Shown here: piece after piece, positions 1 to 64,000 of the stretch
How the letters are laid out: every line of letters starts with the position of its first letter
Numbering within the stretch: the first letter of the stretch is position 1
Assembly: GCA_900315255.1 (NCBI GenBank)
Contig: OMYH01000001.1
Location: 62,001 to 126,000 of the forward strand
DNA from: an uncultured Eubacteriales bacterium
GTDB lineage: Bacteria > Bacillota > Clostridia > Oscillospirales > Acutalibacteraceae
Direction of reading: 5' to 3'
Length of the DNA: 64,000 nucleotides
Translations under genes and position numbers: made by a program
Notes under the pieces: model-generated
What the model was told of the DNA's origin: nothing
The model's database searches: none
What the model saw: only the letters and a program-made list of their open reading frames with translations

Positions 1-1
1 A

Positions 2-508
2 ACGACTATCTATAATGCAGCTATCAGAGCAGACATGACTGTTGTTGCCAGAGAACCCCACACATGGCCGTCGGTGTATGTTCCCGTAGGCATTGATTCC
101 GCTATCGACTACGGCAATATTGATATGGCGTTTAAGAACGAAACAGGTCACGATGTCTATCTTATCTGCTATATGGACGGCGGTCAGCTCAACGCTTTTA
201 TCTACGGCTACAAGCCAACAGAATATGACGAGATAGTTGTATCCTCATGGTTCACAGGTTCATCGGGCGCAGGATTCGGAGCAGCAGCGTGCCGTAATTA
301 TTACAAAGACGGAGAGCTGGTTAAAACAGAGGATCTTCCTTCATCTTTTTACAGTAACGGAGGCGGCACGAGCTATTCGTATGACGAGCCTACAACAGGC
401 TATGTTTACAAGAGAGTGTTTACCAATCAGCAGGCTGCCGACGGAAAAACACAATATGAGATAACTACCTTAGAGGAAACCGAAGACGCCGAAGAAACAG
501 AAGAATAA
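2..508 (+). CDS. VanW family protein, 3' part only
   Basis: The reading frame is open from the left edge of the window, so the start is missing. The visible part opens with TTIYNAAIRADM and continues through REPHTWPSVYVPVGIDSAIDY and DMAFKN, which matches the conserved C-terminal half of the VanW family. Members are usually secreted or membrane-anchored surface proteins of unknown biochemistry, often with peptidoglycan-binding or G5 domains. The tail is glycine-rich, then acidic (ETEDAEETEE). A terminator hairpin follows closely, so this is the last gene of its transcript. Family assignment is firm; function is not known. Confidence 0.85.
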   Translation, partial: TTIYNAAIRADMTVVAREPHTWPSVYVPVGIDSAIDYGNIDMAFKNETGHDVYLICYMDGGQLNAFIYGYKPTEYDEIVVSSWFTGSSGAGFGAAACRNYYKDGELVKTEDLPSSFYSNGGGTSYSYDEPTTGYVYKRVFTNQQAADGKTQYEITTLEETEDAEETEE

Positions 509-522
509 TAATCAGAAATTCA

Positions 523-553
523 GACTCCCGAAATTTTTTCGGGGGTCGTTTTT
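523..553 (+). terminator. Intrinsic terminator after VanW gene
   Basis: A GC-rich hairpin (GACTCCCGAA paired with TTCGGGGGTC) is followed by CGTTTTT, 14 bases after the stop codon. It separates the VanW gene from the acylation operon. Confidence 0.8.
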
Positions 554-648
554 GGGCAGTTATTCGTTAGAGGAATAATTGGGAAATATAATCAAAAAAA
601 TCACGGTAAACAATATTTACTTGTATTAAAGAAAATGTTTCATTTTTG

Positions 649-677
649 TTGCTTTTTGGAGAATTTTGTAATATAAT
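649..677 (+). promoter_or_regulatory. Sigma-A promoter of the acylation operon
   Basis: TTGCTT (649-654), a 17-base spacer and TATAAT (672-677) lie about 80 bases before the MBOAT start. No other strong promoter is seen before 6872, so it probably drives all genes to the acyl carrier protein. Confidence 0.7.
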
Positions 678-756
678 AAGAACATATCTGATTTTTGGGT
701 AATAAATTCTAATTTACCGAACAAAATATAATATAATAAAAGAAAAGAGGAACTAT

Positions 757-2160
757 ATGGTTTTCGCTGACTTGTTTTTTCTGTATATCTTTTTGCCTGC
801 GTGCCTCATATGCTATTTTGCCATTAAGAATATCAAATATAAAAATGCGGTGTTGATAATATTCTCGCTGATTTTTTATGCTTGGGGCGAACCGACTGTT
901 GTATTGCTGCTGATACTGAGTACGATAGTCAACTGGCTGCTCGGACTGGCTATAGACAAGCACCGCAAGGACGCGTTTGGCAAGCTGGCCGTTGCAGGAT
1001 CGCTGATATTCAGCCTTGGCATGCTGGTGATATTTAAATATCTCGGCTTTATCGTTGAGAATTTAAATCTGATACCAGGGGTGGATATACCTGTCCCCAA
1101 TATTACTCTTCCGATAGGCATAAGCTTCTATACATTCCAGATACTGTCGTATATTCTTGACTGCTATTGGGATCAGGTCAAGGTTCAGAAGAACTACTTC
1201 AAGTTCCTCTTGTTTGTATCCTTGTTCCCGCAGCTTATCGCAGGTCCTATCGTCAGGTACAGCGTTATTGAAAAAGAGATCTATGACAGAAAAACCACAG
1301 TTGCCGACATGAGCGACGGCGCATGCAGATTTATGATAGGTCTTGCAAAGAAGGTTATCCTTGCGAATAATCTTTGGGTGATCGTGGAGAATTTCTTTAC
1401 CGATGATATTACGGGACTTTCCGTGTTCGGCACATGGTACACGGTCATTGTTTATGCCTTATATGTGTTCTTCGATTTCAGCGGCTATTCCGATATGGCT
1501 ATCGGATTGGGCAGAATCTTCGGGTTCCATTTTGACGAGAACTTCCGTCATCCTTTTATGTGCAGAAACATTGCCGAATTCTGGCAGAGATGGCATATCT
1601 CGCTCGGCTCATTCTTCAGAGATTATCTTCTGTACGTACCCATAGGCGGAAAGATACACAAGTACCTCAACCTGTTTCTTGTGTGGTTCTGCACGGGTAT
1701 GTGGCACGGCGCTTCGTGGAACTTTATTATCTGGGGACTTTACTTCGGTACGTTCATACTGATCGAGCAGCTGCTCGGCAAGAAACGTATGAAGGCGATA
1801 CCGGCTGTGATCTCTCATATTTACAGCAAGATAGTTATCATAGTAGGTTTTGGTATATTCTATTTTGAGAATTTCTCGCAGCTCGGCGATTTCTTCAAGA
1901 ATTTAGTCGGCGCAAATCACAATGCGCTTGCTGATACGATCACGACCACAAGTATGGTGAACAACTGCTTCTTGCTTGTTGTATCTCTGATAGCCTGCTT
2001 CCCTGTGGGCGCAGCGGTCAACAAGCTGTTCGACAAGACGAGAAGCTCTATTGCAATAGGACAGGTGCTGAAGGTCGTGTATTGCCTGGGACTATTGATA
2101 ATATGCAGTCTGCTTCTGGTAGACGCTACAAGCAATCCTTTCCTTTATTTCAGATTCTAA
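757..2160 (+). CDS. MBOAT family O-acyltransferase (AlgI/DltB-like)
   Basis: A 467-residue polytopic membrane protein of the MBOAT family, which moves acyl groups across the membrane for transfer to surface polymers (AlgI in alginate, PatA in peptidoglycan, DltB in teichoic acid). The family signature is clear: FRHPFMCRNIAEFWQRWHIS, then FFRDYLLYVPIGG, and the invariant histidine in MWHGASWNFIIWG near residue 316. Length is normal for the AlgI branch. The ATG follows AAAAGAGGAAC at good spacing. It is the first gene of an operon with a DHHW protein 18 bases downstream and FkbH and ACP genes further on, which suggests the donor is an ACP thioester. The transferred group and acceptor polymer are inference. 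Confidence 0.93.
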   Translation: MVFADLFFLYIFLPACLICYFAIKNIKYKNAVLIIFSLIFYAWGEPTVVLLLILSTIVNWLLGLAIDKHRKDAFGKLAVAGSLIFSLGMLVIFKYLGFIVENLNLIPGVDIPVPNITLPIGISFYTFQILSYILDCYWDQVKVQKNYFKFLLFVSLFPQLIAGPIVRYSVIEKEIYDRKTTVADMSDGACRFMIGLAKKVILANNLWVIVENFFTDDITGLSVFGTWYTVIVYALYVFFDFSGYSDMAIGLGRIFGFHFDENFRHPFMCRNIAEFWQRWHISLGSFFRDYLLYVPIGGKIHKYLNLFLVWFCTGMWHGASWNFIIWGLYFGTFILIEQLLGKKRMKAIPAVISHIYSKIVIIVGFGIFYFENFSQLGDFFKNLVGANHNALADTITTTSMVNNCFLLVVSLIACFPVGAAVNKLFDKTRSSIAIGQVLKVVYCLGLLIICSLLLVDATSNPFLYFRF

Positions 2161-2178
2161 AATAGGAGGGTATTTCAG

Positions 2179-3777
2179 ATGGCTAAATCAAATAAACGCA
2201 ATATAGACGAAAACGATCCGCAGTACATTGAGAACAAAAAAAGAAGTGACACAAGATTCTGGTTCAGACTTTTGTCTGTTTCCGTGATCGTTCCTGTCTA
2301 TACGGCTATCGTGATCACGCTTTTGGTACTTCCCCGCTCAACTATCTCTATGCTTGAAAAAAGAGAGCTTGCGACATTCCCGAAGTTCAGCTGGGAGAGC
2401 TATTTCAACGGCGAATATACTGCCGCCGTTGCGAATTACTTCGATGATACAGTACCGTTCCGCGATACGCTGAAGCAGGCAGGCAGCCAGTTGACTAACC
2501 TGCTTGGGATAAAATATAACAATGTTCAGGTGTCTGGTCAGATGTATGTTGTAAATACCGATGACGACGAGGAAGAAGAGGTTTTGTCCGTTGTCGAGAG
2601 CAAGGCAGCGACCGATACGGACAAAAAAGACAATAAGGATAAGAAGGATACAGATTCGGATACCGACAGCGAAAAGAAAAAATCAAAACCAAAGGGTCAG
2701 GAGATCGCCGACGGTGTGTTCACAAACGGCACGATCGTTGTGTATCAGGACGGGCATTACAGAGCTATGTCTATGTACGGCGGCGGCTCGGGATCGACCT
2801 ATGTAAATGCGCTTAATAACTTTGCAAGCGATTTGCCGAAGGTGCGTATGTACTCTATGGTAGTTCCTACTCCCGGCGAGTTCTATACGCCTAAGAATTT
2901 CAGCGATTACAACGCAAGTCAGGAAGATGACATTATAGAGATGAACAATATGCTCAAGGGAGTTAAGGGGATAAATGTGTGTCCGATCCTTGCCGATCAT
3001 GTGGACGAGACGATTTACACAAGAACAGACCATCACTGGATGTCAGACGGAGCATATTATGCAGCGGAGGAATTTGCAAAGACAGCGGGAGTTCCGTTTG
3101 CGAAGCTTTCGGAGTATAAGAGAGAATCCGTTGAGGGATATGTCGGCACGATGTACAACTTCTCCGATAATAATGCCGATCTGCTCAACGATCCCGAGGA
3201 TTTCATTTTCTACAGACCGAGCAATAAGTATACAACGGAATACTATACGCAGAGCTATGTTTACAGTCATGAAGGTGAGCTTATTCAGGAGATCGGCGAT
3301 ATAAGCAGTATGTACATGACTTATATGGGCGGCGACGGATATGTTTGTCATATCAAGACCGATGTTAAGAACGGCAGACGTTTGTGCGTAGTTAAAGACA
3401 GCTACGGAAATGCCGAGATACCATTCTACACAAATTCCTTTGAGGAAATATTCGTTATTGATATGAGATATTTTGAACTCAACCTTGTCGACTTCTGCAA
3501 AGACAAAAATGTAACTGATATGCTGTTCACAATGTGCACCTACTCCGCAGTAGGTACAAATGCGGATAACCTTGAGGTGTTGAGAACTCAGAGCGGTACA
3601 GTTGCCGAGGAAGATCCGATCGTCGATCTGCCCGAAACGGAATCCGAAAATGAAGATAACGAACCGTTAGTTCCCGAGGAAACACCGCATATCAGCGATG
3701 AGAACTATACGGGTGAAGATAACAATAACGAAAATTATTATGAAGAGGACTACTACGGGGAAGAGGAGTATTACTAA
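2179..3777 (+). CDS. DHHW-motif protein, membrane-anchored acyl transfer partner (AlgX/AlgJ/DltD role)
   Basis: The 532-residue protein has one N-terminal membrane segment (about residues 35-55, FRLLSVSVIVPVYTAIVITL) and an extracellular SGNH-type domain with the diagnostic DHHW motif near residue 284 (TRTDHHWMSDGAYY). VVKDSYGNAEIPF, further on, probably supplies the catalytic serine. Two low-complexity acidic stretches are inserted, one rich in D/K/T near residues 130-175 and one at the C terminus (EDNNNENYYEEDYYGEEEYY). DHHW proteins accompany MBOAT acyltransferases and are thought to complete transfer of the acyl group to the exported polymer. AGGAGGGTATTTCAG precedes the ATG, and the 18-base gap shows translation with the MBOAT gene. 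Confidence 0.9.
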   Translation: MAKSNKRNIDENDPQYIENKKRSDTRFWFRLLSVSVIVPVYTAIVITLLVLPRSTISMLEKRELATFPKFSWESYFNGEYTAAVANYFDDTVPFRDTLKQAGSQLTNLLGIKYNNVQVSGQMYVVNTDDDEEEEVLSVVESKAATDTDKKDNKDKKDTDSDTDSEKKKSKPKGQEIADGVFTNGTIVVYQDGHYRAMSMYGGGSGSTYVNALNNFASDLPKVRMYSMVVPTPGEFYTPKNFSDYNASQEDDIIEMNNMLKGVKGINVCPILADHVDETIYTRTDHHWMSDGAYYAAEEFAKTAGVPFAKLSEYKRESVEGYVGTMYNFSDNNADLLNDPEDFIFYRPSNKYTTEYYTQSYVYSHEGELIQEIGDISSMYMTYMGGDGYVCHIKTDVKNGRRLCVVKDSYGNAEIPFYTNSFEEIFVIDMRYFELNLVDFCKDKNVTDMLFTMCTYSAVGTNADNLEVLRTQSGTVAEEDPIVDLPETESENEDNEPLVPEETPHISDENYTGEDNNNENYYEEDYYGEEEYY

Positions 3778-3819
3778 AGGCTAACCATCACAAAGCGTGC
3801 TTGCGGGGAGGATAGTATT

Positions 3820-4696
3820 ATGAAATGTCAGAATTGCGGTAATGAGTTTACCGGAACTTTGGAAATATGCCCGGTTTGCGGATTGCCGCTCGATAGCGGG
3901 GTATCCGATGAGTACAATGCAGTACCGATAAATCTTGAAAAGAACAGCAGTCAGTCCGGCGGCTATAATATGTCGGGTACAGATATGCCCTCTGGGGGGG
4001 CAGTCTGTGCAGACCTATGGTGATTCTTATCAGATGAAACAGCCCGAACAGACTGCGGGTAAGGTCTATAAGATGCGGCAGCCTGTACAGAATACGGGCA
4101 GTACATACCCGTCACAGTCGCCTGTGCAGAATATTGGCGGAACATACCCGCCACAGCAGACTGTGCAGAATGTTGGCGGTACATATCCGCCTCAGCAGCC
4201 CGTACAGAATGCAGGCAATCCTTATGGGCAGTCGCAGAATATGCAGCAGGGTATGAATAGTTATTCCGTACCGCAATACGGACAGCAGCCCATGCCCGGA
4301 TATTATCCTCAGGGTCAGATAAGTATGATGACAAAGCATGAGTTTATGAAGCTTCCGTCTATGAAAAAGATCAGGACAGACTGGAACATCGCATGGATAG
4401 GCTTGTATGTTATTATAATGGGAAATATGCTTGCGGCACTGATCACCGGCAAGCTCTATGTGCTTATTGATGTGTTTTTATTGGTCGGACTGAATCTCGG
4501 TATCCACATCGGATTCAACAGAGGATGTTCGATAGCTGTGCTTGTTTATGCAATATATAACTTTTGTTACTTGCTGTTGGCAGAAGGAAAATTGGGCGGA
4601 GTGTTGATATTGTTTCTGGGTGCTTGGGCGATCAAGGCAACATTTGCATTCCATAAGGAATGGAATAGTTATAAACTTACAGGATTCATTCCCTGA
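3820..4696 (+). pseudogene. Zinc-ribbon, repeat-linker, multi-pass membrane protein, split by a frameshift at a G7 tract
   Basis: The 5' part (3820-4023) begins MKCQNCGNEF and has a CxxC...CPVCG zinc ribbon, then stops after 67 residues. The continuation is in the +1 frame and runs to 4696. Removing one G from the seven Gs at 3994-4000 joins the two parts cleanly (MPSGGQSVQTYGDSYQ). The joined protein would be about 292 residues: zinc ribbon, a linker of imperfect PVQNxGGTYPPQQ repeats (about 4080-4220), and a C-terminal domain with several membrane segments (WIGLYVIIMGNMLAALI, VLIDVFLLVGLNLGI, VLVYAIYNFCYLLLA). The gene sits inside the acylation operon, 42 bases after the DHHW gene. Phase variation, real loss of function or a sequencing error would all give this picture. 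Confidence 0.8.
3994..4000 (+). repeat. G7 homopolymer at the frameshift site
   Basis: Seven consecutive Gs in TCTGGGGGGGCAG. With six Gs the zinc-ribbon and membrane parts of the surrounding gene read in one frame. A poly-G tract is a standard site of slipped-strand mispairing and also of base-calling error. Confidence 0.85.
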
Positions 4697-4722
4697 TATA
4701 TAGGGTAGTTAGGAGAAAAAAT

Positions 4723-6516
4723 ATGAAAGAGCTTGAATATCCTTTTGACTCTGCTTATATAATGAAAAAGAGGAAGTCGATAAAGAGAACACTTTTGGCG
4801 GACGGATCGGTACGGCTGAAAAAGAAGATCGCCGTGTTGGGCGGATCGACTACAAATGATATTGTATCCATAATGGAATTATTCCTGCTTAATATGGGAA
4901 TAGAACCGGAGTTTTATCAATCCGAGTATGCTCAGTACTGGCAGGACGCTATGTTCCCGAGCGACGAGCTTGCAAGCTTTGCGCCCGATATTGTGTTTAT
5001 CCATACCACCAACAGGAATATTACAGCATTTCCGAGGGTTACGGATAAACCTGAAGATGTACAGGAGCTGCTGAGCAGTGAGTTTGACCGCTATAAGCAG
5101 ATGTGGACGGCAGTGAGCGAGCGATTCCGCTGCCCGATAATACAGAATAATTTTGAAATGCCGTTTTATCGTCTGATGGGCAACCGTGACTGTTCCGATT
5201 ACAGGGGACGTGAAAACTTCATCAGCCGTCTTAACATGATGTTCTATGATTACAGTCAGAACACAGGCAATTTCTATATCAATGATATTAATTATATTTC
5301 GGCAAGCTATGGATTAAAGGAATGGTCAAATCCGCTGTACTGGAATATGTACAAGTATGCGCTGTGCTTTGAGGCTATTCCGGAATTTGCGTTCAATACT
5401 GCAAACATCATAAAATCGGTATTCGGTAAGAATAAGAAAGCGCTTGCCTTAGATCTTGACAACACGCTTTGGGGCGGTGTTGTAGGCGATGACGGCGTGG
5501 AACATATTCAGATAGGGCAGGAAACAGGCGTTGCTCAGAGCTACTATGAGTTCCAGAATTACATCAAGGCTCACAAGGATTTAGGCATCATGCTTACGGT
5601 ATGCTCGAAGAACGACGAGGAAAATGCCATAGCAGGACTCAATCACCCTGAGGGAGTACTGAAGCCCGATGATTTTATAATCATCAAAGCCAACTGGGAA
5701 AATAAGGACAGGAATATTGCAAACACCGCCGCAGAGCTTAACATTTTGCCGGAGTCAATAGTGTTTGTAGATGATAACCCTGCCGAAAGAGCGATAGTAG
5801 AAGCACAGCTGAAGGGAGTGTGCGCCCCCGTTATGGACGGAGTTGAAAACTATATTCAGACTCTTGACAGAAGCGGTTATTTTGAGGTGACGACCTTCAG
5901 CGAGGACGACATCAAGCGAAACGAGATGTACAAGGCTAATGTTCAGAGAGCTGCTCAGCAGGCGACATTCGAGAATTACACCGATTATCTGTTAAGCCTT
6001 GATATGAATGCCGTGATAGATGATTTTATCCCGATGTATATACAGAGGATAACGCAGCTGTCAAATAAGAGCAATCAGTTCAATGTAACAACAAAGCGAT
6101 ACACGACAGCCGAGATGGAAGAAGTGTTTGCAAGCGATCAGTATATCAGACTGTACGGCAAGCTAACTGATAAATTCGGCGATAACGGTGTTGTATCGGT
6201 AGTTATCGGCAAAAAGGACGGAAAAACGCTCAACATGGAGCTGTGGCTGATGAGCTGCAGAGTGCTTAAAAGAGATATGGAGCTTGCTATGCTCGACACA
6301 CTTGTGGAGAAGTGCAGACAGCAGGGTATAGACACAATTAACGGCTACTATTACCCGACCGCAAAGAACGGCATGGTAAAAGAGCTGTACAAGACGTTCG
6401 GCTTCGACAAGGTGAGCGAGGACGATCAGGGCAATACCGTATGGACTATGAGTGTTGCAGATTATGAGAAGAAAAATCACGTTATCAATGTTCACGGCAA
6501 TGATAGCGAACAATAA
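4723..6516 (+). CDS. FkbH-like HAD-IIIC protein, probable ACP-loading enzyme
   Basis: The 597-residue protein has the three-part FkbH plan. The N-terminal SGNH-like region (about 35-230) starts KIAVLGGSTTND. The central HAD-IIIC domain has LDLDNTLWGGVVGDDG with aspartates 244 and 246, TVCSKND, and VFVDDNPAER. The C-terminal GNAT-like region includes SCRVLKRDMELAMLD and YYYPTAKNGMVKELY. Characterised FkbH enzymes of the FK520 type take a glyceryl group from 1,3-bisphosphoglycerate and load it on an acyl carrier protein. An ACP gene starts 23 bases downstream, which fits that role. The TTAGGAGAAAAAAT ribosome site supports this ATG. Glyceryl as the actual substrate is inference; another short hydroxyacyl group is possible. 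Confidence 0.9.
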   Translation: MKELEYPFDSAYIMKKRKSIKRTLLADGSVRLKKKIAVLGGSTTNDIVSIMELFLLNMGIEPEFYQSEYAQYWQDAMFPSDELASFAPDIVFIHTTNRNITAFPRVTDKPEDVQELLSSEFDRYKQMWTAVSERFRCPIIQNNFEMPFYRLMGNRDCSDYRGRENFISRLNMMFYDYSQNTGNFYINDINYISASYGLKEWSNPLYWNMYKYALCFEAIPEFAFNTANIIKSVFGKNKKALALDLDNTLWGGVVGDDGVEHIQIGQETGVAQSYYEFQNYIKAHKDLGIMLTVCSKNDEENAIAGLNHPEGVLKPDDFIIIKANWENKDRNIANTAAELNILPESIVFVDDNPAERAIVEAQLKGVCAPVMDGVENYIQTLDRSGYFEVTTFSEDDIKRNEMYKANVQRAAQQATFENYTDYLLSLDMNAVIDDFIPMYIQRITQLSNKSNQFNVTTKRYTTAEMEEVFASDQYIRLYGKLTDKFGDNGVVSVVIGKKDGKTLNMELWLMSCRVLKRDMELAMLDTLVEKCRQQGIDTINGYYYPTAKNGMVKELYKTFGFDKVSEDDQGNTVWTMSVADYEKKNHVINVHGNDSEQ

Positions 6517-6539
6517 CATTAAAAACGGAGGTAATTATA

Positions 6540-6779
6540 ATGACAGAGGAAGAGATCTACGAAAGATTAAACGAAGTATTCAGAGATGTATTTGACGATG
6601 ATACGATCGAGGTTGACGACCTCACAACGGCAGACGATATCGATGATTGGGACAGCTTAGAGCACATCAATCTTATCGCAGCGGTTGAGAAGGAGTTCGG
6701 GATCAAGTTCAAAATGGGCGAGGTTTCGACAATGAAGGACGTCGGCGAGATGGTCGAGATCATTATGGATAGGATCTGA
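6540..6779 (+). CDS. Acyl carrier protein
   Basis: A 79-residue acidic four-helix carrier protein. DDWDSLEHINLIAAVEKEFGIKF carries the phosphopantetheine attachment serine (Ser39 in DSLEH). It is preceded by AAACGGAGGTAATTATA. Its position right after the FkbH gene and in the MBOAT/DHHW operon makes it a dedicated carrier, comparable with DltC of teichoic acid alanylation, rather than the fatty-acid ACP. No terminator is obvious before the next promoter at 6872. Confidence 0.93.
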   Translation: MTEEEIYERLNEVFRDVFDDDTIEVDDLTTADDIDDWDSLEHINLIAAVEKEFGIKFKMGEVSTMKDVGEMVEIIMDRI

Positions 6780-6871
6780 TTTTTTATTCTCTATTTAGGG
6801 AAAACTTGTTGCGAATAATATTGGGTGGGGCTTGTCGGCGGTCGTCTGATTGCTATAGCCCCATCTTTTTC

Positions 6872-6900
6872 TTGATATTTTTCTTGATCTGTGATATAAT
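6872..6900 (+). promoter_or_regulatory. Promoter of the DUF1413-like gene
   Basis: TTGATA (6872-6877), 17 bases, TATAAT (6895-6900). It lies inside an apparent N-terminal extension of the next open frame and so argues for the internal GTG start at 6944. Confidence 0.7.
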
Positions 6901-6943
6901 ACTACAAAATACGATTTATAATATAGAAAGCAGTGATGATACC

Positions 6944-7297
6944 GTGAGCAAAAATTTAATTATTGTACTCAGCGATGAAGAATACGATGCAATTCACAAT
7001 AAGGCGAAGGAAAAAGGTATTTCCGCATCAAAATATGCTTACGATATTCTGTTTAAGAATAAAGATTCCTTTGAAAGCAAATGGATCTTATTGATGGAAC
7101 GAATCGAACAATATCCCTCCGGCGCAGAGTTTGATATTTCCATTATAGTGGGTGTTGCACTTTGGCAAAGCTACGACCGGGGTACAAAGCTGTCACTCGC
7201 CCGCACGCTGAAACGTAAAATAGATGACGGTAGTATCACTAATGTCGAAGTTGTGGGGAGATCGGCAAGCAACATAACCATTTACAGAAAGAAGTAA
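6944..7297 (+). CDS. DUF1413-like small protein
   Basis: A 117-residue cytoplasmic protein. The N-terminal part (NLIIVLSDEEYDAIHNKAKE, then GISASKYAYDIL) looks like a ribbon-helix-helix or mobilisation-type region. The C-terminal part (YPSGAEFDISIIVGVALWQ, then GTKLSLARTLKRKIDDGS, ending SNITIYRKK) resembles DUF1413, a short domain of unknown function in Firmicutes. I chose the GTG at 6944 rather than an upstream ATG at 6806 because the promoter lies between them. A terminator follows, so it is monocistronic. It could be a small DNA-binding regulator; this is not shown. Confidence 0.65.
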   Translation: MSKNLIIVLSDEEYDAIHNKAKEKGISASKYAYDILFKNKDSFESKWILLMERIEQYPSGAEFDISIIVGVALWQSYDRGTKLSLARTLKRKIDDGSITNVEVVGRSASNITIYRKK

Positions 7298-7349
7298 CAT
7301 AACAATTTATAAATCATGAATAAATTATGAATTAATTATAGATTTTACG

Positions 7350-7385
7350 AACCGCTCCTTGCTGTTAGCAGGGGGCGGTTTTTTG
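7350..7385 (+). terminator. Intrinsic terminator
   Basis: ACCGCTCCTTGCT pairs with AGCAGGGGGCGGT, followed by TTTTTTG. It ends the DUF1413-like transcript. Confidence 0.85.
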
Positions 7386-7433
7386 CGATTTAAAAATTAG
7401 GTATCATAATCATAAAAAAATAATAAATACGGC

Positions 7434-7462
7434 TTGACAAATATAATCACTTATTATATAAT
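7434..7462 (+). promoter_or_regulatory. Promoter of the GIY-YIG cassette
   Basis: A near-consensus promoter: TTGACA (7434-7439), 17 bases, TATAAT (7457-7462). It gives the three-gene cassette its own strong transcription. Confidence 0.8.
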
Positions 7463-7496
7463 ATGAACAGAAGAAAACAACTACTCCGTATGTAAA

Positions 7497-7517
7497 CGTA
7501 CCCTACAGTATGGTACG
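7497..7517 (+). promoter_or_regulatory. Inverted repeat in the cassette leader
   Basis: CGTACC and GGTACG, separated by nine bases, lie 35-55 bases downstream of the -10 box and before the ribosome site. It could be an operator for an autoregulator or an RNA hairpin; no regulator is identified. Confidence 0.4.
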
Positions 7518-7543
7518 ATATAAAATAAGAAAGGATTGATAAT

Positions 7544-8113
7544 ATGACAGAATTCACAAAATACGAGAGAAGAAGGGGCTTTTATCAGGCTTGGTTTAAT
7601 TCACCGAAAACACAAAACACTTTAAAGGGAAGAATAATTGATCTGCAAGATTTGTTATTAGGTGCTGACGACCCCGCCGGGATTTATCAGATTTCCTTCG
7701 TAAATAAGGTGGAAAATTTGGCAGTAATTGCTTATATTGGCGAAAGTAAGTACATTAAAACGAGAATTCTGCAGCATCTGAAGCACTGGTTTGGCGATAC
7801 TAACCTTACTTACCTTACTTACCATACGGGGCTCCCGGCTGGCGATCCTAACTGGAGAATAGAGATACGCTTGTTGGCGGAGGATGAACGCTATATAGAG
7901 CGCAAGCTTCGCGAGCAGAATTATATTCTGAATAATAAGCCTTTTCTGCAGGATGATTGCGATGGCTTGTTTCAGCGCTATAACAGTCCTTATATTGGTA
8001 ACGACCTCTGCCTACACCCTTGGAATAACCAGCGACACATAGCATTTGAACACGCGGTTAATAGAGCCCGAAGTGAAAAAGCAAAAACCGAGTTTGAGGA
8101 GAAAAATGAATAA
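7544..8113 (+). CDS. GIY-YIG nuclease domain protein
   Basis: A 189-residue protein with the GIY-YIG signature: GIYQI at residues 46-50, AYIGES at 63-68, an arginine and histidine in KTRILQHLKHW (about 73-82), then a glutamate-bearing helix and Asn-Pro turn in ERYIERKLREQNYILNNKPF (about 115-134). These match the catalytic and structural positions of GIY-YIG endonucleases, including some restriction and homing enzymes. The tail (LHPWNNQRHIAFEHAVNRAR) is not assigned. It is the first of three closely packed genes with a dedicated promoter. I cannot tell whether it is a DNA nuclease in defence, repair or a toxin-like system. Confidence 0.75.
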   Translation: MTEFTKYERRRGFYQAWFNSPKTQNTLKGRIIDLQDLLLGADDPAGIYQISFVNKVENLAVIAYIGESKYIKTRILQHLKHWFGDTNLTYLTYHTGLPAGDPNWRIEIRLLAEDERYIERKLREQNYILNNKPFLQDDCDGLFQRYNSPYIGNDLCLHPWNNQRHIAFEHAVNRARSEKAKTEFEEKNE

Positions 8114-8447
8114 TTTTTATGAAATAATAGAAGCCTTAGAGAAATTATGTATAGACTACGATAAGTTAACGTATAGTCAATTTTTGAGCCTTGAAAATGA
8201 GTTCAAGGCTCACATTGGACGGGTGGGCGAGGTCTACTACATGACAAAAAAGCTCGAGTACGACCCCCTGATTGTTGCTTTTGACGGGATGGTTGAGATA
8301 GACGGGGTGCTGCTGCACTGGGATACGCGGAGGAGAGAGGTGACTAATGGAGATGTTGTAATTAGCATTAGCGAGCATTTAGCCGACCTTATGACCAGGG
8401 TAATGCAGGATTTTGATTTTCTGTCCATTGGTGATGAAACTCTATAA
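8106..8447 (+). CDS. Uncharacterised cassette protein B
   Basis: A 113-residue soluble protein that overlaps the end of the GIY-YIG gene by eight bases. The ATG at 8106 follows GAGGAG five bases upstream inside that gene, which suggests translational coupling. No known motif is recognised. The C-terminal part (MVEIDGVLLHWDTRRREVTN, then VISISEHLADLM) appears as an alternating beta/helix fold. The overlap ties it functionally to the nuclease-like protein. Confidence 0.7.
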   Translation: MNNFYEIIEALEKLCIDYDKLTYSQFLSLENEFKAHIGRVGEVYYMTKKLEYDPLIVAFDGMVEIDGVLLHWDTRRREVTNGDVVISISEHLADLMTRVMQDFDFLSIGDETL

Positions 8448-8463
8448 AACAAGGTGGGATAAC

Positions 8464-9183
8464 ATGGATAAAGATAAAGAAAACGTTATTTTAGAAGAAT
8501 GGATTTCTTATTTGCAAAATAATCGGATTCATTTTATTCAGGACGTAGATTTCGATTCAGGACTTGATCGGATTACTATACTATTTCAGAATTGCTCCTG
8601 TTCCCCTGGAGGTATTATCGAGAGCAGCATCTATTTCCACTCCGACTGCTTTGAAATCTCTGTCTATTACTGCGAAGAAGCGAGCAACTGGCTTAAAAAG
8701 GCTTCTCCTAAAGCACAGGCAAAAGTATATCGGCTGCTGAACTACGTTAACGCCGAGATATGGGCAGCTTGTTCAGACGGTGTTTTATACAAGAACAGCC
8801 TCTTGTATTCTCCTCGCTTCTTTATTACAGAGGATGGGCAGTTTGATATTTGTACCAAGACTATTGTGCCTTATCTTTTTTACGAAATTGCACCGCTTGA
8901 AACTAAAGATTTCTTCACGGCTGCCATGCCCGAACTGCTTGATTATCTATCGCCGCCGATATTTTCATTGTTATTTGATGAGGATTTCTCGCTGGATCTT
9001 GCTATTGAAATGGTTGACAGAGTGACAGAGATCATAAAAACCGGTATCTCGCCGGAAGAACGTGTGCTTATGGAGATGTCATCGGAGCGGCGAAGAGAGA
9101 TTGACGAGATCCTGAGGAATGATGAAGAAAGATTAAAAGGTGAAAAGGCAGTAATACTTTCAATGGAACGCCCGAAAAGCTGA
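8464..9183 (+). CDS. Uncharacterised cassette protein C
   Basis: A 239-residue protein whose ATG at 8464 follows AAGGTGG, 16 bases after the previous stop. The first half (EEWISYLQNNRIHFIQDVDF, then ITILFQNCSCSPGG and SSIYFHSDCFEISVYY) has the alternation of sheet and helix seen in YbjN-like chaperone folds, but this likeness is weak. The C terminus is charged and helical (SERRREIDEILRNDEERLKG). No catalytic motif is visible. It is the last gene of the cassette. Confidence 0.7.
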   Translation: MDKDKENVILEEWISYLQNNRIHFIQDVDFDSGLDRITILFQNCSCSPGGIIESSIYFHSDCFEISVYYCEEASNWLKKASPKAQAKVYRLLNYVNAEIWAACSDGVLYKNSLLYSPRFFITEDGQFDICTKTIVPYLFYEIAPLETKDFFTAAMPELLDYLSPPIFSLLFDEDFSLDLAIEMVDRVTEIIKTGISPEERVLMEMSSERRREIDEILRNDEERLKGEKAVILSMERPKS

Positions 9184-9220
9184 CAGTGCATGACATTATG
9201 CAAAAAAGTTATAGCAAAAG

Positions 9221-9259
9221 GCTGCCCTCGTCTTTCACAAAAGAAAAAACGAGGGCAGC
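9221..9259 (+). terminator. Hairpin at the end of the GIY-YIG cassette
   Basis: GCTGCCCTCGT pairs perfectly with ACGAGGGCAGC around an A-rich loop. There is no clear U tract after it, so termination efficiency is uncertain. Confidence 0.55.
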
Positions 9260-9318
9260 GGTGTTAATCGCTTATTAAAAAAATCTCAAAAAAATTTTAA
9301 AAAAAATGAAAAAAACCC

Positions 9319-9347
9319 TTGCATTTTTAAAAATAAAGTGCTATAAT
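9319..9347 (+). promoter_or_regulatory. Promoter of the stand-alone 5S rRNA
   Basis: TTGCAT (9319-9324), 17 bases, TATAAT (9342-9347), ending 28 bases before the 5S rRNA. Confidence 0.7.
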
Positions 9348-9375
9348 ATCAATTGTTGAAAGACAAAGAGAAAAA

Positions 9376-9491
<116 letters not shown>

Positions 9492-9501
9492 ATCGTATAG
9501 T

Positions 9502-9531
9502 AGTCGTCCAATAGGGCGGCTGCTTTTTTTT
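9502..9531 (+). terminator. Terminator of the 5S rRNA
   Basis: AGTCGTCC and GGGCGGCT form an eight-pair stem with an AATA loop, followed by TGC and eight or more Ts. Confidence 0.85.
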
Positions 9532-9552
9532 ACGGGAAAGGATAGTGTTACC

Positions 9553-10341
9553 GTGGATATTACCGATAAGAATATTGACAATGGAAAAGCCTTCGACTGG
9601 GGCAGAGTATCAGGCGAATACGCAAAATACAGAGATATCTACCCAGAAGAATTTTACAACAGGATAATTGACCGTGGGTTATGCGTTAATGGGCAGAGGG
9701 TTCTCGATGTAGGTACGGGAACAGGCGTGATCCCGAGAAATATGTATCGTTACGGAGCAAAATGGACAGGTGCGGATATTTCCGGGAACCAGATAGAGCA
9801 GGCTAAACTGCTGTCGCAGGGCATGGATATAGAATACCTTGCCATACCGACAGAAAATATCAGTTTCCCCGATAATACGTTTGATGTAATTACTGCCTGT
9901 CAGTGCTTTTGGTATTTTAAGCACGATATAACGAGCAAGCTGTTTTCTCATATGCTGAAACCGCATGGCAGGCTGCTTGTTTTGTACATGGCGTGGCTGC
10001 CTTTTGAAGATAAGATCGCAGGAGAGAGCGAAAAGCTTGTTTTGAAGTATAACCCTGACTGGAGCGGAAAAGGAGAAAATATTCACCCGATAGAGATCCC
10101 CGACTGCTATAAAGAACACTTTGAGTTGGTTCACAGCGAGGAATACAGATTAAACGTGCATTTCACAAGAGAAAGCTGGCACGGCAGAATGAAAGCCTGT
10201 CGGGGCGTGGGCGCATCGCTGACTGCGGATGAAATTGGGCGGTGGGAGAAAGAACACCTCGATCTGCTGAATAGAACTGCACCTGATGAGTTCGATGTAT
10301 TGCATTATGCAGCGATGGCAGAATTAAGGTTGAAAAAATAG
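9553..10341 (+). CDS. Class I SAM-dependent methyltransferase
   Basis: A 262-residue protein with a Rossmann methyltransferase core: motif I LDVGTGTGVIPR (about residues 50-61), an acidic motif II in KWTGADISGNQI, and PTENISFPDNTFDVITACQC as the post-II/motif IV region. It is like the Methyltransf_11 (UbiE/ubiquinone-type) group; the substrate is unknown. The open frame extends upstream through the 5S rRNA, which is spurious. I chose the GTG at 9553 because GGGAAAGGA lies at 9534-9542. The dockerin gene starts 16 bases after the stop, perhaps by readthrough. Confidence 0.85.
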   Translation: MDITDKNIDNGKAFDWGRVSGEYAKYRDIYPEEFYNRIIDRGLCVNGQRVLDVGTGTGVIPRNMYRYGAKWTGADISGNQIEQAKLLSQGMDIEYLAIPTENISFPDNTFDVITACQCFWYFKHDITSKLFSHMLKPHGRLLVLYMAWLPFEDKIAGESEKLVLKYNPDWSGKGENIHPIEIPDCYKEHFELVHSEEYRLNVHFTRESWHGRMKACRGVGASLTADEIGRWEKEHLDLLNRTAPDEFDVLHYAAMAELRLKK

Positions 10342-10357
10342 AAGGGCGAAAAATATT

Positions 10358-10960
10358 ATGAACAGTTTTACAAAGCATTTTGTTTCAATGATTTTAACTG
10401 CGGTAACATTGCTTATGTCCTGCGGCATGATGACAGCGTTTGCAGCACAGCTTACCCCGACAACGCTTGGTGATCTAAACTCCGACGGAAAAATTACCGC
10501 ACAGGACAGCCTGCTCATACAGCGTGTTGTTATCGGTATGGCAAAACTCGGCAAGGACAGCACACAGTATGCAGATATAGACAAGGACGGCAAGGTCACA
10601 AACAAGGATGCACTGCTGATCCTGCGGTATACTATAGGGTATCGTGTTGATGGGTTACCGTATCAGACGAAGGATGGGGAGCCGGAAGTGGGTTTGCTTA
10701 TTGACTATGATGGTACTATACCCGATTTTAAAAATCAATATAAAAACGAATACGGTGATCATGTTGATGATTTTGTTTGTATATGGTACAAATATATATG
10801 TGAAGATGATGGCTGGCATTTGCGTATAGTCGGACAATTCAGAAATAATCAGGAAGATGTTATATTTGACAGTATTGAAGCTTATGATTATTATCCGGAT
10901 TATGTCGGTCGGATTGGTGATGAAACTGAATACAATACAGTATTTATATATTGTCCGTGA
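10358..10960 (+). CDS. Secreted type I dockerin protein
   Basis: A 200-residue protein with a signal peptide (about 1-30, cleavage near AFAA|Q) and a type I dockerin at about residues 36-96. The two calcium-binding repeats are DLNSDGKITAQD (39-50) and DIDKDGKVTNKD (73-84), each followed by an LLIxR helix. Dockerins bind cohesins on scaffoldins, so the protein is expected to be held in a cell-surface complex. The C-terminal 95 residues (YDGTIPDFKNQY, then WHLRIVGQFRNNQEDVIFD) match no enzyme I recognise. Cohesin-like modules occur in the same window at 26815-29787 and 31351, but pairing with them is inference. Confidence 0.88.
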   Translation: MNSFTKHFVSMILTAVTLLMSCGMMTAFAAQLTPTTLGDLNSDGKITAQDSLLIQRVVIGMAKLGKDSTQYADIDKDGKVTNKDALLILRYTIGYRVDGLPYQTKDGEPEVGLLIDYDGTIPDFKNQYKNEYGDHVDDFVCIWYKYICEDDGWHLRIVGQFRNNQEDVIFDSIEAYDYYPDYVGRIGDETEYNTVFIYCP

Positions 10961-10976
10961 TGACAATTACAAGCAA

Positions 10977-11016
10977 AAGCAGTATGAGTACCCACCCATA
11001 CTGCCTTTGTTTTTTG
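10977..11016. terminator. Bidirectional terminator between convergent genes
   Basis: GCAGTATG pairs with CATACTGC, with CCTTTGTTTTTT on the + side and an A-rich flank on the other. It serves the dockerin gene and the convergent DUF378 gene. Confidence 0.7.
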
Positions 11017-11025
11017 GTTTGTTAT

Positions 11026-11244
11026 TTAACTCATTACTCGGACATCGCTGTCTTCGGTTGAATCCCTGAACAGCAGAGATATGCACCATACGGCGCAAAG
11101 TCCTACTATCGTATAGATGATCCTGCTGAGGATACTCGACTGACCGCCAAAGATCCATGCAACTAAGTCAAACTGAAAAATTCCTATCGAGCCCCAGTTG
11201 ATACCGCCTATAATAAGCAGAGTTAATGCAATTCTGTTGAGCAT
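11026..11244 (-). CDS. DUF378 family small membrane protein
   Basis: A 72-residue protein with two membrane segments. LTLLIIGGINWGSIGIFQFDLVAWIFGG matches the conserved core of the DUF378 (YuzA-like) family, whose function is unknown. The start has AGGAAGATTTAATT upstream on the minus strand. It is monocistronic, ending at the shared terminator. Confidence 0.88.
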   Translation of the reverse strand: MLNRIALTLLIIGGINWGSIGIFQFDLVAWIFGGQSSILSRIIYTIVGLCAVWCISLLFRDSTEDSDVRVMS

Positions 11245-11337
11245 AATTAAATCTTCCTTTCTGTTTTATCGATAGTATTATTGACAGAAATTCGGATTTT
11301 ATTCATGTTAAAGATCATAATTTTATGTAATGATTCG

Positions 11338-11352
11338 GCGGACACTGTCCGC
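11338..11352. repeat. 15-bp perfect palindrome, copy 1
   Basis: GCGGACACTGTCCGC, perfectly self-complementary around a central base. An identical copy lies 98 bases to the right. Confidence 0.85.
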
Positions 11353-11435
11353 AAATAAAAAGAGATTATCTGTTGCAATGAAGCCGGATGTGAGATTTAA
11401 GTGAGTATATAATTAGCTGTGAACGCATATCGTCA

Positions 11436-11450
11436 GCGGACACTGTCCGC
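11436..11450. repeat. 15-bp perfect palindrome, copy 2
   Basis: Identical GCGGACACTGTCCGC; its last base is the first base of the stop codon of the leftward MBL-fold gene. As RNA it could act as a weak terminator for that gene, but no U tract follows. Confidence 0.85.
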
Positions 11451-12280
11451 TATTGAGTTATCGTAATTTTTGTTTTATCAGACGTTACCGTAATGTCGCC
11501 CATACGTGTGAGATAATACTTTATTCCCATATTATCGAGCAGATTTGTCATATCTTCCTCTTCCGGCTCTTCCTCGGACGAGGTTATCACGGCATATGTC
11601 GGCGTTATGTTTTCGAGCAGGTTGTCAAGCTGCTTCTGGAAATTCCCGTGATAGGGAATTTTTACAAAATCATATGTCGTGCTGTTTTGGAAAATAAAGT
11701 CTTTCAGCCTGTCATTCTGCGCATCGCCCATAAATATAAAGCTGGTGTCACCGTAAAAAAGCGATGTGATAAGAGATGAGTTGTTGCTGTCGTTTTTTTC
11801 GTATACTGTTTCGGGACCGTTGATCTTAAAGTTCATGTCACCTAATGTGAATTCCAGATCGCCCGATACCGTCACGGGGGTAATGCTTTTGCTTTCAAGG
11901 GCGGCAAGATATGCTGTGTAGTACTCACTCTCCTTGGGTACGTTGCTTTGATATACTGTTGCAACATCGGTGTTTTCGATTACAGATGAAGCGCTGCCTA
12001 CGTGATCCTTGTCAAAGTGTGTGATGATAAGACAGTCAAGGCTTGTTATATTATTTTGCTTGAAATATGACGAAATATCCTCGTAGAGATCGCTTTCGCC
12101 GGTGTCGATCATGACGGTGTGTTCGCCGTCGGAGATGATACATGAATCCGCCTTGCCTGCGTTGAAGAAATAGACCGATATTTTATCGGCACTGCCCGTC
12201 ACACTGCAGGCAGTCAGGAGAAATGATGAGATAATGGTCAGACATATTAATGCTATGGATAATAAATGTGTCTTTTTCAT
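11450..12280 (-). CDS. ComEC/Rec2-like metallo-beta-lactamase-fold lipoprotein
   Basis: A 276-residue protein with a lipoprotein signal (ISSFLLTAC, lipidation Cys about residue 25). The metallo-beta-lactamase fold follows: MIDTGESD, then the metal-binding ITHFDKDHVGS (HxxxDH), FMGDAQNDR and IPYHGN. This arrangement is that of the stand-alone hydrolase domain related to the C terminus of ComEC. It is surface-anchored, so it may cleave extracellular nucleic acids or phosphodiesters; substrate unknown. I prefer ATG 12280 because AAGGGG lies eight bases before it; an in-frame GTG three codons earlier overlaps that site. Confidence 0.88.
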   Translation of the reverse strand: MKKTHLLSIALICLTIISSFLLTACSVTGSADKISVYFFNAGKADSCIISDGEHTVMIDTGESDLYEDISSYFKQNNITSLDCLIITHFDKDHVGSASSVIENTDVATVYQSNVPKESEYYTAYLAALESKSITPVTVSGDLEFTLGDMNFKINGPETVYEKNDSNNSSLITSLFYGDTSFIFMGDAQNDRLKDFIFQNSTTYDFVKIPYHGNFQKQLDNLLENITPTYAVITSSEEEPEEEDMTNLLDNMGIKYYLTRMGDITVTSDKTKITITQ

Positions 12281-12655
12281 GATATACACCCCTTGCTTTA
12301 CTTATTAACATTTTCAAATCAAATTGTTATACTTTCGGCATTCCGATCAGTACAACACTATTATAATGGTCAATGCTTAAAAAATAATTAAAATTAAACA
12401 AAAAATGCTAAAATTTTAGAAATGTTATCGTAACAGAGCGAAATGTTATTTTCATTTTTTTGTAGGAAAAATCGTTCATTTGTAACAAATGTATAATTTG
12501 AAATAAAACTTTTGTCATATTTGTCAATATACTTTAATTCTCGGAAAAAATGTGGTATAATAACCCTTATGTAAATTACTATGGTGTATTATGCAGATTT
12601 ATACGGTTTTTTCGAACCTGAATCGGAATTATCGTTGAATGGGGTTATTTGTTTT
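12281..12655. other. Divergent intergenic region
   Basis: About 375 A/T-rich bases between divergent genes. A TATAAT at 12556-12561 with only a poor -35 (TTTAAT) may serve the rlmB-like gene. No structured RNA or repeat is apparent. A short frame upstream of 12656 (from 12581) joins the rlmB-like gene but lacks a ribosome site. Confidence 0.5.
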
Positions 12656-13414
12656 ATGAATGAAAGAAATAAAAATCACAATGATGTAATTTTCGGACGC
12701 AATCCTGTAATGGAAGCCGTTAAAAGCGGACGTGCGATAGAATCCATCGTTGTGGCGAGAGGCAGCCGCAGCGGTGCGATCTCTGCAATACTTGCGAAGG
12801 CTCGCGAGAGGGGTATCGTCATAAAGGAAGTTGATCCAAAGAAGCTCGACTATATGACAGGCATGGCTGCACATCAGGGAATCGCCGCCACAGCGTCCGT
12901 AAAAGAGTATTCCACAGTAGAAGATATTTTAAACACAGCAAAGGACAGGGGAGAAGCCCCGTTTATAATCATACTTGACGAGATAGAAGATCCGCATAAT
13001 CTTGGTGCTATAATACGTACGGCGGAATGCGCAGGCGTCCACGGAGTGATAATCTCACAGCGCAGAAGCGCCGGACTTAGCTTTGCGGCAGGCAAAGCCT
13101 CGGCAGGTGCGGTAGAATATATGAAGGTCGCAAGGGTAGTGAACATACCTAATGTGATAGACAAGTTGAAAGAAAACGGCTTGTGGGTCTATGGCGCGGA
13201 TATGGACGGAGAGTTATATACGCACGCTCCTTTAACAGGACCGATAGCCATTGTAATAGGAAACGAGGGTAAGGGCATAGGACCTCTTGTTCGCAAAAAG
13301 TGTGACGGCATAGTGTCTTTACCAATGACAGGCAGAATATCCTCGCTCAATGCGTCTGTTGCGGCAGGTGTTCTGACATATGAGATAGTACGGCAGAGAA
13401 CAGCAAACGTATGA
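12656..13414 (+). CDS. rlmB: TrmH/SpoU family 2'-O-methyltransferase, RlmB-type
   Basis: A 252-residue SpoU-family methyltransferase that modifies the ribose of a guanosine in 23S rRNA (position 2251 in the E. coli enzyme). It starts with the substrate-binding domain (VIFGRNPVMEAVKSGR) and ends with the knotted SPOUT domain: ILDEIEDPHNLGAIIRTAEC (motif 1), VIGNEGKGI (motif 2) and LPMTGRISSLNASVAAGVLTYE (motif 3). Length is normal. I chose ATG 12656 (MNERNKNHND) because the family starts close to the VIFGRN segment. The large repeat protein gene starts 28 bases after the stop. RlmB versus a related TrmH paralogue is likely but not proven. Confidence 0.88.
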   Translation: MNERNKNHNDVIFGRNPVMEAVKSGRAIESIVVARGSRSGAISAILAKARERGIVIKEVDPKKLDYMTGMAAHQGIAATASVKEYSTVEDILNTAKDRGEAPFIIILDEIEDPHNLGAIIRTAECAGVHGVIISQRRSAGLSFAAGKASAGAVEYMKVARVVNIPNVIDKLKENGLWVYGADMDGELYTHAPLTGPIAIVIGNEGKGIGPLVRKKCDGIVSLPMTGRISSLNASVAAGVLTYEIVRQRTANV

Positions 13415-13442
13415 GACATATACAGCGAAAGGGGTGAAATGT

Positions 13443-16400
13443 GTGTCTGAAAGAGAAGATATTGAATCGGTCAGAACCGAAAAAAATCCTGATACTAACA
13501 AATCCGACAGTTCCGATAAAGACAGTCAGGCGAACGGGAAAAATCCCCCCGTGCATTCTGATGAAAAAACCGTTAAACCCAGCTTGATTGATAGATTGAA
13601 GAGAGCTTTTTCTACCGAGGACACAGAATATACCGACGAATACAGTGACGATGATTTTCCCGATGATATTGAAATTACAAAAGGCAGCATTTTCGGTAAT
13701 CTCTTCGGAAAATCGTTAAAAGCGGCAAAAACACCTGAAACCGAAGTAAAAAGCGATACAGACGAAAAAAAATCGGCTGAAAACAATTCCGATAAGACGA
13801 ATGAAAGCGAAGACACGGGTACAGATGTAAATATAGAAACGGATCCGCAGGCGGTAACGGAGGATGCAAAACCCGAACCCGATCCTGATCCGGAGGAAGA
13901 AGCCGAATTTGCAATGATCAATGCGATCCTTGACGGCGAAAGCATTGATGATATGACATTTCCCGATGAAGTTGTTTCCGAAGAAGAGAATAAGTCCAAG
14001 GACACAGCACCGGAGGTTACGGAAACAAAGTCCGAGGACACAGCACCTGAGGTTGCGGAAACAAAGTCCGAGGACACAGCACCTGAGGTTACGGAAACAA
14101 AGTCCGAGGACACAGCACCTGAGGTTGCGGAAACCAAATCCAAGGACACAGTACCCGAGGTTACGGAAACCAAATCCGAGGACACAGTACCTGAGGTTAC
14201 GGAAACCAAATCCGAGGACACAGTACCTGAGGTTACGGAAACCAAGTTCGAGGACACAGCACCTGAGGTTACGGAAACAAAGTCCGAGGACACAGCACCT
14301 GAGGTTACGGAAACAAAGCCCGAGGATAAATTACCCGAGGATAAATTACCCGAGGATACAGAAAGAAGCAGCGAGGTCGGCGACAGCTTTGACAGTATTG
14401 ATATAATTATCGAAGAAGATGATATTCAGGATCTGATCGGCGATGATGATTCCGAGCTTGTATTTGCGGAGTTTGACGTAGATGACGAGAGCGGCGGAGT
14501 TGATATTATAGAGATCAATGAATCGGCAGATGTCACTCCGAGATCCGAAAATTCGGACGAAACGGTTAAAGCAGAGGAAAAGTCCGGGAATGAAACCGAA
14601 ACAAGTGTCGGGGATACAAACAAGAGCGAAACCGAACCGCAGGCTGACAGTGCCGATGAAGAGATTGCGGTTGAAGAGGATCAGCCGTTTGATGAATCAC
14701 ACGACAATGATTTTGATGTAGAGAAAACGGATAATTCCCCCGAGGATAAGAAGGATATCTCCGAGAGTGGGGATAAACCCACCGAGGATAAGAAGGATAT
14801 CCCCGAAAATGAGGATAAACCCACCGAGGATAAGAAGAATATCCCCGAAAATGAGGATAAACCCACAGAGGATAAGAAGAATATCCCCGAAAATGAGGAT
14901 AAACCCACCGAGGATAAGAAGGATATCTCCGAGAGTGGGGATAAACCCACCGAGGATAAGAAGGATATCTCCGCAAGTGGGGATAAACCCACCGAGGATA
15001 AGAAGAATATCTCCGCAAGTGAGGATAAACCCCACGAGGATAAGAAGAATATCCCCGCAAGTGAGGATAAACCCACAGATGACAAAAAGACAGGCAAGTT
15101 CAAAGAGTTCTATTCCAAGGCAAAAACAAGGCTTACCGTTATGTGGAATACCATGGACGACGGATCTGTTCAGCCTGCGGAGAGTAAAGCTGTATCCTTA
15201 GTAAAGGAAAATAAAGAGTCTGTTAAATCTGAAGAGAATACCGAGGAGCATGAGCCTGTTCCCGTACCCGATTCAGAACCCGAGCCGATACTTAGTACGG
15301 ACGAAAACGAAGATACAGACCGACAGTCCTATGGTGAAGAACTGTATAAGGATATGTTCGGAGGAGAATCCGAGCTTGATAAATACAAGCGTCAGCTTTA
15401 CGGCGATGACTATGTTGAAACGAAGGAAGAAAAGAAGCTGCAGGAAGACTCCGTATCTTCATTCTTTGACGCAGCCGAAGATAACGACGGCACACCTCAA
15501 AGCAAAAAGCCGATTACAAGAATGACCGTCATCCGTAATGATGCGCCGCAGCAGGTCGACAGATCGGACAGAGTGACGATCAGAGAGTCACTTAATGTAA
15601 TTGAGCAGGACCCCAGAGAGGCAGTGCTGACAGCGGAGGATAAGAAGCAGGAAGAAAAAAATCAGCAGGTGCTTGAAAAGGTCAAGGTTTTTGAAGAGGA
15701 GTATGCACAGCGAAAGGAACAGCATGCTCAGGAGAGAGAAGAACGTGCCAGAAAAAATGCTTTGGCATATGAGAAGAAGTTCGGCGCTGCAAAGCATATC
15801 AGCGAAATAGAGATACATAATTATGCGTATCCTGATGAATATGAATCCATCAAGGTGAAGGCAGGATTATTCTCGGAGTCCGTAAAGACGGAATATGATT
15901 TCTATCTCGGCTACTCAAAGCTGCAAAATGTGGCAAAGCGGCAGCTCAGAATCAATACCGACAGCAGTGAGGATAAAAAAGATAACACTTCTGCCGGTGC
16001 AGCGGCAAACAGCAAAGCACCCGCAAGAGCCGATGAAACCGAACGTACCGCAGTGTATGACGTGAATGATTCCGTTAGCAGGGAGCTTGAAGAAATAGAC
16101 AAACAAAATCCCGATCTGTTTGAATATCGAAACGAAGAAGAAGCGGGAAGAGTAAGACAGCGTATACACGGAGAACTCAAACGCTATAAGTCGCGATTCA
16201 GAACAGAAGCGCTACTAACGGCAGCGGTACTCGTGTTGTGCCTGTTCAGCAGCAAGTTCTCGGTAGGCGGAGGTGAAAACGCAAACGGCATATCCGTGAG
16301 AATATTTGCCATAATAAACTTTTTGATCTATACTGCATCGGTATATAATGTCAGAAGCATCATTACACACGGGCTCAAATCACTTGCCAAACTGAAAGCT

Positions 16401-17855
16401 AACCGTGATACGAGCATTGCACTGGCAGGTATTGCAGTATGGGTTCAGTCACTCGCAGCGGTTATTACACCTGCACCGTTCCTCAGACAGGGACTCACTT
16501 TGTATTCAGTGATCATCATGCTGATCTTTGCGGTCAATACCTATGGAAGATATCTGAACGCAGTAAGGATCAACATGAATTTCAGGTTCGTGACGGATTC
16601 ATCTCAGAAATATACTGGCAAGTTTTTCCATGATCAGAGAATGCTTGCTACCCTTTTAAGCGGAATGAGGAACGAAAAGTCCGAGCTTGTGTTCCAGAAG
16701 AAAACAGCATTCCTCAAGCACTTTATAAAGCTGTCGAAGATGCACGACCCAGGCGAAGAGCTTGCAAAGAAATTCGCTTTGCCCACGCTTGCGTTTACAG
16801 TGTTAATGACGATAGTCTACGGATTATTGTCACATGATTTCTGCGAAACATTATCATTCCTGAGCATTATGCTTTGTGTCTGCGTGCCTGTATGTTCACA
16901 GATCCTCGGTGCACTGCCGCTGAGTAAATTGTCGAGAGAGGCGCTGCAGAATCAGTCTATGGTAGTAGGCTATCCTGCCGTAGAGAGATTTGCCGACAGC
17001 GGAGCCGTAATGATAGACGCCAAAGAACTTTATCCCGAGGGCAGCGTTCATCTTTCAATGCTCAAGACCTTTGACGACAGACGAAAGGACGAGGCTGTTA
17101 TCGCAGCAGCTGCTATAATGATCGCAGCAGGCGGTGCGGCGTCCGGTATGTTTGATGAGCTTATCGGACAGAGAATAGAGATGCTTCCCAAGGCTGAAAA
17201 TGTTATGTATCAGGACGGCAAGGGTCTTATCGGCTGGGTAGACGGAGAAAGATACTTCATAGGCAACCGCCAGCTGATTTTGTCCCACGGAATGCAGCCT
17301 GCGGATATAGAGTACGAAAACGAACAGAAGCAGGGCAGCCGCGAGATACTTTATCTTGCTCGTTCCGGCGAGGTCATAGCGATGTTTATTGTGACTTATG
17401 ACGCCAACAGACGAGTTGCAGATGCGCTCAGACGTATGGAGGCAACGGGAATGACTTTGCTTATCAGAACGACCGATGCCAATATCACAGCGGAGAGAAT
17501 AGCTGCCGATTTCGGAGTGTATTATAAGAATATCAAGATTCTTGAACAGAAAAACGCTAACTTTATCCGTGACGAGATGATAGGCAAAGAAAAAGCGTCC
17601 CCTGCATTTATAGCAACAAAGGGCGGCGTAACGTCATTCGGAAGAGCAGTAAGCGAATGTATTCAGGCAAAGAACAACATTTCGCTGTCTGTGGCAATAC
17701 AGGTGTTCGCAGTATTGCTTGAGCTGCTTGTGGTATCGTTGTTCGGAGTGCTTGCAAGAGTGTCAATACATACAATGCCGTGGGTATTCTTCAGTATATT
17801 CTGGATCGCAGCAACGCTGGTCGGTCCGATGATAGTACAGAAATTTCAGAAATAG
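13443..17855 (+). CDS. Large acidic-repeat membrane protein with a degenerate P-type ATPase core
   Basis: About 1470 residues. The first 900 are hydrophilic and acidic, with two tandem repeats: nine copies of a 12-residue unit (EVTETKSEDTAP-like, about 184-296) and eight copies of a 14-residue unit (EDKKDISESGDKPT-like, about 433-545). From about residue 919 come membrane segments (TEALLTAAVLVLCLFSS, ISVRIFAIINFLIYTASV, YSVIIMLIFAVNTYG, LSIMLCVCVPVCSQILGAL). The layout after them follows P-type ATPases, but the phosphorylation motif DKTGT is replaced by D1192-AKEL, and TGDN by RTTDAN. GERYFIGNR and VTYDANRRVADALRRMEATG match the nucleotide-binding and hinge parts. It is therefore probably a pseudo-ATPase, with a structural or sensing role. 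GTG 13443 is eight bases after AAAGGGG. Confidence 0.82.
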   Translation: MSEREDIESVRTEKNPDTNKSDSSDKDSQANGKNPPVHSDEKTVKPSLIDRLKRAFSTEDTEYTDEYSDDDFPDDIEITKGSIFGNLFGKSLKAAKTPETEVKSDTDEKKSAENNSDKTNESEDTGTDVNIETDPQAVTEDAKPEPDPDPEEEAEFAMINAILDGESIDDMTFPDEVVSEEENKSKDTAPEVTETKSEDTAPEVAETKSEDTAPEVTETKSEDTAPEVAETKSKDTVPEVTETKSEDTVPEVTETKSEDTVPEVTETKFEDTAPEVTETKSEDTAPEVTETKPEDKLPEDKLPEDTERSSEVGDSFDSIDIIIEEDDIQDLIGDDDSELVFAEFDVDDESGGVDIIEINESADVTPRSENSDETVKAEEKSGNETETSVGDTNKSETEPQADSADEEIAVEEDQPFDESHDNDFDVEKTDNSPEDKKDISESGDKPTEDKKDIPENEDKPTEDKKNIPENEDKPTEDKKNIPENEDKPTEDKKDISESGDKPTEDKKDISASGDKPTEDKKNISASEDKPHEDKKNIPASEDKPTDDKKTGKFKEFYSKAKTRLTVMWNTMDDGSVQPAESKAVSLVKENKESVKSEENTEEHEPVPVPDSEPEPILSTDENEDTDRQSYGEELYKDMFGGESELDKYKRQLYGDDYVETKEEKKLQEDSVSSFFDAAEDNDGTPQSKKPITRMTVIRNDAPQQVDRSDRVTIRESLNVIEQDPREAVLTAEDKKQEEKNQQVLEKVKVFEEEYAQRKEQHAQEREERARKNALAYEKKFGAAKHISEIEIHNYAYPDEYESIKVKAGLFSESVKTEYDFYLGYSKLQNVAKRQLRINTDSSEDKKDNTSAGAAANSKAPARADETERTAVYDVNDSVSRELEEIDKQNPDLFEYRNEEEAGRVRQRIHGELKRYKSRFRTEALLTAAVLVLCLFSSKFSVGGGENANGISVRIFAIINFLIYTASVYNVRSIITHGLKSLAKLKANRDTSIALAGIAVWVQSLAAVITPAPFLRQGLTLYSVIIMLIFAVNTYGRYLNAVRINMNFRFVTDSSQKYTGKFFHDQRMLATLLSGMRNEKSELVFQKKTAFLKHFIKLSKMHDPGEELAKKFALPTLAFTVLMTIVYGLLSHDFCETLSFLSIMLCVCVPVCSQILGALPLSKLSREALQNQSMVVGYPAVERFADSGAVMIDAKELYPEGSVHLSMLKTFDDRRKDEAVIAAAAIMIAAGGAASGMFDELIGQRIEMLPKAENVMYQDGKGLIGWVDGERYFIGNRQLILSHGMQPADIEYENEQKQGSREILYLARSGEVIAMFIVTYDANRRVADALRRMEATGMTLLIRTTDANITAERIAADFGVYYKNIKILEQKNANFIRDEMIGKEKASPAFIATKGGVTSFGRAVSECIQAKNNISLSVAIQVFAVLLELLVVSLFGVLARVSIHTMPWVFFSIFWIAATLVGPMIVQKFQK
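13995..14328 (+). repeat. 36-bp coding minisatellite (nine copies)
   Basis: In-frame tandem units of 36 bases encoding EVTETKSEDTAP with small variations (A for T, V for A, K for E). Copy identity is high, so the number may vary by recombination or slippage without a frameshift. Confidence 0.9.
14742..15077 (+). repeat. 42-bp coding minisatellite (eight copies)
   Basis: In-frame tandem units of 42 bases encoding EDKKDISESGDKPT and variants (IPENEDKPT, ISASGDKPT). It is distinct from the 36-bp repeat but lies in the same gene and has the same acidic, Pro/Lys-containing character. Confidence 0.9.
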
Positions 17856-17922
17856 TAATTATTGAAGGGAATCTTTCATATTCAGACGAGAGATTCCCTG
17901 TATATATGAAGGAGAGTTTTTT

Positions 17923-18573
17923 ATGCAGATAGCGCCGTCGTTTTTATCGTGTGACTTTTCAAAACTTGGAGAAGAGCTTGTGCGAATGGATAAAGCAGGA
18001 GCAGATATCATCCATCTTGATGTAATGGACGGTCATTTTGTGCCGAACATAACTTTCGGAGCGCCTGTTATCAAGTGGGCAAGACCATACACAAAGCTTC
18101 CGTTTGACGTACATCTGATGATAAGCGAGCCTCACAGATATATCAGGGACTTTGCGCAGGCGGGTGCCGATATAATCACGTTTCATGTGGAGTGCGACAG
18201 TAATATTGACGAAACGATTTCTCTTATAGAAGAATGCGGAGTCAAGCCGGGACTTGTTATTAAACCCAACACTCCCGCAAGCGCAGTTTTTCCATACATG
18301 GACAGACTCTACATGGTGCTTGTCATGACGGTTGAGCCGGGCTTTGGAGGACAGTGTTTTATGGAGGATATGCTTCCGAAGGTCGGGGAGTTAAAGAAAT
18401 ACGCTGACGAAATAGGCAAAGACATTCTTATCGAAGCAGACGGCGGAATCAACACGCACACAATAAAACAGTGCAGTGACGCAGGTATAGACATATGCGT
18501 ATCGGGTACGGGAGTGTTTAAGGCGGACGACGCAAAGGCGGCTATCGAAAAATTGAAAAAATTGTGCGAGTAA
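17923..18573 (+). CDS. rpe: Ribulose-phosphate 3-epimerase
   Basis: A 216-residue TIM-barrel enzyme converting D-ribulose 5-phosphate to D-xylulose 5-phosphate in the pentose phosphate pathway. Signatures: IAPSFLSCDFSKL, then HLDVMDGHFVPNITFG (metal-binding His/Asp), DVHLMI, VMTVEPGFGGQ, and EADGGINTHT with the catalytic aspartate. Length is typical. The start has GAAGGAGAGTTTTTT upstream. A hairpin at 17863-17899 (AGGGAATC/GATTCCCT) lies in the short gap after the large membrane protein gene. Confidence 0.96.
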   Translation: MQIAPSFLSCDFSKLGEELVRMDKAGADIIHLDVMDGHFVPNITFGAPVIKWARPYTKLPFDVHLMISEPHRYIRDFAQAGADIITFHVECDSNIDETISLIEECGVKPGLVIKPNTPASAVFPYMDRLYMVLVMTVEPGFGGQCFMEDMLPKVGELKKYADEIGKDILIEADGGINTHTIKQCSDAGIDICVSGTGVFKADDAKAAIEKLKKLCE

Positions 18574-18581
18574 AAAACAAA

Positions 18582-18620
18582 CAGCCAATCCGAATCAATC
18601 ATCGGAGTTGGCTGTTTCTA
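18582..18620. terminator. Bidirectional terminator, overlapping the end of the convergent gene
   Basis: AACAGCCAATCCGA pairs with TCGGAGTTGGCTGTT (one bulge), followed by TCTATTTTTG on the + strand. It lies between rpe and the convergent hypothetical gene and includes that gene's last codons. Confidence 0.75.
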
Positions 18621-19233
18621 TTTTTGTGGGAACTACGTTTGTGCGGGTTTCTGCAAGGTAAATTCCCCAATCCTTCAACATTTCGGGAATATCGTATACG
18701 CTCTTCTCTTTGCAGATGTACCTTGAACACTCACCCGGAGAATCAGGGGTAAATGTGTTCCATGCCGTTATCAGGCCGTCTTTTTTCTCTATCTCGTGTG
18801 CTTCAAAGAATCCCTCAAATTCATCGGTATCCTTGGCATATATGGTTATTATGTTGTATTTTCGCACCATTATTTCATCTTTAAAGCTGTGACATCCGAA
18901 TCCGAATTCGCTCATGCCGTCATTGATAAGCAGATCGCCGAAACGATCCAGCAAGACCAGACATTCATCAACTGTGCAGCCGTCAATATAGTATATTTCT
19001 GTGTGAGTTTCTTGCAGTATACCGTTTTCGGGTTTCTGCTCTTTGTCGAAAGAAGCAGGCAGTTCGAGAATAAAAAACATAGGTTCATCGTGCATAACGA
19101 TATAGTGCTGCAGAACGCCTATGATTTTGTCTGCGTCTACGTTAGATTCAAATGAAACATCACTTGTTAACCTATATCCTTCTTCGAGCAAATTATGCCC
19201 TGAAACCTTATATCCCTGTGCTGAGTGCAGCAT
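18595..19233 (-). CDS. Uncharacterised 212-residue protein
   Basis: A soluble, acidic protein with no recognised motif. It begins MLHSAQGYKVSGHNLLEEGY and contains repeated aromatic/acidic beta-like stretches (PMFFILELPASFDKEQ, then TEIYYIDGCTVDECLVLLDR). There is no signal peptide or membrane segment. GGGAGGTACTCCGAT precedes the ATG on the minus strand. It is monocistronic. The size and composition would suit a SUKH- or Imm-type immunity protein, but I see no specific support. Confidence 0.8.
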   Translation of the reverse strand: MLHSAQGYKVSGHNLLEEGYRLTSDVSFESNVDADKIIGVLQHYIVMHDEPMFFILELPASFDKEQKPENGILQETHTEIYYIDGCTVDECLVLLDRFGDLLINDGMSEFGFGCHSFKDEIMVRKYNIITIYAKDTDEFEGFFEAHEIEKKDGLITAWNTFTPDSPGECSRYICKEKSVYDIPEMLKDWGIYLAETRTNVVPTKIETANSDD

Positions 19234-19389
19234 ATCGGAGTACCTCCCAAATATTATTATTTATTGAATAGTAACATAAATAATATTGATTGTCAATGCG
19301 TAAACCGAAAATGTTCAAAAATATTTACAACATAAATGTGGTCATTTGTCAAACAAATATACAGAAGATAAAAAACTTTTATGTTAATG

Positions 19390-19418
19390 TTGACAATGTA
19401 TCAATAATTGTGTATAAT
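19390..19418 (+). promoter_or_regulatory. Promoter of the DUF1292 gene
   Basis: TTGACA (19390-19395), 17 bases, TATAAT (19413-19418). The leader is about 95 bases and contains a small hairpin around GCCGCGTGTGACGGC. Confidence 0.78.
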
Positions 19419-19519
19419 ATCTGTAATTTAGATGATTAAAGCAGGTTTCGCCGCGTGTGACGGCATACGAGCTGTGTTTTATGTCTGAAGGATAAATAAA
19501 TAGAAAGAAGGCGTATTAT

Positions 19520-19816
19520 ATGAGTAAAGACGAGAATGTATTTGACGAATTGGAAGAGCTTGATAATATCGTAACTCTTAGCGACGAAAACGGCGAGGAT
19601 CATGAATTTGAATTTCTTGATCTTATTGAATATAAAGGCAGGGAATACGTTGTTCTTATCGAAAACGATGAGGACAGCGATGAGGTAGTTATTCTTGAAT
19701 ATGAAGAGAATGAAGAAGAAGAATCGTACACAAGCGTTGAGAGCGAAGAAATTCTTAACGCAGTGTTTGAGATATTCAAGGAAAAGTTTGCCGACGAATT
19801 TGATTTTACCGATTGA
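19520..19816 (+). CDS. DUF1292 family protein
   Basis: A 98-residue very acidic protein. NIVTLSDENGEDHEFEFLDL, then YKGREYVVLIENDEDSDEVV and ILEYEENEEEESY match DUF1292, a small Firmicutes family of unknown function, often found near the yrvF/ruvX-mltG genes but alone here. AGAAAGAAGGCG precedes the ATG. Confidence 0.9.
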   Translation: MSKDENVFDELEELDNIVTLSDENGEDHEFEFLDLIEYKGREYVVLIENDEDSDEVVILEYEENEEEESYTSVESEEILNAVFEIFKEKFADEFDFTD

Positions 19817-19894
19817 TATTGAGATCGACCGTCTGTTTTTTCGTCATAAATTAACAAATAGTTGGTGCATTTTTAAAGAAAAATTCATAACGTA

Positions 19895-19925
19895 TTAACA
19901 TACTTTTTTTCAGATACGTTATAAT
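19895..19925 (+). promoter_or_regulatory. Probable promoter of the EamA gene leader
   Basis: TTAACA (19895-19900) and TATAAT (19920-19925) with a long 19-base spacer. It is placed so that transcription would begin right at the first stem of the structured leader. Confidence 0.5.
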
Positions 19926-19931
19926 ATTATT

Positions 19932-20042
19932 GTACCAAGGGCGGAACCGCACCGCCGAAGGTACATGTTCTACCCTCCTCAAAATGTACCCCTCAAACTA
20001 AGGGAGCAGCCGATTGTCCGCAACGATCGGCTGTTTCTGTTT
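19932..20042 (+). promoter_or_regulatory. Structured leader, candidate riboswitch or attenuator
   Basis: GTACC (19932-19936) can pair with GGTAC (19960-19964), enclosing a smaller GGCGG/CCGCC hairpin. The same GGTACAT (19960-19966) can instead pair with ATGTACC (19984-19990). A C-rich loop (CCCTCC) faces an AAACTAAGGGAG tail that could form a pseudoknot. Then AGCCGAT/ATCGGCT (20008-20032) forms a terminator-like hairpin followed by GTTTCTGTTT. Two mutually exclusive stems before a terminator fit a switch. The tail looks somewhat like that of preQ1-I, and guanidine classes often precede transporters, but no class can be assigned by eye. Confidence 0.55.
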
Positions 20043-20066
20043 GTGTTATTAAGATTGGTGATATGT

Positions 20067-20960
20067 GTGAATAAAAAATTATCTTCAATGCTGCTCGCCT
20101 TTTCATGTGCGGCGGTCTGGTCATTTGCGTTTCCTTTGATAAAGATCGGGCTTGCACTGTTTGAGGTTGCCTCGGGTGATACGGGAGCAAAAACTCTGTT
20201 CGCAGGCATAAGATTCTTTACGGCAGGTGTTTTTGTAATGATAATTGCTGCTGTCATAGGAAAAGATATACATATGAAAAGCAGAAAGGACCTTTTCGGA
20301 GTTCTCCTGTTCGGTTTGGTGAATACCACTCTGCATTACTTTTTCTATTATATAGGCTTGTCTAATCAATCGGGTTCACGCTCGGCCGTTATTGATTCCA
20401 TGAGTACGTTTATACTTATTATACTTGCCTGCATCGTCTTTAAAGATGAAAAGATGACCTCAAGGAAAGCGTTAGGCTGTCTTCTGGGAGTCTGCGGAAT
20501 AATTACCGTTAATATCGGCGGTAATATCGGAGAAGGGTTTACTCTCTCGGGCGATGGTATGCTGATACTCAGCGCAGTGTTTTCGGCTCTCGGGGGAATA
20601 TTGACCCGAACGGCGGCAAAAAATACCGACATACTTACCGCTACGGGCATAAGCCTGTCGTTCGGCGGATTGCTGATGATATTGTTCGGATTTGCGATGG
20701 GAGGAAGGCTCAATGTGATAAATTTGCAGGGAGCTTTGATAATGCTTGGGCTTATTCTTATTTCTGTATACGGTTTTTCCGTATACAACAGACTTTTATG
20801 CAGCAATCCCGTAGGAGATATCGCTATATTCAATTCACTGATACCCATATTGGGCGTACTGCTGTCGTGTCTGATACTAAAAGAACCGTTCCGTATACAA
20901 TATATATTGGCAGGAATTTTCTCTGCAGCAGGTGTGTACTTCGTAAATCGAAAGAAATAA
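20067..20960 (+). CDS. EamA/DMT superfamily transporter
   Basis: A 297-residue protein with about ten membrane segments in two EamA repeats (LLAFSCAAVWSFAFPLIKIG at the start; the second half begins LSGDGMLILSAVFSALGGIL). DMT exporters move amino acids, nucleotides, drugs or other metabolites. The substrate is not evident. I chose GTG 20067 (VNKKLSSML), which follows a weak GGTGAT; the ORF continues upstream into the structured leader but has no convincing ribosome site there. The upstream leader suggests ligand-controlled expression. Confidence 0.88.
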   Translation: MNKKLSSMLLAFSCAAVWSFAFPLIKIGLALFEVASGDTGAKTLFAGIRFFTAGVFVMIIAAVIGKDIHMKSRKDLFGVLLFGLVNTTLHYFFYYIGLSNQSGSRSAVIDSMSTFILIILACIVFKDEKMTSRKALGCLLGVCGIITVNIGGNIGEGFTLSGDGMLILSAVFSALGGILTRTAAKNTDILTATGISLSFGGLLMILFGFAMGGRLNVINLQGALIMLGLILISVYGFSVYNRLLCSNPVGDIAIFNSLIPILGVLLSCLILKEPFRIQYILAGIFSAAGVYFVNRKK

Positions 20961-21044
20961 TAAATATAATGCTGTTAATATGCATATGGTAGCAACACTA
21001 AATTTGTGCAAAACGCTGATTATTACAAAAATGATCAAAAAGGG

Positions 21045-21072
21045 TTGCATTTCTGTTACTTTTTGTTATAAT
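21045..21072 (+). promoter_or_regulatory. Promoter of the G5/M23 gene
   Basis: TTGCAT (21045-21050), 16 bases, TATAAT (21067-21072). Confidence 0.65.
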
Positions 21073-21124
21073 AGAGATAGTTAAATTTTACATTCATGTA
21101 ACATTTATTTAGGGGTTGTTTAAA

Positions 21125-22657
21125 TTGACAGATTTTGAATTCGATAAGGAGTTCGAGGTAACAGAAGAAATGCTCAACAATTTCTCTGCGGATATTTCCG
21201 ATTACTTCGACTCGGGAAAGGAAGAGCCGCCCGTCAGCTATGAATATGCTGTGACGGAGGACGACTATAAAACAATAGAAGACGTTCGTGCGGAGAGAGC
21301 CGAGCGTCAGAGAAAAAGAAAGATCGCAAGGAGAAAAGAAAGACGCTCCAAGCTTGTAAATTCTCTTATGCCCATGACGGCAATGTTCTTGTTAGTTGCA
21401 ACCGTATCGTATCTGAACTCGCTGCAGTTTGGTCTTGCGATAACGTACAAGGATCAGACATTGGGCATGGTAGAGAATGCGGAGGTTGTAGAAGAGGCCG
21501 CAAGTATCATTGACAGCAGGATCATCAACAAGAGCCTTGATTCTCTGGAGGATCAGCCGAAGTACAAAGTTGCAGTAGTCAGCAACACTTCGGATTTCAA
21601 GAGTTCCACTGAGCTGAGCCGTTCGATTATCGCAAACGACAGCACGCTTACCGATAATATATGCGGTGTGTTTGCCGACGGAGATTTTGTTGGTGCGGTG
21701 ACTACGGAGGAAGAGGCGCAAAAGGTGCTTGATGAGATACTTGCAGAGCAGAAGGATGTGTTTGCCTCCGAAAACGGCAAGGTCGAAAGCGTGGAGTTCA
21801 ACAGCAGCGTAAGCCTTGAAACAGGAGTATATTCGAGTGATTCGATCGTATCCACAGACGTACTCAAGGACAGACTGCTTAATAATATAGATCTCAGCTA
21901 TGAAGTAAATATTCTTGAAGAAAAGAATGTCAAGCTGAGATACAAGACAGAATATGTTGTTGACGAGAGCAAAACGGACAATTACGAGCAGGTCACGACC
22001 AAGGGTCAGATCGGAGAGGGAGTTGCCGTAAATCGTGTGACATACATCGACGGAGTGAAGATCTCCGAGGAAAATGTTTCCGTAAAAGCGACAACAAAGC
22101 CTGTCAAGGAAATCATTACAATTTCTCCGGATAACGAGAATGCTATAAAGACGAAGGTTGAGGATACCGAGGATAAGACATCAACGGATAAGGATACAGT
22201 AAAAGATACCGATACCGAGGCTTCAACAAATGACAATAACGTTAAACCAACCAATACCGATCCGAAAAACTCACAGTTTATCTGGCCTGCGCCAACCTGC
22301 GGTTACATTACCAACTATTTTGGCTATCAGGGCGAAAAGCTTCACAAGGGTATCGACATCTCGGACGGAGCTGCAGACGGTCAGCCGATCGCAGCTGCTG
22401 CGTCGGGATATGTTACAACAACCGTATTTGATTACGGTACCGAGAATTACGGCTGTTATATAATTATAGATCATGGCGACGGGTATCAGACTCTGTACGC
22501 ACAGTGCAGCGATATTTATGTTGCCCCGGGAACTTATGTTGAACAGGGTGAAATTATTGGCGCTATAGGTTCAACGGGAGATTCTACAGGTGCTCACCTC
22601 CACTTTGAAATCCGCAAAAACGGTGAGTATGTTGATCCAACCATCTACTTATATTAA
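21125..22657 (+). CDS. Membrane-anchored G5 and M23 peptidase protein
   Basis: A 510-residue cell wall hydrolase. After an acidic cytoplasmic stretch and a basic segment (ERQRKRKIARRKERRSK) comes one membrane span (PMTAMFLLVATVSYL, about residues 80-100). The extracellular part has a G5 domain (VTTKGQIGEGVAVNRVTYID, then EENVSVKATTKPVKEI), a Thr/Asp-rich linker and a C-terminal M23 LytM domain. The zinc site is complete: HKGIDISDGAADGQPI (H...D) and AHLHFEIRKNG (HxH). Such enzymes cut peptidoglycan cross-bridges. The start is a TTG at 21125, nine bases after AGGGG; the TTG three codons earlier abuts the ribosome site. Confidence 0.92.
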   Translation: MTDFEFDKEFEVTEEMLNNFSADISDYFDSGKEEPPVSYEYAVTEDDYKTIEDVRAERAERQRKRKIARRKERRSKLVNSLMPMTAMFLLVATVSYLNSLQFGLAITYKDQTLGMVENAEVVEEAASIIDSRIINKSLDSLEDQPKYKVAVVSNTSDFKSSTELSRSIIANDSTLTDNICGVFADGDFVGAVTTEEEAQKVLDEILAEQKDVFASENGKVESVEFNSSVSLETGVYSSDSIVSTDVLKDRLLNNIDLSYEVNILEEKNVKLRYKTEYVVDESKTDNYEQVTTKGQIGEGVAVNRVTYIDGVKISEENVSVKATTKPVKEIITISPDNENAIKTKVEDTEDKTSTDKDTVKDTDTEASTNDNNVKPTNTDPKNSQFIWPAPTCGYITNYFGYQGEKLHKGIDISDGAADGQPIAAAASGYVTTTVFDYGTENYGCYIIIDHGDGYQTLYAQCSDIYVAPGTYVEQGEIIGAIGSTGDSTGAHLHFEIRKNGEYVDPTIYLY

Positions 22658-22685
22658 GATAAATAACCCCAAAACAAAACAGGAA

Positions 22686-22716
22686 GAGGACACCCGGCGG
22701 TGTCCCCTTTCTGTTT
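22686..22716 (+). terminator. Terminator of the M23 gene
   Basis: GGACACC and GGTGTCC pair around CGGC, followed by CCTTTCTGTTT. Confidence 0.8.
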
Positions 22717-22771
22717 AAAAAGCAAAAGACATCATTTGCAACACAGTTATTAGTAATTGGGAGTATGAATA

Positions 22772-22987
22772 ATGAGTATTTTCAGGAAGAAAACGGAAAC
22801 GATCCCCGAAGGCTGCGTGCCTGTTATCAGGTGCAGCATATGTACGGGTGAAAAAGTTGCAGGGTTTAAAAACAAGACAACCGGCAGGATCGAGGAGATC
22901 ATGCTGATAGAGGACGAGCTTGACCTGCGGAAGTTCCGTGACCGCTACGGCATAGGCTATAATGACAAAATAGAGAAGGTGTATTGA
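22772..22987 (+). CDS. Small cysteine-containing protein
   Basis: A 71-residue soluble protein (MSIFRKKTETIPEGCVPVIR, then CSICTGEKVAGFKNKTTGR). The CSIC pair suggests metal binding or redox activity, but no family is recognised. GGGAG lies upstream. The rhodanese lipoprotein gene begins two bases after its stop, so the two are co-translated. This fits a sulfur- or redox-related role only by association. Confidence 0.75.
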   Translation: MSIFRKKTETIPEGCVPVIRCSICTGEKVAGFKNKTTGRIEEIMLIEDELDLRKFRDRYGIGYNDKIEKVY

Positions 22988-22988
22988 T

Positions 22989-23420
22989 ATGCGAAGTATT
23001 ATTATTCTTATTGCGGTCGTGACGGCAGTCCTGCTTTCTGCTTGTACTCCCTGTACGGACACGGTTTCGGATAGGGGAAGTTCAGCGGAGATCTCACAGC
23101 ACGGTGAGATCGGCTATTTACAGATAACACAGGAGGAAGCACAGCGTATCATGGATACGAACGAAAACATAATTATCCTTGATGTGCGTACCGAGCAGGA
23201 ATTCTCCGAGGGACATATCACCGGTGCAATCTGTATTCCCAACGAAACGATAACCGAGGATGTCATCAAAGAGCTGCCCGATAAGGAGCAGATCATACTT
23301 GTGTATTGCCGAAGCGGAAGAAGGAGCAAGGAGGCGAGTGAAAAGCTTGCGTCATACGGATATACGAATATCAGGGAATTCGGCGGGATCAACGACTGGC
23401 AGGGTGAGATCGAAAAATAA
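22989..23420 (+). CDS. Rhodanese-domain lipoprotein
   Basis: A 143-residue lipoprotein (LLSAC lipobox, Cys about residue 19) with one rhodanese domain: ILDVRTEQEFSEGHITGAI, then the active-site loop VYCRSGRRS (Cys near residue 108) and GGINDWQGEI. Rhodaneses transfer sulfane sulfur; surface-anchored forms are poorly understood and may act in redox or sulfur handling outside the cell. It is coupled with the small CxxC protein upstream and ends at a strong terminator. Confidence 0.92.
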   Translation: MRSIIILIAVVTAVLLSACTPCTDTVSDRGSSAEISQHGEIGYLQITQEEAQRIMDTNENIIILDVRTEQEFSEGHITGAICIPNETITEDVIKELPDKEQIILVYCRSGRRSKEASEKLASYGYTNIREFGGINDWQGEIEK

Positions 23421-23455
23421 AACTTCCGCTCTTGAACTTTTCAAGCGGAAGTTTT
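23419..23455. terminator. Strong bidirectional terminator
   Basis: AAAACTTCCGCTCTTGAA and TTCAAGCGGAAGTTTT form a long stem (one bulge) with A and U tracts on opposite sides, between convergent rhodanese and cardiolipin synthase genes. Confidence 0.9.
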
Positions 23456-23462
23456 ATGAGTA

Positions 23463-25061
23463 TTACATCAGCGGCGCAAACAGTCGCATTATCGAGCCTG
23501 CTATTTTATAGCCGATTTTTTCGTGCTTTATAGATTCGTTCGTTACTCTTCTGCATACGGAAAGTGTTTTCATATAGTCTTCTTCGATATCTGCAACACA
23601 TTCTGTTTTATACATATATGCGGCGCATTCAAAATGATGATACAGACTTCTGTAATCAAGATTGATCGTGCCTACGACCGCTTTTTCGTCGTCACTTACG
23701 AATACCTTTGCGTGTACGAACCCCGGCGTATATTCAAATATTTTCACTCCTGCGTCGGTAAGGTATTTGTAATTTGACTTTGACAATGCATAGACTACCT
23801 TTTTATCGGGTATGCCCGGCAGGATCAGCTTCACGTCTACCCCTCGCTGGGCGGCAAATTTCAGAGCGCTTTCAAGCTCGTTGTCAAGAATAAGATAAGG
23901 TGTCATGATATGAACATATCTTTTTGCCCGGTTGAGTATGTCAAGATATACGCTTTCACCTATTTTGTATTCGTCAAGCGGACAGTCACAATAAGGCATA
24001 ACGTACCCCGGAGAGGGCTTCGCTGTGGAGGGGACGATGTATTTATCCCACTCGGGTTCTTTTTCGTTGAGATTCCACATCTGCAGGAACATCAGCGTAA
24101 AGCTTTGAGCAGCCTCGCCTTTCATCATAACTGCGGTATCCTTCCAGTGACCGTATGGGTGAGTGTAGTTGATATATTCGTCGGCAAGATTTATCCCGCC
24201 GCTGAATGCTGTTTTTCCGTCAATTACAAGGATCTTTCTGTGATCTCTGTAGTTATAGTGAGTAGATACGAGCGGCGTTATAGGAGAGAACGGCTTGCAT
24301 TGTATGCCGAGCTTTTCCAGACGCTTCGGATAGTCCCATGAGAGGAGCTGTATCTCGCACATTCCGTCATATAAAACACGAACCTCAACACCTTGCTTGA
24401 CTTTGTCTGCAAGTATTTTGAGGATACTGCCCCACATATACCCCTCTTCGATAATGAAGTATTCAAGAAAGATGAATTTTTCGGCTTTTTTCAGCTCGTC
24501 GATCAGAGCTTTGAATTTATCCTCGCCAAGCGGAAAATACTTTATATCTGTATTGCGGTATATCGGGAAACAGCCGCTTCTGTTTATATAGCGGTGAAGC
24601 GAGTCTGTCGAAGATCGGACAATATCGTCTTCTTTCAGAATGTCTTCGTCCTGCTTCAGCTTGTTTTTTGTAATGTCTATCAGATCGCCGACCCGCCTTT
24701 TTATAAGCAGATGACCCCAGTCGTTTTCGGTAAACAGCATAAAGACAGCTGTCGGAACCGGCAGCAGCATAAGCAGGAACAGCCACGTCAGCTTTGCCGT
24801 GGAGTCCATATCAATCATAAACAGGTGTAATACCATAAATACGGTAAATATCCAGATAAGTACAGAGAACCATTCAAAATAATCATACAGCCAGTTGTAA
24901 ACTGTTAGCATCAGCTCGGCTTGAACTAAAATCAGTATAATGATAATTCCGACTCTGCTGAAAAATATCCTGAGCAGTCCCTTGCGGCGGCCCTTTGTGA
25001 GCCGGATTATGTTTTCTGATTCGGGCGGCGAAGGTTTATCATTCTGTTTTTTTCTTTTCAT
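23463..25061 (-). CDS. cls: Cardiolipin synthase (phospholipase D family)
   Basis: A 532-residue enzyme that condenses two phosphatidylglycerols to cardiolipin. After a basic, Pro-containing N terminus there are three hydrophobic segments (LLRIFFSRVGIIIILILVQA, FSVLIWIFTVFMVLHLF, LTWLFLLMLLPVPTAVFML). Two HKD motifs are complete: HRKILVIDGKTAFSGGINL and HAKVFVSDDEKAVVGTINLD. Length is typical of Firmicutes Cls, with an N-terminal extension of about 30 residues. It is monocistronic. Confidence 0.94.
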   Translation of the reverse strand: MKRKKQNDKPSPPESENIIRLTKGRRKGLLRIFFSRVGIIIILILVQAELMLTVYNWLYDYFEWFSVLIWIFTVFMVLHLFMIDMDSTAKLTWLFLLMLLPVPTAVFMLFTENDWGHLLIKRRVGDLIDITKNKLKQDEDILKEDDIVRSSTDSLHRYINRSGCFPIYRNTDIKYFPLGEDKFKALIDELKKAEKFIFLEYFIIEEGYMWGSILKILADKVKQGVEVRVLYDGMCEIQLLSWDYPKRLEKLGIQCKPFSPITPLVSTHYNYRDHRKILVIDGKTAFSGGINLADEYINYTHPYGHWKDTAVMMKGEAAQSFTLMFLQMWNLNEKEPEWDKYIVPSTAKPSPGYVMPYCDCPLDEYKIGESVYLDILNRAKRYVHIMTPYLILDNELESALKFAAQRGVDVKLILPGIPDKKVVYALSKSNYKYLTDAGVKIFEYTPGFVHAKVFVSDDEKAVVGTINLDYRSLYHHFECAAYMYKTECVADIEEDYMKTLSVCRRVTNESIKHEKIGYKIAGSIMRLFAPLM

Positions 25062-25328
25062 ATACTCCTCTCCCTTTTTTGAAAAAGCTTATCTGTTATT
25101 CTATGTATAAAGTTTAACACTAAAAAAATATCTGTACCTATACCTGTTGACAAAAACCGAAGGAGGACACCGATAAAGGATACAGATATATGTTATTATT
25201 ATACATCAAAAGAAGAAAAATTCAAGGTGATTTATATAGTGAGGTATTACTTTTTTCCGAAAACAGTTGAAAAATCATCCCGGAACGTGTATTATTAGAA
25301 TATATCTCTATACAGGAGGGTTTATACT

Positions 25329-26498
25329 GTGAATGCTCTGAAAAAAATCGGAAATATTATTCTAATTCTGTTGGGCGTAGTTCTTATATTGATTTGCGCC
25401 GATCTGCTCACGAATAAATCGATGAATAAAACATTTGATTCCCTGAGTGAACCCGACCGCACAGCGATCACCGTGGTTTGTGATGCAATCGACATTTTTG
25501 ACAGCGACATGGGCAACGAGGATGTCTGGAATACGTCATCATACAACCCTGCCGATACGGGCTTTGCTGTTATAAGAAGCTACGGAATGTTCAGAGGCTA
25601 CTGTTATATTGTCAATGCTGCGCCGCAGCCGGATGTTTTTTCGCAAAAAATTGAAATGCCGACCGAATATAAGGATATCAACGTATATCGCTTCGCTCTT
25701 TGCACACCATATCTGCTTAGTACGGCGAGTTCTTCCTTTGAAAAGGGGTATATTACAATAAATAAGCGTGAATATGCTGCCGTGAAGTTTGATCAGACTT
25801 CCGTTAAGGAACAGGGCTCGGATTCGATTGAAGAATGCTTTGTGAAAACCACATTCAGAGATGCTGTCGATACTCCCGATACGATCTCTTCGGAAACTGA
25901 CCTGAGCTTTACGATGAATGAAGAGAATATAGCATTGACGGGTCTGCAGTACAGAATAATTGACGAGCTGCTCGAAACGGACGACCAAGCATATGCTGAC
26001 AAGCTTTTGTGCGAATATGTTCTTGTGAGGGACTACCAGGCATCAAGGTACCCTGATTTCGAGAAACAGCAGGAGAGAGTCGAGCTTCTTCGAGGTACGG
26101 AACAGTATGTTTATTATAACGTCAGCAGGAATACCGGAAACGGTTATACCTACTTTGATAAGGAGCTGTCCAACAGGATCACATTCTACAGCGCATATTA
26201 TTTTATCTGCGCAGGAAAATACGGCAGTGATGTAGAAGGTTATTTTAAAGATGAAGCCCCTGTCTATACCGGCGCCGCCTTGTGTGAGGTATTAAATAAA
26301 TTTAAGATTATTCCTAATTGGCAAAAGAAGCTTGACAATTCTACAGAGAACGCATTCATATCGCAGTATAGCCTTATAAAAGAATACTGCATATCAAAGA
26401 AGTATGATGATCTGACGCTTGAAAATGTTCAGAGGTCATATAATTACGAAGAGGTGCTCGGTATGGCGAAGGCTCTTGTAAAGGGCAGCGCAGAATAA
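25329..26498 (+). CDS. Membrane-anchored protein of unknown function
   Basis: A 389-residue protein with one N-terminal membrane segment (IGNIILILLGVVLILICADL, about 6-27) and a soluble, probably extracellular remainder. No known domain is recognised. The distal half contains repeated aromatic/polar stretches (TEQYVYYNVSRNTGNGYTYF, then RITFYSAYYFICAGKYG). GGAGGG lies upstream of the GTG start. It is monocistronic between a cls gene and the surface-protein block. A role in surface binding or sensing is only a guess. Confidence 0.8.
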   Translation: MNALKKIGNIILILLGVVLILICADLLTNKSMNKTFDSLSEPDRTAITVVCDAIDIFDSDMGNEDVWNTSSYNPADTGFAVIRSYGMFRGYCYIVNAAPQPDVFSQKIEMPTEYKDINVYRFALCTPYLLSTASSSFEKGYITINKREYAAVKFDQTSVKEQGSDSIEECFVKTTFRDAVDTPDTISSETDLSFTMNEENIALTGLQYRIIDELLETDDQAYADKLLCEYVLVRDYQASRYPDFEKQQERVELLRGTEQYVYYNVSRNTGNGYTYFDKELSNRITFYSAYYFICAGKYGSDVEGYFKDEAPVYTGAALCEVLNKFKIIPNWQKKLDNSTENAFISQYSLIKEYCISKKYDDLTLENVQRSYNYEEVLGMAKALVKGSAE

Positions 26499-26722
26499 TG
26501 ATAGTCTGCCCCGGGCGGTAAAGACTACCGGTTTCCGGGCTTAATCTAAGGTACGGCAAACAAAAATTTCAAACGGTTATTATCTGCATGTAAAAAGAAG
26601 TAAAACAGTAATTATTATCAAAAACAGGACACTCAATTTGTACAAAATGCAAAAATTGTGAACAAAGGAAAAATTATTCTCATGTTTTTTTACAATTTAG
26701 TAACTTTTTTTGAGAAAAGGTA

Positions 26723-26751
26723 TTGAAATTTTTTTTTAGATGTAGTATAAT
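26723..26751 (+). promoter_or_regulatory. Promoter of the first scaffoldin-like gene
   Basis: TTGAAA (26723-26728), 17 T-rich bases, TATAAT (26746-26751). The transcript would begin right before the GGAACTATTCTTCGGGATA leader element. Confidence 0.72.
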
Positions 26752-26762
26752 AAACACGCTGA

Positions 26763-26781
26763 GGAACTATTCTTCGGGATA
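26763..26781 (+). promoter_or_regulatory. Repeated leader element, copy 1
   Basis: GGAACTATTCTTCGGGATA. The identical 19 bases recur at 28315 ahead of the paralogous gene. The position in both 5' leaders suggests a shared regulatory or RNA-stability element, or simply the left part of the tandem duplication. Confidence 0.6.
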
Positions 26782-26814
26782 TTGACAAAATATTATAAAA
26801 GGAGGAAAAATCAA

Positions 26815-28233
26815 ATGTCCAAGAAAGTTATTAGTGTATTGCTTTCCGTGGCTATCGTGGCAACAATGCTTTGCGTTGGTGTTGGTATGCTGACAGCTTC
26901 TGCTGATACAGTTACATACTACTTCTTAGCTCCGGACAGCTATCTCACAACGAATGGCACAGTTGGTATCTACTACTGGCAGCCGAAGGAGCCCGCTCCG
27001 TGGCCGGGTGTTGAAATGACAAAGGCTGAGGATGTTGGTCACAACGTATTCGCAGCAACAGTAGGTGACAACGACGAAACAGAGACGATCATCTTCAACG
27101 CATTCGTTGACGCAGGCAACCCTGCAGACCCTGCTCTCGCAGCAGTTGCACATCAGACAGTAAATATCGATGTTAACGGTGACGCAAGTCATGAGAATTT
27201 CTACGGAATGATTTATGTTCTTGCTAACGATGACGCACACAAGTCTGTAAACGAGCTCTCAGGTGCAGTAACAGGCAGCGGCGCATGGTTCTCAATCGAT
27301 CCCGCATCAGATGAGTACTACAAGAACAGCAAGGAGTTCTACGGTTCTTACGGTTTCCCCGAGGAGAACCCCGAGGACGCAGCTAAGGAAGTTCATAAGG
27401 ACGATACAGTTAAGGTATCCCTTACACTTGGCGGCGTTGAGAAGGCTGGTACACTCACATCTTACATTAAGTTTGACAGCAGCCTGCTCAAGTACACAGG
27501 CAACAAGTCAACAACAGCTGACGGTCAGCTCCTCGTAAACGATACATTCGCAGAGGAAGACGATCTTAAGGATACACTCGTTGTTGGTGCAGTATTCGAT
27601 GCAGAGGGTACAGACGCTTACGCAGGTGCTCCCGCTGAGGTTTACACATTTGACTTCACAGCTCTTGCTAATACAACTCTTGCTGACGTAAAGGCTGCAG
27701 TTAGCCAGTTCGCAGAGGAGATCACAAAGATTTCCGGTCAGGATGTAGTAGACGTTTATACAAACTACAACCATATCGAAGAAGGCAACGCTTACTCGGG
27801 TCTTGCATTCGAAGTAATTTGCGAGCATAAGGACGAGTCAAGCTCAAAGACAAGCTCGACATCTTCAACAAGCTCGACAACATCTTCCAAGACAAGCTCG
27901 ACAACATCTTCCGAGACAAGTTCGACAACATCTTCAGATGCAGGCTCTTCAAGCACACCGTCTGATAACGGTTCTTCAAGCACACCGTCCAATAACGGTT
28001 CTTCAAGCACACCGTCCAATAACGGCTCTTCTTCTAAGGGTACATCTTCAACAGGTTCTTCTTCAAAGGCATCTTCTGCAAGCTCTAAGGCAGCAAGCTC
28101 TAAGGCAGCAAGCACAGCTTCTAACGGCAGTGCTATCCAGACTGCAGGTACATTCGCTATCGTATCTCTGGTAGTTGTACTCATGGCTGCAGCAGCAGTT
28201 GTTCTTTACTCAAGAAAGAAGACAGAGGAATAA
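26815..28233 (+). CDS. Scaffoldin-like surface protein 1: starch-binding-like and cohesin-like modules
   Basis: A 472-residue secreted, cell-anchored protein. It has a signal peptide (1-30, ending TASA|D). The N-terminal module (about 32-170) has YYFLAPDSY, then IYYWQPKEPAPWPGVEMTKA and IIFNAFVDAGNP, like CBM26-type starch-binding modules. A beta-sandwich at about 190-335 (DTVKVSLTLGGVEKAGTLTS, then YIKFDSSLLKYTG) resembles cohesins. A Ser/Thr-rich linker (about 337-430) leads to a C-terminal membrane segment and RKKTEE. This fits a cell-bound receptor that holds starch and dockerin enzymes. GGAGG supports ATG 26815, eleven codons into the longest frame. Module assignments are by eye. Confidence 0.78.
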   Translation: MSKKVISVLLSVAIVATMLCVGVGMLTASADTVTYYFLAPDSYLTTNGTVGIYYWQPKEPAPWPGVEMTKAEDVGHNVFAATVGDNDETETIIFNAFVDAGNPADPALAAVAHQTVNIDVNGDASHENFYGMIYVLANDDAHKSVNELSGAVTGSGAWFSIDPASDEYYKNSKEFYGSYGFPEENPEDAAKEVHKDDTVKVSLTLGGVEKAGTLTSYIKFDSSLLKYTGNKSTTADGQLLVNDTFAEEDDLKDTLVVGAVFDAEGTDAYAGAPAEVYTFDFTALANTTLADVKAAVSQFAEEITKISGQDVVDVYTNYNHIEEGNAYSGLAFEVICEHKDESSSKTSSTSSTSSTTSSKTSSTTSSETSSTTSSDAGSSSTPSDNGSSSTPSNNGSSSTPSNNGSSSKGTSSTGSSSKASSASSKAASSKAASTASNGSAIQTAGTFAIVSLVVVLMAAAAVVLYSRKKTEE

Positions 28234-28314
28234 TCAGTAACTGATTGTTCAAATTAATCTTAGTTTATTCATCCCTCTCACCCGAGAGGGTGGGAGGATA
28301 AATAAAATCGCTAA

Positions 28315-28333
28315 GGAACTATTCTTCGGGATA
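28315..28333 (+). promoter_or_regulatory. Repeated leader element, copy 2
   Basis: Identical 19 bases to 26763-26781, 36 bases before the AAGGAGG ribosome site of the second paralogue. A CCCTCT/AGAGGG hairpin (28274-28291) precedes it; no U tract follows the hairpin, so the two genes may be co-transcribed. Confidence 0.6.
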
Positions 28334-28368
28334 AGAAACAGAAAACAAATTTTAAGGAGGAATTTCAC

Positions 28369-29787
28369 ATGTCCAAGAAAGTTATTAGTATTGTACTTTC
28401 ATTAGCAATGGTAGTGGCAGTTCTTTGTGTTGGTTTCGGTGCAATCACAGCATCTGCTGATACAGTAACATACTACTTCCTTGCTCCGGAAAACTTTTTG
28501 TTAGCTGAAGGTTCAGGCGACAAGGTAGGTTATTACTACTGGCAGCCTTCTGAGGTTGCTCCGTGGCCGGGCGCTGAGATGACAAAGGCTCCCGAGGTTG
28601 GCGAGCGTGTTTACAAGGTAGAATGCGGCGACATGGACGAGACAGGCACAATCATCTTCAACGCATTCGTAGACGCAGGCAACCCTGCAGATCCCGCACT
28701 TGCAGCTGTAGCTCATCAGACTGTTAATATCAACACTGAGGGTTATATGAAGGGCGAGAGCACATTATATGACACACTTGACAACTTCTATGACATGATC
28801 TATGTTCTCTCTAACGCAGAAGAGGATAAGGCTGTTAACGAGTTCTCAGGTGCTATCACAACAAAGGGCGAATGGTTCTCTATCAATGCTACTGACGATA
28901 ACTACTACAAGGATTATCTTGATGAGACAGGTAACTACTGGGATAAGGTTGGCGGCAAAACAACAATCGTTTCCAAGGGTGATACAACAAGCTCAGACAC
29001 ACCGTCAGATAAGACATACCACAAGGGTGACAAAGTAACAGTTACTTTCTCCTTCGGCGGCGTTGATCCTGCAGGTACTCTCACATCTTTCGTAGACTTC
29101 AACAAGGATCTTCTCAAGTATGAAGGCAAAGAGAAGCTCGTTACAACAACAGGTACAGTTCTCGTAAATGACGACCTCAAGGCTGAGGACGGCATGGAGA
29201 GCAGACTTGGTATCGGCTGCGTATTTGATCCTACAGGTGAAGAGCACACATTTGCAGGCGACAAGGTTGCAATGTTCGCATTCACATTCACAGCTCTTGA
29301 CGATTTCAACGTTGAGGATCTCGGTATTCAGAGAGTAACAACAGAGATCACAACAATCAAGGACGACGACGTTGTTGACGTATTTGTAAACGACGACGCT
29401 ACTAAGGTTGTTGACGAGGCTTACACAGAGGTTAAGGTTGACGTTAAGTGCAACCACGAGCAGGAGAATCCTTCTTCAAGCGTAGCTCCTTCTTCATCTT
29501 CAGAGGCCGAGAAGCCGTCAAGCTCTTCTGAGCCTGAGAAGCCCTCTTCATCAGAGGCTGAGAAGCCCTCTTCAACAGTAGAGAGCAAGACATCTTCTGC
29601 TACATCTTCTAAGGCTACACCGGATGCTTCTAAGGCTTCTTCAAGCTCTAAGGCTGCATCAAATGCAAGCGGTTCAAATGGCACAGCTATCCAGACAGCT
29701 GGTACATTTGCAGTTATCTCGCTCGTAGTTATCCTTATGGCTGCTGCTGCTGTAGTTCTTTACACAAGAAAGAAGACAGAGGAATAA
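28369..29787 (+). CDS. Scaffoldin-like surface protein 2, paralogue of the preceding gene
   Basis: A 472-residue paralogue with the same order: signal peptide (1-30), starch-binding-like module (YYFLAPENFLL, then YYYWQPSEVAPWPGAEMTKA and IIFNAFVDAGNP), an inserted Asp/Thr-rich stretch, a cohesin-like module (DKVTVTFSFGGVDPAGTLTS, then FVDFNKDLLKYEG), a shorter linker (SSSEAEKPSSSSEPEKPSS-like) and the same membrane anchor (VVILMAAAAVVLYTRKKTEE). The start and stop regions are nearly identical to the first copy, so this is a recent tandem duplication with later divergence, especially in the linkers. GGAGG precedes the ATG. Confidence 0.78.
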   Translation: MSKKVISIVLSLAMVVAVLCVGFGAITASADTVTYYFLAPENFLLAEGSGDKVGYYYWQPSEVAPWPGAEMTKAPEVGERVYKVECGDMDETGTIIFNAFVDAGNPADPALAAVAHQTVNINTEGYMKGESTLYDTLDNFYDMIYVLSNAEEDKAVNEFSGAITTKGEWFSINATDDNYYKDYLDETGNYWDKVGGKTTIVSKGDTTSSDTPSDKTYHKGDKVTVTFSFGGVDPAGTLTSFVDFNKDLLKYEGKEKLVTTTGTVLVNDDLKAEDGMESRLGIGCVFDPTGEEHTFAGDKVAMFAFTFTALDDFNVEDLGIQRVTTEITTIKDDDVVDVFVNDDATKVVDEAYTEVKVDVKCNHEQENPSSSVAPSSSSEAEKPSSSSEPEKPSSSEAEKPSSTVESKTSSATSSKATPDASKASSSSKAASNASGSNGTAIQTAGTFAVISLVVILMAAAAVVLYTRKKTEE

Positions 29788-29830
29788 TTAACCAGATATT
29801 CACTAACTGAGTTTAGTAACTTAGCTGATG

Positions 29831-29863
29831 AATCCCCCTTGGAGTGATCTGAGGGGGATTTTT
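29831..29863 (+). terminator. Terminator of the scaffoldin-like pair
   Basis: AATCCCCCT pairs with AGGGGGATT, followed by TTTTC. Confidence 0.85.
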
Positions 29864-29895
29864 CATGCGATACTTAATGTATTTAAGAAAATCTC

Positions 29896-29924
29896 TTGCT
29901 TTTATTCAGAATAAATGCTATAAT
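29896..29924 (+). promoter_or_regulatory. Promoter of purA
   Basis: TTGCTT (29896-29901), 17 bases, TATAAT (29919-29924). Confidence 0.7.
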
Positions 29925-29973
29925 AAATAGGAATGTTCTTTGAAGGTTCTATTTATAAACAGAGGTGATTAAA

Positions 29974-31251
29974 ATGGTAAAAGCGATTGTCGGTGCAAAC
30001 TGGGGCGACGAAGGTAAAGGAAAAATTACCGACTGCCTTGCACAAAAATCGGATATTGTCATCAGATTTCAGGGCGGCAGCAATGCCGGTCATACTATAA
30101 TCAATAATTATGGTAAATTTGCTTTGCATCAGCTTCCATCTGGTGTATTTTATGATCATACAACAAATATTATCGGCAACGGTGTTGCATTCAGTGTAGA
30201 GAACTTTGTTAAGGAGATCGCACACCTGAAGGAACACGGCGTAGATCCGAAGGTTCTTGTGTCCGACCGTGCCCAGATCGTTATGCCTTACCATGTGGCA
30301 TTCGATTGTTACGAAGAAGAAAGACTGAGTTCAAGAAGCTTTGGTTCTACAAAGTCGGGTATAGCTCCGTTCTATTCCGATAAGTTTGCAAAGATTGGTT
30401 TCCAGGTAAATGAACTCTTTGACGACGAGGCAGGACTCAAAGAGAAGATTGAGCGTATCCTTGAGGTGAAGAATGCTGCCTTACAGCACCTTTATCATAA
30501 AGATCCTATTAAAACGGAAGATATTTTCAATAAGCTGATGGAATATAAGATAGCTATAGCACCTTATGTCGGAGATGCGTTCAGACTTGTGCACGATGCA
30601 TTGAAGGAGGGTAAGACTATTCTTCTTGAAGGTCAGCTTGGTTCTCTGAAGGATACCGATTTTGGTATATATCCGATGGTTACATCTTCAAATACTATTG
30701 CAGGTTATGGTGCTGTGGGTGCAGGTATACCGCCGTATGAGATTAAAGATATCGTTACGGTTGTTAAGGCATATTCAAGTGCCGTGGGCGCAGGCGAATT
30801 TGTCAGCGAAATTTTCGGTGAAGAGGCTAACCTTATGAGAAATCACGGCGGAGACGGCGGCGAATATGGCGCTACTACCGGCAGACCGAGAAGAATGGGC
30901 TGGCTTGACCTTGTTGCAACGAGATACGGCTGCGAGGTTCAGGGTACTACAGAAGTTGCCTTCACTGTACTTGATGCGCTCGGTTATCTGGATGAGATTC
31001 CTGTATGTGTTGCCTATGAACTGGACGGCAAGCAGATCGACTATTTCCCGACCACTACTCAGCTTAAGAGATGCAAACCTGTTCTGAAAGTCATGAAGGG
31101 CTGGAAGTGCGATATCTCTGGTATTACAGAATATGATAAGCTTCCGCAGGAATGCAAAGATTATGTCGAGTTTGCAGAGCAGCAGATCGGATTCCCTATT
31201 ACAATGGTTTCGAACGGACCTAAGAGAGAGAATTTGATTTATAGACGTTAA
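29974..31251 (+). CDS. purA: Adenylosuccinate synthetase
   Basis: A 425-residue GTP-dependent enzyme joining IMP and aspartate to adenylosuccinate in AMP synthesis. The N terminus is diagnostic: VGANWGDEGKGKITDCLA with the catalytic Asp, then GGSNAGHTI. Further on, ILLEGQLGSLKDTDFGIYP and TTGRPRRMGWLD complete the active site. ATG 29974 follows GAGGTGATTAAA; an in-frame GTG three codons earlier overlaps the ribosome site. It sits between the surface-protein genes with its own promoter. Confidence 0.97.
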   Translation: MVKAIVGANWGDEGKGKITDCLAQKSDIVIRFQGGSNAGHTIINNYGKFALHQLPSGVFYDHTTNIIGNGVAFSVENFVKEIAHLKEHGVDPKVLVSDRAQIVMPYHVAFDCYEEERLSSRSFGSTKSGIAPFYSDKFAKIGFQVNELFDDEAGLKEKIERILEVKNAALQHLYHKDPIKTEDIFNKLMEYKIAIAPYVGDAFRLVHDALKEGKTILLEGQLGSLKDTDFGIYPMVTSSNTIAGYGAVGAGIPPYEIKDIVTVVKAYSSAVGAGEFVSEIFGEEANLMRNHGGDGGEYGATTGRPRRMGWLDLVATRYGCEVQGTTEVAFTVLDALGYLDEIPVCVAYELDGKQIDYFPTTTQLKRCKPVLKVMKGWKCDISGITEYDKLPQECKDYVEFAEQQIGFPITMVSNGPKRENLIYRR

Positions 31252-31279
31252 CAAATTATTAACAATTCTGAAATAACAC

Positions 31280-31308
31280 TTGCATTCCCCAAAATGTTGT
31301 GTTATAAT
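31280..31308 (+). promoter_or_regulatory. Promoter of the third cohesin-like gene
   Basis: TTGCAT (31280-31285), 17 bases, TATAAT (31303-31308), near-consensus and 43 bases before the start codon. Confidence 0.75.
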
Positions 31309-31350
31309 CTTCGTATAAGATTTAAGCTATTCTATTAAGGAGGAATATTT

Positions 31351-32220
31351 ATGTTCAAGAAAATTCTCAGTATAGCTTTGGCTATTACTATGGTTGCAGC
31401 ATTATTCTGTGTTGGTGCCCTTTCAGCAAGCGCCGATGAGGCAGTTCATGCAGGCGATCAGGTCAGATATGTCTTTTCTATCTCTCCTCTCACAGATGTT
31501 GGCGGTCTGACTGTTTATTCAAACTATGACGCATCTAAGCTTACCTATGTAAGTTCAGAGTATGTTTACCCCGATGGTATGGGTGCTGTCAACGATCTTA
31601 ATGCAGGTTCAGTAAACTGGAATGACACATTTGCACAGGGTCTTAACACAAGCAACACCGATATTTTTGCCGTTACTTATAATGTTATTGCTGACGGTGA
31701 TGTTTCCGGTCTCGGACTTTTTTATAACTGCATTGAGCTTTTCGATGTAAATGCTATTGATATCCCCGGAGATTTCAACTCGCTTGTTAACGCAAGAGTT
31801 GAGGTTATTCATAATGAAACAACAGATAGCGAAGATACAGATTCAGAACCGCAAACAGAAGTTGATACAGATTCCGGTGAAACTTCCTCAACTACATCTT
31901 CAGAGGTAAGTTCGACAGTTTCTTCTAATACTTCTTCATCTACATCTTCAACACCTAAGAAGGACACACCCGATACATCCAAGCCGACATCTTCGACCAT
32001 TTCAACTCCGGGTTCCACATCAAGTGTAACATCTTCGAATGCGTCTTCAAGCGCTGCATCGTCATCAAAGCCCGCTTCAAGTTCGAAGGCAAGCAGTACA
32101 TCGTCTACTGTACCCGCTGTTAAGACTGCCGGTACGGTTGCGATTATCTCTCTGGTTGTCGTACTTATGGCAGCTGCCGCTGTAGTATTCTTCAGTAAGA
32201 AACACTCTGCCGAAGAGTAA
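31351..32220 (+). CDS. Single-module cohesin-like cell-anchored protein
   Basis: A 289-residue protein related to the two paralogues at 26815 and 28369 but without the starch-binding-like module. It has a signal peptide (1-27, ending ASA|D) and one cohesin-like beta-sandwich (about 30-155; VHAGDQVRYVFSISPLTDVG, then GLTVYSNYDASKLTYVSSEY). A long Ser/Thr linker (about 160-245) follows, then a C-terminal membrane segment. The architecture fits a surface-bound dockerin acceptor. GGAGG and a strong promoter precede it. Cohesin identity is by pattern of strands and hydrophobic positions. Confidence 0.75.
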   Translation: MFKKILSIALAITMVAALFCVGALSASADEAVHAGDQVRYVFSISPLTDVGGLTVYSNYDASKLTYVSSEYVYPDGMGAVNDLNAGSVNWNDTFAQGLNTSNTDIFAVTYNVIADGDVSGLGLFYNCIELFDVNAIDIPGDFNSLVNARVEVIHNETTDSEDTDSEPQTEVDTDSGETSSTTSSEVSSTVSSNTSSSTSSTPKKDTPDTSKPTSSTISTPGSTSSVTSSNASSSAASSSKPASSSKASSTSSTVPAVKTAGTVAIISLVVVLMAAAAVVFFSKKHSAEE

Positions 32221-32245
32221 TAATCGCTATATAATTATGCTAATA

Positions 32246-32284
32246 AAACACTCTGTCTGATAATTCGGGCAGAGTGTTTCTTGT
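32246..32284 (+). terminator. Terminator
   Basis: AAACACTCTG pairs with CAGAGTGTTT, followed by CTTGTG; it ends the cohesin-like gene. Confidence 0.8.
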
Positions 32285-32311
32285 GTAAGATGTATGTTTA
32301 ATGAATATTAA

Positions 32312-32328
32312 GGAACCACTGATTAAAT
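32312..32328. mobile_element. One-ended MITE remnant
   Basis: TTAA followed by GGAACCACTGATTAAAT, the same end as the complete elements at 46345 and 50155. No matching right end is seen nearby, so this is a truncated copy. Confidence 0.6.
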
Positions 32329-32435
32329 TACTCTTAAAATATCACTATATAATATTGACATAAACCCCAAATGCATTTATAATTAAGAATATAAGGTATT
32401 TCTTTCTTTTATCATTTACTTTTGGGGGAATAGTT

Positions 32436-32675
32436 ATGACAGATTCTATTTTGTCCGTAAAGACAAACAGCCTGATCGAAAGAGTATGGGAAATCATGAC
32501 AAACAGCAGCTCTTATTTTGAGAGTATGGGGACGAATGTAGATGAGATCATATTTATCTACAACGAATTATGCAGGTGCAGTAAGCAGATAAAGACCTGT
32601 GACAGTGAGCAAGAATATTCTCGGATTGAGGATAAAGTTCGTATGTGCGAAAAGCAAGTGAATAGCTACATTTAA
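32436..32675 (+). CDS. Small hypothetical protein
   Basis: A 79-residue probable helical protein (MTDSILSVKTNSLIERVWEI, ending YSRIEDKVRMCEKQVNSYI) with several cysteines in the middle (ELCRCSKQIKTC). No family is recognised. GGGGGAATAGTT precedes the ATG. It faces the end of the HIRAN/J-domain operon across a shared terminator. Confidence 0.6.
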   Translation: MTDSILSVKTNSLIERVWEIMTNSSSYFESMGTNVDEIIFIYNELCRCSKQIKTCDSEQEYSRIEDKVRMCEKQVNSYI

Positions 32676-32679
32676 ATAA

Positions 32680-32704
32680 ATGCACCCAAAACGGGTGCAT
32701 TTTA
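32680..32704. terminator. Bidirectional terminator
   Basis: AATGCACCC and GGGTGCATT pair around AAAAC, with a T run on the + side. It ends both the small + strand gene and the Sel1/J/HIRAN operon. Confidence 0.85.
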
Positions 32705-33097
32705 ATAATCTATCAGGAAAACATTGATCCTGATCTTAATAAAGCTATCATCAATGGGACAGTACTTAGTGATTCTTGCATTTAGTTTTTTTCCTGCGTC
32801 CATCAGACGTGAAAGGATAGGATTATCTCTTTCGGGGATATATCCGATTTTCTTTTTTGTAGGCGATAACACAAGAATAGCTTTTTCGTCGAACTTGTTG
32901 TTCTCTCTTTTTAGCGGCAGAACATCGCCCGGTTTTAACCCATTGAAAACGCTTCTGTCATTGATATAGGATGTGCCTGCTACAAATGTTTCTAACAGAA
33001 ATATCTCCTTGATAAAAGGCTGCAGCAGATCGTTTGTACTTATATCTGAAGCCAGCAGTTTCAGTTGTTCATCTTTAACAGAGAGTTCAAAGCTCAT
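32702..33097 (-). CDS. HIRAN domain protein
   Basis: A 131-residue protein whose C-terminal two thirds are a HIRAN domain: VAGTSYINDRSVFNGLKPGD, then LPLKRENNKFDEKAILVLS and KIGYIPERDNPILSRLMDAG. In HLTF the HIRAN domain binds 3' single-stranded DNA ends; bacterial stand-alone versions are mostly uncharacterised. It is the last gene of an operon, and its start overlaps the previous stop by one base. Confidence 0.88.
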   Translation of the reverse strand: MSFELSVKDEQLKLLASDISTNDLLQPFIKEIFLLETFVAGTSYINDRSVFNGLKPGDVLPLKRENNKFDEKAILVLSPTKKKIGYIPERDNPILSRLMDAGKKLNARITKYCPIDDSFIKIRINVFLIDY

Positions 33098-33864
33098 TAA
33101 GGAATCACTCCAGTCATTAAATACCCTGTTAGTACTGATCTCAGTCGTTCAAGATAAAGTTCGTATTGTTTGATCTCAGATCGGAGTTCATGTTTTAACT
33201 CATTCTTTGCGATCGGATCGACCAGAATGTTTTTATATGAGTATGGTTCGGTTGTTATTATTTTATTGATCTCCGACTGTAGCTGCTCCGATCTTTCGGT
33301 TATATCCGGTATGCTGATTTTTGTATTATCTACGCCCACAGCAGTTAAAGCAGCGTTTGCCAATATAACAAGATCTTCAAGCTCTTTCAAGTCGGCGCAT
33401 TTATAGGCCGTCGAGATTCTGGTCCAAAGATCTGCAAACCAAGGTTCTTTCTGAAGTTCGGGGTTTAGGTCGGGGTGGAGCTGCCTGGCTAATTTGCGGT
33501 ATAATTTCTTGATTTTCAGATTGTCTTCCTTTGAAATATGTTCAAGCTGTCTGCAGTTCTCGTTATCCTTCACCATTTGCTTCAGGAGTTCGTTATACCC
33601 ATTCATTTCAATGTCAATAAAGTCGTTGAGCTCGGACAGATTTATTCTTTCTCCTCGGTTTTCTCTCACTTGACAGAAGGCTATTGATTTTTTTGTAGAT
33701 ATAATGGTGACCTCGAGCTTGAATTTCTCCACCAGTAAATCGCCGAACTCGTGGATGTACAGCGTGAGATACTCATCAGCTTCTTTCAGCAAAGCATCTC
33801 GTTCAAGTAAGAGGAGTTCATATTGTTTGTATGCAGAATTGTTATCAGTTTTTATTATCTCCAT
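33097..33864 (-). CDS. J-domain protein
   Basis: A 255-residue protein with an internal J domain (about 110-160): NLKIKKLYRKLARQLHPDLN, containing the HPD tripeptide that stimulates Hsp70. It has long helical, probably coiled-coil regions on both sides (LLLERDALLKEADEYLTLY; NELKHELRSEIKQYELYLER). There is no G/F or zinc domain of classic DnaJ, so it is a class III-type co-chaperone. Its start overlaps the upstream Sel1 gene by 20 bases. Confidence 0.87.
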   Translation of the reverse strand: MEIIKTDNNSAYKQYELLLLERDALLKEADEYLTLYIHEFGDLLVEKFKLEVTIISTKKSIAFCQVRENRGERINLSELNDFIDIEMNGYNELLKQMVKDNENCRQLEHISKEDNLKIKKLYRKLARQLHPDLNPELQKEPWFADLWTRISTAYKCADLKELEDLVILANAALTAVGVDNTKISIPDITERSEQLQSEINKIITTEPYSYKNILVDPIAKNELKHELRSEIKQYELYLERLRSVLTGYLMTGVIP

Positions 33865-34744
33865 TTATTATCACCTCGTAAAAAACAAGCTCGGTAAATA
33901 ATTCTGTGAGCATACTTTTGTTTATTGATGATTGAGAAAAGAATGCATCTATATTTTGGTACCACTTTCCGTTAAACACGATCGGGAATGCGCCGTCCTC
34001 CGACATTATAATGATCTCGAACTCCTCCGATCGGTACTCAAACCTTACTGTACATGGTGTTTTTTCGAGAGCGTAAAGGTCGTACAGGTCGAAGTAGTCA
34101 TAGTCAAATGGCGTTATCTTGTAAAGGTCATGAATCAGATGCTTCATGATAGAGAGATTGCCAAAAAAATTACTGTAAATCAGTCGGCGGGCAAGAAAAG
34201 CTTTCGCATAGTAATATAGCGCTATTGCTTCGTCTAAGTTACCTTCCTTGACTCTTATCGAAGCTAAACGAGTATATATCTCCGGTACAGGTTTGAAAAG
34301 ATTGAGTTCGTCTTTGATCTGAACGTACAGCTTTTCAATTATTGACTTATATTTGTCGTAGTCCTTTTCAACAAAGTATCCGTTCTTATACATATCTGCA
34401 ATCTTATATTCCGACTGAATATTTCCGAGGACTGCCGATCTCTGAAAATAGCCAAACGCTTTTTCATAGTCTACCTTACCGGTTCTTCCGTAATACCAGA
34501 TGTAACCGAGACCCGACATTGCCGGCTCATAGTTTAAACCTGCTGCGATCTCATAACATTTGAGTGCATTGTCAAACAATCTCATCTCGTAGTAGTATCC
34601 GCCTAATTCGGTGATGTAGATCGGGTCTTTAGTTTCGTTCCAAAGGTACTCCAGGTATTCTGTATACCTGAAGTCCTCTTCATCTGTATGCATTTCGGCA
34701 TTATTATACTGTTCCAAAAAACTGATAGCTGTTTTTTTATCCAT
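33845..34744 (-). CDS. Sel1/TPR repeat protein
   Basis: A 299-residue protein with Sel1-like repeats (about 45-150): PIYITELGGYYYEMRLFDNA, then PAMSGLGYIWYYGRTGKVDY and IQSEYKIADMYKNGYFVEKD, followed by a TPR-like hairpin (GNLDEAIALYYYAKAFLA). The C-terminal third is a separate beta-rich region (TVRFEYRSEEFEIIIMSEDG). Sel1 repeats are protein-binding adaptors. It is the first gene of a three-gene operon with overlapping J-domain and HIRAN genes, which points to a shared complex. Confidence 0.87.
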   Translation of the reverse strand: MDKKTAISFLEQYNNAEMHTDEEDFRYTEYLEYLWNETKDPIYITELGGYYYEMRLFDNALKCYEIAAGLNYEPAMSGLGYIWYYGRTGKVDYEKAFGYFQRSAVLGNIQSEYKIADMYKNGYFVEKDYDKYKSIIEKLYVQIKDELNLFKPVPEIYTRLASIRVKEGNLDEAIALYYYAKAFLARRLIYSNFFGNLSIMKHLIHDLYKITPFDYDYFDLYDLYALEKTPCTVRFEYRSEEFEIIIMSEDGAFPIVFNGKWYQNIDAFFSQSSINKSMLTELFTELVFYEVIINGDNKN

Positions 34745-34883
34745 TAGAACCCCTCATTTCATAAATATGATACATCGATTGCAGGAGCACCGCCAAAGTA
34801 AAACGGTACTTTTTTATCTATATATATATTATAGCATAACAAATGTACCATATTTTGGACATGATAAATCTTTCGGAAATAAA

Positions 34884-34911
34884 TACCCCCACCGATCACT
34901 CGATGGGGGTT
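34884..34911 (-). terminator. Terminator of ppdK
   Basis: On the minus strand ACCCCCATCGA pairs with TCGGTGGGGGT, followed by ATTTATTT. Confidence 0.75.
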
Positions 34912-34949
34912 GTACCTTTTCAGCGTAATGCTGCAGGATCTATTATTTA

Positions 34950-37577
34950 TTACTTATTGTTGATTGCAGCCTGAGCAGCAGCAAGTCTTGCTATCGGCAC
35001 ACGGAACGGTGAGCAGGATACATAATCAAGACCGATCTTATGGCAGAATTCTACGGAAGACGGGTCGCCGCCGTGCTCGCCGCAGATACCAACGTGGAGC
35101 TTCGGATTAACGGGCTTGCCGAGCTTGATAGCCATTTCCATGAGCTTGCCAACGCCTGTCTGATCGAGCTTAGCGAACGGATCGTTCTCGAAGATCTTTG
35201 TATCGTAGTAAGCGCCGAGGAACTTGCCTGCGTCGTCACGGCTGAAGCCGAATGTCATCTGAGTAAGGTCGTTTGTACCGAAGCAGAAGAAGTCAGCCTC
35301 TGTAGCGATCTCATCAGCTGTAAGAGCAGCTCTCGGGATCTCGATCATTGTACCAACCTCATAATCAAGCTTTACGCCTGCAGCAGCGATTTCAGCGTCA
35401 GCTACCTCAACTACTACCTTCTTAACGAACTTAAGCTCTTTGATCTCGCATACGAGCGGAATCATGATCTCAGGCTTAACGTTCCAATCGGGATGAGCCT
35501 TCTGAACTGCGATAGCAGCACGGATAACAGCCTTTGTCTGCATCTTTGCAATCTCAGGATATGTTACTGCAAGACGGCATCCACGATGACCCATCATCGG
35601 GTTGAACTCATGGAGTGAAGAGATGAGAGCCTTGATATCCTCAACGGACTTGCCCTGTGCGTCAGCGAGCTTCTGAATATCTTCGTCTGTTGTGGGAACA
35701 AACTCGTGAAGCGGCGGATCGAGGAAACGGATCGTAACGGGGTTACCCTCAAGAGCCTCGTAGAGAGCCTCGAAGTCGCCCTGCTGATAAGGCAGGATCT
35801 TCTCAAGAGCAGCTTCTCTCTCTTCAACTGTGTCGGAGCAGATCATCTCACGGAATGCAGCGATTCTGTCCTCTTCAAAGAACATATGCTCTGTACGGCA
35901 AAGACCGATACCTTCTGCGCCAAGCTCTCTTGCCTTCTTAGCGTCAGCCGGTGTGTCAGCGTTTGTTCTTACCTTAAGTGTTCTGTACTTGTCAGCCCAA
36001 GCCATAACTCTGCCGAACTCGCCTGCGATCGTAGCGTCAACAGTCGGGATAATACCGTCGTAGATGTTACCTGTTGAACCGTCTATGGAAATGAAGTCGC
36101 CCTCGTGGAACTCTTTGCCTGCGAGTGTGAACTTCTTGTTCTCTTCGTCCATTGTAATGTCGGAGCAGCCCGATACACAGCAAGTACCCATACCACGAGC
36201 AACAACGGCTGCGTGTGATGTCATACCGCCGCGAACTGTAAGGATACCCTGCGAAGCCTTCATACCTGTGATGTCCTCAGGTGAAGTCTCAAGTCTTACG
36301 AGAACTACCTTCTCGCCGTTAGCGTTCCATGTCTCAGCGTCTTCAGCTGTGAACACGATCTTACCGCAAGCAGCGCCCGGAGAAGCGCCCAGACCCTTGC
36401 CGATAGGTGTAGCAGCCTTGAGAGCCTTAGCGTCGAACTGCGGGTGGAGAAGTGTATCGAGGTTACGAGGATCGATCATAGCAACTGCCTCAGCCTCTGT
36501 TCTCATGCCCTCGTCAACGAGGTCGCAGGCGATCTTAAGAGCAGCCTGAGCTGTTCTCTTACCGTTTCTTGTCTGGAGCATATAGAGTTTACCGTGCTCA
36601 ACTGTGAACTCCATATCCTGCATATCTCTGTAGTGGCTTTCGAGAGTCTTGCAAACATCCTTGAACTGAGCGAATGCCTCAGGGAACTTCTGCTCCATCT
36701 CTGTAATGTGCATAGGAGTACGAACGCCTGCAACAACGTCTTCGCCCTGTGCGTTTGTAAGGAACTCACCGAAGAGACCCTTCTCGCCTGTTGCGGGGTC
36801 ACGGGTAAATGCAACGCCTGTACCGCAGTCGTCACCCATGTTACCGAATGCCATTGACTGTACGTTAACAGCAGTACCCCATGAGTAAGGAATATCGTTA
36901 TCACGACGATATACGTTAGCTCTCGGGTTGTCCCATGAACGGAATACAGCCTTGATAGCTCCCATGAGCTGCTCCTTCGGATCATCAGGGAAGTCTGCGC
37001 CGATCTTCTCTTTGTACTCTGCCTTGAACTGGTTAGCAAGCTCTTTAAGATCGTCAGCTGTAAGCTCAACGTCCTGTGTAACGCCTCTGTCAGCCTTCAT
37101 CTTGTCGATGAGCTCTTCAAAGTACTTCTTACCAACTTCCATAACTACATCGGAGTACATCTGAATGAATCTTCTGTAGCAGTCCCAAGCCCAACGGGGG
37201 TTACCGGACATCTCTGCGATTGTATTAACAACCTCTTCGTTAAGACCGAGGTTAAGAATTGTATCCATCATACCGGGCATTGAAGCTCTTGCACCTGAAC
37301 GTACAGAAACGAGGAGCGGGTTCTCCTTGTCACCGAACTTCTTGCCTGTGATCTCTTCCATCTTTACGATGTATTCGTTGATCTGACCCTGGATCTCGTC
37401 GTTTATCTCTCTGCCGTCCTCATAGTACTGAGTACAAGCCTCTGTTGTGATTGTGAAGCCCTGGGGAACGGGGAGACCGATCTTTGTCATCTCAGCCAGG
37501 TTTGCGCCCTTACCGCCGAGGAGCTCACGCATGTCAGCATTACCTTCGCTAAAAAGGTACACCCATTTGTTTGCCAT
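34950..37577 (-). CDS. ppdK: Pyruvate, phosphate dikinase
   Basis: An 875-residue enzyme interconverting phosphoenolpyruvate, AMP and PPi with pyruvate, ATP and Pi. Domain order: N-terminal ATP-grasp (LLGGKGANLAEMTKIGLPVP, then SVRSGARASMPGMMDTILNL), swivelling phosphohistidine domain with GGMTSHAAVVARGMG (catalytic His), and the C-terminal PEP-binding barrel (GAEGIGLCRTEHMF, then GTNDLTQMTFGFSRDD). Codon use is strongly biased, as for a highly expressed gene, consistent with its central role in PPi-based glycolysis of many ruminal and gut clostridia. GGAGG lies upstream of the ATG. It is monocistronic. Confidence 0.97.
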   Translation of the reverse strand: MANKWVYLFSEGNADMRELLGGKGANLAEMTKIGLPVPQGFTITTEACTQYYEDGREINDEIQGQINEYIVKMEEITGKKFGDKENPLLVSVRSGARASMPGMMDTILNLGLNEEVVNTIAEMSGNPRWAWDCYRRFIQMYSDVVMEVGKKYFEELIDKMKADRGVTQDVELTADDLKELANQFKAEYKEKIGADFPDDPKEQLMGAIKAVFRSWDNPRANVYRRDNDIPYSWGTAVNVQSMAFGNMGDDCGTGVAFTRDPATGEKGLFGEFLTNAQGEDVVAGVRTPMHITEMEQKFPEAFAQFKDVCKTLESHYRDMQDMEFTVEHGKLYMLQTRNGKRTAQAALKIACDLVDEGMRTEAEAVAMIDPRNLDTLLHPQFDAKALKAATPIGKGLGASPGAACGKIVFTAEDAETWNANGEKVVLVRLETSPEDITGMKASQGILTVRGGMTSHAAVVARGMGTCCVSGCSDITMDEENKKFTLAGKEFHEGDFISIDGSTGNIYDGIIPTVDATIAGEFGRVMAWADKYRTLKVRTNADTPADAKKARELGAEGIGLCRTEHMFFEEDRIAAFREMICSDTVEEREAALEKILPYQQGDFEALYEALEGNPVTIRFLDPPLHEFVPTTDEDIQKLADAQGKSVEDIKALISSLHEFNPMMGHRGCRLAVTYPEIAKMQTKAVIRAAIAVQKAHPDWNVKPEIMIPLVCEIKELKFVKKVVVEVADAEIAAAGVKLDYEVGTMIEIPRAALTADEIATEADFFCFGTNDLTQMTFGFSRDDAGKFLGAYYDTKIFENDPFAKLDQTGVGKLMEMAIKLGKPVNPKLHVGICGEHGGDPSSVEFCHKIGLDYVSCSPFRVPIARLAAAQAAINNK

Positions 37578-37874
37578 TGTAATTACCTCCTAAGTAATAT
37601 TTTGTTTCGTTAAGGCATACATCTGCGAACGGGTAAATATGTGCAAAATTACTATGATGTGCAAATTATTGCACAAAAGCCCCAAAGTCACAGACTATAT
37701 TTTCGCCTACACTGTAATTATAACAGAATATAGAGAAAAAATCCAGTGTTTTGTAAAAAAACACCTGAATTTCTTTATAAAATTTACCCTTTATAAATAA
37801 TTTTGCTTAAAACAACTAATATTATTCATAATAGGAAGTTTTTTTAAACTTACATTTATATGATAAATTGATTA

Positions 37875-37903
37875 TTGACAAACATCTGATTTTATAGTAA
37901 AAT
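37875..37903 (+). promoter_or_regulatory. Promoter of tRNA-Leu
   Basis: TTGACA (37875-37880), 17 bases, TAAAAT (37898-37903), 12 bases before the tRNA. Confidence 0.7.
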
Positions 37904-37915
37904 GTATAGGTAAAT

Positions 37916-37999
37916 GCGGGTGTGGTGGAATTGGCAGACACGCAAGATTTAGGTTCTTGTGGCAAAACCGTGCAGGTTCAAGTCCTGTCACCCGCACCA
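37916..37999 (+). tRNA. tRNA-Leu (anticodon TAG)
   Basis: An 84-base class II tRNA with encoded CCA. Acceptor arms GCGGGTG and CACCCGC pair. The anticodon stem CAAGA/TCTTG encloses TTTAGGT, giving anticodon TAG at 37950-37952. The extra arm is long, as expected for leucine, and the T arm has GGTTCAAGTCC. Confidence 0.95.
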
Positions 38000-38000
38000 G

Positions 38001-38037
38001 AAGCCTCGACGCAGTATGTGTTGGGGCTTCATTATTT
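38001..38037 (+). terminator. Terminator after tRNA-Leu
   Basis: GAAGCC pairs with GGCTTC across a long loop, followed by ATTATTTG. The stem is short, so confidence is moderate. Confidence 0.55.
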
Positions 38038-38065
38038 GAACTGTTAACATTCAAGGGGAAACCAT

Positions 38066-38596
38066 ATGGAACTTTGGGATATTTATGATATAAACAGGAA
38101 TAAAACCGGAAAAACAGTAATGCGGGGTTGTCTGCTCGGGCAAGGTGAGTTTCACCTTGCCGTACAGGTGTGCATATTCAATTCAAATGGCGAAATGCTC
38201 ATACAGCAGCGACAGCCGTTCAAAGATGATTGGTCAAATATGTGGGATATAACTGCGGCAGGTTCTGCACTTGCAGGAGAAACTTCTCGGCAAGCGGCGC
38301 AAAGAGAGCTGTTTGAAGAATTGGGTATCGACATTGATTTTTCCGATGTCAGACCTCGCTGTACCGTTAACTTTGATCAGGGCTTTTGTGATGTGTATGC
38401 CGTACTTGTCGATGTGGATTCAGAAACGCTTGTACTGCAAAAAGAAGAGGTTCAGGCTGTAAAATGGGCAAATATGCAGCAGATTCTTGAAATGATAGAT
38501 AAGGGCGAGTTTATTACATATTATAAGACGTTCATAGGATTGATTTTTGACTTGCGAAACTCATATGGCAGTCACGAAAACGAAATACGAAAATAA
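38066..38596 (+). CDS. NUDIX hydrolase
   Basis: A 176-residue protein with a complete Nudix box (GSALAGETSRQAAQRELFEE, then LGI) at about residues 71-93, which binds the metal and cuts a diphosphate linkage. The N terminus (ELWDIYDINRNKTGKTVMRG) and LIQQRQPFKDDW resemble the IPP-isomerase/YfcD-type group of Nudix proteins. The substrate is not clear. AAGGGGAAACCAT precedes the ATG. Confidence 0.92.
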   Translation: MELWDIYDINRNKTGKTVMRGCLLGQGEFHLAVQVCIFNSNGEMLIQQRQPFKDDWSNMWDITAAGSALAGETSRQAAQRELFEELGIDIDFSDVRPRCTVNFDQGFCDVYAVLVDVDSETLVLQKEEVQAVKWANMQQILEMIDKGEFITYYKTFIGLIFDLRNSYGSHENEIRK

Positions 38597-38600
38597 ATTA

Positions 38601-38637
38601 TCGTGTATATCCTCAGCGGACATACACGATTTTTTTA
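38601..38637. terminator. Bidirectional terminator between Nudix and hemolysin III genes
   Basis: TCGTGTAT and ATACACGA pair, followed by seven Ts on the + side. The stop codon of the convergent gene lies in the T run. Confidence 0.85.
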
Positions 38638-39327
38638 AATAACATAAAAGAATATACAGAAGAAATGCAGCAGGCTGCCTATTACTATAAATATGTGAAA
38701 TACCGAGTGCATATAGCGTTTTCTCTTGCCTACACCGTAAAGCACTGCGCCTATCGTGTAGCTGATACCGCCGAGCAGCAGGAAGATCACGCCGCCCTTG
38801 CCTATCGACTTTACAAGAATAGGGAGCACGGGAGCGATTATCCAGCCTATCGCAAGATAGAGTATCATGGAGAACACTTTGTATTTCTCAAGGTTAATTG
38901 CCGTAAATGTAACCCCGAGCGCCGACAGTCCCCATACAACGCCAAAGTATACCCAGCCTAAAGCCGTGTTGTGTTCTCTCAAAGTGCAGAGTGCGAACGG
39001 TGTGTATGTTCCCGCTATCAAAAAGAAGATAGTGCAGTGATCAAGTACTCTGAACACCCTTTTGGCTTTTAATCGGGGGCTTAGTCCGTGATATACGCTC
39101 GACATCGTGTACAGAACGATCATCATCGCTCCGAAAATCGCTCCGCTTATCACACCGTAGACGTTGTGCTTTATCGCCGCAAAGATGATACATAGTGTGG
39201 CAACGGCTATCGCAAACGCACCGCCTACAATATGAGTTACCATATTAAATATTTCCTCACCCTTTGTGTAGTCGGGGATAGGGATCTTATTCTTTTTTAT
39301 TTCTGTCGATTTAGCGTTCCCACTCAT
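38635..39327 (-). CDS. Hemolysin III family (YqfA/PAQR-like) membrane protein
   Basis: A 230-residue protein with seven membrane segments. The family pattern is complete: GEEIFNMVTHIVGGAFAIA with the first His, YTMSSVYHGLS (SxxYH), LDHCTIFFLIAGTYTPFAL, and a C-terminal HSVFHIFIVIGSLLHF histidine cluster. Members are relatives of adiponectin receptors, which are ceramidases; the bacterial function is unsettled and haemolysis is not general. Confidence 0.93.
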   Translation of the reverse strand: MSGNAKSTEIKKNKIPIPDYTKGEEIFNMVTHIVGGAFAIAVATLCIIFAAIKHNVYGVISGAIFGAMMIVLYTMSSVYHGLSPRLKAKRVFRVLDHCTIFFLIAGTYTPFALCTLREHNTALGWVYFGVVWGLSALGVTFTAINLEKYKVFSMILYLAIGWIIAPVLPILVKSIGKGGVIFLLLGGISYTIGAVLYGVGKRKRYMHSVFHIFIVIGSLLHFFCIFFYVI

Positions 39328-39493
39328 CTTAACACTTCCTTACTTTAACACTTTAAATAGAAATCTTAAATTTCTTTTATATTATATCACCAACAAAAAG
39401 AAAATGCAATAGGTTTAATGCGGAAACGGCATAAAGAAAGAGCTATTCTGAAATCACATACCGATGTAAACTCTTTGAGCTTTGAACTAAAAA

Positions 39494-40249
39494 TCAGTAT
39501 TTACTCAAAAATGCTTTAGTTCTCTCATTGGTAGATTTGTGGAATACCTCGTCGGGTGTACCGTACTCAATTATATAGCCGTTATCCATGAAGATAACCT
39601 TATCCGCCACACTCTTTGCAAAAAGCATTTCGTGTGTTACCACTACCATGGTCATCTTCTCTGCTGCAAGCGAACGCATTACCTTCAATATCTCCTGCGT
39701 AAGCTCGGGATCAAGAGCAGATGTCGGTTCGTCAAACAGAAGTATATCAGGGCTTAATGCCAATGCCCTGGCGATAGAAACTCTCTGCTGCTGTCCGCCC
39801 GAAAGCTCGCACGGATATGAATTCTCTCTGCCCTCAAGTCCCATCTTTTTGAGCAGTTCAAGGGCGATCTTCTCGGACTCTTCACGATCTCTGCCGAGTA
39901 CCTTCCTTTGTGCTTCCGTAATATTACGCATTACCGAGAAGTGGGGGAAGAGGTTGAAGTTCTGGAACACAAGCCCCAAATGCCTTGAAATAGCGGCTTT
40001 CTCTTTTTTGCTCGCATATACGGCATTACCGTTGTCGTCATTTTTGCAGAGTGTGTCGCCGCAGATAATTATCTCTCCGCTGTCTACGGTTTCAAGCTGG
40101 GTGATACTTCTGAGCAGTGTGCTTTTGCCGGAGCCGGAAGGTCCGATAATTGCAAGCACCTCGCCTTTGTTTACATCAAATGAAATGTTCTTCAGCACCT
40201 CATTGTCACCGAAGGACTTTTTCAGATTTTTTGCTTCAAGCATTTTCAT
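39494..40249 (-). CDS. Polar amino acid ABC transporter, ATP-binding protein
   Basis: A 251-residue ATPase of the GlnQ/HisP type. Walker A is GPSGSGKST, the signature is [15 protein letters not shown], and Walker B is [14 protein letters not shown] with the H-loop VVVTHEM. It is the last gene of a binding protein, permease, ATPase operon and starts 15 bases after the permease stop. The amino acid carried is not evident. Confidence 0.95.
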
Positions 40250-40264
40250 ATGTACCGCCCTCCC

Positions 40265-40936
40265 TTATCTGTAATACGACATTTTCTTTTCTATCCTGTT
40301 CATCACAACCGCAACGACCAGATTGAAGATATAATAGAAAATACCTGCCGCAACGAAAGGTATCATAGATGTTTCTTTAGCGGCGATACGTTTTGCCATG
40401 GTGAACATTTCCGCATATGCGATTACAAACGCAAGAGATGTGTCCTTGACAAGTGTGATTACCTCGTTTGTGATAGACGGCAGAATACGCTTCATTACCT
40501 GCGGAAGGATTATTCTGAAAAAGGTCTGAGTCTTTGTGAAACCAAGTATTTTAGCGGCTTCATATTGACCGACAGGCATAGACTCGATACCGCCTCTGTA
40601 GATTTCCGCAAAATATGCGGCATAGTTGATCGCAAATGCGATTATTGCGGCATATATCTGATACGATGTGGATATTTTTATGCCGAACAGATAATAAGGC
40701 CCGAAATATACGACCATTATCTGAAGCATCAGGGGAGTTCCTCTCATTATCGAGATATATACCTGTGTGAGCAGTCTTATCGGCTTGAATTTCCCTCCGA
40801 AGGGCGCCCACTTTGACATTCTGCCGAACGATACGATAAGTCCGAGCGGAAGCGCTATAACAAGGGTACTTACAAAAAGCAGTATCGTTTTCAGCATACC
40901 CTCGCCTAATTGTGAAATTATATTTTGTATTGTCAT
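40265..40936 (-). CDS. Polar amino acid ABC transporter, permease
   Basis: A 223-residue HisM/GlnP-type permease with about five membrane segments, the EAA-loop AAKILGFTKTQTFFRIILPQ, and the N-terminal LLFVSTLVIALPLGLIVSFG segment. It begins 67 bases after the binding protein gene on the minus strand. Confidence 0.94.
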   Translation of the reverse strand: MTIQNIISQLGEGMLKTILLFVSTLVIALPLGLIVSFGRMSKWAPFGGKFKPIRLLTQVYISIMRGTPLMLQIMVVYFGPYYLFGIKISTSYQIYAAIIAFAINYAAYFAEIYRGGIESMPVGQYEAAKILGFTKTQTFFRIILPQVMKRILPSITNEVITLVKDTSLAFVIAYAEMFTMAKRIAAKETSMIPFVAAGIFYYIFNLVVAVVMNRIEKKMSYYR

Positions 40937-41003
40937 GATCCTACCCTCAAGAATATACGGCAGAACCGCTGTGTGTGATTCTGCCGCAGATAATCAGTAA
41001 TTA

Positions 41004-41891
41004 TTACTTGCCGAGAACAACGCTCTCTTCAAGACCCCACTCTGTTGCGATCTTCATGAATGTTCCGTCCTCTGCCATCTCGTTGAGTGTGTTCTGAACA
41101 GCGTCACGAAGCTCTGTGTTGCCGAGCTTGAAGCCTACGCCGTATTCCTCGGCAGCGAGTACCTCGTCAAGAATAACATAGCTGTCGCCTCTTGACTCAA
41201 GCTGATACTTTGCAACACCTACGTCCATAGCGATTGCGTCAACTGCGCCCGACTCCAGGTTCATGAATGCCGTGTTGTAATCCGGAACCTCCATAAGGTC
41301 TGCGAATGAAGCTGCAAGAGCCAGATTCTCATCGTTATCCTCTTCGTCTGTGAGCGCTGCAAGCGCAGATGAATCTGCCTGTACGCATACTGTCTTGCCT
41401 GCAAGATCGTCCTTTGTTGTGATACCTGAATCGGCAGCTACTACAAATACCTGAGAGTTGTCAACATAAGCAGTCGTCCATGTGTATGCGTCCTCTCTGC
41501 CATTGATCGTGAAACCGTTCCAGATGCAGTCGATGATCTCGGAGTCAAGCTCAAGATCCTTTGAGTCCCAGTCGATCGGCTTTTTAACAAGCTCCCAGCC
41601 GTTTCTCTTGCATACCTCTTCTGCAAGGCTAAGGTCAAAACCTACATACTCGCCGTTGTCGTCCTGATAACCATAAGGCGGGAACTCTGCGTCAAAGCCG
41701 ACAGTAAATGTCTTTTTACCGAGTGTCGGTTCGTCTGATGTTGCGGAAGTTTCCTGAATTTCTACTGCTTCAGATACTGTTTCGGCAGCACTCCCGGCAG
41801 CCGATGATGTATCCTCTGCTTTTTTGTCACAGCCTGCGGCAGCGGATACGATCATAGCCGCAGAAATAAGCATTGCAAATAACTTTTTCAT
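41004..41891 (-). CDS. Polar amino acid ABC transporter, substrate-binding lipoprotein
   Basis: A 295-residue lipoprotein (lipobox VSAAAGC, Cys about residue 21) with a Ser/Ala/Glu-rich linker and a family 3 solute-binding domain: FTVGFDAEFPPYGYQDDNGE, then FDLSLAEEVCKRNGWEL and DVGVAKYQLE. The expected family 3 Arg/Asp ligand-contact positions are present in outline. ATG 41891 follows AAAGGAGA; the longer ORF begins in that ribosome site. It is the first gene of the operon. Confidence 0.94.
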   Translation of the reverse strand: MKKLFAMLISAAMIVSAAAGCDKKAEDTSSAAGSAAETVSEAVEIQETSATSDEPTLGKKTFTVGFDAEFPPYGYQDDNGEYVGFDLSLAEEVCKRNGWELVKKPIDWDSKDLELDSEIIDCIWNGFTINGREDAYTWTTAYVDNSQVFVVAADSGITTKDDLAGKTVCVQADSSALAALTDEEDNDENLALAASFADLMEVPDYNTAFMNLESGAVDAIAMDVGVAKYQLESRGDSYVILDEVLAAEEYGVGFKLGNTELRDAVQNTLNEMAEDGTFMKIATEWGLEESVVLGK

Positions 41892-42025
41892 TCTTCTTTC
41901 TCCTTTGTTCATCTATGAAATGATATAGTGCAAACTTATAACATTCTAACACAATAGCATGATAAAGTAAAGATGAATAGTTTACAAATTTTCACCTTTG
42001 TGGTGTGGATTTTATATGATTAGAA

Positions 42026-42060
42026 ACAAAAAAAGCTCCTGCCATAAAACAGGAGCTTTG
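42026..42060 (-). terminator. Terminator of the AIM24-like gene
   Basis: On the minus strand AAAGCTCCTG pairs with CAGGAGCTTT, followed by a T run (TTTTTGTTT). Confidence 0.85.
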
Positions 42061-42080
42061 GTGAAACGGGGTATATTATT

Positions 42081-42764
42081 TTATCCTCTGTTTGTGTAGA
42101 TATACGGCTGAATCGAGCTTGCAAGCTGATTGAGCGGCATAGTCTGGAGATAGATCTTGCCGGGGCCTGTGATTACTGTGTTGAACAAGCCTTCGCCGCC
42201 GAACAAAACGTTCTTGAGTCCCGAAACCTGCTGAATATCCATCGAACAGGTTGCGTCCATAGCTGCAAGATAGCCTGTATCAACAAGCATTTGCTGACCC
42301 TTCTGAAGTGTATACTCAACAACATAACCGTCAAATTCTACGAATGCCACGCCGTTGCCCGAAAGACGCTGCATGATGAAGCCTTCACCGCCGAACAGAC
42401 CTGCACCGAATCTCTTCTGGAAGAAGACAGAAAGGGTAACGCTTCTTTCGCTTGCGAGGAAGCCTCTCTTCTGAACGATCATATCGTTTCCGGGTGATAT
42501 GTTGAATGCGCGGATACAGCCCGGTAAGCTTGACGCAAATGCGATCTGTCCGGGACCGCCCTGTGCGGTGTAGAGATTCTGGAACATTTTCTCTCCCGAG
42601 AATGCGCGTCCGATAGCTTTTCCGAGACCGCCGTTAGTGGTTGTTTCCATTTTCATATTCGGAGTCATCCACGCCATAGCTCCGTTTTCTGTGATGAGTG
42701 TTTCGTTTGCTTCAACTGTACAGATAACTGCCGGCAATGTATCGCCTACGATCTGATATTGCAT
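42081..42764 (-). CDS. AIM24/TIGR00266 family protein
   Basis: A 227-residue soluble beta-rich protein. MQYQIVGDTLPAVICTVEAN, then ENGAMAWMTPNMKMET and FGGEGFIMQRLSGNG, and later GLKNVLFGGEGLFN match the TIGR00266 family (AIM24-like beta-helix). The function in bacteria is unknown. It has a GGGAGG-like ribosome site and its own terminator. Confidence 0.93.
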   Translation of the reverse strand: MQYQIVGDTLPAVICTVEANETLITENGAMAWMTPNMKMETTTNGGLGKAIGRAFSGEKMFQNLYTAQGGPGQIAFASSLPGCIRAFNISPGNDMIVQKRGFLASERSVTLSVFFQKRFGAGLFGGEGFIMQRLSGNGVAFVEFDGYVVEYTLQKGQQMLVDTGYLAAMDATCSMDIQQVSGLKNVLFGGEGLFNTVITGPGKIYLQTMPLNQLASSIQPYIYTNRG

Positions 42765-42795
42765 ATATTTATCCTCCCTTAGGTGTATATTTACT

Positions 42796-42833
42796 AAAAC
42801 AGTCCGCTACATCAGCGTATAGCGGACTGTTTT
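42796..42833 (-). terminator. Terminator of the UgpC-type ATPase gene
   Basis: AAAACAGTCCGCTA and TAGCGGACTGTTTT form a perfect stem with a ten-base loop; it is symmetrical and serves the leftward gene. Confidence 0.85.
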
Positions 42834-42851
42834 AATTAATGACTATTTATA

Positions 42852-43964
42852 TTAGTTTGTAATCGTCTGCTCGGTTTCCTTATCGAAGAGGTGGATCTTC
42901 TCAACATCGATAGCGATATTGATGAGGTCGCCCGGCTGTGACTGAGATGTAGGCTCAACTCTTGCGGTGAGCGGAATACCGTCAACGGATACATACAGAT
43001 AAATTTCTGCACCCATAAGCTCGGTTACTTCTACGTTAGCTTCCAAAGCTCCTTCCGGATGCATTGCAACGTACTCGGGATCGTCATGGATATGCTCAGG
43101 ACGAATACCGAAGGTTACGTCTGTGTCTACATAGTCCTCAAGCTGATAGTCGAGGTTCTTTGACGGAGGAAGGAGGAGCTGATACTGACCAAACTGGAGA
43201 TAGTAGTCCTCACCGTACTTAACGATCCTGCCGTCTGCAAAGTTCATCTGCGGAGAGCCGATGAAGCCTGCAACGAACTCATTACAAGGAAGATCATAGA
43301 GGTGCTGAGGAGTATCAACCTGCTGGATGAAGCCGTCCTTCATAACAACGATACGAGTACCCATTGTCATAGCCTCTGTCTGATCGTGTGTTACATAAAT
43401 AAATGTTGTTCCGAGTCTCTTGTGGAGCTTGGAGATCTCTGTTCTCATCTGTGCACGCAGCTTTGCGTCAAGGTTTGAGAGCGGCTCGTCGAGAAGGAAT
43501 ACCTTAGGATCACGAACGATAGCACGACCCAAAGCAACACGCTGTCTCTGACCACCGGAGAGAGCCTTCGGCTTACGTTCGAGAAGATGGTCGATACCGA
43601 GGATTCTTGCAGCCTCTTCAACTCTTCTCTTCATTTCTTCCTGCGGAGTCTTTCTGAGCTTAAGACCGAAACACATATTATCATAAACTGTCATATGCGG
43701 ATAAAGAGCATAGTTCTGGAAAACCATGGCAATATCTCTGTCCTTAGGTGCAACGTCGTTACAGAGAACGTCACCGATATAAAGCTCGCCCTTACTGATG
43801 TCTTCAAGACCTGCGATCATACGAAGAGTCGTTGACTTACCGCAGCCTGAAGGGCCAACGAGGATGATAAATTCCTTATCGGCGATCTCAAGGTTAAAAT
43901 CGGTAACGGCAACAACGCCGCCGTCATAAATTTTGTAAATGTGCTGTAAAGATACATTTGCCAT
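42852..43964 (-). CDS. UgpC/MsmK-type sugar ABC transporter ATPase
   Basis: A 370-residue ATPase of the carbohydrate-uptake group 1. It has Walker A GPSGCGKST, signature LSGGQRQRVALGRAI, Walker B VFLLDEPLSNLDAK and a C-terminal TOBE-type regulatory domain (about 240-370). No binding protein or permease is adjacent. In streptococci and bacilli such orphan ATPases (MsmK, MsmX) power several sugar importers, so a shared role in oligosaccharide uptake is likely. ATG 43964 follows AGGAGG; the longer ORF adds 19 codons without one. Confidence 0.93.
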   Translation of the reverse strand: MANVSLQHIYKIYDGGVVAVTDFNLEIADKEFIILVGPSGCGKSTTLRMIAGLEDISKGELYIGDVLCNDVAPKDRDIAMVFQNYALYPHMTVYDNMCFGLKLRKTPQEEMKRRVEEAARILGIDHLLERKPKALSGGQRQRVALGRAIVRDPKVFLLDEPLSNLDAKLRAQMRTEISKLHKRLGTTFIYVTHDQTEAMTMGTRIVVMKDGFIQQVDTPQHLYDLPCNEFVAGFIGSPQMNFADGRIVKYGEDYYLQFGQYQLLLPPSKNLDYQLEDYVDTDVTFGIRPEHIHDDPEYVAMHPEGALEANVEVTELMGAEIYLYVSVDGIPLTARVEPTSQSQPGDLINIAIDVEKIHLFDKETEQTITN

Positions 43965-44133
43965 ATAAATAAACCTCCTATATATTGCCAACGGTACACC
44001 GTAGGGCAAACCAACTTTCAATTACACTATATAATATAACAGATTTTCAGAGATTTTACCATTAATTTTTTCACTAAAGATTTATCAAATACTTTATGTA
44101 ATATCTCCAAAAGTATAAAATCAAATAATTTTT

Positions 44134-44847
44134 TTAGTCATTATCACTACTGAATACTGTAGAAATTTCAAAATCTGACAGTAATCTGCATTCTCCTCTT
44201 CCGAGGTTTTTATCGGACTTCAGTCCGCCTATACGAATACGTTCGAGCTTTTCCACTGTCCGTCCGACATAAGCGAACAGGTTTTTGACCTCGTGGAACT
44301 TTCCCTCGGTAATTTCTATTCTGACGCAGCAGTCCTTTATCTCAACGATCCTTGCAGGGCGGTATACGGTGCCGTCACGAAGTGTGACCCCGTTTTCCAG
44401 GATCCTTATATCCTCGTCTGTTACAGGCTCATCAAGAAGCGCCTCATATTCTTTCGGAACATGACTTTTCGGGGACAGCATACGGTGGGCGAAATCGCCG
44501 TCATCCGTGATTATCAGAAGTCCCGTTGTGTCACGGTCGAGTCTGCCTGCGGGAAAAAGCCCGGGCCTTTGGTATTCTTCGGGCAGAAGGTCGATAACGG
44601 TAGCGGCGTGTTTGTCGTTTGAAGCACTAAGAACCCCTTCGGGTTTGTTCATTATTATATAGATATACTTTTTATATTGTATACGTTTTGCACCGACCTC
44701 TATTATATCATTATCGGGATCAATCTTTATGTCGGATTTTCGGACGATAACACCGTTGACTTTTATTTTTTTATCGGCTGCGAGCTTTCGTGCTTCCTTT
44801 CGTGAGCATATGCCCTGTGACGAGAGTATTTTATCGAGTCTTTCCAT
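44134..44847 (-). CDS. RsuA/RluB family pseudouridine synthase
   Basis: A 237-residue enzyme. An N-terminal S4 RNA-binding domain (MERLDKILSSQGICSRKEAR, then VNGVIVRKSDIKI) precedes the catalytic domain with PAGRLDRDTTGLLIITDDGD, containing the active-site Asp. Members make pseudouridine in 16S (RsuA) or 23S (RluB/E) rRNA; length favours the RsuA type. It appears monocistronic and is divergent from the lipase-like gene. Confidence 0.93.
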   Translation of the reverse strand: MERLDKILSSQGICSRKEARKLAADKKIKVNGVIVRKSDIKIDPDNDIIEVGAKRIQYKKYIYIIMNKPEGVLSASNDKHAATVIDLLPEEYQRPGLFPAGRLDRDTTGLLIITDDGDFAHRMLSPKSHVPKEYEALLDEPVTDEDIRILENGVTLRDGTVYRPARIVEIKDCCVRIEITEGKFHEVKNLFAYVGRTVEKLERIRIGGLKSDKNLGRGECRLLSDFEISTVFSSDND

Positions 44848-44946
44848 ATATAGATCCTTTCTGCCGGGATAGAATTATTAGAATTTGATTAAAAGCATTG
44901 ATATTAGTATTATGTATTATTATAATGAGTTACAGGGGGGAGAATT

Positions 44947-46269
44947 ATGAAGCAGTTAAAAAGAGCAGTCAAGGGTGTAGGTTTGCTTGTCTTGTGCGTA
45001 TGCTTTGCACTGATATATGTACATCCGCTGTTGATCCCTTTGTCGCTGACATTTCTTGCCTTGTTCATATGGCTGGTGATCAGACCTGCCTCGATAGAGA
45101 ACAGCAGCAAGCGTCTGAAACACATTTATTATGCGCTGGAGCTTTTGTCCTCCTATGCGTGGAGTATAGTTTTAGAGATACCGTTTTTGATAATCCTGCC
45201 AAGAATATCACATATTCCTCTGTATGGAATGATAGTATATTCCGTTGCACGCCTGATGACAGGGGCAGTGATCATGATCGTTTCGGTTATCCGTTTGGCA
45301 GTTGCCAGCGCACGGCTGGGAATAATAACAAGGATCGTGCTTCTGCTTATGTGGTGGATCCCAGTGATCAATATTATTGTGATAATAAGAGCGTGTACGA
45401 CAGCAGGCAGAGAATATGAGCTTGAAACGCAGCGCAACGAGCTTTTTGACGTGCGTAAGGAAAACGAGATATGCAAAACGAAATACCCAATTCTTATGGT
45501 GCACGGTGTGTTCTTCCGTGATACTAAATATCTCAACTACTGGGGCAGAATACCGCGTGAGCTTATCAGGAACGGAGCGGAAATCTATTACGGTAATCAA
45601 CAGTCTGCCTCAAGTATCAAAGACAGCGCACGGGAGCTAATGATCAGAATAAAGCAGATCACAGAAGAAACAGGCTGCGGCAAGGTGAACATAATCGCTC
45701 ATTCAAAGGGCGGTCTGGATTCAAGGTATGCCATATCCGTGCTCGGCGGCGATCAGTATGTGGCGTCGCTGACTACTGTCAATACACCTCACAGAGGCTG
45801 TGCGTTTGCGGATCATCTGCTCGGAAAAATGCCGTCGTTTATAAAAAACTTCGTTGCTTTCAATTATAACCGCACTCTCAGAAGGCTCGGTGACAAGTCG
45901 CCCGATTTCCTTGCAGCGGTAGACGATCTCACACAGGAGAGATGTTTTCTGTTCAACGAGGCAGTACATGACAAAGAGGGAGTGTTTTATCAGAGCATAG
46001 GCTCGAAAATGCGGAGCAAGAAGGGTGCAAAATTCATTCTGCGGTTTACATACAGTCTGGTAAAAAAGTATTCATCTCCCATAAATGACGGTCTTGTTGA
46101 TGTCGATTCGATGAGGTGGGGGCATAGCTTTGAGCTGATTCAACCGAAGTCAAAGAGGGGAATATCTCACGGCGACATGATAGACCTGTTAAGGGAAGAT
46201 ATACCTGGTTTTGATGTAAGAGAGGTGTATGTTCAGATCGTGCAGGGACTAAAGGCGAGGGGGATGTAA
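44947..46269 (+). CDS. Membrane-anchored alpha/beta hydrolase (lipase-like)
   Basis: A 440-residue protein. The first 170 residues have four or five membrane segments (VKGVGLLVLCVCFALIYVHP at the start). The C-terminal hydrolase has YPILMVHGVFF (oxyanion region), the nucleophile elbow NIIAHSKGGLDSRYA with the Ser in AHSKG, and TPHRG. An Asp/His pair probably lies in NDGLVDVDSMRWGHSFEL and the following GISHGDM. It resembles bacterial triacylglycerol lipase and PGAP1-like folds. GGGGGGAG precedes the ATG. Confidence 0.87.
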   Translation: MKQLKRAVKGVGLLVLCVCFALIYVHPLLIPLSLTFLALFIWLVIRPASIENSSKRLKHIYYALELLSSYAWSIVLEIPFLIILPRISHIPLYGMIVYSVARLMTGAVIMIVSVIRLAVASARLGIITRIVLLLMWWIPVINIIVIIRACTTAGREYELETQRNELFDVRKENEICKTKYPILMVHGVFFRDTKYLNYWGRIPRELIRNGAEIYYGNQQSASSIKDSARELMIRIKQITEETGCGKVNIIAHSKGGLDSRYAISVLGGDQYVASLTTVNTPHRGCAFADHLLGKMPSFIKNFVAFNYNRTLRRLGDKSPDFLAAVDDLTQERCFLFNEAVHDKEGVFYQSIGSKMRSKKGAKFILRFTYSLVKKYSSPINDGLVDVDSMRWGHSFELIQPKSKRGISHGDMIDLLREDIPGFDVREVYVQIVQGLKARGM

Positions 46270-46274
46270 GGTGT

Positions 46275-46586
46275 GGGTCGGCAAGCGCCGACGGGCAAAT
46301 TCCGTCCGACTTTATTGTTAACTACAGACTTTTCCGCACATTAGGGAGACACTGATTAAATCGAGTGCCGAAGTTGCGCCGTCAGATTTTTAGGCAAATT
46401 GTGCGAAAAATCCGCAGGAATACTGACGTATTTCAAGGTGATTTAATCAGTGGTTCCTTAGGTTTACTTCTTCTTGACAATCATGAAGGGGGTCGGCGAG
46501 CGCCGACGGGCAAATTCCGTCCGACTTTATTGTTAACTACAGACTTTTCCGCACATTAGGTTTACTTTTTCTCGACAATCGTGAAG
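46275..46586 (+). repeat. Tandem duplication of about 97 bp, first copy interrupted
   Basis: The segment starting GGGTCGGCAAGCGCCGACGG at 46275 recurs at 46490 with one change in the first 20 bases and continues through TTTTCCGCACATTAG. In the second copy this is followed directly by GTTTACTTTTTCTCGACAAT. In the first the same text (GTTTACTTCTTCTTGACAAT) appears only after the MITE at 46345-46457. The second copy is therefore the empty site. Confidence 0.88.
46345..46457. mobile_element. MITE, copy A (113 bp)
   Basis: The ends are imperfect inverted repeats, GGAGACACTGATTAAATC and the complement of GGAACCACTGATTAAATC. It is flanked by a direct repeat TTAG (46341-46344, 46458-46461). It has no coding capacity. 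Its left 33 bases and right end match the reverse complement of the copy at 50155-50280, whereas the middle differs. Confidence 0.87.
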
Positions 46587-46709
46587 GGGGGCGGCGTTTG
46601 CCCACCGTTTTACTAAGCTGCTATCCGCAGTAAAGCTTCTGTGCGGAGATAACGTTCGTCACGGATAAAGTCTGACGGAAACACCTGCGGGAGTGTGCCT
46701 GCCCGCACA

Positions 46710-46839
46710 ATAATCCCAACTCCCCTAAGGACTGTAAGTTATATGGGGTTATTGAAGAAAACCCGCATAGAATCAGGTTTTTTTCAAGATTCATTTATAA
46801 ACTATTGTCCTTAGGGGGTGATGTGAATATTGGGATTAT
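46710..46839. repeat. Second inverted-repeat element
   Basis: ATAATCCCAACTCCCCTAAG with GAC (46710-46732) is mirrored at 46807-46839 by GTCCTTAGGGGG followed, after a gap, by TATTGGGATTAT. The element is about 130 bp and lacks genes. It may be another MITE or a long RNA hairpin; no target duplication is obvious. Confidence 0.55.
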
Positions 46840-46982
46840 TGGGATATTCCGCGGATTTAGCGACAAGCTCTATTCTGATACAAGGGTTAACTCATGTGGT
46901 TTGCCGCAAGTTTAATGTCAGACCCACAATAGACTATGAATGCGTAACGTCAGCGGCGGTTCGCCGCCTGTCTGCACAGAAA

Positions 46983-47021
46983 ACGCTCCCTCGGGACATC
47001 GCCGTAAGGGAGCTTTATTTT
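46983..47021. terminator. Terminator
   Basis: GCTCCCT pairs with AGGGAGC across a CG-rich loop, followed by TTTATTTT on the + strand and GTTTTC on the other. It ends the leftward hypothetical gene. Confidence 0.75.
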
Positions 47022-47532
47022 AAGGAGTATCTCTCGTTTCGGTAGAGATGAACTCGTCATATTTTTCATCATTGACGATGAACATCTCGTGTCCGTCCTG
47101 CTCAATCGTGAAAATGTGTCGGCTGACGGATGTGTCTGTTTCGGGGGTGTTGCGGTAGCGTATGATCTTTGTCACGGTAGCGTCGATCGTGTATTGCTTG
47201 TTAGAGTAGCTCACCGAATTGTAATCTATCGAATAGTCTGCTTTATCTACTTCGAATCCCGTACCCTCACTGTGACTCTTGGCGATATTGCTCGTTTTGT
47301 AATTGTTTAAGTACCAGAAATCGCAGCCCTGCTTGACGATCCCGCGAAACGACTGCTTCTGATCCGAGGTGTAATTTCTGACTACCGAGGTAACATATTC
47401 GTCTACAAGAGCTTTTGCCTGATCGTCGCTACGCAAAAATAATCCGTTTATGTCTGCGTATATAAAATATCCTGCTGTACCGGCTAAAATAATACCAACC
47501 AGACACATACATATCCTTCTAAGCATAAGCAC
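47020..47532 (-). CDS. Membrane-anchored hypothetical protein
   Basis: A 170-residue protein with one N-terminal membrane segment (MCLVGIILAGTAGYFIYADI) and an extracellular domain of about 140 residues with regular beta strands (KQYTIDATVTKIIRYRNTPE, then SRHIFTIEQDGHEMFIVND). The fold could be NTF2- or SnoaL-like, but this is weak. The start is uncertain: a GTG at 47532 has GGAG five bases upstream; an ATG two codons later is possible. Confidence 0.72.
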   Translation of the reverse strand: MLMLRRICMCLVGIILAGTAGYFIYADINGLFLRSDDQAKALVDEYVTSVVRNYTSDQKQSFRGIVKQGCDFWYLNNYKTSNIAKSHSEGTGFEVDKADYSIDYNSVSYSNKQYTIDATVTKIIRYRNTPETDTSVSRHIFTIEQDGHEMFIVNDEKYDEFISTETRDTP

Positions 47533-47661
47533 AATATCTCCGAAATTCTATTTTGTTTGATTAAGTTCGATCATTTCTGATTATATTATATAACAAATTT
47601 TTTTGTTGTAAATACGGTTTTTGCATTGTTTTATTTTTTTTTACAAATTCTAAAAATATTA

Positions 47662-47690
47662 TTTACAAAACAGGCAATATATGCTATATT
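47662..47690 (+). promoter_or_regulatory. Promoter of the epimerase gene
   Basis: TTTACA (47662-47667), 17 bases, TATATT (47685-47690). Confidence 0.5.
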
Positions 47691-47734
47691 TAGCGTTAAC
47701 ATACTAATATGCGAAATTCAAAGAGGTGCATTCT

Positions 47735-48664
47735 ATGAGAAAGATACTGGTAACGGGCGGAACGGTTTTTGTGAGCAGATACATAGCCGAGCATTACGTT
47801 AATTTCATTCCCGAATACACAGCAGAAACTGACGCCGAGGTTTATGTTCTCAATCGGGGGACGCACAGACAGGTCAAGGGCGTACATCTGATAGAGTGTG
47901 ATAAGAACAACATAGGCGATAGATTAAAGAAATATCATTTCGATGTCGTGATCGCCGTCAATATATACACAAAATACGAGATGGAGCAGCTGATCGACGG
48001 ATTATCAGAGATCAACGACTTTGTGTTTATCAGCAGCAGCGCCGTATATCCCGAAACTTTGCCGCAGCCTTTTACAGAAGAAATGCCCTGCGGTGAAAAC
48101 AGCATATGGGGCGCATACGGCATAAACAAGTTGGAAGCGGAGAGATATTTGCAGGAGAGAGTGCCACAGGCGTATATACTCAGACCGCCATATCTGTACG
48201 GTGAGATGAATAATTTGTACAGAGAAGCTTTTGTGTTTGACTGCGCAATAGCCGAAAGGAAATTCTATGTTCCTAATGACGGTAGTATGAAGCTGCAGTT
48301 TTTCTATGTGGGCGATCTTTGTAGATTCATTGATATTATACTCAGGATCAAGCCTGAACAGAAAATATTCAATGTAGGGAATAAAGAGACAGATGATGTT
48401 AATTCGTTTGTCAAAGCCTGCTACCGAGCGTTGTGGAATCGACCCGAGATCGTGAATGTCTACGGTGAGGTCGAACAGAGATGTTATTTCCCGTTCCGTA
48501 ATTACGGTTATGAGCTGGACGTGTCAAAAATGCTGGAGCTTATGTATGACCCCATACCGCTTGACAAGGGACTCAGACTCTCATATGCGTGGTATCGGAA
48601 CAACTCGAATGCAGTGAATAAAAAGCCGTATTTTGAGTATATAGACAGATATCTGGAGAAGTAA
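47735..48664 (+). CDS. NAD-dependent epimerase/dehydratase family protein
   Basis: A 309-residue extended short-chain dehydrogenase. It starts KILVTGGTVFVSRYIAEHYV, a variant of the GxxGxxG nucleotide loop in which the second and third Gly are replaced (TGGTVFVS). The catalytic YxxxK is YGINKLEAE near residue 130, preceded by SSSAVYPE. RPPYLYGEMN follows. The substrate is probably a nucleotide sugar or similar; function unassigned. AGAGGTG supports the ATG at 47735; the upstream GTG lies in the ribosome site. Confidence 0.88.
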   Translation: MRKILVTGGTVFVSRYIAEHYVNFIPEYTAETDAEVYVLNRGTHRQVKGVHLIECDKNNIGDRLKKYHFDVVIAVNIYTKYEMEQLIDGLSEINDFVFISSSAVYPETLPQPFTEEMPCGENSIWGAYGINKLEAERYLQERVPQAYILRPPYLYGEMNNLYREAFVFDCAIAERKFYVPNDGSMKLQFFYVGDLCRFIDIILRIKPEQKIFNVGNKETDDVNSFVKACYRALWNRPEIVNVYGEVEQRCYFPFRNYGYELDVSKMLELMYDPIPLDKGLRLSYAWYRNNSNAVNKKPYFEYIDRYLEK

Positions 48665-48669
48665 AAAAA

Positions 48670-48708
48670 TTACCGCCCGTATCCCAAACGGATATTGGCG
48701 GTAAAATT
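48670..48708. terminator. Bidirectional terminator
   Basis: TTACCGCCCGTATCC and GGATATTGGCGGTAA pair (one mismatch), flanked by A and T runs. It separates the epimerase and ychF genes. Confidence 0.87.
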
Positions 48709-48711
48709 ATT

Positions 48712-49806
48712 TCAGACATTAAATTTAAATAAAACAATATCTCCGTCTTTCATGACGTATTCCTTGCCCTCGCTGCGAACAAGACCCTTTTCCTTGGCCG
48801 CAGTCATCGAGCCGCAGTTCATCAGCTCGTCAAAAGAGATAACGTCCGCGCGGATAAATCCTCTTTCAAAATCGCTGTGGATCTTTCCTGCTGCCTGCGG
48901 CGCTTTGGTGCCCTTTTTGATAGTCCATGCCCTTACCTCCGGCTTGCCTGCGGTGAGGTAGGAGATAAGACCGAGCAGAGAGTAGCACTCGCGGATAAGT
49001 CTGTCAAGACCCGACTCTTCAAGACCCATATCGGACAGGAACATAGATTTTTCGTCCTTATCCATTTCGGCGATATCAGCTTCGATCTGGGCGCATATTG
49101 GGAGGACTCCTGCGTTCTCGCTCTCGGCGATCGCCTTTACTGCTTTGTATCCCTCGTTGTTTTCAATGCCGTTTGCGAAATCGTCTTCACTCATATTGGC
49201 GGCATAGATAACGGGCTTGTTTGTAAGCAGCGCAACGTCTGCAAGCAAAGCCTTTTCTTCATCGGTACACTCAACGGAGCGCGCGGGCTTGCCCTCCTCC
49301 AAGGTCGCTTTGACACGCTTGAAGAAATCGAGATCGACCTGATACTTTTTATCGGCTTTAAGCATTTTCGTTGTTTTGTCGATACGTCTGTCGATCATCT
49401 CAACATCGGAGATGATAAGCTCAAGATTAATAGTATCTATATCACGCTGAGGGTCTATACTGCCTTCAACGTGGATTATGTCGTCGTCTTCAAAACATCT
49501 CACAACGTGAACGATAGCGTCACATTCTCTGATGTTGGACAGAAACTTGTTGCCGAGACCCTCGCCCTTGGAAGCGCCCTTCACAAGGCCTGCAATGTCT
49601 ACGAATTCTATCGAGGCGGGCGTATACTTATCGGGGTTATACATCTCGGCGAGCTTATCAAGCCTTTTATCGGGTACGGCAACCACGCCTACGTTAGGCT
49701 CGATCGTACAGAACGGGTAGTTTGCGCTCTGAGCGCCTGCGTTTGTTATAGCGTTGAAAAGTGTGCTCTTGCCGACATTCGGCAAGCCGACTATACCTAA
49801 TTTCAT
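48712..49806 (-). CDS. ychF: Redox-regulated ATPase YchF (Obg-like)
   Basis: A 364-residue P-loop protein of the Obg family. [18 protein letters not shown] is the P-loop and [18 protein letters not shown] the G3/switch II region. YAANMSE stands at the G4 position, so specificity is for ATP, as known for YchF. The C-terminal TGS domain contains [20 protein letters not shown] and [13 protein letters not shown]. Length is normal. It binds ribosomes and acts in translation and oxidative-stress responses. Confidence 0.97.
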
Positions 49807-49910
49807 ATTATATCTGCTCCTTGTTTTGGAATGATCACGAATGTATTATAGCATATCCGCAAGGTTTTAACAAGCGGCTGCAGCGGTAAATTTGCGAATT
49901 CTGTATTTAT

Positions 49911-50144
49911 CTAAAAAAACAATTTAAAAAGATATAACTCTACAAAGATTATCAGTATGAACAGTATACCTGCAAAATAGAAATTAACATGATAACTTGT
50001 ATCAGGCGGCTCGGATTCGGTCTGTCTCGATTTCTTGAGAGCGTCTTTCTTTTTGTCAAATCCTCGCTCGATCAATATGATCGCACACCCTCCGACAGGA
50101 TACGAAATGACAAAAGATACGATCAGAAAAAACACCATACCCAT
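49911..50144 (-). CDS. Small membrane protein
   Basis: A 77-residue protein with two membrane segments (VFFLIVSFVISYPVGGCAII and FYFAGILFILIIFVELYLFK) separated by a charged Lys/Asp/Glu linker. No family is recognised. The MITE at 50155 ends ten bases from its start codon and probably separates it from its original upstream region. Confidence 0.65.
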   Translation of the reverse strand: MGMVFFLIVSFVISYPVGGCAIILIERGFDKKKDALKKSRQTESEPPDTSYHVNFYFAGILFILIIFVELYLFKLFF

Positions 50145-50154
50145 ATTATCTTAA

Positions 50155-50280
50155 GGAACCACTGATTAAATCACGTCCTTCGGACTGAGCACCAAATTTG
50201 CTTGCATCTTTTTGTCAAATTGCACTCAAAATCCTTGAAATACGTCAGCAACTTCGGCACTCGATTTAATCAGTGTCTCC
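50155..50280. mobile_element. MITE, copy B (126 bp)
   Basis: It begins GGAACCACTGATTAAATC and ends with the complement of GGAGACACTGATTAAATC, flanked by TTAA on both sides (50151-50154, 50281-50284). It is in the opposite orientation to the copy at 46345. Its internal sequence includes CAACTTCGGCACTCG, shared with copy A, and a unique middle. The right-hand TTAA supplies the stop codon of the adjacent leftward gene. Confidence 0.88.
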
Positions 50281-50670
50281 TTAATTTCCTTTATTGAGCT
50301 TCACAGGCAAACTTGTTTCATCTGCTTCAGCCGCAAAAATACAATTCTGAATCAGCTGCTGTATTTCTTTGCAGTCCTCTGTCAGTGACTGAAGGAGGAC
50401 TTTTCCGATGTAACCCGAGGTAAATAACAGGCTGATCCAATATTCTGCTGCGGCTGCTCTGTCCAAGGCAGATTTGAGGATCGATGCGACCTCTTCGCTG
50501 TGCGATCGCAGCTGTGCTTCGTGTATAAAAATACCGATACACATGGTGTCTTCGATGATCTGTTCGGATACGACAGGCTCGTTGTGTTCTTTCATCAGAC
50601 TTTGGTGCAGCTTGATCATGCGCGCGCCAAATTTAACCGCTTTGTCAGGCAAGGTCTTTTCTATGTACAT
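50281..50670 (-). CDS. Four-helix bundle protein (S23/Avd-like)
   Basis: A 129-residue all-helical protein. LPDKAVKFGARMIKLHQSL, then QIIEDTMCIGIFIHEAQLRS and AAEYWISLLFTSGYIG match the TIGR02436 four-helix family, which includes rRNA intervening-sequence and Avd-like proteins. ATG 50670 follows AGAGGA; the longer frame adds 20 codons without a ribosome site. The stop codon lies in the target duplication of the MITE, so insertion may have changed the C-terminal end. Confidence 0.8.
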   Translation of the reverse strand: MYIEKTLPDKAVKFGARMIKLHQSLMKEHNEPVVSEQIIEDTMCIGIFIHEAQLRSHSEEVASILKSALDRAAAAEYWISLLFTSGYIGKVLLQSLTEDCKEIQQLIQNCIFAAEADETSLPVKLNKGN

Positions 50671-50770
50671 TTCTTTTTCCTCTTTTTGATGATCTTCGGA
50701 TATATCACAAAATCGTTGTTTATTGATCATATACTAAGAATACCCCGCCACATAAGTGACGGGGCGTTTC

Positions 50771-50845
50771 TGGTGACCCGGACGAGAATCGAACTCGTGT
50801 TACCGCCGTGAAAGGGCGGTGTCTTAACCGCTTGACCACCGGGCC
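50771..50845 (-). tRNA. tRNA-Glu (anticodon TTC)
   Basis: A 75-base tRNA including encoded CCA. On the minus strand it begins GGCCCGGTGGTCAAGCGG; the anticodon loop in CGCCCTTTCACGGCG gives TTC. GTTCGATTCTC is the T arm. It is followed by tRNA-Met upstream on the same strand, so transcription runs Met then Glu. Confidence 0.95.
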
Positions 50846-50849
50846 AAAG

Positions 50850-50923
50850 TAGCGATAGGTGGACTCGAACCGCCGACCTTTCGGGTATGAACCGAACGCT
50901 CTAGCCAACTAAGCTATATCGCC
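50850..50923 (-). tRNA. tRNA-Met (anticodon CAT, elongator)
   Basis: A 74-base tRNA without encoded CCA. On the minus strand GGCGATATAGCTTAGTTGG starts it. TTCGG/CCGAA enclose TTCATAC, giving CAT. The CGGTTCATACCCG arm resembles elongator tRNA-Met rather than initiator. A lysidine-modified Ile tRNA cannot be fully excluded by eye. Confidence 0.9.
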
Positions 50924-51037
50924 ATATTTCGTGTCACAATCAGTGACAAATATTATTATAGCGTGTTTTCGTTAGTTTGTCAACTGTTTTTGTAAAAAAA
51001 TTTTTTCTTCTTTTCGTGTATATATTTTTTCAGGAGA

Positions 51038-51066
51038 TTGAATTATTTTTTCTGTTGTGGTATAAT
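51038..51066 (+). promoter_or_regulatory. Promoter of the sulfhydrylase gene
   Basis: TTGAAT (51038-51043), 17 bases, TATAAT (51061-51066). The leader of about 70 bases shows no T-box or SAM riboswitch features. Confidence 0.6.
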
Positions 51067-51141
51067 TAGGTTTATTCGGAGATGACGAGCTTTTATTTTT
51101 TATTATTGTTTGTCACGCTCCACTAAGGAGGAATATCAGTT

Positions 51142-52407
51142 ATGAAAGATGAAACAAAATGCCTGCATTCAGGATATCACCCGAAGAATTCGGAGCCGAG
51201 AGTTGTTCCTATAGTTCAGAGTACAACATATGTTTATGATTCGACCGCAGAGGTAGCGTCTGTTTTTGACGAGCCTACAAAATCGCTCATTTACTCACGT
51301 TTTGCAAATCCTACCGTTATGGCGGTAGAAGAGAAGATTGCCGACCTTGAAGGCGGTGTGGGCGCTATGTGTACATCATCGGGTCAGGCAGCTTCGCTGT
51401 TGTCGATACTCAACATCTGTCAGGCAGGCGACAGCTTTATCAGCGTCAGCGAGATATACGGCGGCACGATCAATCTTTTCGCCTTTACCCTCAAAAAGCT
51501 CGGCATAGAGTGCATATTTGTATCGTCACGTGACGATGACGAAGTCATTGAAAAGGCTTTCAAACCGAACACAAAGGCGGTTTTCGGCGAAACTATCGCC
51601 AATCCGGCTCTGACAGTGTTCGATATAGAGAGATTTGCAAAAATTGCTCATAAGCATAATGTTCCGCTTATCGTTGACAACACCTTCGCTACTCCCGTGT
51701 TGTGCAAGCCGTTTAAGTTCGGAGCAGATATTGTAATACACTCCACCACAAAGTATATGGACGGTCATGCCGTACAGGGCGGCGGCGTTATCGTAGACAG
51801 CGGTAATTTTGATTGGACAAACGGCAATTTCCCCGAACTTTGTACTCCGGATGAATCTTATCACGGTATTATCTATACTGAAACATACGGCAAGGCTGCT
51901 TATATCGTTAAGGCAAGAATGCAGCTTATGCGTGATTTCGGAGCATACCCCGCAGCGCATTCGGCATTTCTGCTGAATCTTGGGTTGGAAACACTCCCGA
52001 TAAGAATGAAGAACTACTGCGAGAATGCTCTTACCGTTGCAAACTTCCTTAAGAATAACAAGCATATCGAGAGTATCACTTATCCCGGTCTTGAGGGCGA
52101 TGCAAACTACGAGCTTGCAAAGAAGTACCTCAAGGGCGCAAGCGGAGTTATTTCTTTCGTTATCAAGGGCGGCAGAGATACCGCAATGAAATTCATGGAT
52201 TCTCTCGAACTTGCTTCCAATGAGGTGCATGTTGCGGATATTCGCACCTGCGTTCTCCACCCCGCAAGCGAAACTCACCGTCAGCTTACAGACGAGCAGC
52301 TTGTTGCGGCAGGTATTGAACCGGGTATGGTTCGTTTGTCCGTAGGTCTTGAGAATGTCGAGGATATTATCGCCGATCTTGAAAAGGCTTTTGCCGCACT
52401 GGACTGA
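51142..52407 (+). CDS. O-acetylhomoserine sulfhydrylase (Cys/Met PLP enzyme)
   Basis: A 421-residue PLP enzyme of the cystathionine-gamma family. It has YSRFANPTVMAVEEKIADLE, TSSGQAASLL, and VDNTFATPVLCKPFKFGADI followed by HSTTKYMDGHAVQGGG with the PLP lysine. NEVHVADIRTCVLHPASETH and SVGLENVEDIIADL close the fold. Length (over 420) and insert pattern favour O-acetylhomoserine sulfhydrylase (homocysteine synthesis) over cystathionine lyase. AAGGAGG precedes the ATG. Confidence 0.93.
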   Translation: MKDETKCLHSGYHPKNSEPRVVPIVQSTTYVYDSTAEVASVFDEPTKSLIYSRFANPTVMAVEEKIADLEGGVGAMCTSSGQAASLLSILNICQAGDSFISVSEIYGGTINLFAFTLKKLGIECIFVSSRDDDEVIEKAFKPNTKAVFGETIANPALTVFDIERFAKIAHKHNVPLIVDNTFATPVLCKPFKFGADIVIHSTTKYMDGHAVQGGGVIVDSGNFDWTNGNFPELCTPDESYHGIIYTETYGKAAYIVKARMQLMRDFGAYPAAHSAFLLNLGLETLPIRMKNYCENALTVANFLKNNKHIESITYPGLEGDANYELAKKYLKGASGVISFVIKGGRDTAMKFMDSLELASNEVHVADIRTCVLHPASETHRQLTDEQLVAAGIEPGMVRLSVGLENVEDIIADLEKAFAALD

Positions 52408-52431
52408 TAAAACGTAAAATAAACAGAATAA

Positions 52432-52458
52432 TAAGCCTCGCTTTTCGGCGGGGCTTGA
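52432..52458 (+). terminator. Hairpin between sulfhydrylase and dehydrogenase genes
   Basis: AAGCCTCGC and GCGGGGCTT pair (one wobble), followed by GATTTG. The next ribosome site is close, so it may be a weak terminator. Confidence 0.6.
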
Positions 52459-52481
52459 TTTGATAACGGCAGGTGTTTGAT

Positions 52482-53408
52482 ATGAATATTGTTATCCCGG
52501 ATCTGAAAACAGTTACCGTCGGAGATATAAGCGTGGCTTGCTTTGATGATTTCGGCACGGTAACGGCGTATGATCTGACTGCGACAGAGCTTGTTGCCGA
52601 AAGGGTGAAGAATGCAGATGTTATTCTTTGCAATAAGACTCTTATGTGCGAGGAAACTTTGTACAGTGCAAAACAGCTTCGCTATATAGGACTTTTTGCA
52701 ACAGGGTACAATAACATTGACCTTAACTACACAAGGAAACACGGAATAACCGTGTGTAATGCGGCAGATTACTCTACGAATGCGGTTGCCCAGCATACTT
52801 TTGCGCTTATACTTGAACATTTTTCTATGGTATCACGGTATGACAGCTTTGTCAAAGACGGCGGATGGAGAAGATCCGATGTGTTTTCGCCGATTTTCTT
52901 TCCCACAGAGGAACTTGCAGGGAAAACCATCGGTATAGTAGGATTTGGCAGTATTGGCAGTGCTGTGGCAAAAATCGCAGCGGCATTTGAAATGAAGGTA
53001 CTCTATTACTCGCGTTCAAAAAGCAATACCGATCTTGAAACGCTGATCCGAACAAGCGATATTGTAACAGTACACTGTCCGCTAAATGAGCAGTCAAAGC
53101 ATATGTTTAATAAAGAAATGTTTGAAAAATTCAAGAAGGGCGCATTTTTTGTCAATACATCCCGGGGCGGTACTGTAGACGAATATGCATTAAGGTATGC
53201 CCTCGACAGCGGAATATTGTCGGGAGCAGCGGTCGATGTTCTTAATAACGAGCCGATGTCAGAGAGTTGTCCTTTGATCGGAGCAGAGAACTTGATCATC
53301 ACGCCTCACGTTGCGTGGGCGCCTGCGCAGACAAGAGAAAGGCTGGTCGGAATAGTTTATAATAATCTGAAGAACTTCCTTGAGGGTAAAGAGATACAAA
53401 GCCTTTGA
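52482..53408 (+). CDS. D-2-hydroxyacid dehydrogenase
   Basis: A 308-residue NAD-dependent dehydrogenase. The nucleotide-binding motif is GKTIGIVGFGSIGSAVAKIA. VNTSRGGTVDEYAL carries the catalytic Arg region, DVLNNEPM the Glu, and ITPHVAWAPAQTRERL the catalytic His. The sequence resembles glycerate/hydroxypyruvate reductases; the substrate is not certain. ATG 52482 follows GGCAGGTG; the upstream GTG overlaps it. Confidence 0.93.
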   Translation: MNIVIPDLKTVTVGDISVACFDDFGTVTAYDLTATELVAERVKNADVILCNKTLMCEETLYSAKQLRYIGLFATGYNNIDLNYTRKHGITVCNAADYSTNAVAQHTFALILEHFSMVSRYDSFVKDGGWRRSDVFSPIFFPTEELAGKTIGIVGFGSIGSAVAKIAAAFEMKVLYYSRSKSNTDLETLIRTSDIVTVHCPLNEQSKHMFNKEMFEKFKKGAFFVNTSRGGTVDEYALRYALDSGILSGAAVDVLNNEPMSESCPLIGAENLIITPHVAWAPAQTRERLVGIVYNNLKNFLEGKEIQSL

Positions 53409-53663
53409 TCGTCTTGATAAATAGTCTGAGAGCGCAGTTCTTGCAACATAATTATCATACCGTTTCTGGAAACGAAAACACTTTTGTACAATATCTACAA
53501 ATAAATGTGTATAAATTTTCCGTTTGGTCAATAGTCAGAAAGGTATGGTTTATGATATAATATATACAAGGAACATTGTATGATTTTAGGGAACGAACGT
53601 TTCCGTACAGTTGTAATTGTACGGTGTTTACATAAATACCATATACCGAAAGAAGTGATTACA

Positions 53664-54623
53664 ATGTACTATGTCGGAATTGATTTAGGCGGCACGAATA
53701 TCGTGGCAGGCGTTGTTGACGAGAACTTTAAGATCATAGCTAAGGCAGACTGTAAGACTGCGGTGCCTCGTCCCGAGAGCGAGATATGCGATTCGATGGC
53801 TTCGGTAACGATGCAGGCTCTTGCAAAGGCTGAGGTTTCACTCGAAGATGTTGAGTGGGTAGGTATCGGCGTACCCGGTGCTGTTGATCCCGAAACAGGT
53901 ATTATAGAATATTCCGCAAACTTCGGTTTCCATAACTGGAAGATCGTTAAGATGATGGAAGAAAGACTTGGCAAGAAGGTTCTCATAGAGAATGACGCTA
54001 ATGCGGCGGCTTACGGCGAGTATCTCGCAGGTGCGGCTAAGGGAAGCACAAATGCGGTTGCTATTACGCTTGGTACAGGCGTTGGCGGCGGTATTATTAT
54101 TGACGGCAAGATCTACAGCGGTTCAAACAAAGCGGGCGCAGAGCTGGGTCACATGGTTATTGTCCATAACGGCAGACACTGCAACTGCGGACGGAATGGC
54201 TGTTGGGAGGCATATGCATCGGCTACGGGTCTTATTAACCTGACGAAAGAAGCGATCGAGAATGAAAATCCGCTGCAGTCGTTTATGCTGAAGTCTGTAA
54301 ACGGCGATATTAGCAAGGTGAACGGAATTACGGCGTTTAATGCTATGCGTGAAGGAGATAAGGTTGGTACTGCTGTTGTCAAGGAATACATTGGCTACCT
54401 TGCAACGGGTATCGTTAATGTTATAAATATTTTTCAGCCTGATGTTCTTTGTATCGGCGGAGGTATCAGCAAAGAGGGAGACAACCTCATTACTCCTCTC
54501 ATGAAGATAGTAGAGAAAGAGCGTTACACCAAGCACAATGACAAGCAGACTTTGGTTTGTGTTGCAAAGCTCGGCAATGATGCAGGTGTTATCGGCGCTG
54601 CATTGCTCGGGAATCTCGCCTGA
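53664..54623 (+). CDS. ROK family glucokinase
   Basis: A 319-residue sugar kinase. It starts YYVGIDLGGTNIVAGVV (ATP phosphate-binding), has IENDANAAAYGEYLAGAAKG, GTGVGGGIIIDG, and the ROK zinc site HCNCGRNGCWEAY. This matches Firmicutes glucokinases that phosphorylate glucose released from starch or other oligosaccharides. I chose ATG 53664 after AAGAAGTGATT; the longer ORF has an upstream promoter-like TATAAT at 53556 but no ribosome site. Confidence 0.94.
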   Translation: MYYVGIDLGGTNIVAGVVDENFKIIAKADCKTAVPRPESEICDSMASVTMQALAKAEVSLEDVEWVGIGVPGAVDPETGIIEYSANFGFHNWKIVKMMEERLGKKVLIENDANAAAYGEYLAGAAKGSTNAVAITLGTGVGGGIIIDGKIYSGSNKAGAELGHMVIVHNGRHCNCGRNGCWEAYASATGLINLTKEAIENENPLQSFMLKSVNGDISKVNGITAFNAMREGDKVGTAVVKEYIGYLATGIVNVINIFQPDVLCIGGGISKEGDNLITPLMKIVEKERYTKHNDKQTLVCVAKLGNDAGVIGAALLGNLA

Positions 54624-54664
54624 GGCTTCGTGCCTTGCGGACAGTTTAATTATTCAGTTTAATA

Positions 54665-54725
54665 CACCCTCGGAACGCACCACACAAAAAGGATTGTCCT
54701 TTTGTTCCGTGGGTGTTATTATTTG
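54665..54725 (+). terminator. Terminator of the glucokinase gene
   Basis: ACAAAAAGGA pairs with TCCTTTTGT, with an outer CCTCGGAACG/CGTGGG helix, followed by GTTATTATTTG. Confidence 0.7.
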
Positions 54726-54757
54726 ATTCGGAAAATGTATTAAATTGGTGTCAATGG

Positions 54758-54786
54758 TTGACTTTTTATTCTATATAATGTATATT
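54758..54786 (+). promoter_or_regulatory. Promoter of the first pilin-like gene
   Basis: TTGACT (54758-54763), 17 bases, TATATT (54781-54786). The same TTGACT-17 pattern precedes the second pilin-like gene. Confidence 0.6.
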
Positions 54787-54867
54787 TAAAACAGCGATAT
54801 GATATATAGATCACAGCAAGTATGACTGATTATATTTTGCTGATGTCATTCATAGGGGGATCATGTT

Positions 54868-55305
54868 ATGACAATGAAAGAAAGAGTAAATAATAATCGA
54901 TCCAAGAAGGGTTTTACATTAGTGGAGCTTGTTATTGTTATTTCTATTCTGGCAATACTTGCATCAATAGCTATTCCTGTAATATCCACTACTGTGAATT
55001 CTGCAAAAATGTCCGCTCTTGAATCAGACAGTACTACGGTAGAATTGCTTTTTAAAGAAGCGCTTGCAGCGTACAGAACAGACATGAACACTTCATACAA
55101 CGGGAAATCGCCTTCGGCTGCAACCCTGAACGATGTGCTTGTGGAGAATACAATCGATTCGACAATCATGGATGTCAGGAGGATAGGAGGAGTGGAGTAC
55201 TGTATTGTATGGAGCAATGTGGTTGAGGGGACTGTTGTCCAGTCGGGAACCGCAGCTGTTAAAATGGATCTGACAAAAAAAGTATCAGACTTAGGTGTAA
55301 TGTAA
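54868..55305 (+). CDS. Type IV pilin-like protein 1
   Basis: A 145-residue prepilin. After a short basic leader the prepilin peptidase site and hydrophobic helix are clear: KKGFTLVELVIVISILAILA, with the usual Glu at +5. The remainder (about 55-145) is soluble with one Cys and ends DLGVM. It is homologous to the protein at 61101. Pilus assembly genes are not in the window. GGGGGATCATGTT precedes the ATG. Confidence 0.92.
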   Translation: MTMKERVNNNRSKKGFTLVELVIVISILAILASIAIPVISTTVNSAKMSALESDSTTVELLFKEALAAYRTDMNTSYNGKSPSAATLNDVLVENTIDSTIMDVRRIGGVEYCIVWSNVVEGTVVQSGTAAVKMDLTKKVSDLGVM

Positions 55306-55364
55306 ACTGCAGAAAATCTGGGAGTCGGTATATAATCGGCTCCTTTTGATATGGAGTTGATCTT

Positions 55365-56783
55365 ATGAAGAAATGTATTGTCATTGCTTTATCAGCGGTG
55401 CTGTGTGTGTCTTTGACGTTTGCGGGCTGTGTTCCGAGCAGCACAAACAGTTCGGTGACTGAGAGTGTTGCTGCAAATAATTCGGAAGCGGGAAGCTCAG
55501 GCAACAGCAGCGAAAATCAAAGCAGTTTTTCTTCAGTACGGACGAGTGAAGAGAGTACGGGCGGATCGGACAGCGATAAAAGCAATATGTCAAAAACGGA
55601 GTCGAAAAAAGAATCTCAAACGCTGACAGCAGACAAAACTAACGTTACTTTGACAATGGGTGAGAGTATTTCAATCAAAGTGACAGCGTCGCCGAACAAG
55701 GATGACAAACTGACGTGGGAGAGCAGCGACGAGAAGGTCGCCGCAGTCGACGGCATCGGCAATATAACAGCAATAGGTGAGGGCAAGTGTGTGATTACGG
55801 TCAGGAGCGAGTCTGAGCCGAGCGCGGTGCAGAGTATCAGAGTGGCTGTGAATCCGAAGCGGGGCAATACATCAAGCAGTCGGCCTGCGACCACACAGCC
55901 AACTGCGATAACGTATCTTGAAAGCGATGAAGGACAAGAGATGATGCCGCAGGAGGACGAGCCGAAGTCACAGGTAGAGAGTGTTACACCGAGCGTGGAT
56001 AAGATACGCATAGCTCTCGGACAGAAGGCAAGGCTAACTGCTACGGTATCTCCGCTAAATGCAGACAGCTATGAGCTGAAGTGGGCGACCTCGAATGATT
56101 TTATCGCTTCGGTCGATGAGTCGGGCATTGTGACGGCAAACGAAGAAGGAACGTGCATTATAACCGTGACTTCTGTCAGCAACCCCGAAGCCGGGGCAGA
56201 GATAGATCTTGAAGTGACCAAGCCTGCCGCAAAAACGCAGGAAAACGAAGAGGAGCTGCCGAAGCAGGAGCTGTATATTGACGGTATACTTATTGTAAAC
56301 AAGTCATACTCGTTGCCGCAGGATTATAACCCGGGCGGGCTGACGCCTGAATGCTCGGCTGCGTTTGAAGAATTACGGCAGGGAGCTGCTGCCCACGGGC
56401 TGAATATATATCTGTCGTCGGGTTTCAGATCGTATGAAACGCAGAATTATCTTTACAACGGATATGTATATTATTACGGTCAGGCAATGGCAGACACCTT
56501 CTCCGCACGTCCGGGTCATTCGGAGCATCAGACGGGACTTGCGATAGACTGCAACATAATCAGCGACGCATTCATCGGCACACCCGAGGCGATCTGGCTT
56601 GAAGAACATTGTCACGAGTACGGATTCATCATAAGGTATCCGCAGGGCAAGGAGAGCATCACGGGCTACAAGTATGAGCCGTGGCATATTCGCTACATAG
56701 GTGTTGAAAATGCGCAGATGATACACGACAGCGGACTGACGCTGGAGGAGTATTTCGGGATAAGCTCGGAGTATGATTATTGA
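55365..56783 (+). CDS. Big2-domain lipoprotein with VanY-type D,D-carboxypeptidase domain
   Basis: A 472-residue lipoprotein (LTFAGC lipobox). After a Ser/Asn linker it has two Ig-like Big2 domains (about 85-165: LTWESSDEKVAAVDGIGNIT; and about 205-290: ELKWATSNDFIASVDESGIV). The C-terminal VanY/M15B peptidase has GFRSYETQNYLYN, RPGHSEHQTGLAIDC with the zinc His and Asp, and YEPWHIRYIG. It should trim the D-Ala stem of peptidoglycan at the cell surface. AAACTGC-type spacing from the pilin gene is 59 bases, perhaps one transcript. Confidence 0.93.
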   Translation: MKKCIVIALSAVLCVSLTFAGCVPSSTNSSVTESVAANNSEAGSSGNSSENQSSFSSVRTSEESTGGSDSDKSNMSKTESKKESQTLTADKTNVTLTMGESISIKVTASPNKDDKLTWESSDEKVAAVDGIGNITAIGEGKCVITVRSESEPSAVQSIRVAVNPKRGNTSSSRPATTQPTAITYLESDEGQEMMPQEDEPKSQVESVTPSVDKIRIALGQKARLTATVSPLNADSYELKWATSNDFIASVDESGIVTANEEGTCIITVTSVSNPEAGAEIDLEVTKPAAKTQENEEELPKQELYIDGILIVNKSYSLPQDYNPGGLTPECSAAFEELRQGAAAHGLNIYLSSGFRSYETQNYLYNGYVYYYGQAMADTFSARPGHSEHQTGLAIDCNIISDAFIGTPEAIWLEEHCHEYGFIIRYPQGKESITGYKYEPWHIRYIGVENAQMIHDSGLTLEEYFGISSEYDY

Positions 56784-57015
56784 TAACATAAAAATAATAT
56801 AAATATAAGGCGGACGGAGCGGAGAGCTTGGTCTGCCTTTTGTTTTGGAAAAATTATATAATATACAGATGTAAATTTTTTGTTAATATTATTCGCAGGC
56901 GGAAAATCACCGATAAAAAGCCGACTTATTGATAGATGCAGAATGCGAAAAAACTTGACATCAAAATTTTTTGAACATTAAACTGTTTTGTGATTTAATA
57001 TAGGGGGGTGAAAAT

Positions 57016-57285
57016 ATGGAAACACTTTATTCAATAATGGAGGATATGCTCGAAGACGAATACAAGCTGAATTGTATAAAAAATATACTCTCCGCACGGT
57101 ATGACAATGCAGAAAGCATTACGCAAGAAGATTTGTTATCGGTGATAACTGTTTCGGCGGAAGCCCTCGGTTGCACTGTTACCCGGTTTCGGAAGAACAT
57201 ATCCGAGCTTGATAAGTACATAGCTGACAATGCCGCCGAATACAGAAATCGTGATCGGGTTACTGCTCGGGGTACGGACGAATAA
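57016..57285 (+). CDS. Small hypothetical protein
   Basis: An 89-residue helical, acidic protein (METLYSIMEDMLEDEYKLNC, then IKNILSARYDNAESITQEDL). It is preceded by GGGGGGTG. Its 3' end overlaps the 3' end of the convergent XRE regulator gene by 26 bases, and its last ten residues (RDRVTARGTDE) are from that overlap. No family is recognised. Confidence 0.55.
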   Translation: METLYSIMEDMLEDEYKLNCIKNILSARYDNAESITQEDLLSVITVSAEALGCTVTRFRKNISELDKYIADNAAEYRNRDRVTARGTDE

Positions 57286-57484
57286 CATCGCTTGCGCCCG
57301 TGATATAGTCCACGGATACGTTATAGAATTTCGCAAGAATGAGAATGCTGTCGATAGGGATTCTTGTTTTTCCGCTCTCATAGTCTGCATATGTTCTCTG
57401 CCCCACATGGAGCATATCGGCTATTCTCTGTTGGGTGAGGTCATGGTCTTCCCGAAGATGTCTTATCCTTTGATTATATTTCAT
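57260..57484 (-). CDS. XRE-family HTH regulator
   Basis: A 74-residue single helix-turn-helix protein: IRHLREDHDLTQQRIADMLH, then VGQRTYADYESGKTRIPIDS and LILAKFYNVSVDYITG. This is the typical Cro/CI fold of small repressors from mobile elements or toxin-antitoxin systems. ATG 57484 follows AAAGGTG. It is divergent from the zinc-ribbon membrane protein gene, which begins 137 bases away, and convergent on the small gene at 57016. Confidence 0.93.
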   Translation of the reverse strand: MKYNQRIRHLREDHDLTQQRIADMLHVGQRTYADYESGKTRIPIDSILILAKFYNVSVDYITGASDVIRPYPEQ

Positions 57485-57620
57485 TTTACGCACCTTTCGA
57501 TAAAAAATTATATGTATCATAAAAAAATATAAATAATTTTATCAAAAGACTTGACTTATAGAGTTATAAACTCTAAAATATTATTGTAAACTTTTATTTA
57601 TTAATGAGGAGGAGCAATTG

Positions 57621-58883
57621 ATGGCATTATTCTATTGTTCAACGTGTGGTAACAAGGTTTCCGATAAAGCCCCTGCCTGTCCAAAGTGCGGTAGTGTGAA
57701 TACGATGTATTCCGGTCAATTTCCGCAAGCTGCAGAGGAAATCGGTGCAAAACCTGTAGATAAAGGGGAATCTCGAAAAAAAATCGTTAAATCGATAATC
57801 GCCGCATTATCTGTAGTGTTGTTTCTGACAGCTGCAGTTACTGTCGGGATGATCATTATCGGTAAAAACACTGACGTTAAAAGTATTGAATTTTCAAGCT
57901 GGGATTATTATGCGGGAGATACTGACAGTGATGGTTATTTTATTGGGACAGTGAAAGCTGATAATAAAAATCCTTTCATTGCGATCATAACCAAAAAGGA
58001 TACAAGTACAGATAAGAACGATACGGATTCTTCAACCGAAACAGATAAAGACAGACCCGATTATGAAACAATAATATATCAGCCGGAGGGTTATGTATAT
58101 GTACAGAACGGCGAGGGTTCGTTCAAATTATACGGTGATGACGAGCCTAATGACTATAGCATCGACACATACCTTGTCGGTACGCCGCTGACAGAAAAAG
58201 ATTTTACGTCTATACAATATGACTATACGGATTTTAGGGATAACGATACGAATACAACGGCATATTTTGACGTGAAACTCTCAATGAAAAAAAGTCAAAG
58301 CGGACTATTGTTCTGCAGATTTCATAATACTCTAACAGATGTTTATTCCGCAACTATTGAAGCTCCTGTAGTAAACGGTAAGGTTATGATCGATGATTTT
58401 TCGAGTTCCACTTCATCGGGTTTGAGTTTGGTTGGTTTATGGGATTCGTTAAATGAACTTTTAGATGATAAATTAGTTTATTTATCGCCTGATGATGTCG
58501 GAATATTTCCCTATAAAAGCAGAGATACAAAGGCTATCGTAATACAGGATATTTACTTTGTTCCAATGACAAATCTGAGTGCGGGCACGATAAACACTGA
58601 TAAACATTATTTTAAACGTGAAGCAGAGGCTCATTCCTGTAGTTGGGAGTGTGAAACCACTATAAACACTCCTGTTGACGGATTCCTTATTTATTCGGCT
58701 ACACTAACAGAAGGTGGGAAAAAGGAAAACTTAAACAAAGAACATGTTTACAGAACACCGCTAAGTAATGGAAAATCACACATATATTTATCCGATTGGT
58801 TTGATGACGACAAATTTGATAATCCGCAATATACATATCTTTACTACGGATATGTAGAAGCAATAAAAATAGCCAACAATTAG
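57621..58883 (+). CDS. Zinc-ribbon membrane protein A
   Basis: A 420-residue protein. An N-terminal zinc ribbon (FYCSTCGNKVSDKAPACPKC) is followed by a linker, one membrane segment (about 57-80, IIAALSVVLFLTAAVTVGMI) and a large extracellular beta-rich domain with no recognised family. Two aromatic/acidic segments (YDYTDFRDNDTNTTAYFDVK and THSYLSDWFDD-like) stand out. GAGGAGG precedes the ATG at 57621. The second zinc-ribbon gene starts 11 bases after its stop, so they form an operon. Confidence 0.82.
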   Translation: MALFYCSTCGNKVSDKAPACPKCGSVNTMYSGQFPQAAEEIGAKPVDKGESRKKIVKSIIAALSVVLFLTAAVTVGMIIIGKNTDVKSIEFSSWDYYAGDTDSDGYFIGTVKADNKNPFIAIITKKDTSTDKNDTDSSTETDKDRPDYETIIYQPEGYVYVQNGEGSFKLYGDDEPNDYSIDTYLVGTPLTEKDFTSIQYDYTDFRDNDTNTTAYFDVKLSMKKSQSGLLFCRFHNTLTDVYSATIEAPVVNGKVMIDDFSSSTSSGLSLVGLWDSLNELLDDKLVYLSPDDVGIFPYKSRDTKAIVIQDIYFVPMTNLSAGTINTDKHYFKREAEAHSCSWECETTINTPVDGFLIYSATLTEGGKKENLNKEHVYRTPLSNGKSHIYLSDWFDDDKFDNPQYTYLYYGYVEAIKIANN

Positions 58884-58894
58884 GAGGTTTTAAC

Positions 58895-60139
58895 ATGAGT
58901 GAATTAATGTGTAAAGAATGTGGCATTTTGCTGCCGGATGGCGCAGCCGTATGTCCCGAATGCGGCAGTCCAGTAGATACTCCGGAAATAGTTTCCTCTC
59001 CAGAAACACAACCTGTTCAGGCAGTAAATCCGAGTGTATCAATGTGTAAAGAATGCGGTGTTCAGCTGCCGGAGGGTGCGTCGGTATGTCCCGAGTGTGG
59101 CAGTCCCGTAAATGCTGCACAAACAGTTTCCCCTATGACTACACAATCTATTCAGGTGGTTAAGCCTATTGTAAGATTTTGTTCAAAATGCGGAACTCAG
59201 CTTGCCCCGGAACAGGCTTTCTGCCCCAAATGCGGAACTAAATCCGATGTAGGGACAGTAAAGAAAAAGGGCAAGAAACGTGTTATAATTCCGATAATAT
59301 GCGTAATTTGTCTGGCTTTGGCAGCGGCGGCTATAGTGTTTTTCACACAGCCTAAAGTGGAGAGTATAACAGCATCGGAAACGAGCATAGAACTAACTTC
59401 AAACGAAACGTTCCAAGCTACATACTCCGTGACTCCCGAAAAGGCTGCAAAAGTAAAAACGACGTGGACTTCAAGCAATGAAAACATTGCAAAGGTTGAT
59501 CAAACAGGGTTAATAACGGCAGTATCGGATGGAACGGCAACTATTACAGTAACGGCAAAAGATAAGATGTCTGTTATTTCGGTAAAAGTATCACCGCCGA
59601 TAGAAAGTATTACTGCTTATCAGAATACTGTTACATTAAAAGCGAAAGAAACATTTCAAGCTAAATACACTATTTTACCTGAAAGAGCTGCCGATACATT
59701 TGTAACATATACATCCGACAATGCAGGTGTTGCAAAGGTTGACAGTAATGGTCTTATTACTGCTGTGTCTGACGGAACCGCTACCATCATGATGACAGCA
59801 AAAGATAAAACCGCCACAATATCTGTTACGGTTAAAACGGGACCTGATTTCAAAGCGATATACAAAAAAATTGGTGGAGAATCTTCTTCTGCCGTAGAGG
59901 TTGCTTCAGATGGAAGTTATTTAAGAATAGACTCCGACCCATACGATTTAGGCTATTCATGGCATACCAGTGAAATAAAACAGGCAAATAAAGAACTGGG
60001 GCTTCCCGATTCTGTATATCAAAAAATGCTTGAAACTCGTTCTGTAGACGGACGATTAACAGATACTCATAATGGTGTAAAAGTTAGTTGGACATATCAC
60101 CCCGATCATGGACTTGAAGTTTTGTACGAAGCAGAATAA
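58895..60139 (+). CDS. Triple zinc-ribbon, Big2-domain membrane protein
   Basis: A 414-residue protein. Three zinc ribbons come first: CKECGILLPDGAAVCPECG, CKECGVQLPEGASVCPECG and CSKCGTQLAPEQAFCPKCG. A membrane segment follows (about 127-148, VIIPIICVICLALAAAAIVF), then two Big2 Ig-like domains (about 150-320; repeated KVDQTGLITAVSDGTATITV-type text) and a C-terminal region of 90 residues. Cytoplasmic zinc ribbons joined to extracellular Ig-like domains suggest adhesion or sensing. GGAGG precedes the ATG. Confidence 0.87.
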   Translation: MSELMCKECGILLPDGAAVCPECGSPVDTPEIVSSPETQPVQAVNPSVSMCKECGVQLPEGASVCPECGSPVNAAQTVSPMTTQSIQVVKPIVRFCSKCGTQLAPEQAFCPKCGTKSDVGTVKKKGKKRVIIPIICVICLALAAAAIVFFTQPKVESITASETSIELTSNETFQATYSVTPEKAAKVKTTWTSSNENIAKVDQTGLITAVSDGTATITVTAKDKMSVISVKVSPPIESITAYQNTVTLKAKETFQAKYTILPERAADTFVTYTSDNAGVAKVDSNGLITAVSDGTATIMMTAKDKTATISVTVKTGPDFKAIYKKIGGESSSAVEVASDGSYLRIDSDPYDLGYSWHTSEIKQANKELGLPDSVYQKMLETRSVDGRLTDTHNGVKVSWTYHPDHGLEVLYEAE

Positions 60140-60144
60140 TACTA

Positions 60145-60702
60145 TTATACTCTAAACACACATAATAATATAATTAACAGATTATCATTCCCCCTCTCCG
60201 AAAAGGAAAGGGGGATTTTCGGCGCAGTCACAAGCAGACACCTTTCTCGTGTGATAACATCAAGCTCCAGTGCGAATTTGTCGAGATGACGAAACAGATT
60301 TAATATGTGATTCTTGGTACCGTATCCTCTTTTACAGTTGTCTATACATTCCTGTATATGATAAGAATTCAATTTGCGGTAGCTTATCTGATACACCGCC
60401 CCGCAGTGGTTCCATGCGGCTTTCATCGCTCCCTGCATCGCCCCTGACATATTCTTTTTTCTGGCTGAATACCACTTCTTGAACAGCTCCTCTGCGGTAA
60501 TGTTGCGGTCGTCTATGCTGTATGGGTCGCTGTTGTACTTCGCAAGCATTATCATACCCTCCTCACGACTCTCAGTGTAGCCTAAGCATAGATATATCGG
60601 GTAGCCCTTTTCATTGAAGCCGACTGTCTTTCGTACTGCATAAGGGCGGCGTCTGTTGCCCGAGAGCTTTACAACAGAGCCGTAACCGTTGGGATTTTTC
60701 AT
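60145..60702 (-). pseudogene. Truncated tyrosine-recombinase integrase (N-terminal part)
   Basis: A 185-residue open frame with the N-terminal arm-binding (MKNPNGYGSVVKLSGNRRRP, then YAVRKTVGFNEKGYPIYLCL) and core-binding regions (ITAEELFKKWYSARKKN, then KLNSYHIQECIDNC) of a phage/ICE-type integrase. The frame then leaves the family at about residue 160 and ends in an unrelated tail (NDNLLIILLCVFRV). The catalytic R...HxxR...Y domain is absent. AAAGGAAG precedes the ATG. It marks the end of an integrated element that has decayed or been replaced. Confidence 0.82.
60189..60222 (+). terminator. Terminator-like hairpin after the triple zinc-ribbon gene
   Basis: TCCCCCTCTCC is paired with GGAAAGGGGGA, followed by TTTTCGG. 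It also lies inside the last codons of the integrase remnant. Confidence 0.65.
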
Positions 60703-61100
60703 TGTGTTTCTTCCTTTCATATTATATTGCAGCAAAATTTTGTTACTAACCGGTTACTAATGATAGCAGATCGGTAAATTAAAATAAATCAAAAAGAATT
60801 ATCAAGGAATTGTGTTTTCTGAATGAAAGAAAAGTGATGGGATTTTGTGTCGATTCAACAATTCGGGCAAGCTGTATATGTGAAAAACCGACAACAAAAC
60901 ACTTGGCTTCGCAGAATTATAAAATTGGTTTGTGCAAAAATAACAAATAATAGTCATATTTTTTTACATTAAAAGTTTTAAAAAAACAAAAAAATGTGTT
61001 GACTTTATCCCGAATTTATTGTATTATAAATATGCAATCAAACACCGATACGTCATAAGTCGGTGTAAGAAAAATTTAATAAAGAAAGAGGTAATGTTTT
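60703..61100 (+). other. Gene-free region before the second pilin gene
   Basis: About 400 A/T-rich bases. Apart from the promoter and the leader hairpin nearest the pilin gene, no gene, tRNA or repeat is recognised. A tRNA or attachment site for the truncated integrase was looked for and not found. Confidence 0.55.
60999..61027 (+). promoter_or_regulatory. Promoter of the second pilin-like gene
   Basis: TTGACT (60999-61004), 17 bases, TATTAT (61022-61027). A perfect leader hairpin, ACACCGA/TCGGTGT (61042-61066), follows and could stabilise the message. Confidence 0.65.
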
Positions 61101-61565
61101 ATGACAATGATGCAGAAAATGCAGGCAAAGAAGTCCAAGAAAGGTTTTACACTCGTTGAGCTCGTAATCGTTATTGCAATCCTTGCAATCTTGGCAGCAA
61201 TCGCAATCCCGGTTATCACAACAACAATCAACTCCGCAAAGCTCTCAACTCTTGAGTCCGATGCTACAACAATTGATATGTGTCTGAAAGAGGCTCTCAA
61301 CACCTATAAGACAGATAACAATGTTACAAAGTATAACGGAGTTACAGCTGCTTCTTGTACAGTGGCAAGCGTGTTCTCAGAGCAGGGTCTTGATAGTGGG
61401 CTTCTCAGTGTACGTCAGATTGGTGGCGCAAGTTATCAGATTCAGTGGAAGTATAATGCCAACAGCACAGGCGGCGAAGCTGTTATCTCAGGTACAGGCT
61501 ATGTTACCTCCGGTACATCTGCTATGACTGCGACAACGAGCATCAACGCACTCGGTAAGAAGTAA
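61101..61565 (+). CDS. Type IV pilin-like protein 2
   Basis: A 154-residue prepilin homologous to the protein at 54868. The leader and helix are KKGFTLVELVIVIAILAILA with the usual Glu at +5, then AIAIPVITTTINSAKLSTLE. The globular part is about 100 residues, with two Cys and a Ser/Thr/Gly-rich end (GTSAMTATTSINALGKK). Codon use is biased toward preferred codons, suggesting high expression, in contrast with copy 1. AGAGGTAATGTTTT precedes the ATG. Confidence 0.93.
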   Translation: MTMMQKMQAKKSKKGFTLVELVIVIAILAILAAIAIPVITTTINSAKLSTLESDATTIDMCLKEALNTYKTDNNVTKYNGVTAASCTVASVFSEQGLDSGLLSVRQIGGASYQIQWKYNANSTGGEAVISGTGYVTSGTSAMTATTSINALGKK

Positions 61566-61599
61566 TATAACGAAAAACATAGTTTTATCACTAATTCGC

Positions 61600-61628
61600 A
61601 AGTCGGGTTTATCCCGACTTGTTTTTTT
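61600..61628 (+). terminator. Terminator of the second pilin gene
   Basis: AAGTCGGG and CCCGACTT form a perfect stem around TTTAT, followed by GTTTTTTT. Confidence 0.92.
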
Positions 61629-61892
61629 CTGTCGAAAACAAGTTGTTCTGTGCGTGGGTCGGGTAATCAGCATATTTCGGTGAAGGTTGGATTGTTTCTC
61701 TGTCGGCCTTTGATCAACCCGTATTTTAGACGATGAGCTAAGCTTCAGCAAGCTCGCTCCTGCGGGCGTCTTTGGGATTTTGACCCGCAGCCGACAAATA
61801 TATGTCCCCACTGCCTATAGTAGGGAGGGATATCGGCGTTTGTTATAGAAATTTTACTCATTCAAAAACCCTGTTTATATTTAAATTTCCTA

Positions 61893-61921
61893 TTGTATAT
61901 TTCGGGCTTATGTGTTATAAT
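61893..61921 (+). promoter_or_regulatory. Promoter of the kinase gene
   Basis: TTGTAT (61893-61898), 17 bases, TATAAT (61916-61921), about 78 bases before the GTG start. Confidence 0.65.
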
Positions 61922-61998
61922 AAAATTACCTTTTTGTAATATTTTTTAGAATGAACAGGAAAAGAGAAGAATCTTGAATATGGGAGGTTGGCCGAAGC

Positions 61999-64000
61999 GT
62001 GAGATGTTTGTATTGTATGGAAAAATACGATGAGGATCTGGACGTGATCTGTCCTTTTTGCGGAAATGACGTAGTTAATGTAGAGAATGACAGCAATTGC
62101 CTGCCTGCCGGAACGGTACTGAAGAAAAGGTATATGCTGGGCAGAGTGCTCGGCGACGGCGGATTCGGCATTACATATATCGGTTATGACAAGGCGCTTA
62201 AACGGAAGGTTGCCGTGAAGGAATTTTTCCCGAACGAGTGCGTAACAAGACAAAAAGGCGAAAAGACTGTCACTCCGCTAAGCGGCGAGAGGGGCACACG
62301 TTATGAAAACGGACTCAGAAGCTTCCAGGAAGAGGCGCAAAGACTTGCTAATCTTGGATCTATAGAAGGCGTAGTGAATGTGTTCGACGTCTTTGCGGAC
62401 AACGGAACGGCATACATCGTAATGGAATACCTCAGCGGCGAAACGGTAGCTCAGATCGTAGAGGAGAACCGCAGGCTCGGCTTCGGCAAAACCATGAATA
62501 TCATTGTGCCTGTGTTGAGGAGCCTTATAAAAATACATAAGGCGGGGATTATACACAGAGATGTTTCTCCGCAGAATATTATCCGTACCGAGGACGGGAA
62601 AATCGTGCTTATCGACTTCGGCGCAGCAAGACAGAACACTCTGTCAATGTCGAAGAGCGTTTCCATAATACTCAAACAGGGATACGCGCCGATAGAGCAG
62701 TATGATAATAAGATCAAGCAAGGAACATGGACAGACGTATATGCTGCTGCGGCGACTATGTACTATATGCTTACAGGCGTAACACCCGAATATGCTAACT
62801 CAAGGCTGCTTGACGATACGCTTGTTCCCATCTCGGAGATGAGGGAGGGACTTCCGCCCGAGCTTGACGATATTCTGGAGGGTGCGCTCGCAGTAAGACC
62901 CGAAGATCGTACTCAGACAGCGCAGGAGCTGCTCGATCAGATCATGACGCTGAAAAACTTCGGCAGAGATCCGTCGAAGAAAAAGCACAAAAGACCCGAT
63001 CAGCAGACTACGCAGGATGTGCCGAAGCAGAACTGGAAGTCTTATGTCGGAGGTACTCCCTATGAAATCGCACCGACGGCTGCTGTAAAGAGAGATTACG
63101 AGCCGAAGGTCATTACATTTGACAGAAGTCTTCAGACACCGATAGAGCAGCCCACACAGCAGCTGCAGCCTGAGCCGAAAAAAAAGCACACTGCTCCGTT
63201 GGTGGCGGCGCTGCTTGTAGCGGTACTGGTACTCGGCGTAGTGATAACACTGGGCTATCTCGATAGTAAACAAAATACGGTCATTCCCGATTTTATCGGA
63301 CAAAATATAAATGATGTTCTGAACAGCAGCGATTATGATCTTGAGTTTGACACCGATTATGCCTATGACCCAAACAAGACACTCGGTGAGATCCTCGACC
63401 AGAACCCCAAAGCCACATCACGCCGTGTCGGAAGAGATACGAGCGTTACACTTACGGTCAACTCGGAGGAAGCACAGGTCATGGTGCCTGTAGTATCGAA
63501 GCTGTCGGAGAGCGTAGCGATCAATACTCTTGGTAAGTCAAATCTCGAAGCCGAGATCGTTAAGGAAAACAACGAAAACGTGGCAGAGGGTACGGTTATC
63601 CGTACCGAACCGTCAAGCGGCGAAATGGTCAAGGTCAAGAGCAAGGTCATAGTTTATATTGCCGAGCATAAAGTTGAGGTTCCCGATATTCTCGGCATGA
63701 CGCTTGAAGAGGCTAAAGCGAAGCTTGGCGAAGCAGGACTCACCGCAGGCGAGCCGACGTTTGAGTATAGTGATGATTACGATAATGGTCTGGTCATGCT
63801 GCAGGGCATAGAGAGCGGCGAAAAAGTCGATAAGGGTACAATTGTGCCTGTTACCGTGAGCAAGGGCGAGCCTATCCCCGTAACGGTAAAAGCAGAGATC
63901 GATCTCAGCAGATTCCAGGATTATGCCCCGTTTAAAATATCCGTGATCGTAGACGGTGAAGAGGAAACGACTCAGAATGCAAGCAAGGATTATCTGAACA
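61999..64000 (+). CDS. Zinc-ribbon Ser/Thr protein kinase with PASTA domains, 3' end outside window
   Basis: At least 667 residues, still open at the window edge. It starts with a zinc ribbon (CLYCMEKYDEDLDVICPFCG). The kinase domain (about 40-310) has the Gly loop LGDGGFG, AVKEFF (ATP Lys), HRDVSPQNII, IDFGAAR and GYAPIEQY. The catalytic loop reads HRDVSPQN rather than the usual HRDxKPxN. A membrane segment near 400-423 precedes PASTA repeats starting near 428, 494 and 559 (for example VEVPDILGMTLEEAKAKLGE). PASTA kinases sense muropeptides and regulate wall growth; the zinc ribbon and Ser in the loop mark a clostridial subgroup. GGGAGG is 11 bases before GTG 61999. Confidence 0.9.
   Translation, partial: MRCLYCMEKYDEDLDVICPFCGNDVVNVENDSNCLPAGTVLKKRYMLGRVLGDGGFGITYIGYDKALKRKVAVKEFFPNECVTRQKGEKTVTPLSGERGTRYENGLRSFQEEAQRLANLGSIEGVVNVFDVFADNGTAYIVMEYLSGETVAQIVEENRRLGFGKTMNIIVPVLRSLIKIHKAGIIHRDVSPQNIIRTEDGKIVLIDFGAARQNTLSMSKSVSIILKQGYAPIEQYDNKIKQGTWTDVYAAAATMYYMLTGVTPEYANSRLLDDTLVPISEMREGLPPELDDILEGALAVRPEDRTQTAQELLDQIMTLKNFGRDPSKKKHKRPDQQTTQDVPKQNWKSYVGGTPYEIAPTAAVKRDYEPKVITFDRSLQTPIEQPTQQLQPEPKKKHTAPLVAALLVAVLVLGVVITLGYLDSKQNTVIPDFIGQNINDVLNSSDYDLEFDTDYAYDPNKTLGEILDQNPKATSRRVGRDTSVTLTVNSEEAQVMVPVVSKLSESVAINTLGKSNLEAEIVKENNENVAEGTVIRTEPSSGEMVKVKSKVIVYIAEHKVEVPDILGMTLEEAKAKLGEAGLTAGEPTFEYSDDYDNGLVMLQGIESGEKVDKGTIVPVTVSKGEPIPVTVKAEIDLSRFQDYAPFKISVIVDGEEETTQNASKDYLN

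Follow-up and report, generated by a model that had tools for sequence, protein, structure and literature searches.

Adjacent genes for a protein carrying a J-domain motif (hereafter J) and for a HIRAN protein recur across dozens of distantly related bacteria, and together they are the conserved unit of a small operon in the window, i.e. the whole 64,000-nucleotide stretch of DNA, from a gut-type bacterium, that was analysed. The first-pass annotation, made from the letters alone, had described a three-gene operon of Sel1-repeat, J-domain, and HIRAN proteins. This operon is real and conserved, but its core is formed by the last two genes, while the Sel1-like gene that precedes them (hereafter SEL) is optional and limited to one clade. 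We tentatively interpret the operon, with somewhat less than even confidence, as a horizontally traded accessory module whose J–HIRAN core would bring DnaK to a DNA structure or nucleoprotein, likely to defend against, or to manage, replicating DNA that is foreign or damaged.

The three minus-strand genes overlap in series, by 20 bp between SEL and J and by 1 bp, at a TAATG junction, between J and HIRAN, and a strong hairpin then closes the operon (Table 1). Coordinates, strand, and both overlaps agree with those first annotated, and each of the three genes is preceded by a Shine-Dalgarno-like stretch of its own. The terminator that had been proposed to end the operon is likewise borne out by folding: on the minus strand, the hairpin 3' of HIRAN reaches -15.6 kcal/mol (z -3.8, lower than every shuffle) and is followed by a U-rich tail. 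Folded on the plus strand, the same hairpin reaches -15.1 kcal/mol (z -4.7), and it is symmetrical enough to work as a terminator both ways. A simple terminator consensus scan did not list it, and an Rfam search of the operon region returned no match. G+C content is 37-40% in the operon, lower than in the window overall (43%) and in PPDK (51%).

Table 1. Features of the operon and its surroundings, in window coordinates.
Feature	Position	Strand	Description
SEL gene	33845-34744	minus	299 aa; optional upstream partner
J gene	33097-33864	minus	255 aa; core component
HIRAN gene	32702-33097	minus	131 aa, stand-alone domain; core component
Terminator-like hairpin closing the operon	32677-32704	both directions	common to the operon and a convergent small ORF
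Terminator after PPDK	34885-34910	minus	-21.3 kcal/mol, z -4.7; separates PPDK from the operon
79-aa ORF	32355-32675	plus	convergent on the operon; uses the common terminator
Secreted protein 1	26782-28233	plus	
Secreted protein 2	28369-29787	plus	
Secreted protein 3	31351-32220	plus	

The convergent 79-aa ORF has a sigma-70-type promoter (TTGACA-17-TATAAT, 12/12) and matched no Pfam family above cut-off. The flanking region also includes three look-alike secreted proteins, each with linkers rich in Ser/Thr and a membrane segment at the C-terminus.

A first scan of genome contigs returned seven loci, from Oscillospiraceae, Ruminococcus, Ruminiclostridium, and two rumen MAGs labelled Chloroflexi, and gene order was the same in most of them. 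Full members of the J family numbered about a dozen across 394 genomes of the order and 30 across 391 of the class, with three more in 300 genomes of the phylum; most matches of the first J search (E-value 0.001) were ordinary DnaJ proteins and were left out of these counts. Neighbourhood conservation had been suggested as a check on the original annotation, and here it is clear-cut: close relatives of J were found in 22 of the 391 Clostridia genomes, with HIRAN directly downstream in 21 of the 22 and a contig end in the remaining one. HIRAN occurs once in the source genome and in 70 of the 391 Clostridia genomes, and the co-occurrence of J and HIRAN is therefore above background (Fisher p 1.7e-18 across these 391). 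When 503 neighbouring ORFs were grouped into BLAST clusters, J was recovered at 37 loci, HIRAN at 33, SEL at 11, and an AAA+ ATPase at three, with no specific recurrent partner beyond these four; the remaining clusters were generic ABC ATPases and other small groups. Distances between J proteins and between HIRAN proteins are correlated (r 0.82; r 0.55 and 0.84 when each main clade is taken separately; Mantel p < 0.001 in every case), a pattern which also mirrors the common ancestry of the locus and is no proof of contact. In genome G749, the contig carrying J and the one carrying HIRAN were examined as split neighbours, and no overlap was found between them. At locus L043 (8140-8940), a 266-aa gene of unknown kind lies between J and HIRAN.

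The HIRAN protein matches PF08797 with E=1.1e-12 and 48 bits (cut-off 24.7) over profile positions 2-91 of 96, the domain occupying residues 33-126 behind an N-terminal extension in which K/R-P and E/D-I are conserved. Its relatives in the PDB are human HLTF (26 bits) and 3k2y (L. plantarum lp_0118, 62 bits), the latter being the best solved relative and also an uncharacterised, stand-alone bacterial HIRAN. Aligned to HLTF, pocket residues N90, N91, Y93, and D94 correspond to N66, N67, F69, and D70 of the window protein. Across 38 HIRAN proteins, invariant residues are R64, N67, D70, N92, R97, D100, G102, and K103, and thus include the positions of N91 and D94, while the N90 position is mostly Asp and the Y93 position is F, Y, or H. 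A second invariant motif (N92 with R-L-M-D-A-G-K) lies outside of the N91/D94 segment. At the positions of HLTF R71 and Y72, the window protein has S43 and Y44 and the family has mostly T/S and H/Y/F, with His predominating at the second; this register is presumptive and draws in part on the 3k2y alignment. In HLTF, stacking on the DNA involves Y72 and Y93, and the HIRAN point mutant that was made to disable the site is NN90,91AA (PMC4666394).

With Ser/Thr apparently in the place of R71 and mostly His in that of Y72, the 3'-OH binding mode of HLTF may not apply to the operon HIRAN. Yeast Rad5 provides a precedent, as its HIRAN domain binds ssDNA without needing a 3'-OH and also binds PCNA (PMC7804152), and DNA-end binding by the operon protein is therefore no more than likely. 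The 3'-end binding originally proposed for HIRAN is hence backed by the N91 and D94 equivalents, but weakened by R71, by Y72, and by Rad5. The operon protein has the HIRAN fold and these two residues in common with HLTF and Rad5, but it is a separate polypeptide with no SNF2 or RING domain, and prokaryotic HIRAN domains are otherwise uncharacterised (PMC11090510).

These residues also bear on an alternative in which HIRAN binds a protein and not DNA, in the manner of Rad5 with PCNA, J–HIRAN then being a co-chaperone that takes DnaK to one client and SEL a second client arm. The Rad5 precedent, the altered R71 and Y72 positions, and the second invariant motif are all consistent with this, as is the general observation that Sel1 and TPR solenoids usually have proteins as ligands. 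Against it stand the invariant equivalents of N91 and D94 and the use of the NN90,91AA mutant to disable the HLTF site, and we consider this alternative unlikely, if still deserving of attention.

The preferred reading, a traded module that would bring DnaK to DNA or nucleoprotein, also draws on genomic setting. The J gene was found in three of 22 genomes of the genus, and alleles of sister species are 41-49% identical, whereas PPDK is 95% identical. The site after PPDK, where the window has the operon, holds an AlwI restriction enzyme and a D12 methylase in one sister species (L204, 1797-4347) and a Ser/Thr kinase cluster in another. Phage defence is favoured by this patchiness, the divergence of alleles, and the insertion site. 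The same three features speak against a purely chromosomal repair or replication-restart aid with no defence role, in which HIRAN would locate broken ends or forks that have stalled, for DnaK to clear the stalled replisome, a core repair function being expected to be kept more evenly. Such an aid would fit the role of eukaryotic HIRAN domains in fork remodelling (PMC4666394) and the absence of J from phage and plasmid collections, but we hold it to be quite doubtful. The J protein had no match in phages, plasmids, or viral contigs; HIRAN alone was matched, distantly, by two plasmids and seven phage records, and the one such plasmid whose context was viewed had no J gene annotated.

Some J–HIRAN copies lie beside defence-type genes (Cas12a, Cas1c, BrxL, SoFic, an HNH nuclease, and PDC-S27). 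Cas12a adjoins an AAA+–J–HIRAN operon (L049, 4661-8473), and Cas1c is found with a Cas2-like gene near another locus (L039, 10889-12213), this Cas1 gene, ~2 kb from its locus, having been put into the test list by hand. A control set of 119 genes, taken from arbitrary segments of these genomes, had none of these defence types but did include a few PADLOC candidates. Many J–HIRAN copies adjoin ordinary genes, and the defence-gene neighbourhood is, given a comparison this small, suggestive and not decisive. No defined PADLOC system was matched by the operon: the best PADLOC match of HIRAN was PDC-M03B, over the HIRAN part only, J had none, and that of SEL was weak. We presume that PDC-M03B may equal HipN/HipL, to which we return below.

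Contact with DnaK, the other half of the preferred reading, would depend on the J protein. Its Pfam DnaJ match (E=4.8e-6, profile positions 13-51 of 63) is just under cut-off and covers helix II-HPD-helix III of the model alone, and among PDB sequences it matches J domains, with CbpA first. An AlphaFold2 model (pLDDT 90) predicts a long helical hairpin (residues 6-69 and 76-105), a core of helices 112-129, 141-155, and 159-176 with HPD at 130-132, and a C-terminal coiled coil (188-252). The model has no separate helix I, and hence no full four-helix J domain; the end of helix 76-105 could substitute for the missing element. A Foldseek search with this model returned coiled-coil noise only and no meaningful relative. 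HPD is nonetheless present in the window protein, and it is kept without exception by the 35 HIRAN-linked J proteins counted in the main clades A and B (i.e. outside of the AAA+ clade described below). All 35 also have a basic K/R three residues upstream of HPD, in a family whose overall identity falls to about 20-25%. The source genome encodes one clear DnaK elsewhere, and we read the invariance of HPD as probable selection for Hsp70 contact wherever the AAA+ partner is absent.

The J domain that was originally expected to recruit Hsp70 thus retains its motif but is non-canonical, being short, embedded in a long coiled coil, and without an evident helix I. Helix II-HPD-helix III is common to class C J-domain co-chaperones and CbpA, but in the window protein the J region sits between long coiled coils without an evident helix I, and none of the known C-terminal substrate domains was matched. 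One could instead regard the J region as a structural relic with no use for Hsp70, in a coiled-coil protein that merely scaffolds HIRAN and a variable partner, as the missing helix I and the HPA, HPQ, or HPE found in side branches would allow; with HPD and the upstream K/R kept throughout the two main clades, we find this improbable. The first-pass annotation had named two observations that would count against it, namely that the three genes fail to recur together elsewhere or that the end-binding residues of HIRAN are absent. Neither is the case, because the operon is conserved, with J–HIRAN recurring widely and SEL in one clade only, HPD is kept in 35 of 35 proteins, and the N91 and D94 equivalents are kept in 38 of 38.

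The side branches differ in their partners. Clade B has J–HIRAN without SEL. Operons of a third clade (L047, L049, and L050) consist of an AAA+ ATPase, J, and HIRAN, and their HPD is changed to HPA or HPQ. According to Pfam, the AAA+ partner contains AAA plus AAA_lid_6 domains; a TerB domain, also considered for this protein, was dropped as it had no Pfam support. The coupling of HPD loss with the AAA+ gene is a single event, and it counts once because it is confined to one clade. In this clade, the AAA+ ATPase perhaps takes the place of DnaK/Hsp70. J relatives of family f51 (L120-L125 and L127) have HPE and no HIRAN, and are preceded by two genes of ABC transporter size (two were checked by Pfam). 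Two genes of ~580 aa beside these HIRAN-less J relatives had been considered as Hsp70s, and were rejected as ABC transporters.

SEL matches the Pfam Sel1 family under cut-off (E=1.3e-5), with one clear repeat and a weak TPR signal. Its AlphaFold2 model (pLDDT 93) predicts an alpha-solenoid (residues ~3-226) and a C-terminal alpha/beta domain (~231-293), and the best PDB folds retrieved by Foldseek with this model are the Sel1-repeat proteins 6ok3 and 6ork (E~1e-6), a predicted fold match that would place SEL among Sel1-repeat alpha-solenoids. The Sel1 label first given to this gene is therefore upheld for the solenoid by the AlphaFold2 and Foldseek results, though not by the Pfam cut-off, and it had missed the C-terminal domain. 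SEL is confined to one clade of J (clade A, 100/100 support), within which it was lost several times: of the 15 rows of this clade, 10 have a full SEL and one more has a remnant, and in these 11 loci SEL is directly upstream of J, usually overlapping it or a few bases apart. All full-length SEL matches in the class are in the operon except for one orphan and one at a contig end. That SEL is a passenger and J–HIRAN alone the system would fit the lack of SEL at most J–HIRAN loci, the one orphan, and the weak correlation of SEL–J distances (r 0.36). Against this, 11 loci of a fully supported clade retain it just upstream and nearly all full-length matches in the class are in the operon, and we consider a passenger role highly improbable. 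The orphan, a SEL-like gene of genome G525 (L186, 5415-6338), adjoins a WYL-type-regulator-like ORF, in a genome with no J or HIRAN matches. In L102 and L109, upstream genes were considered as diverged SEL candidates and rejected as not SEL. At clade A locus L002 (603-3764), a single protein with protein kinase, NB-ARC/STAND-like, and TPR parts is found in the place of SEL upstream of J–HIRAN.

Operon structure, gene adjacency, motif conservation, predicted folds, and patchiness were computed, and from these we infer a contact between J and HIRAN, the binding of DnaK and DNA, and a purpose. In the preferred reading, J would be a scaffold of elongated coiled coil, with a short J region that contacts the DnaK of the cell through HPD. 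HIRAN, probably bound to J, would target the complex to a DNA structure (a 3' end or a single strand, for example) or to a protein–DNA complex located there, and DnaK with ATP would then remodel or remove the proteins bound at the target. In the clade of the window, the Sel1-like protein may act as a protein-binding arm that aids target choice; other clades would do without this arm, or have an AAA+ ATPase that perhaps substitutes for DnaK. The purpose would be defence against, or handling of, foreign or damaged replicating DNA. A bolder version, which we regard as rather unlikely in its entirety, is that of an immune or genome-guarding system in which HIRAN, as a reader of DNA ends, and J together make host Hsp70 a targeted nucleoprotein disassembler, and in which the third part is interchangeable (Sel1-like protein, STAND kinase, or an AAA+ ATPase replacing Hsp70).

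The nearest systems in concept are HipN/HipL and the Hsp70/DnaJ conflict systems, and the operon is without the defining parts of both. HipN/HipL are HIRAN-containing kinase toxin-antitoxin modules proposed as sensors of invader DNA ends (PMC8262856). They likewise have a prokaryotic HIRAN in a small operon, but here both the HipS-like domain and the HipA-type kinase are missing: the 131-aa protein is HIRAN alone, its neighbours are J and SEL, and its partner is J, which sets it apart from HipN-type modules. GAP1-N2 conflict systems contain HSP70, GrpE, and DnaJ-domain proteins, and the text describing them does not mention HIRAN (PMC7159879). Hsp70/J modules thus have a precedent among bacterial conflict systems, but the operon has neither a GAP1-N2 GTPase nor an Hsp70 of its own. 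A literature search, with most subscription journals outside of its scope, found no paper on the J–HIRAN pair, and the initial statement that no characterised system is known to combine these parts stands, the nearest concepts lacking matching parts. There is a real chance that J–HIRAN, although built from known parts, is a new system, and a dedicated adaptor for directing bacterial Hsp70 to DNA ends is not known to us. Overall, the conserved J–HIRAN pair provides a concrete, testable partner both for prokaryotic HIRAN, which has no known function, and for the targeting of Hsp70, and, if the AAA+ variant truly replaces Hsp70, it would represent an example of one scaffold swapping its motor.
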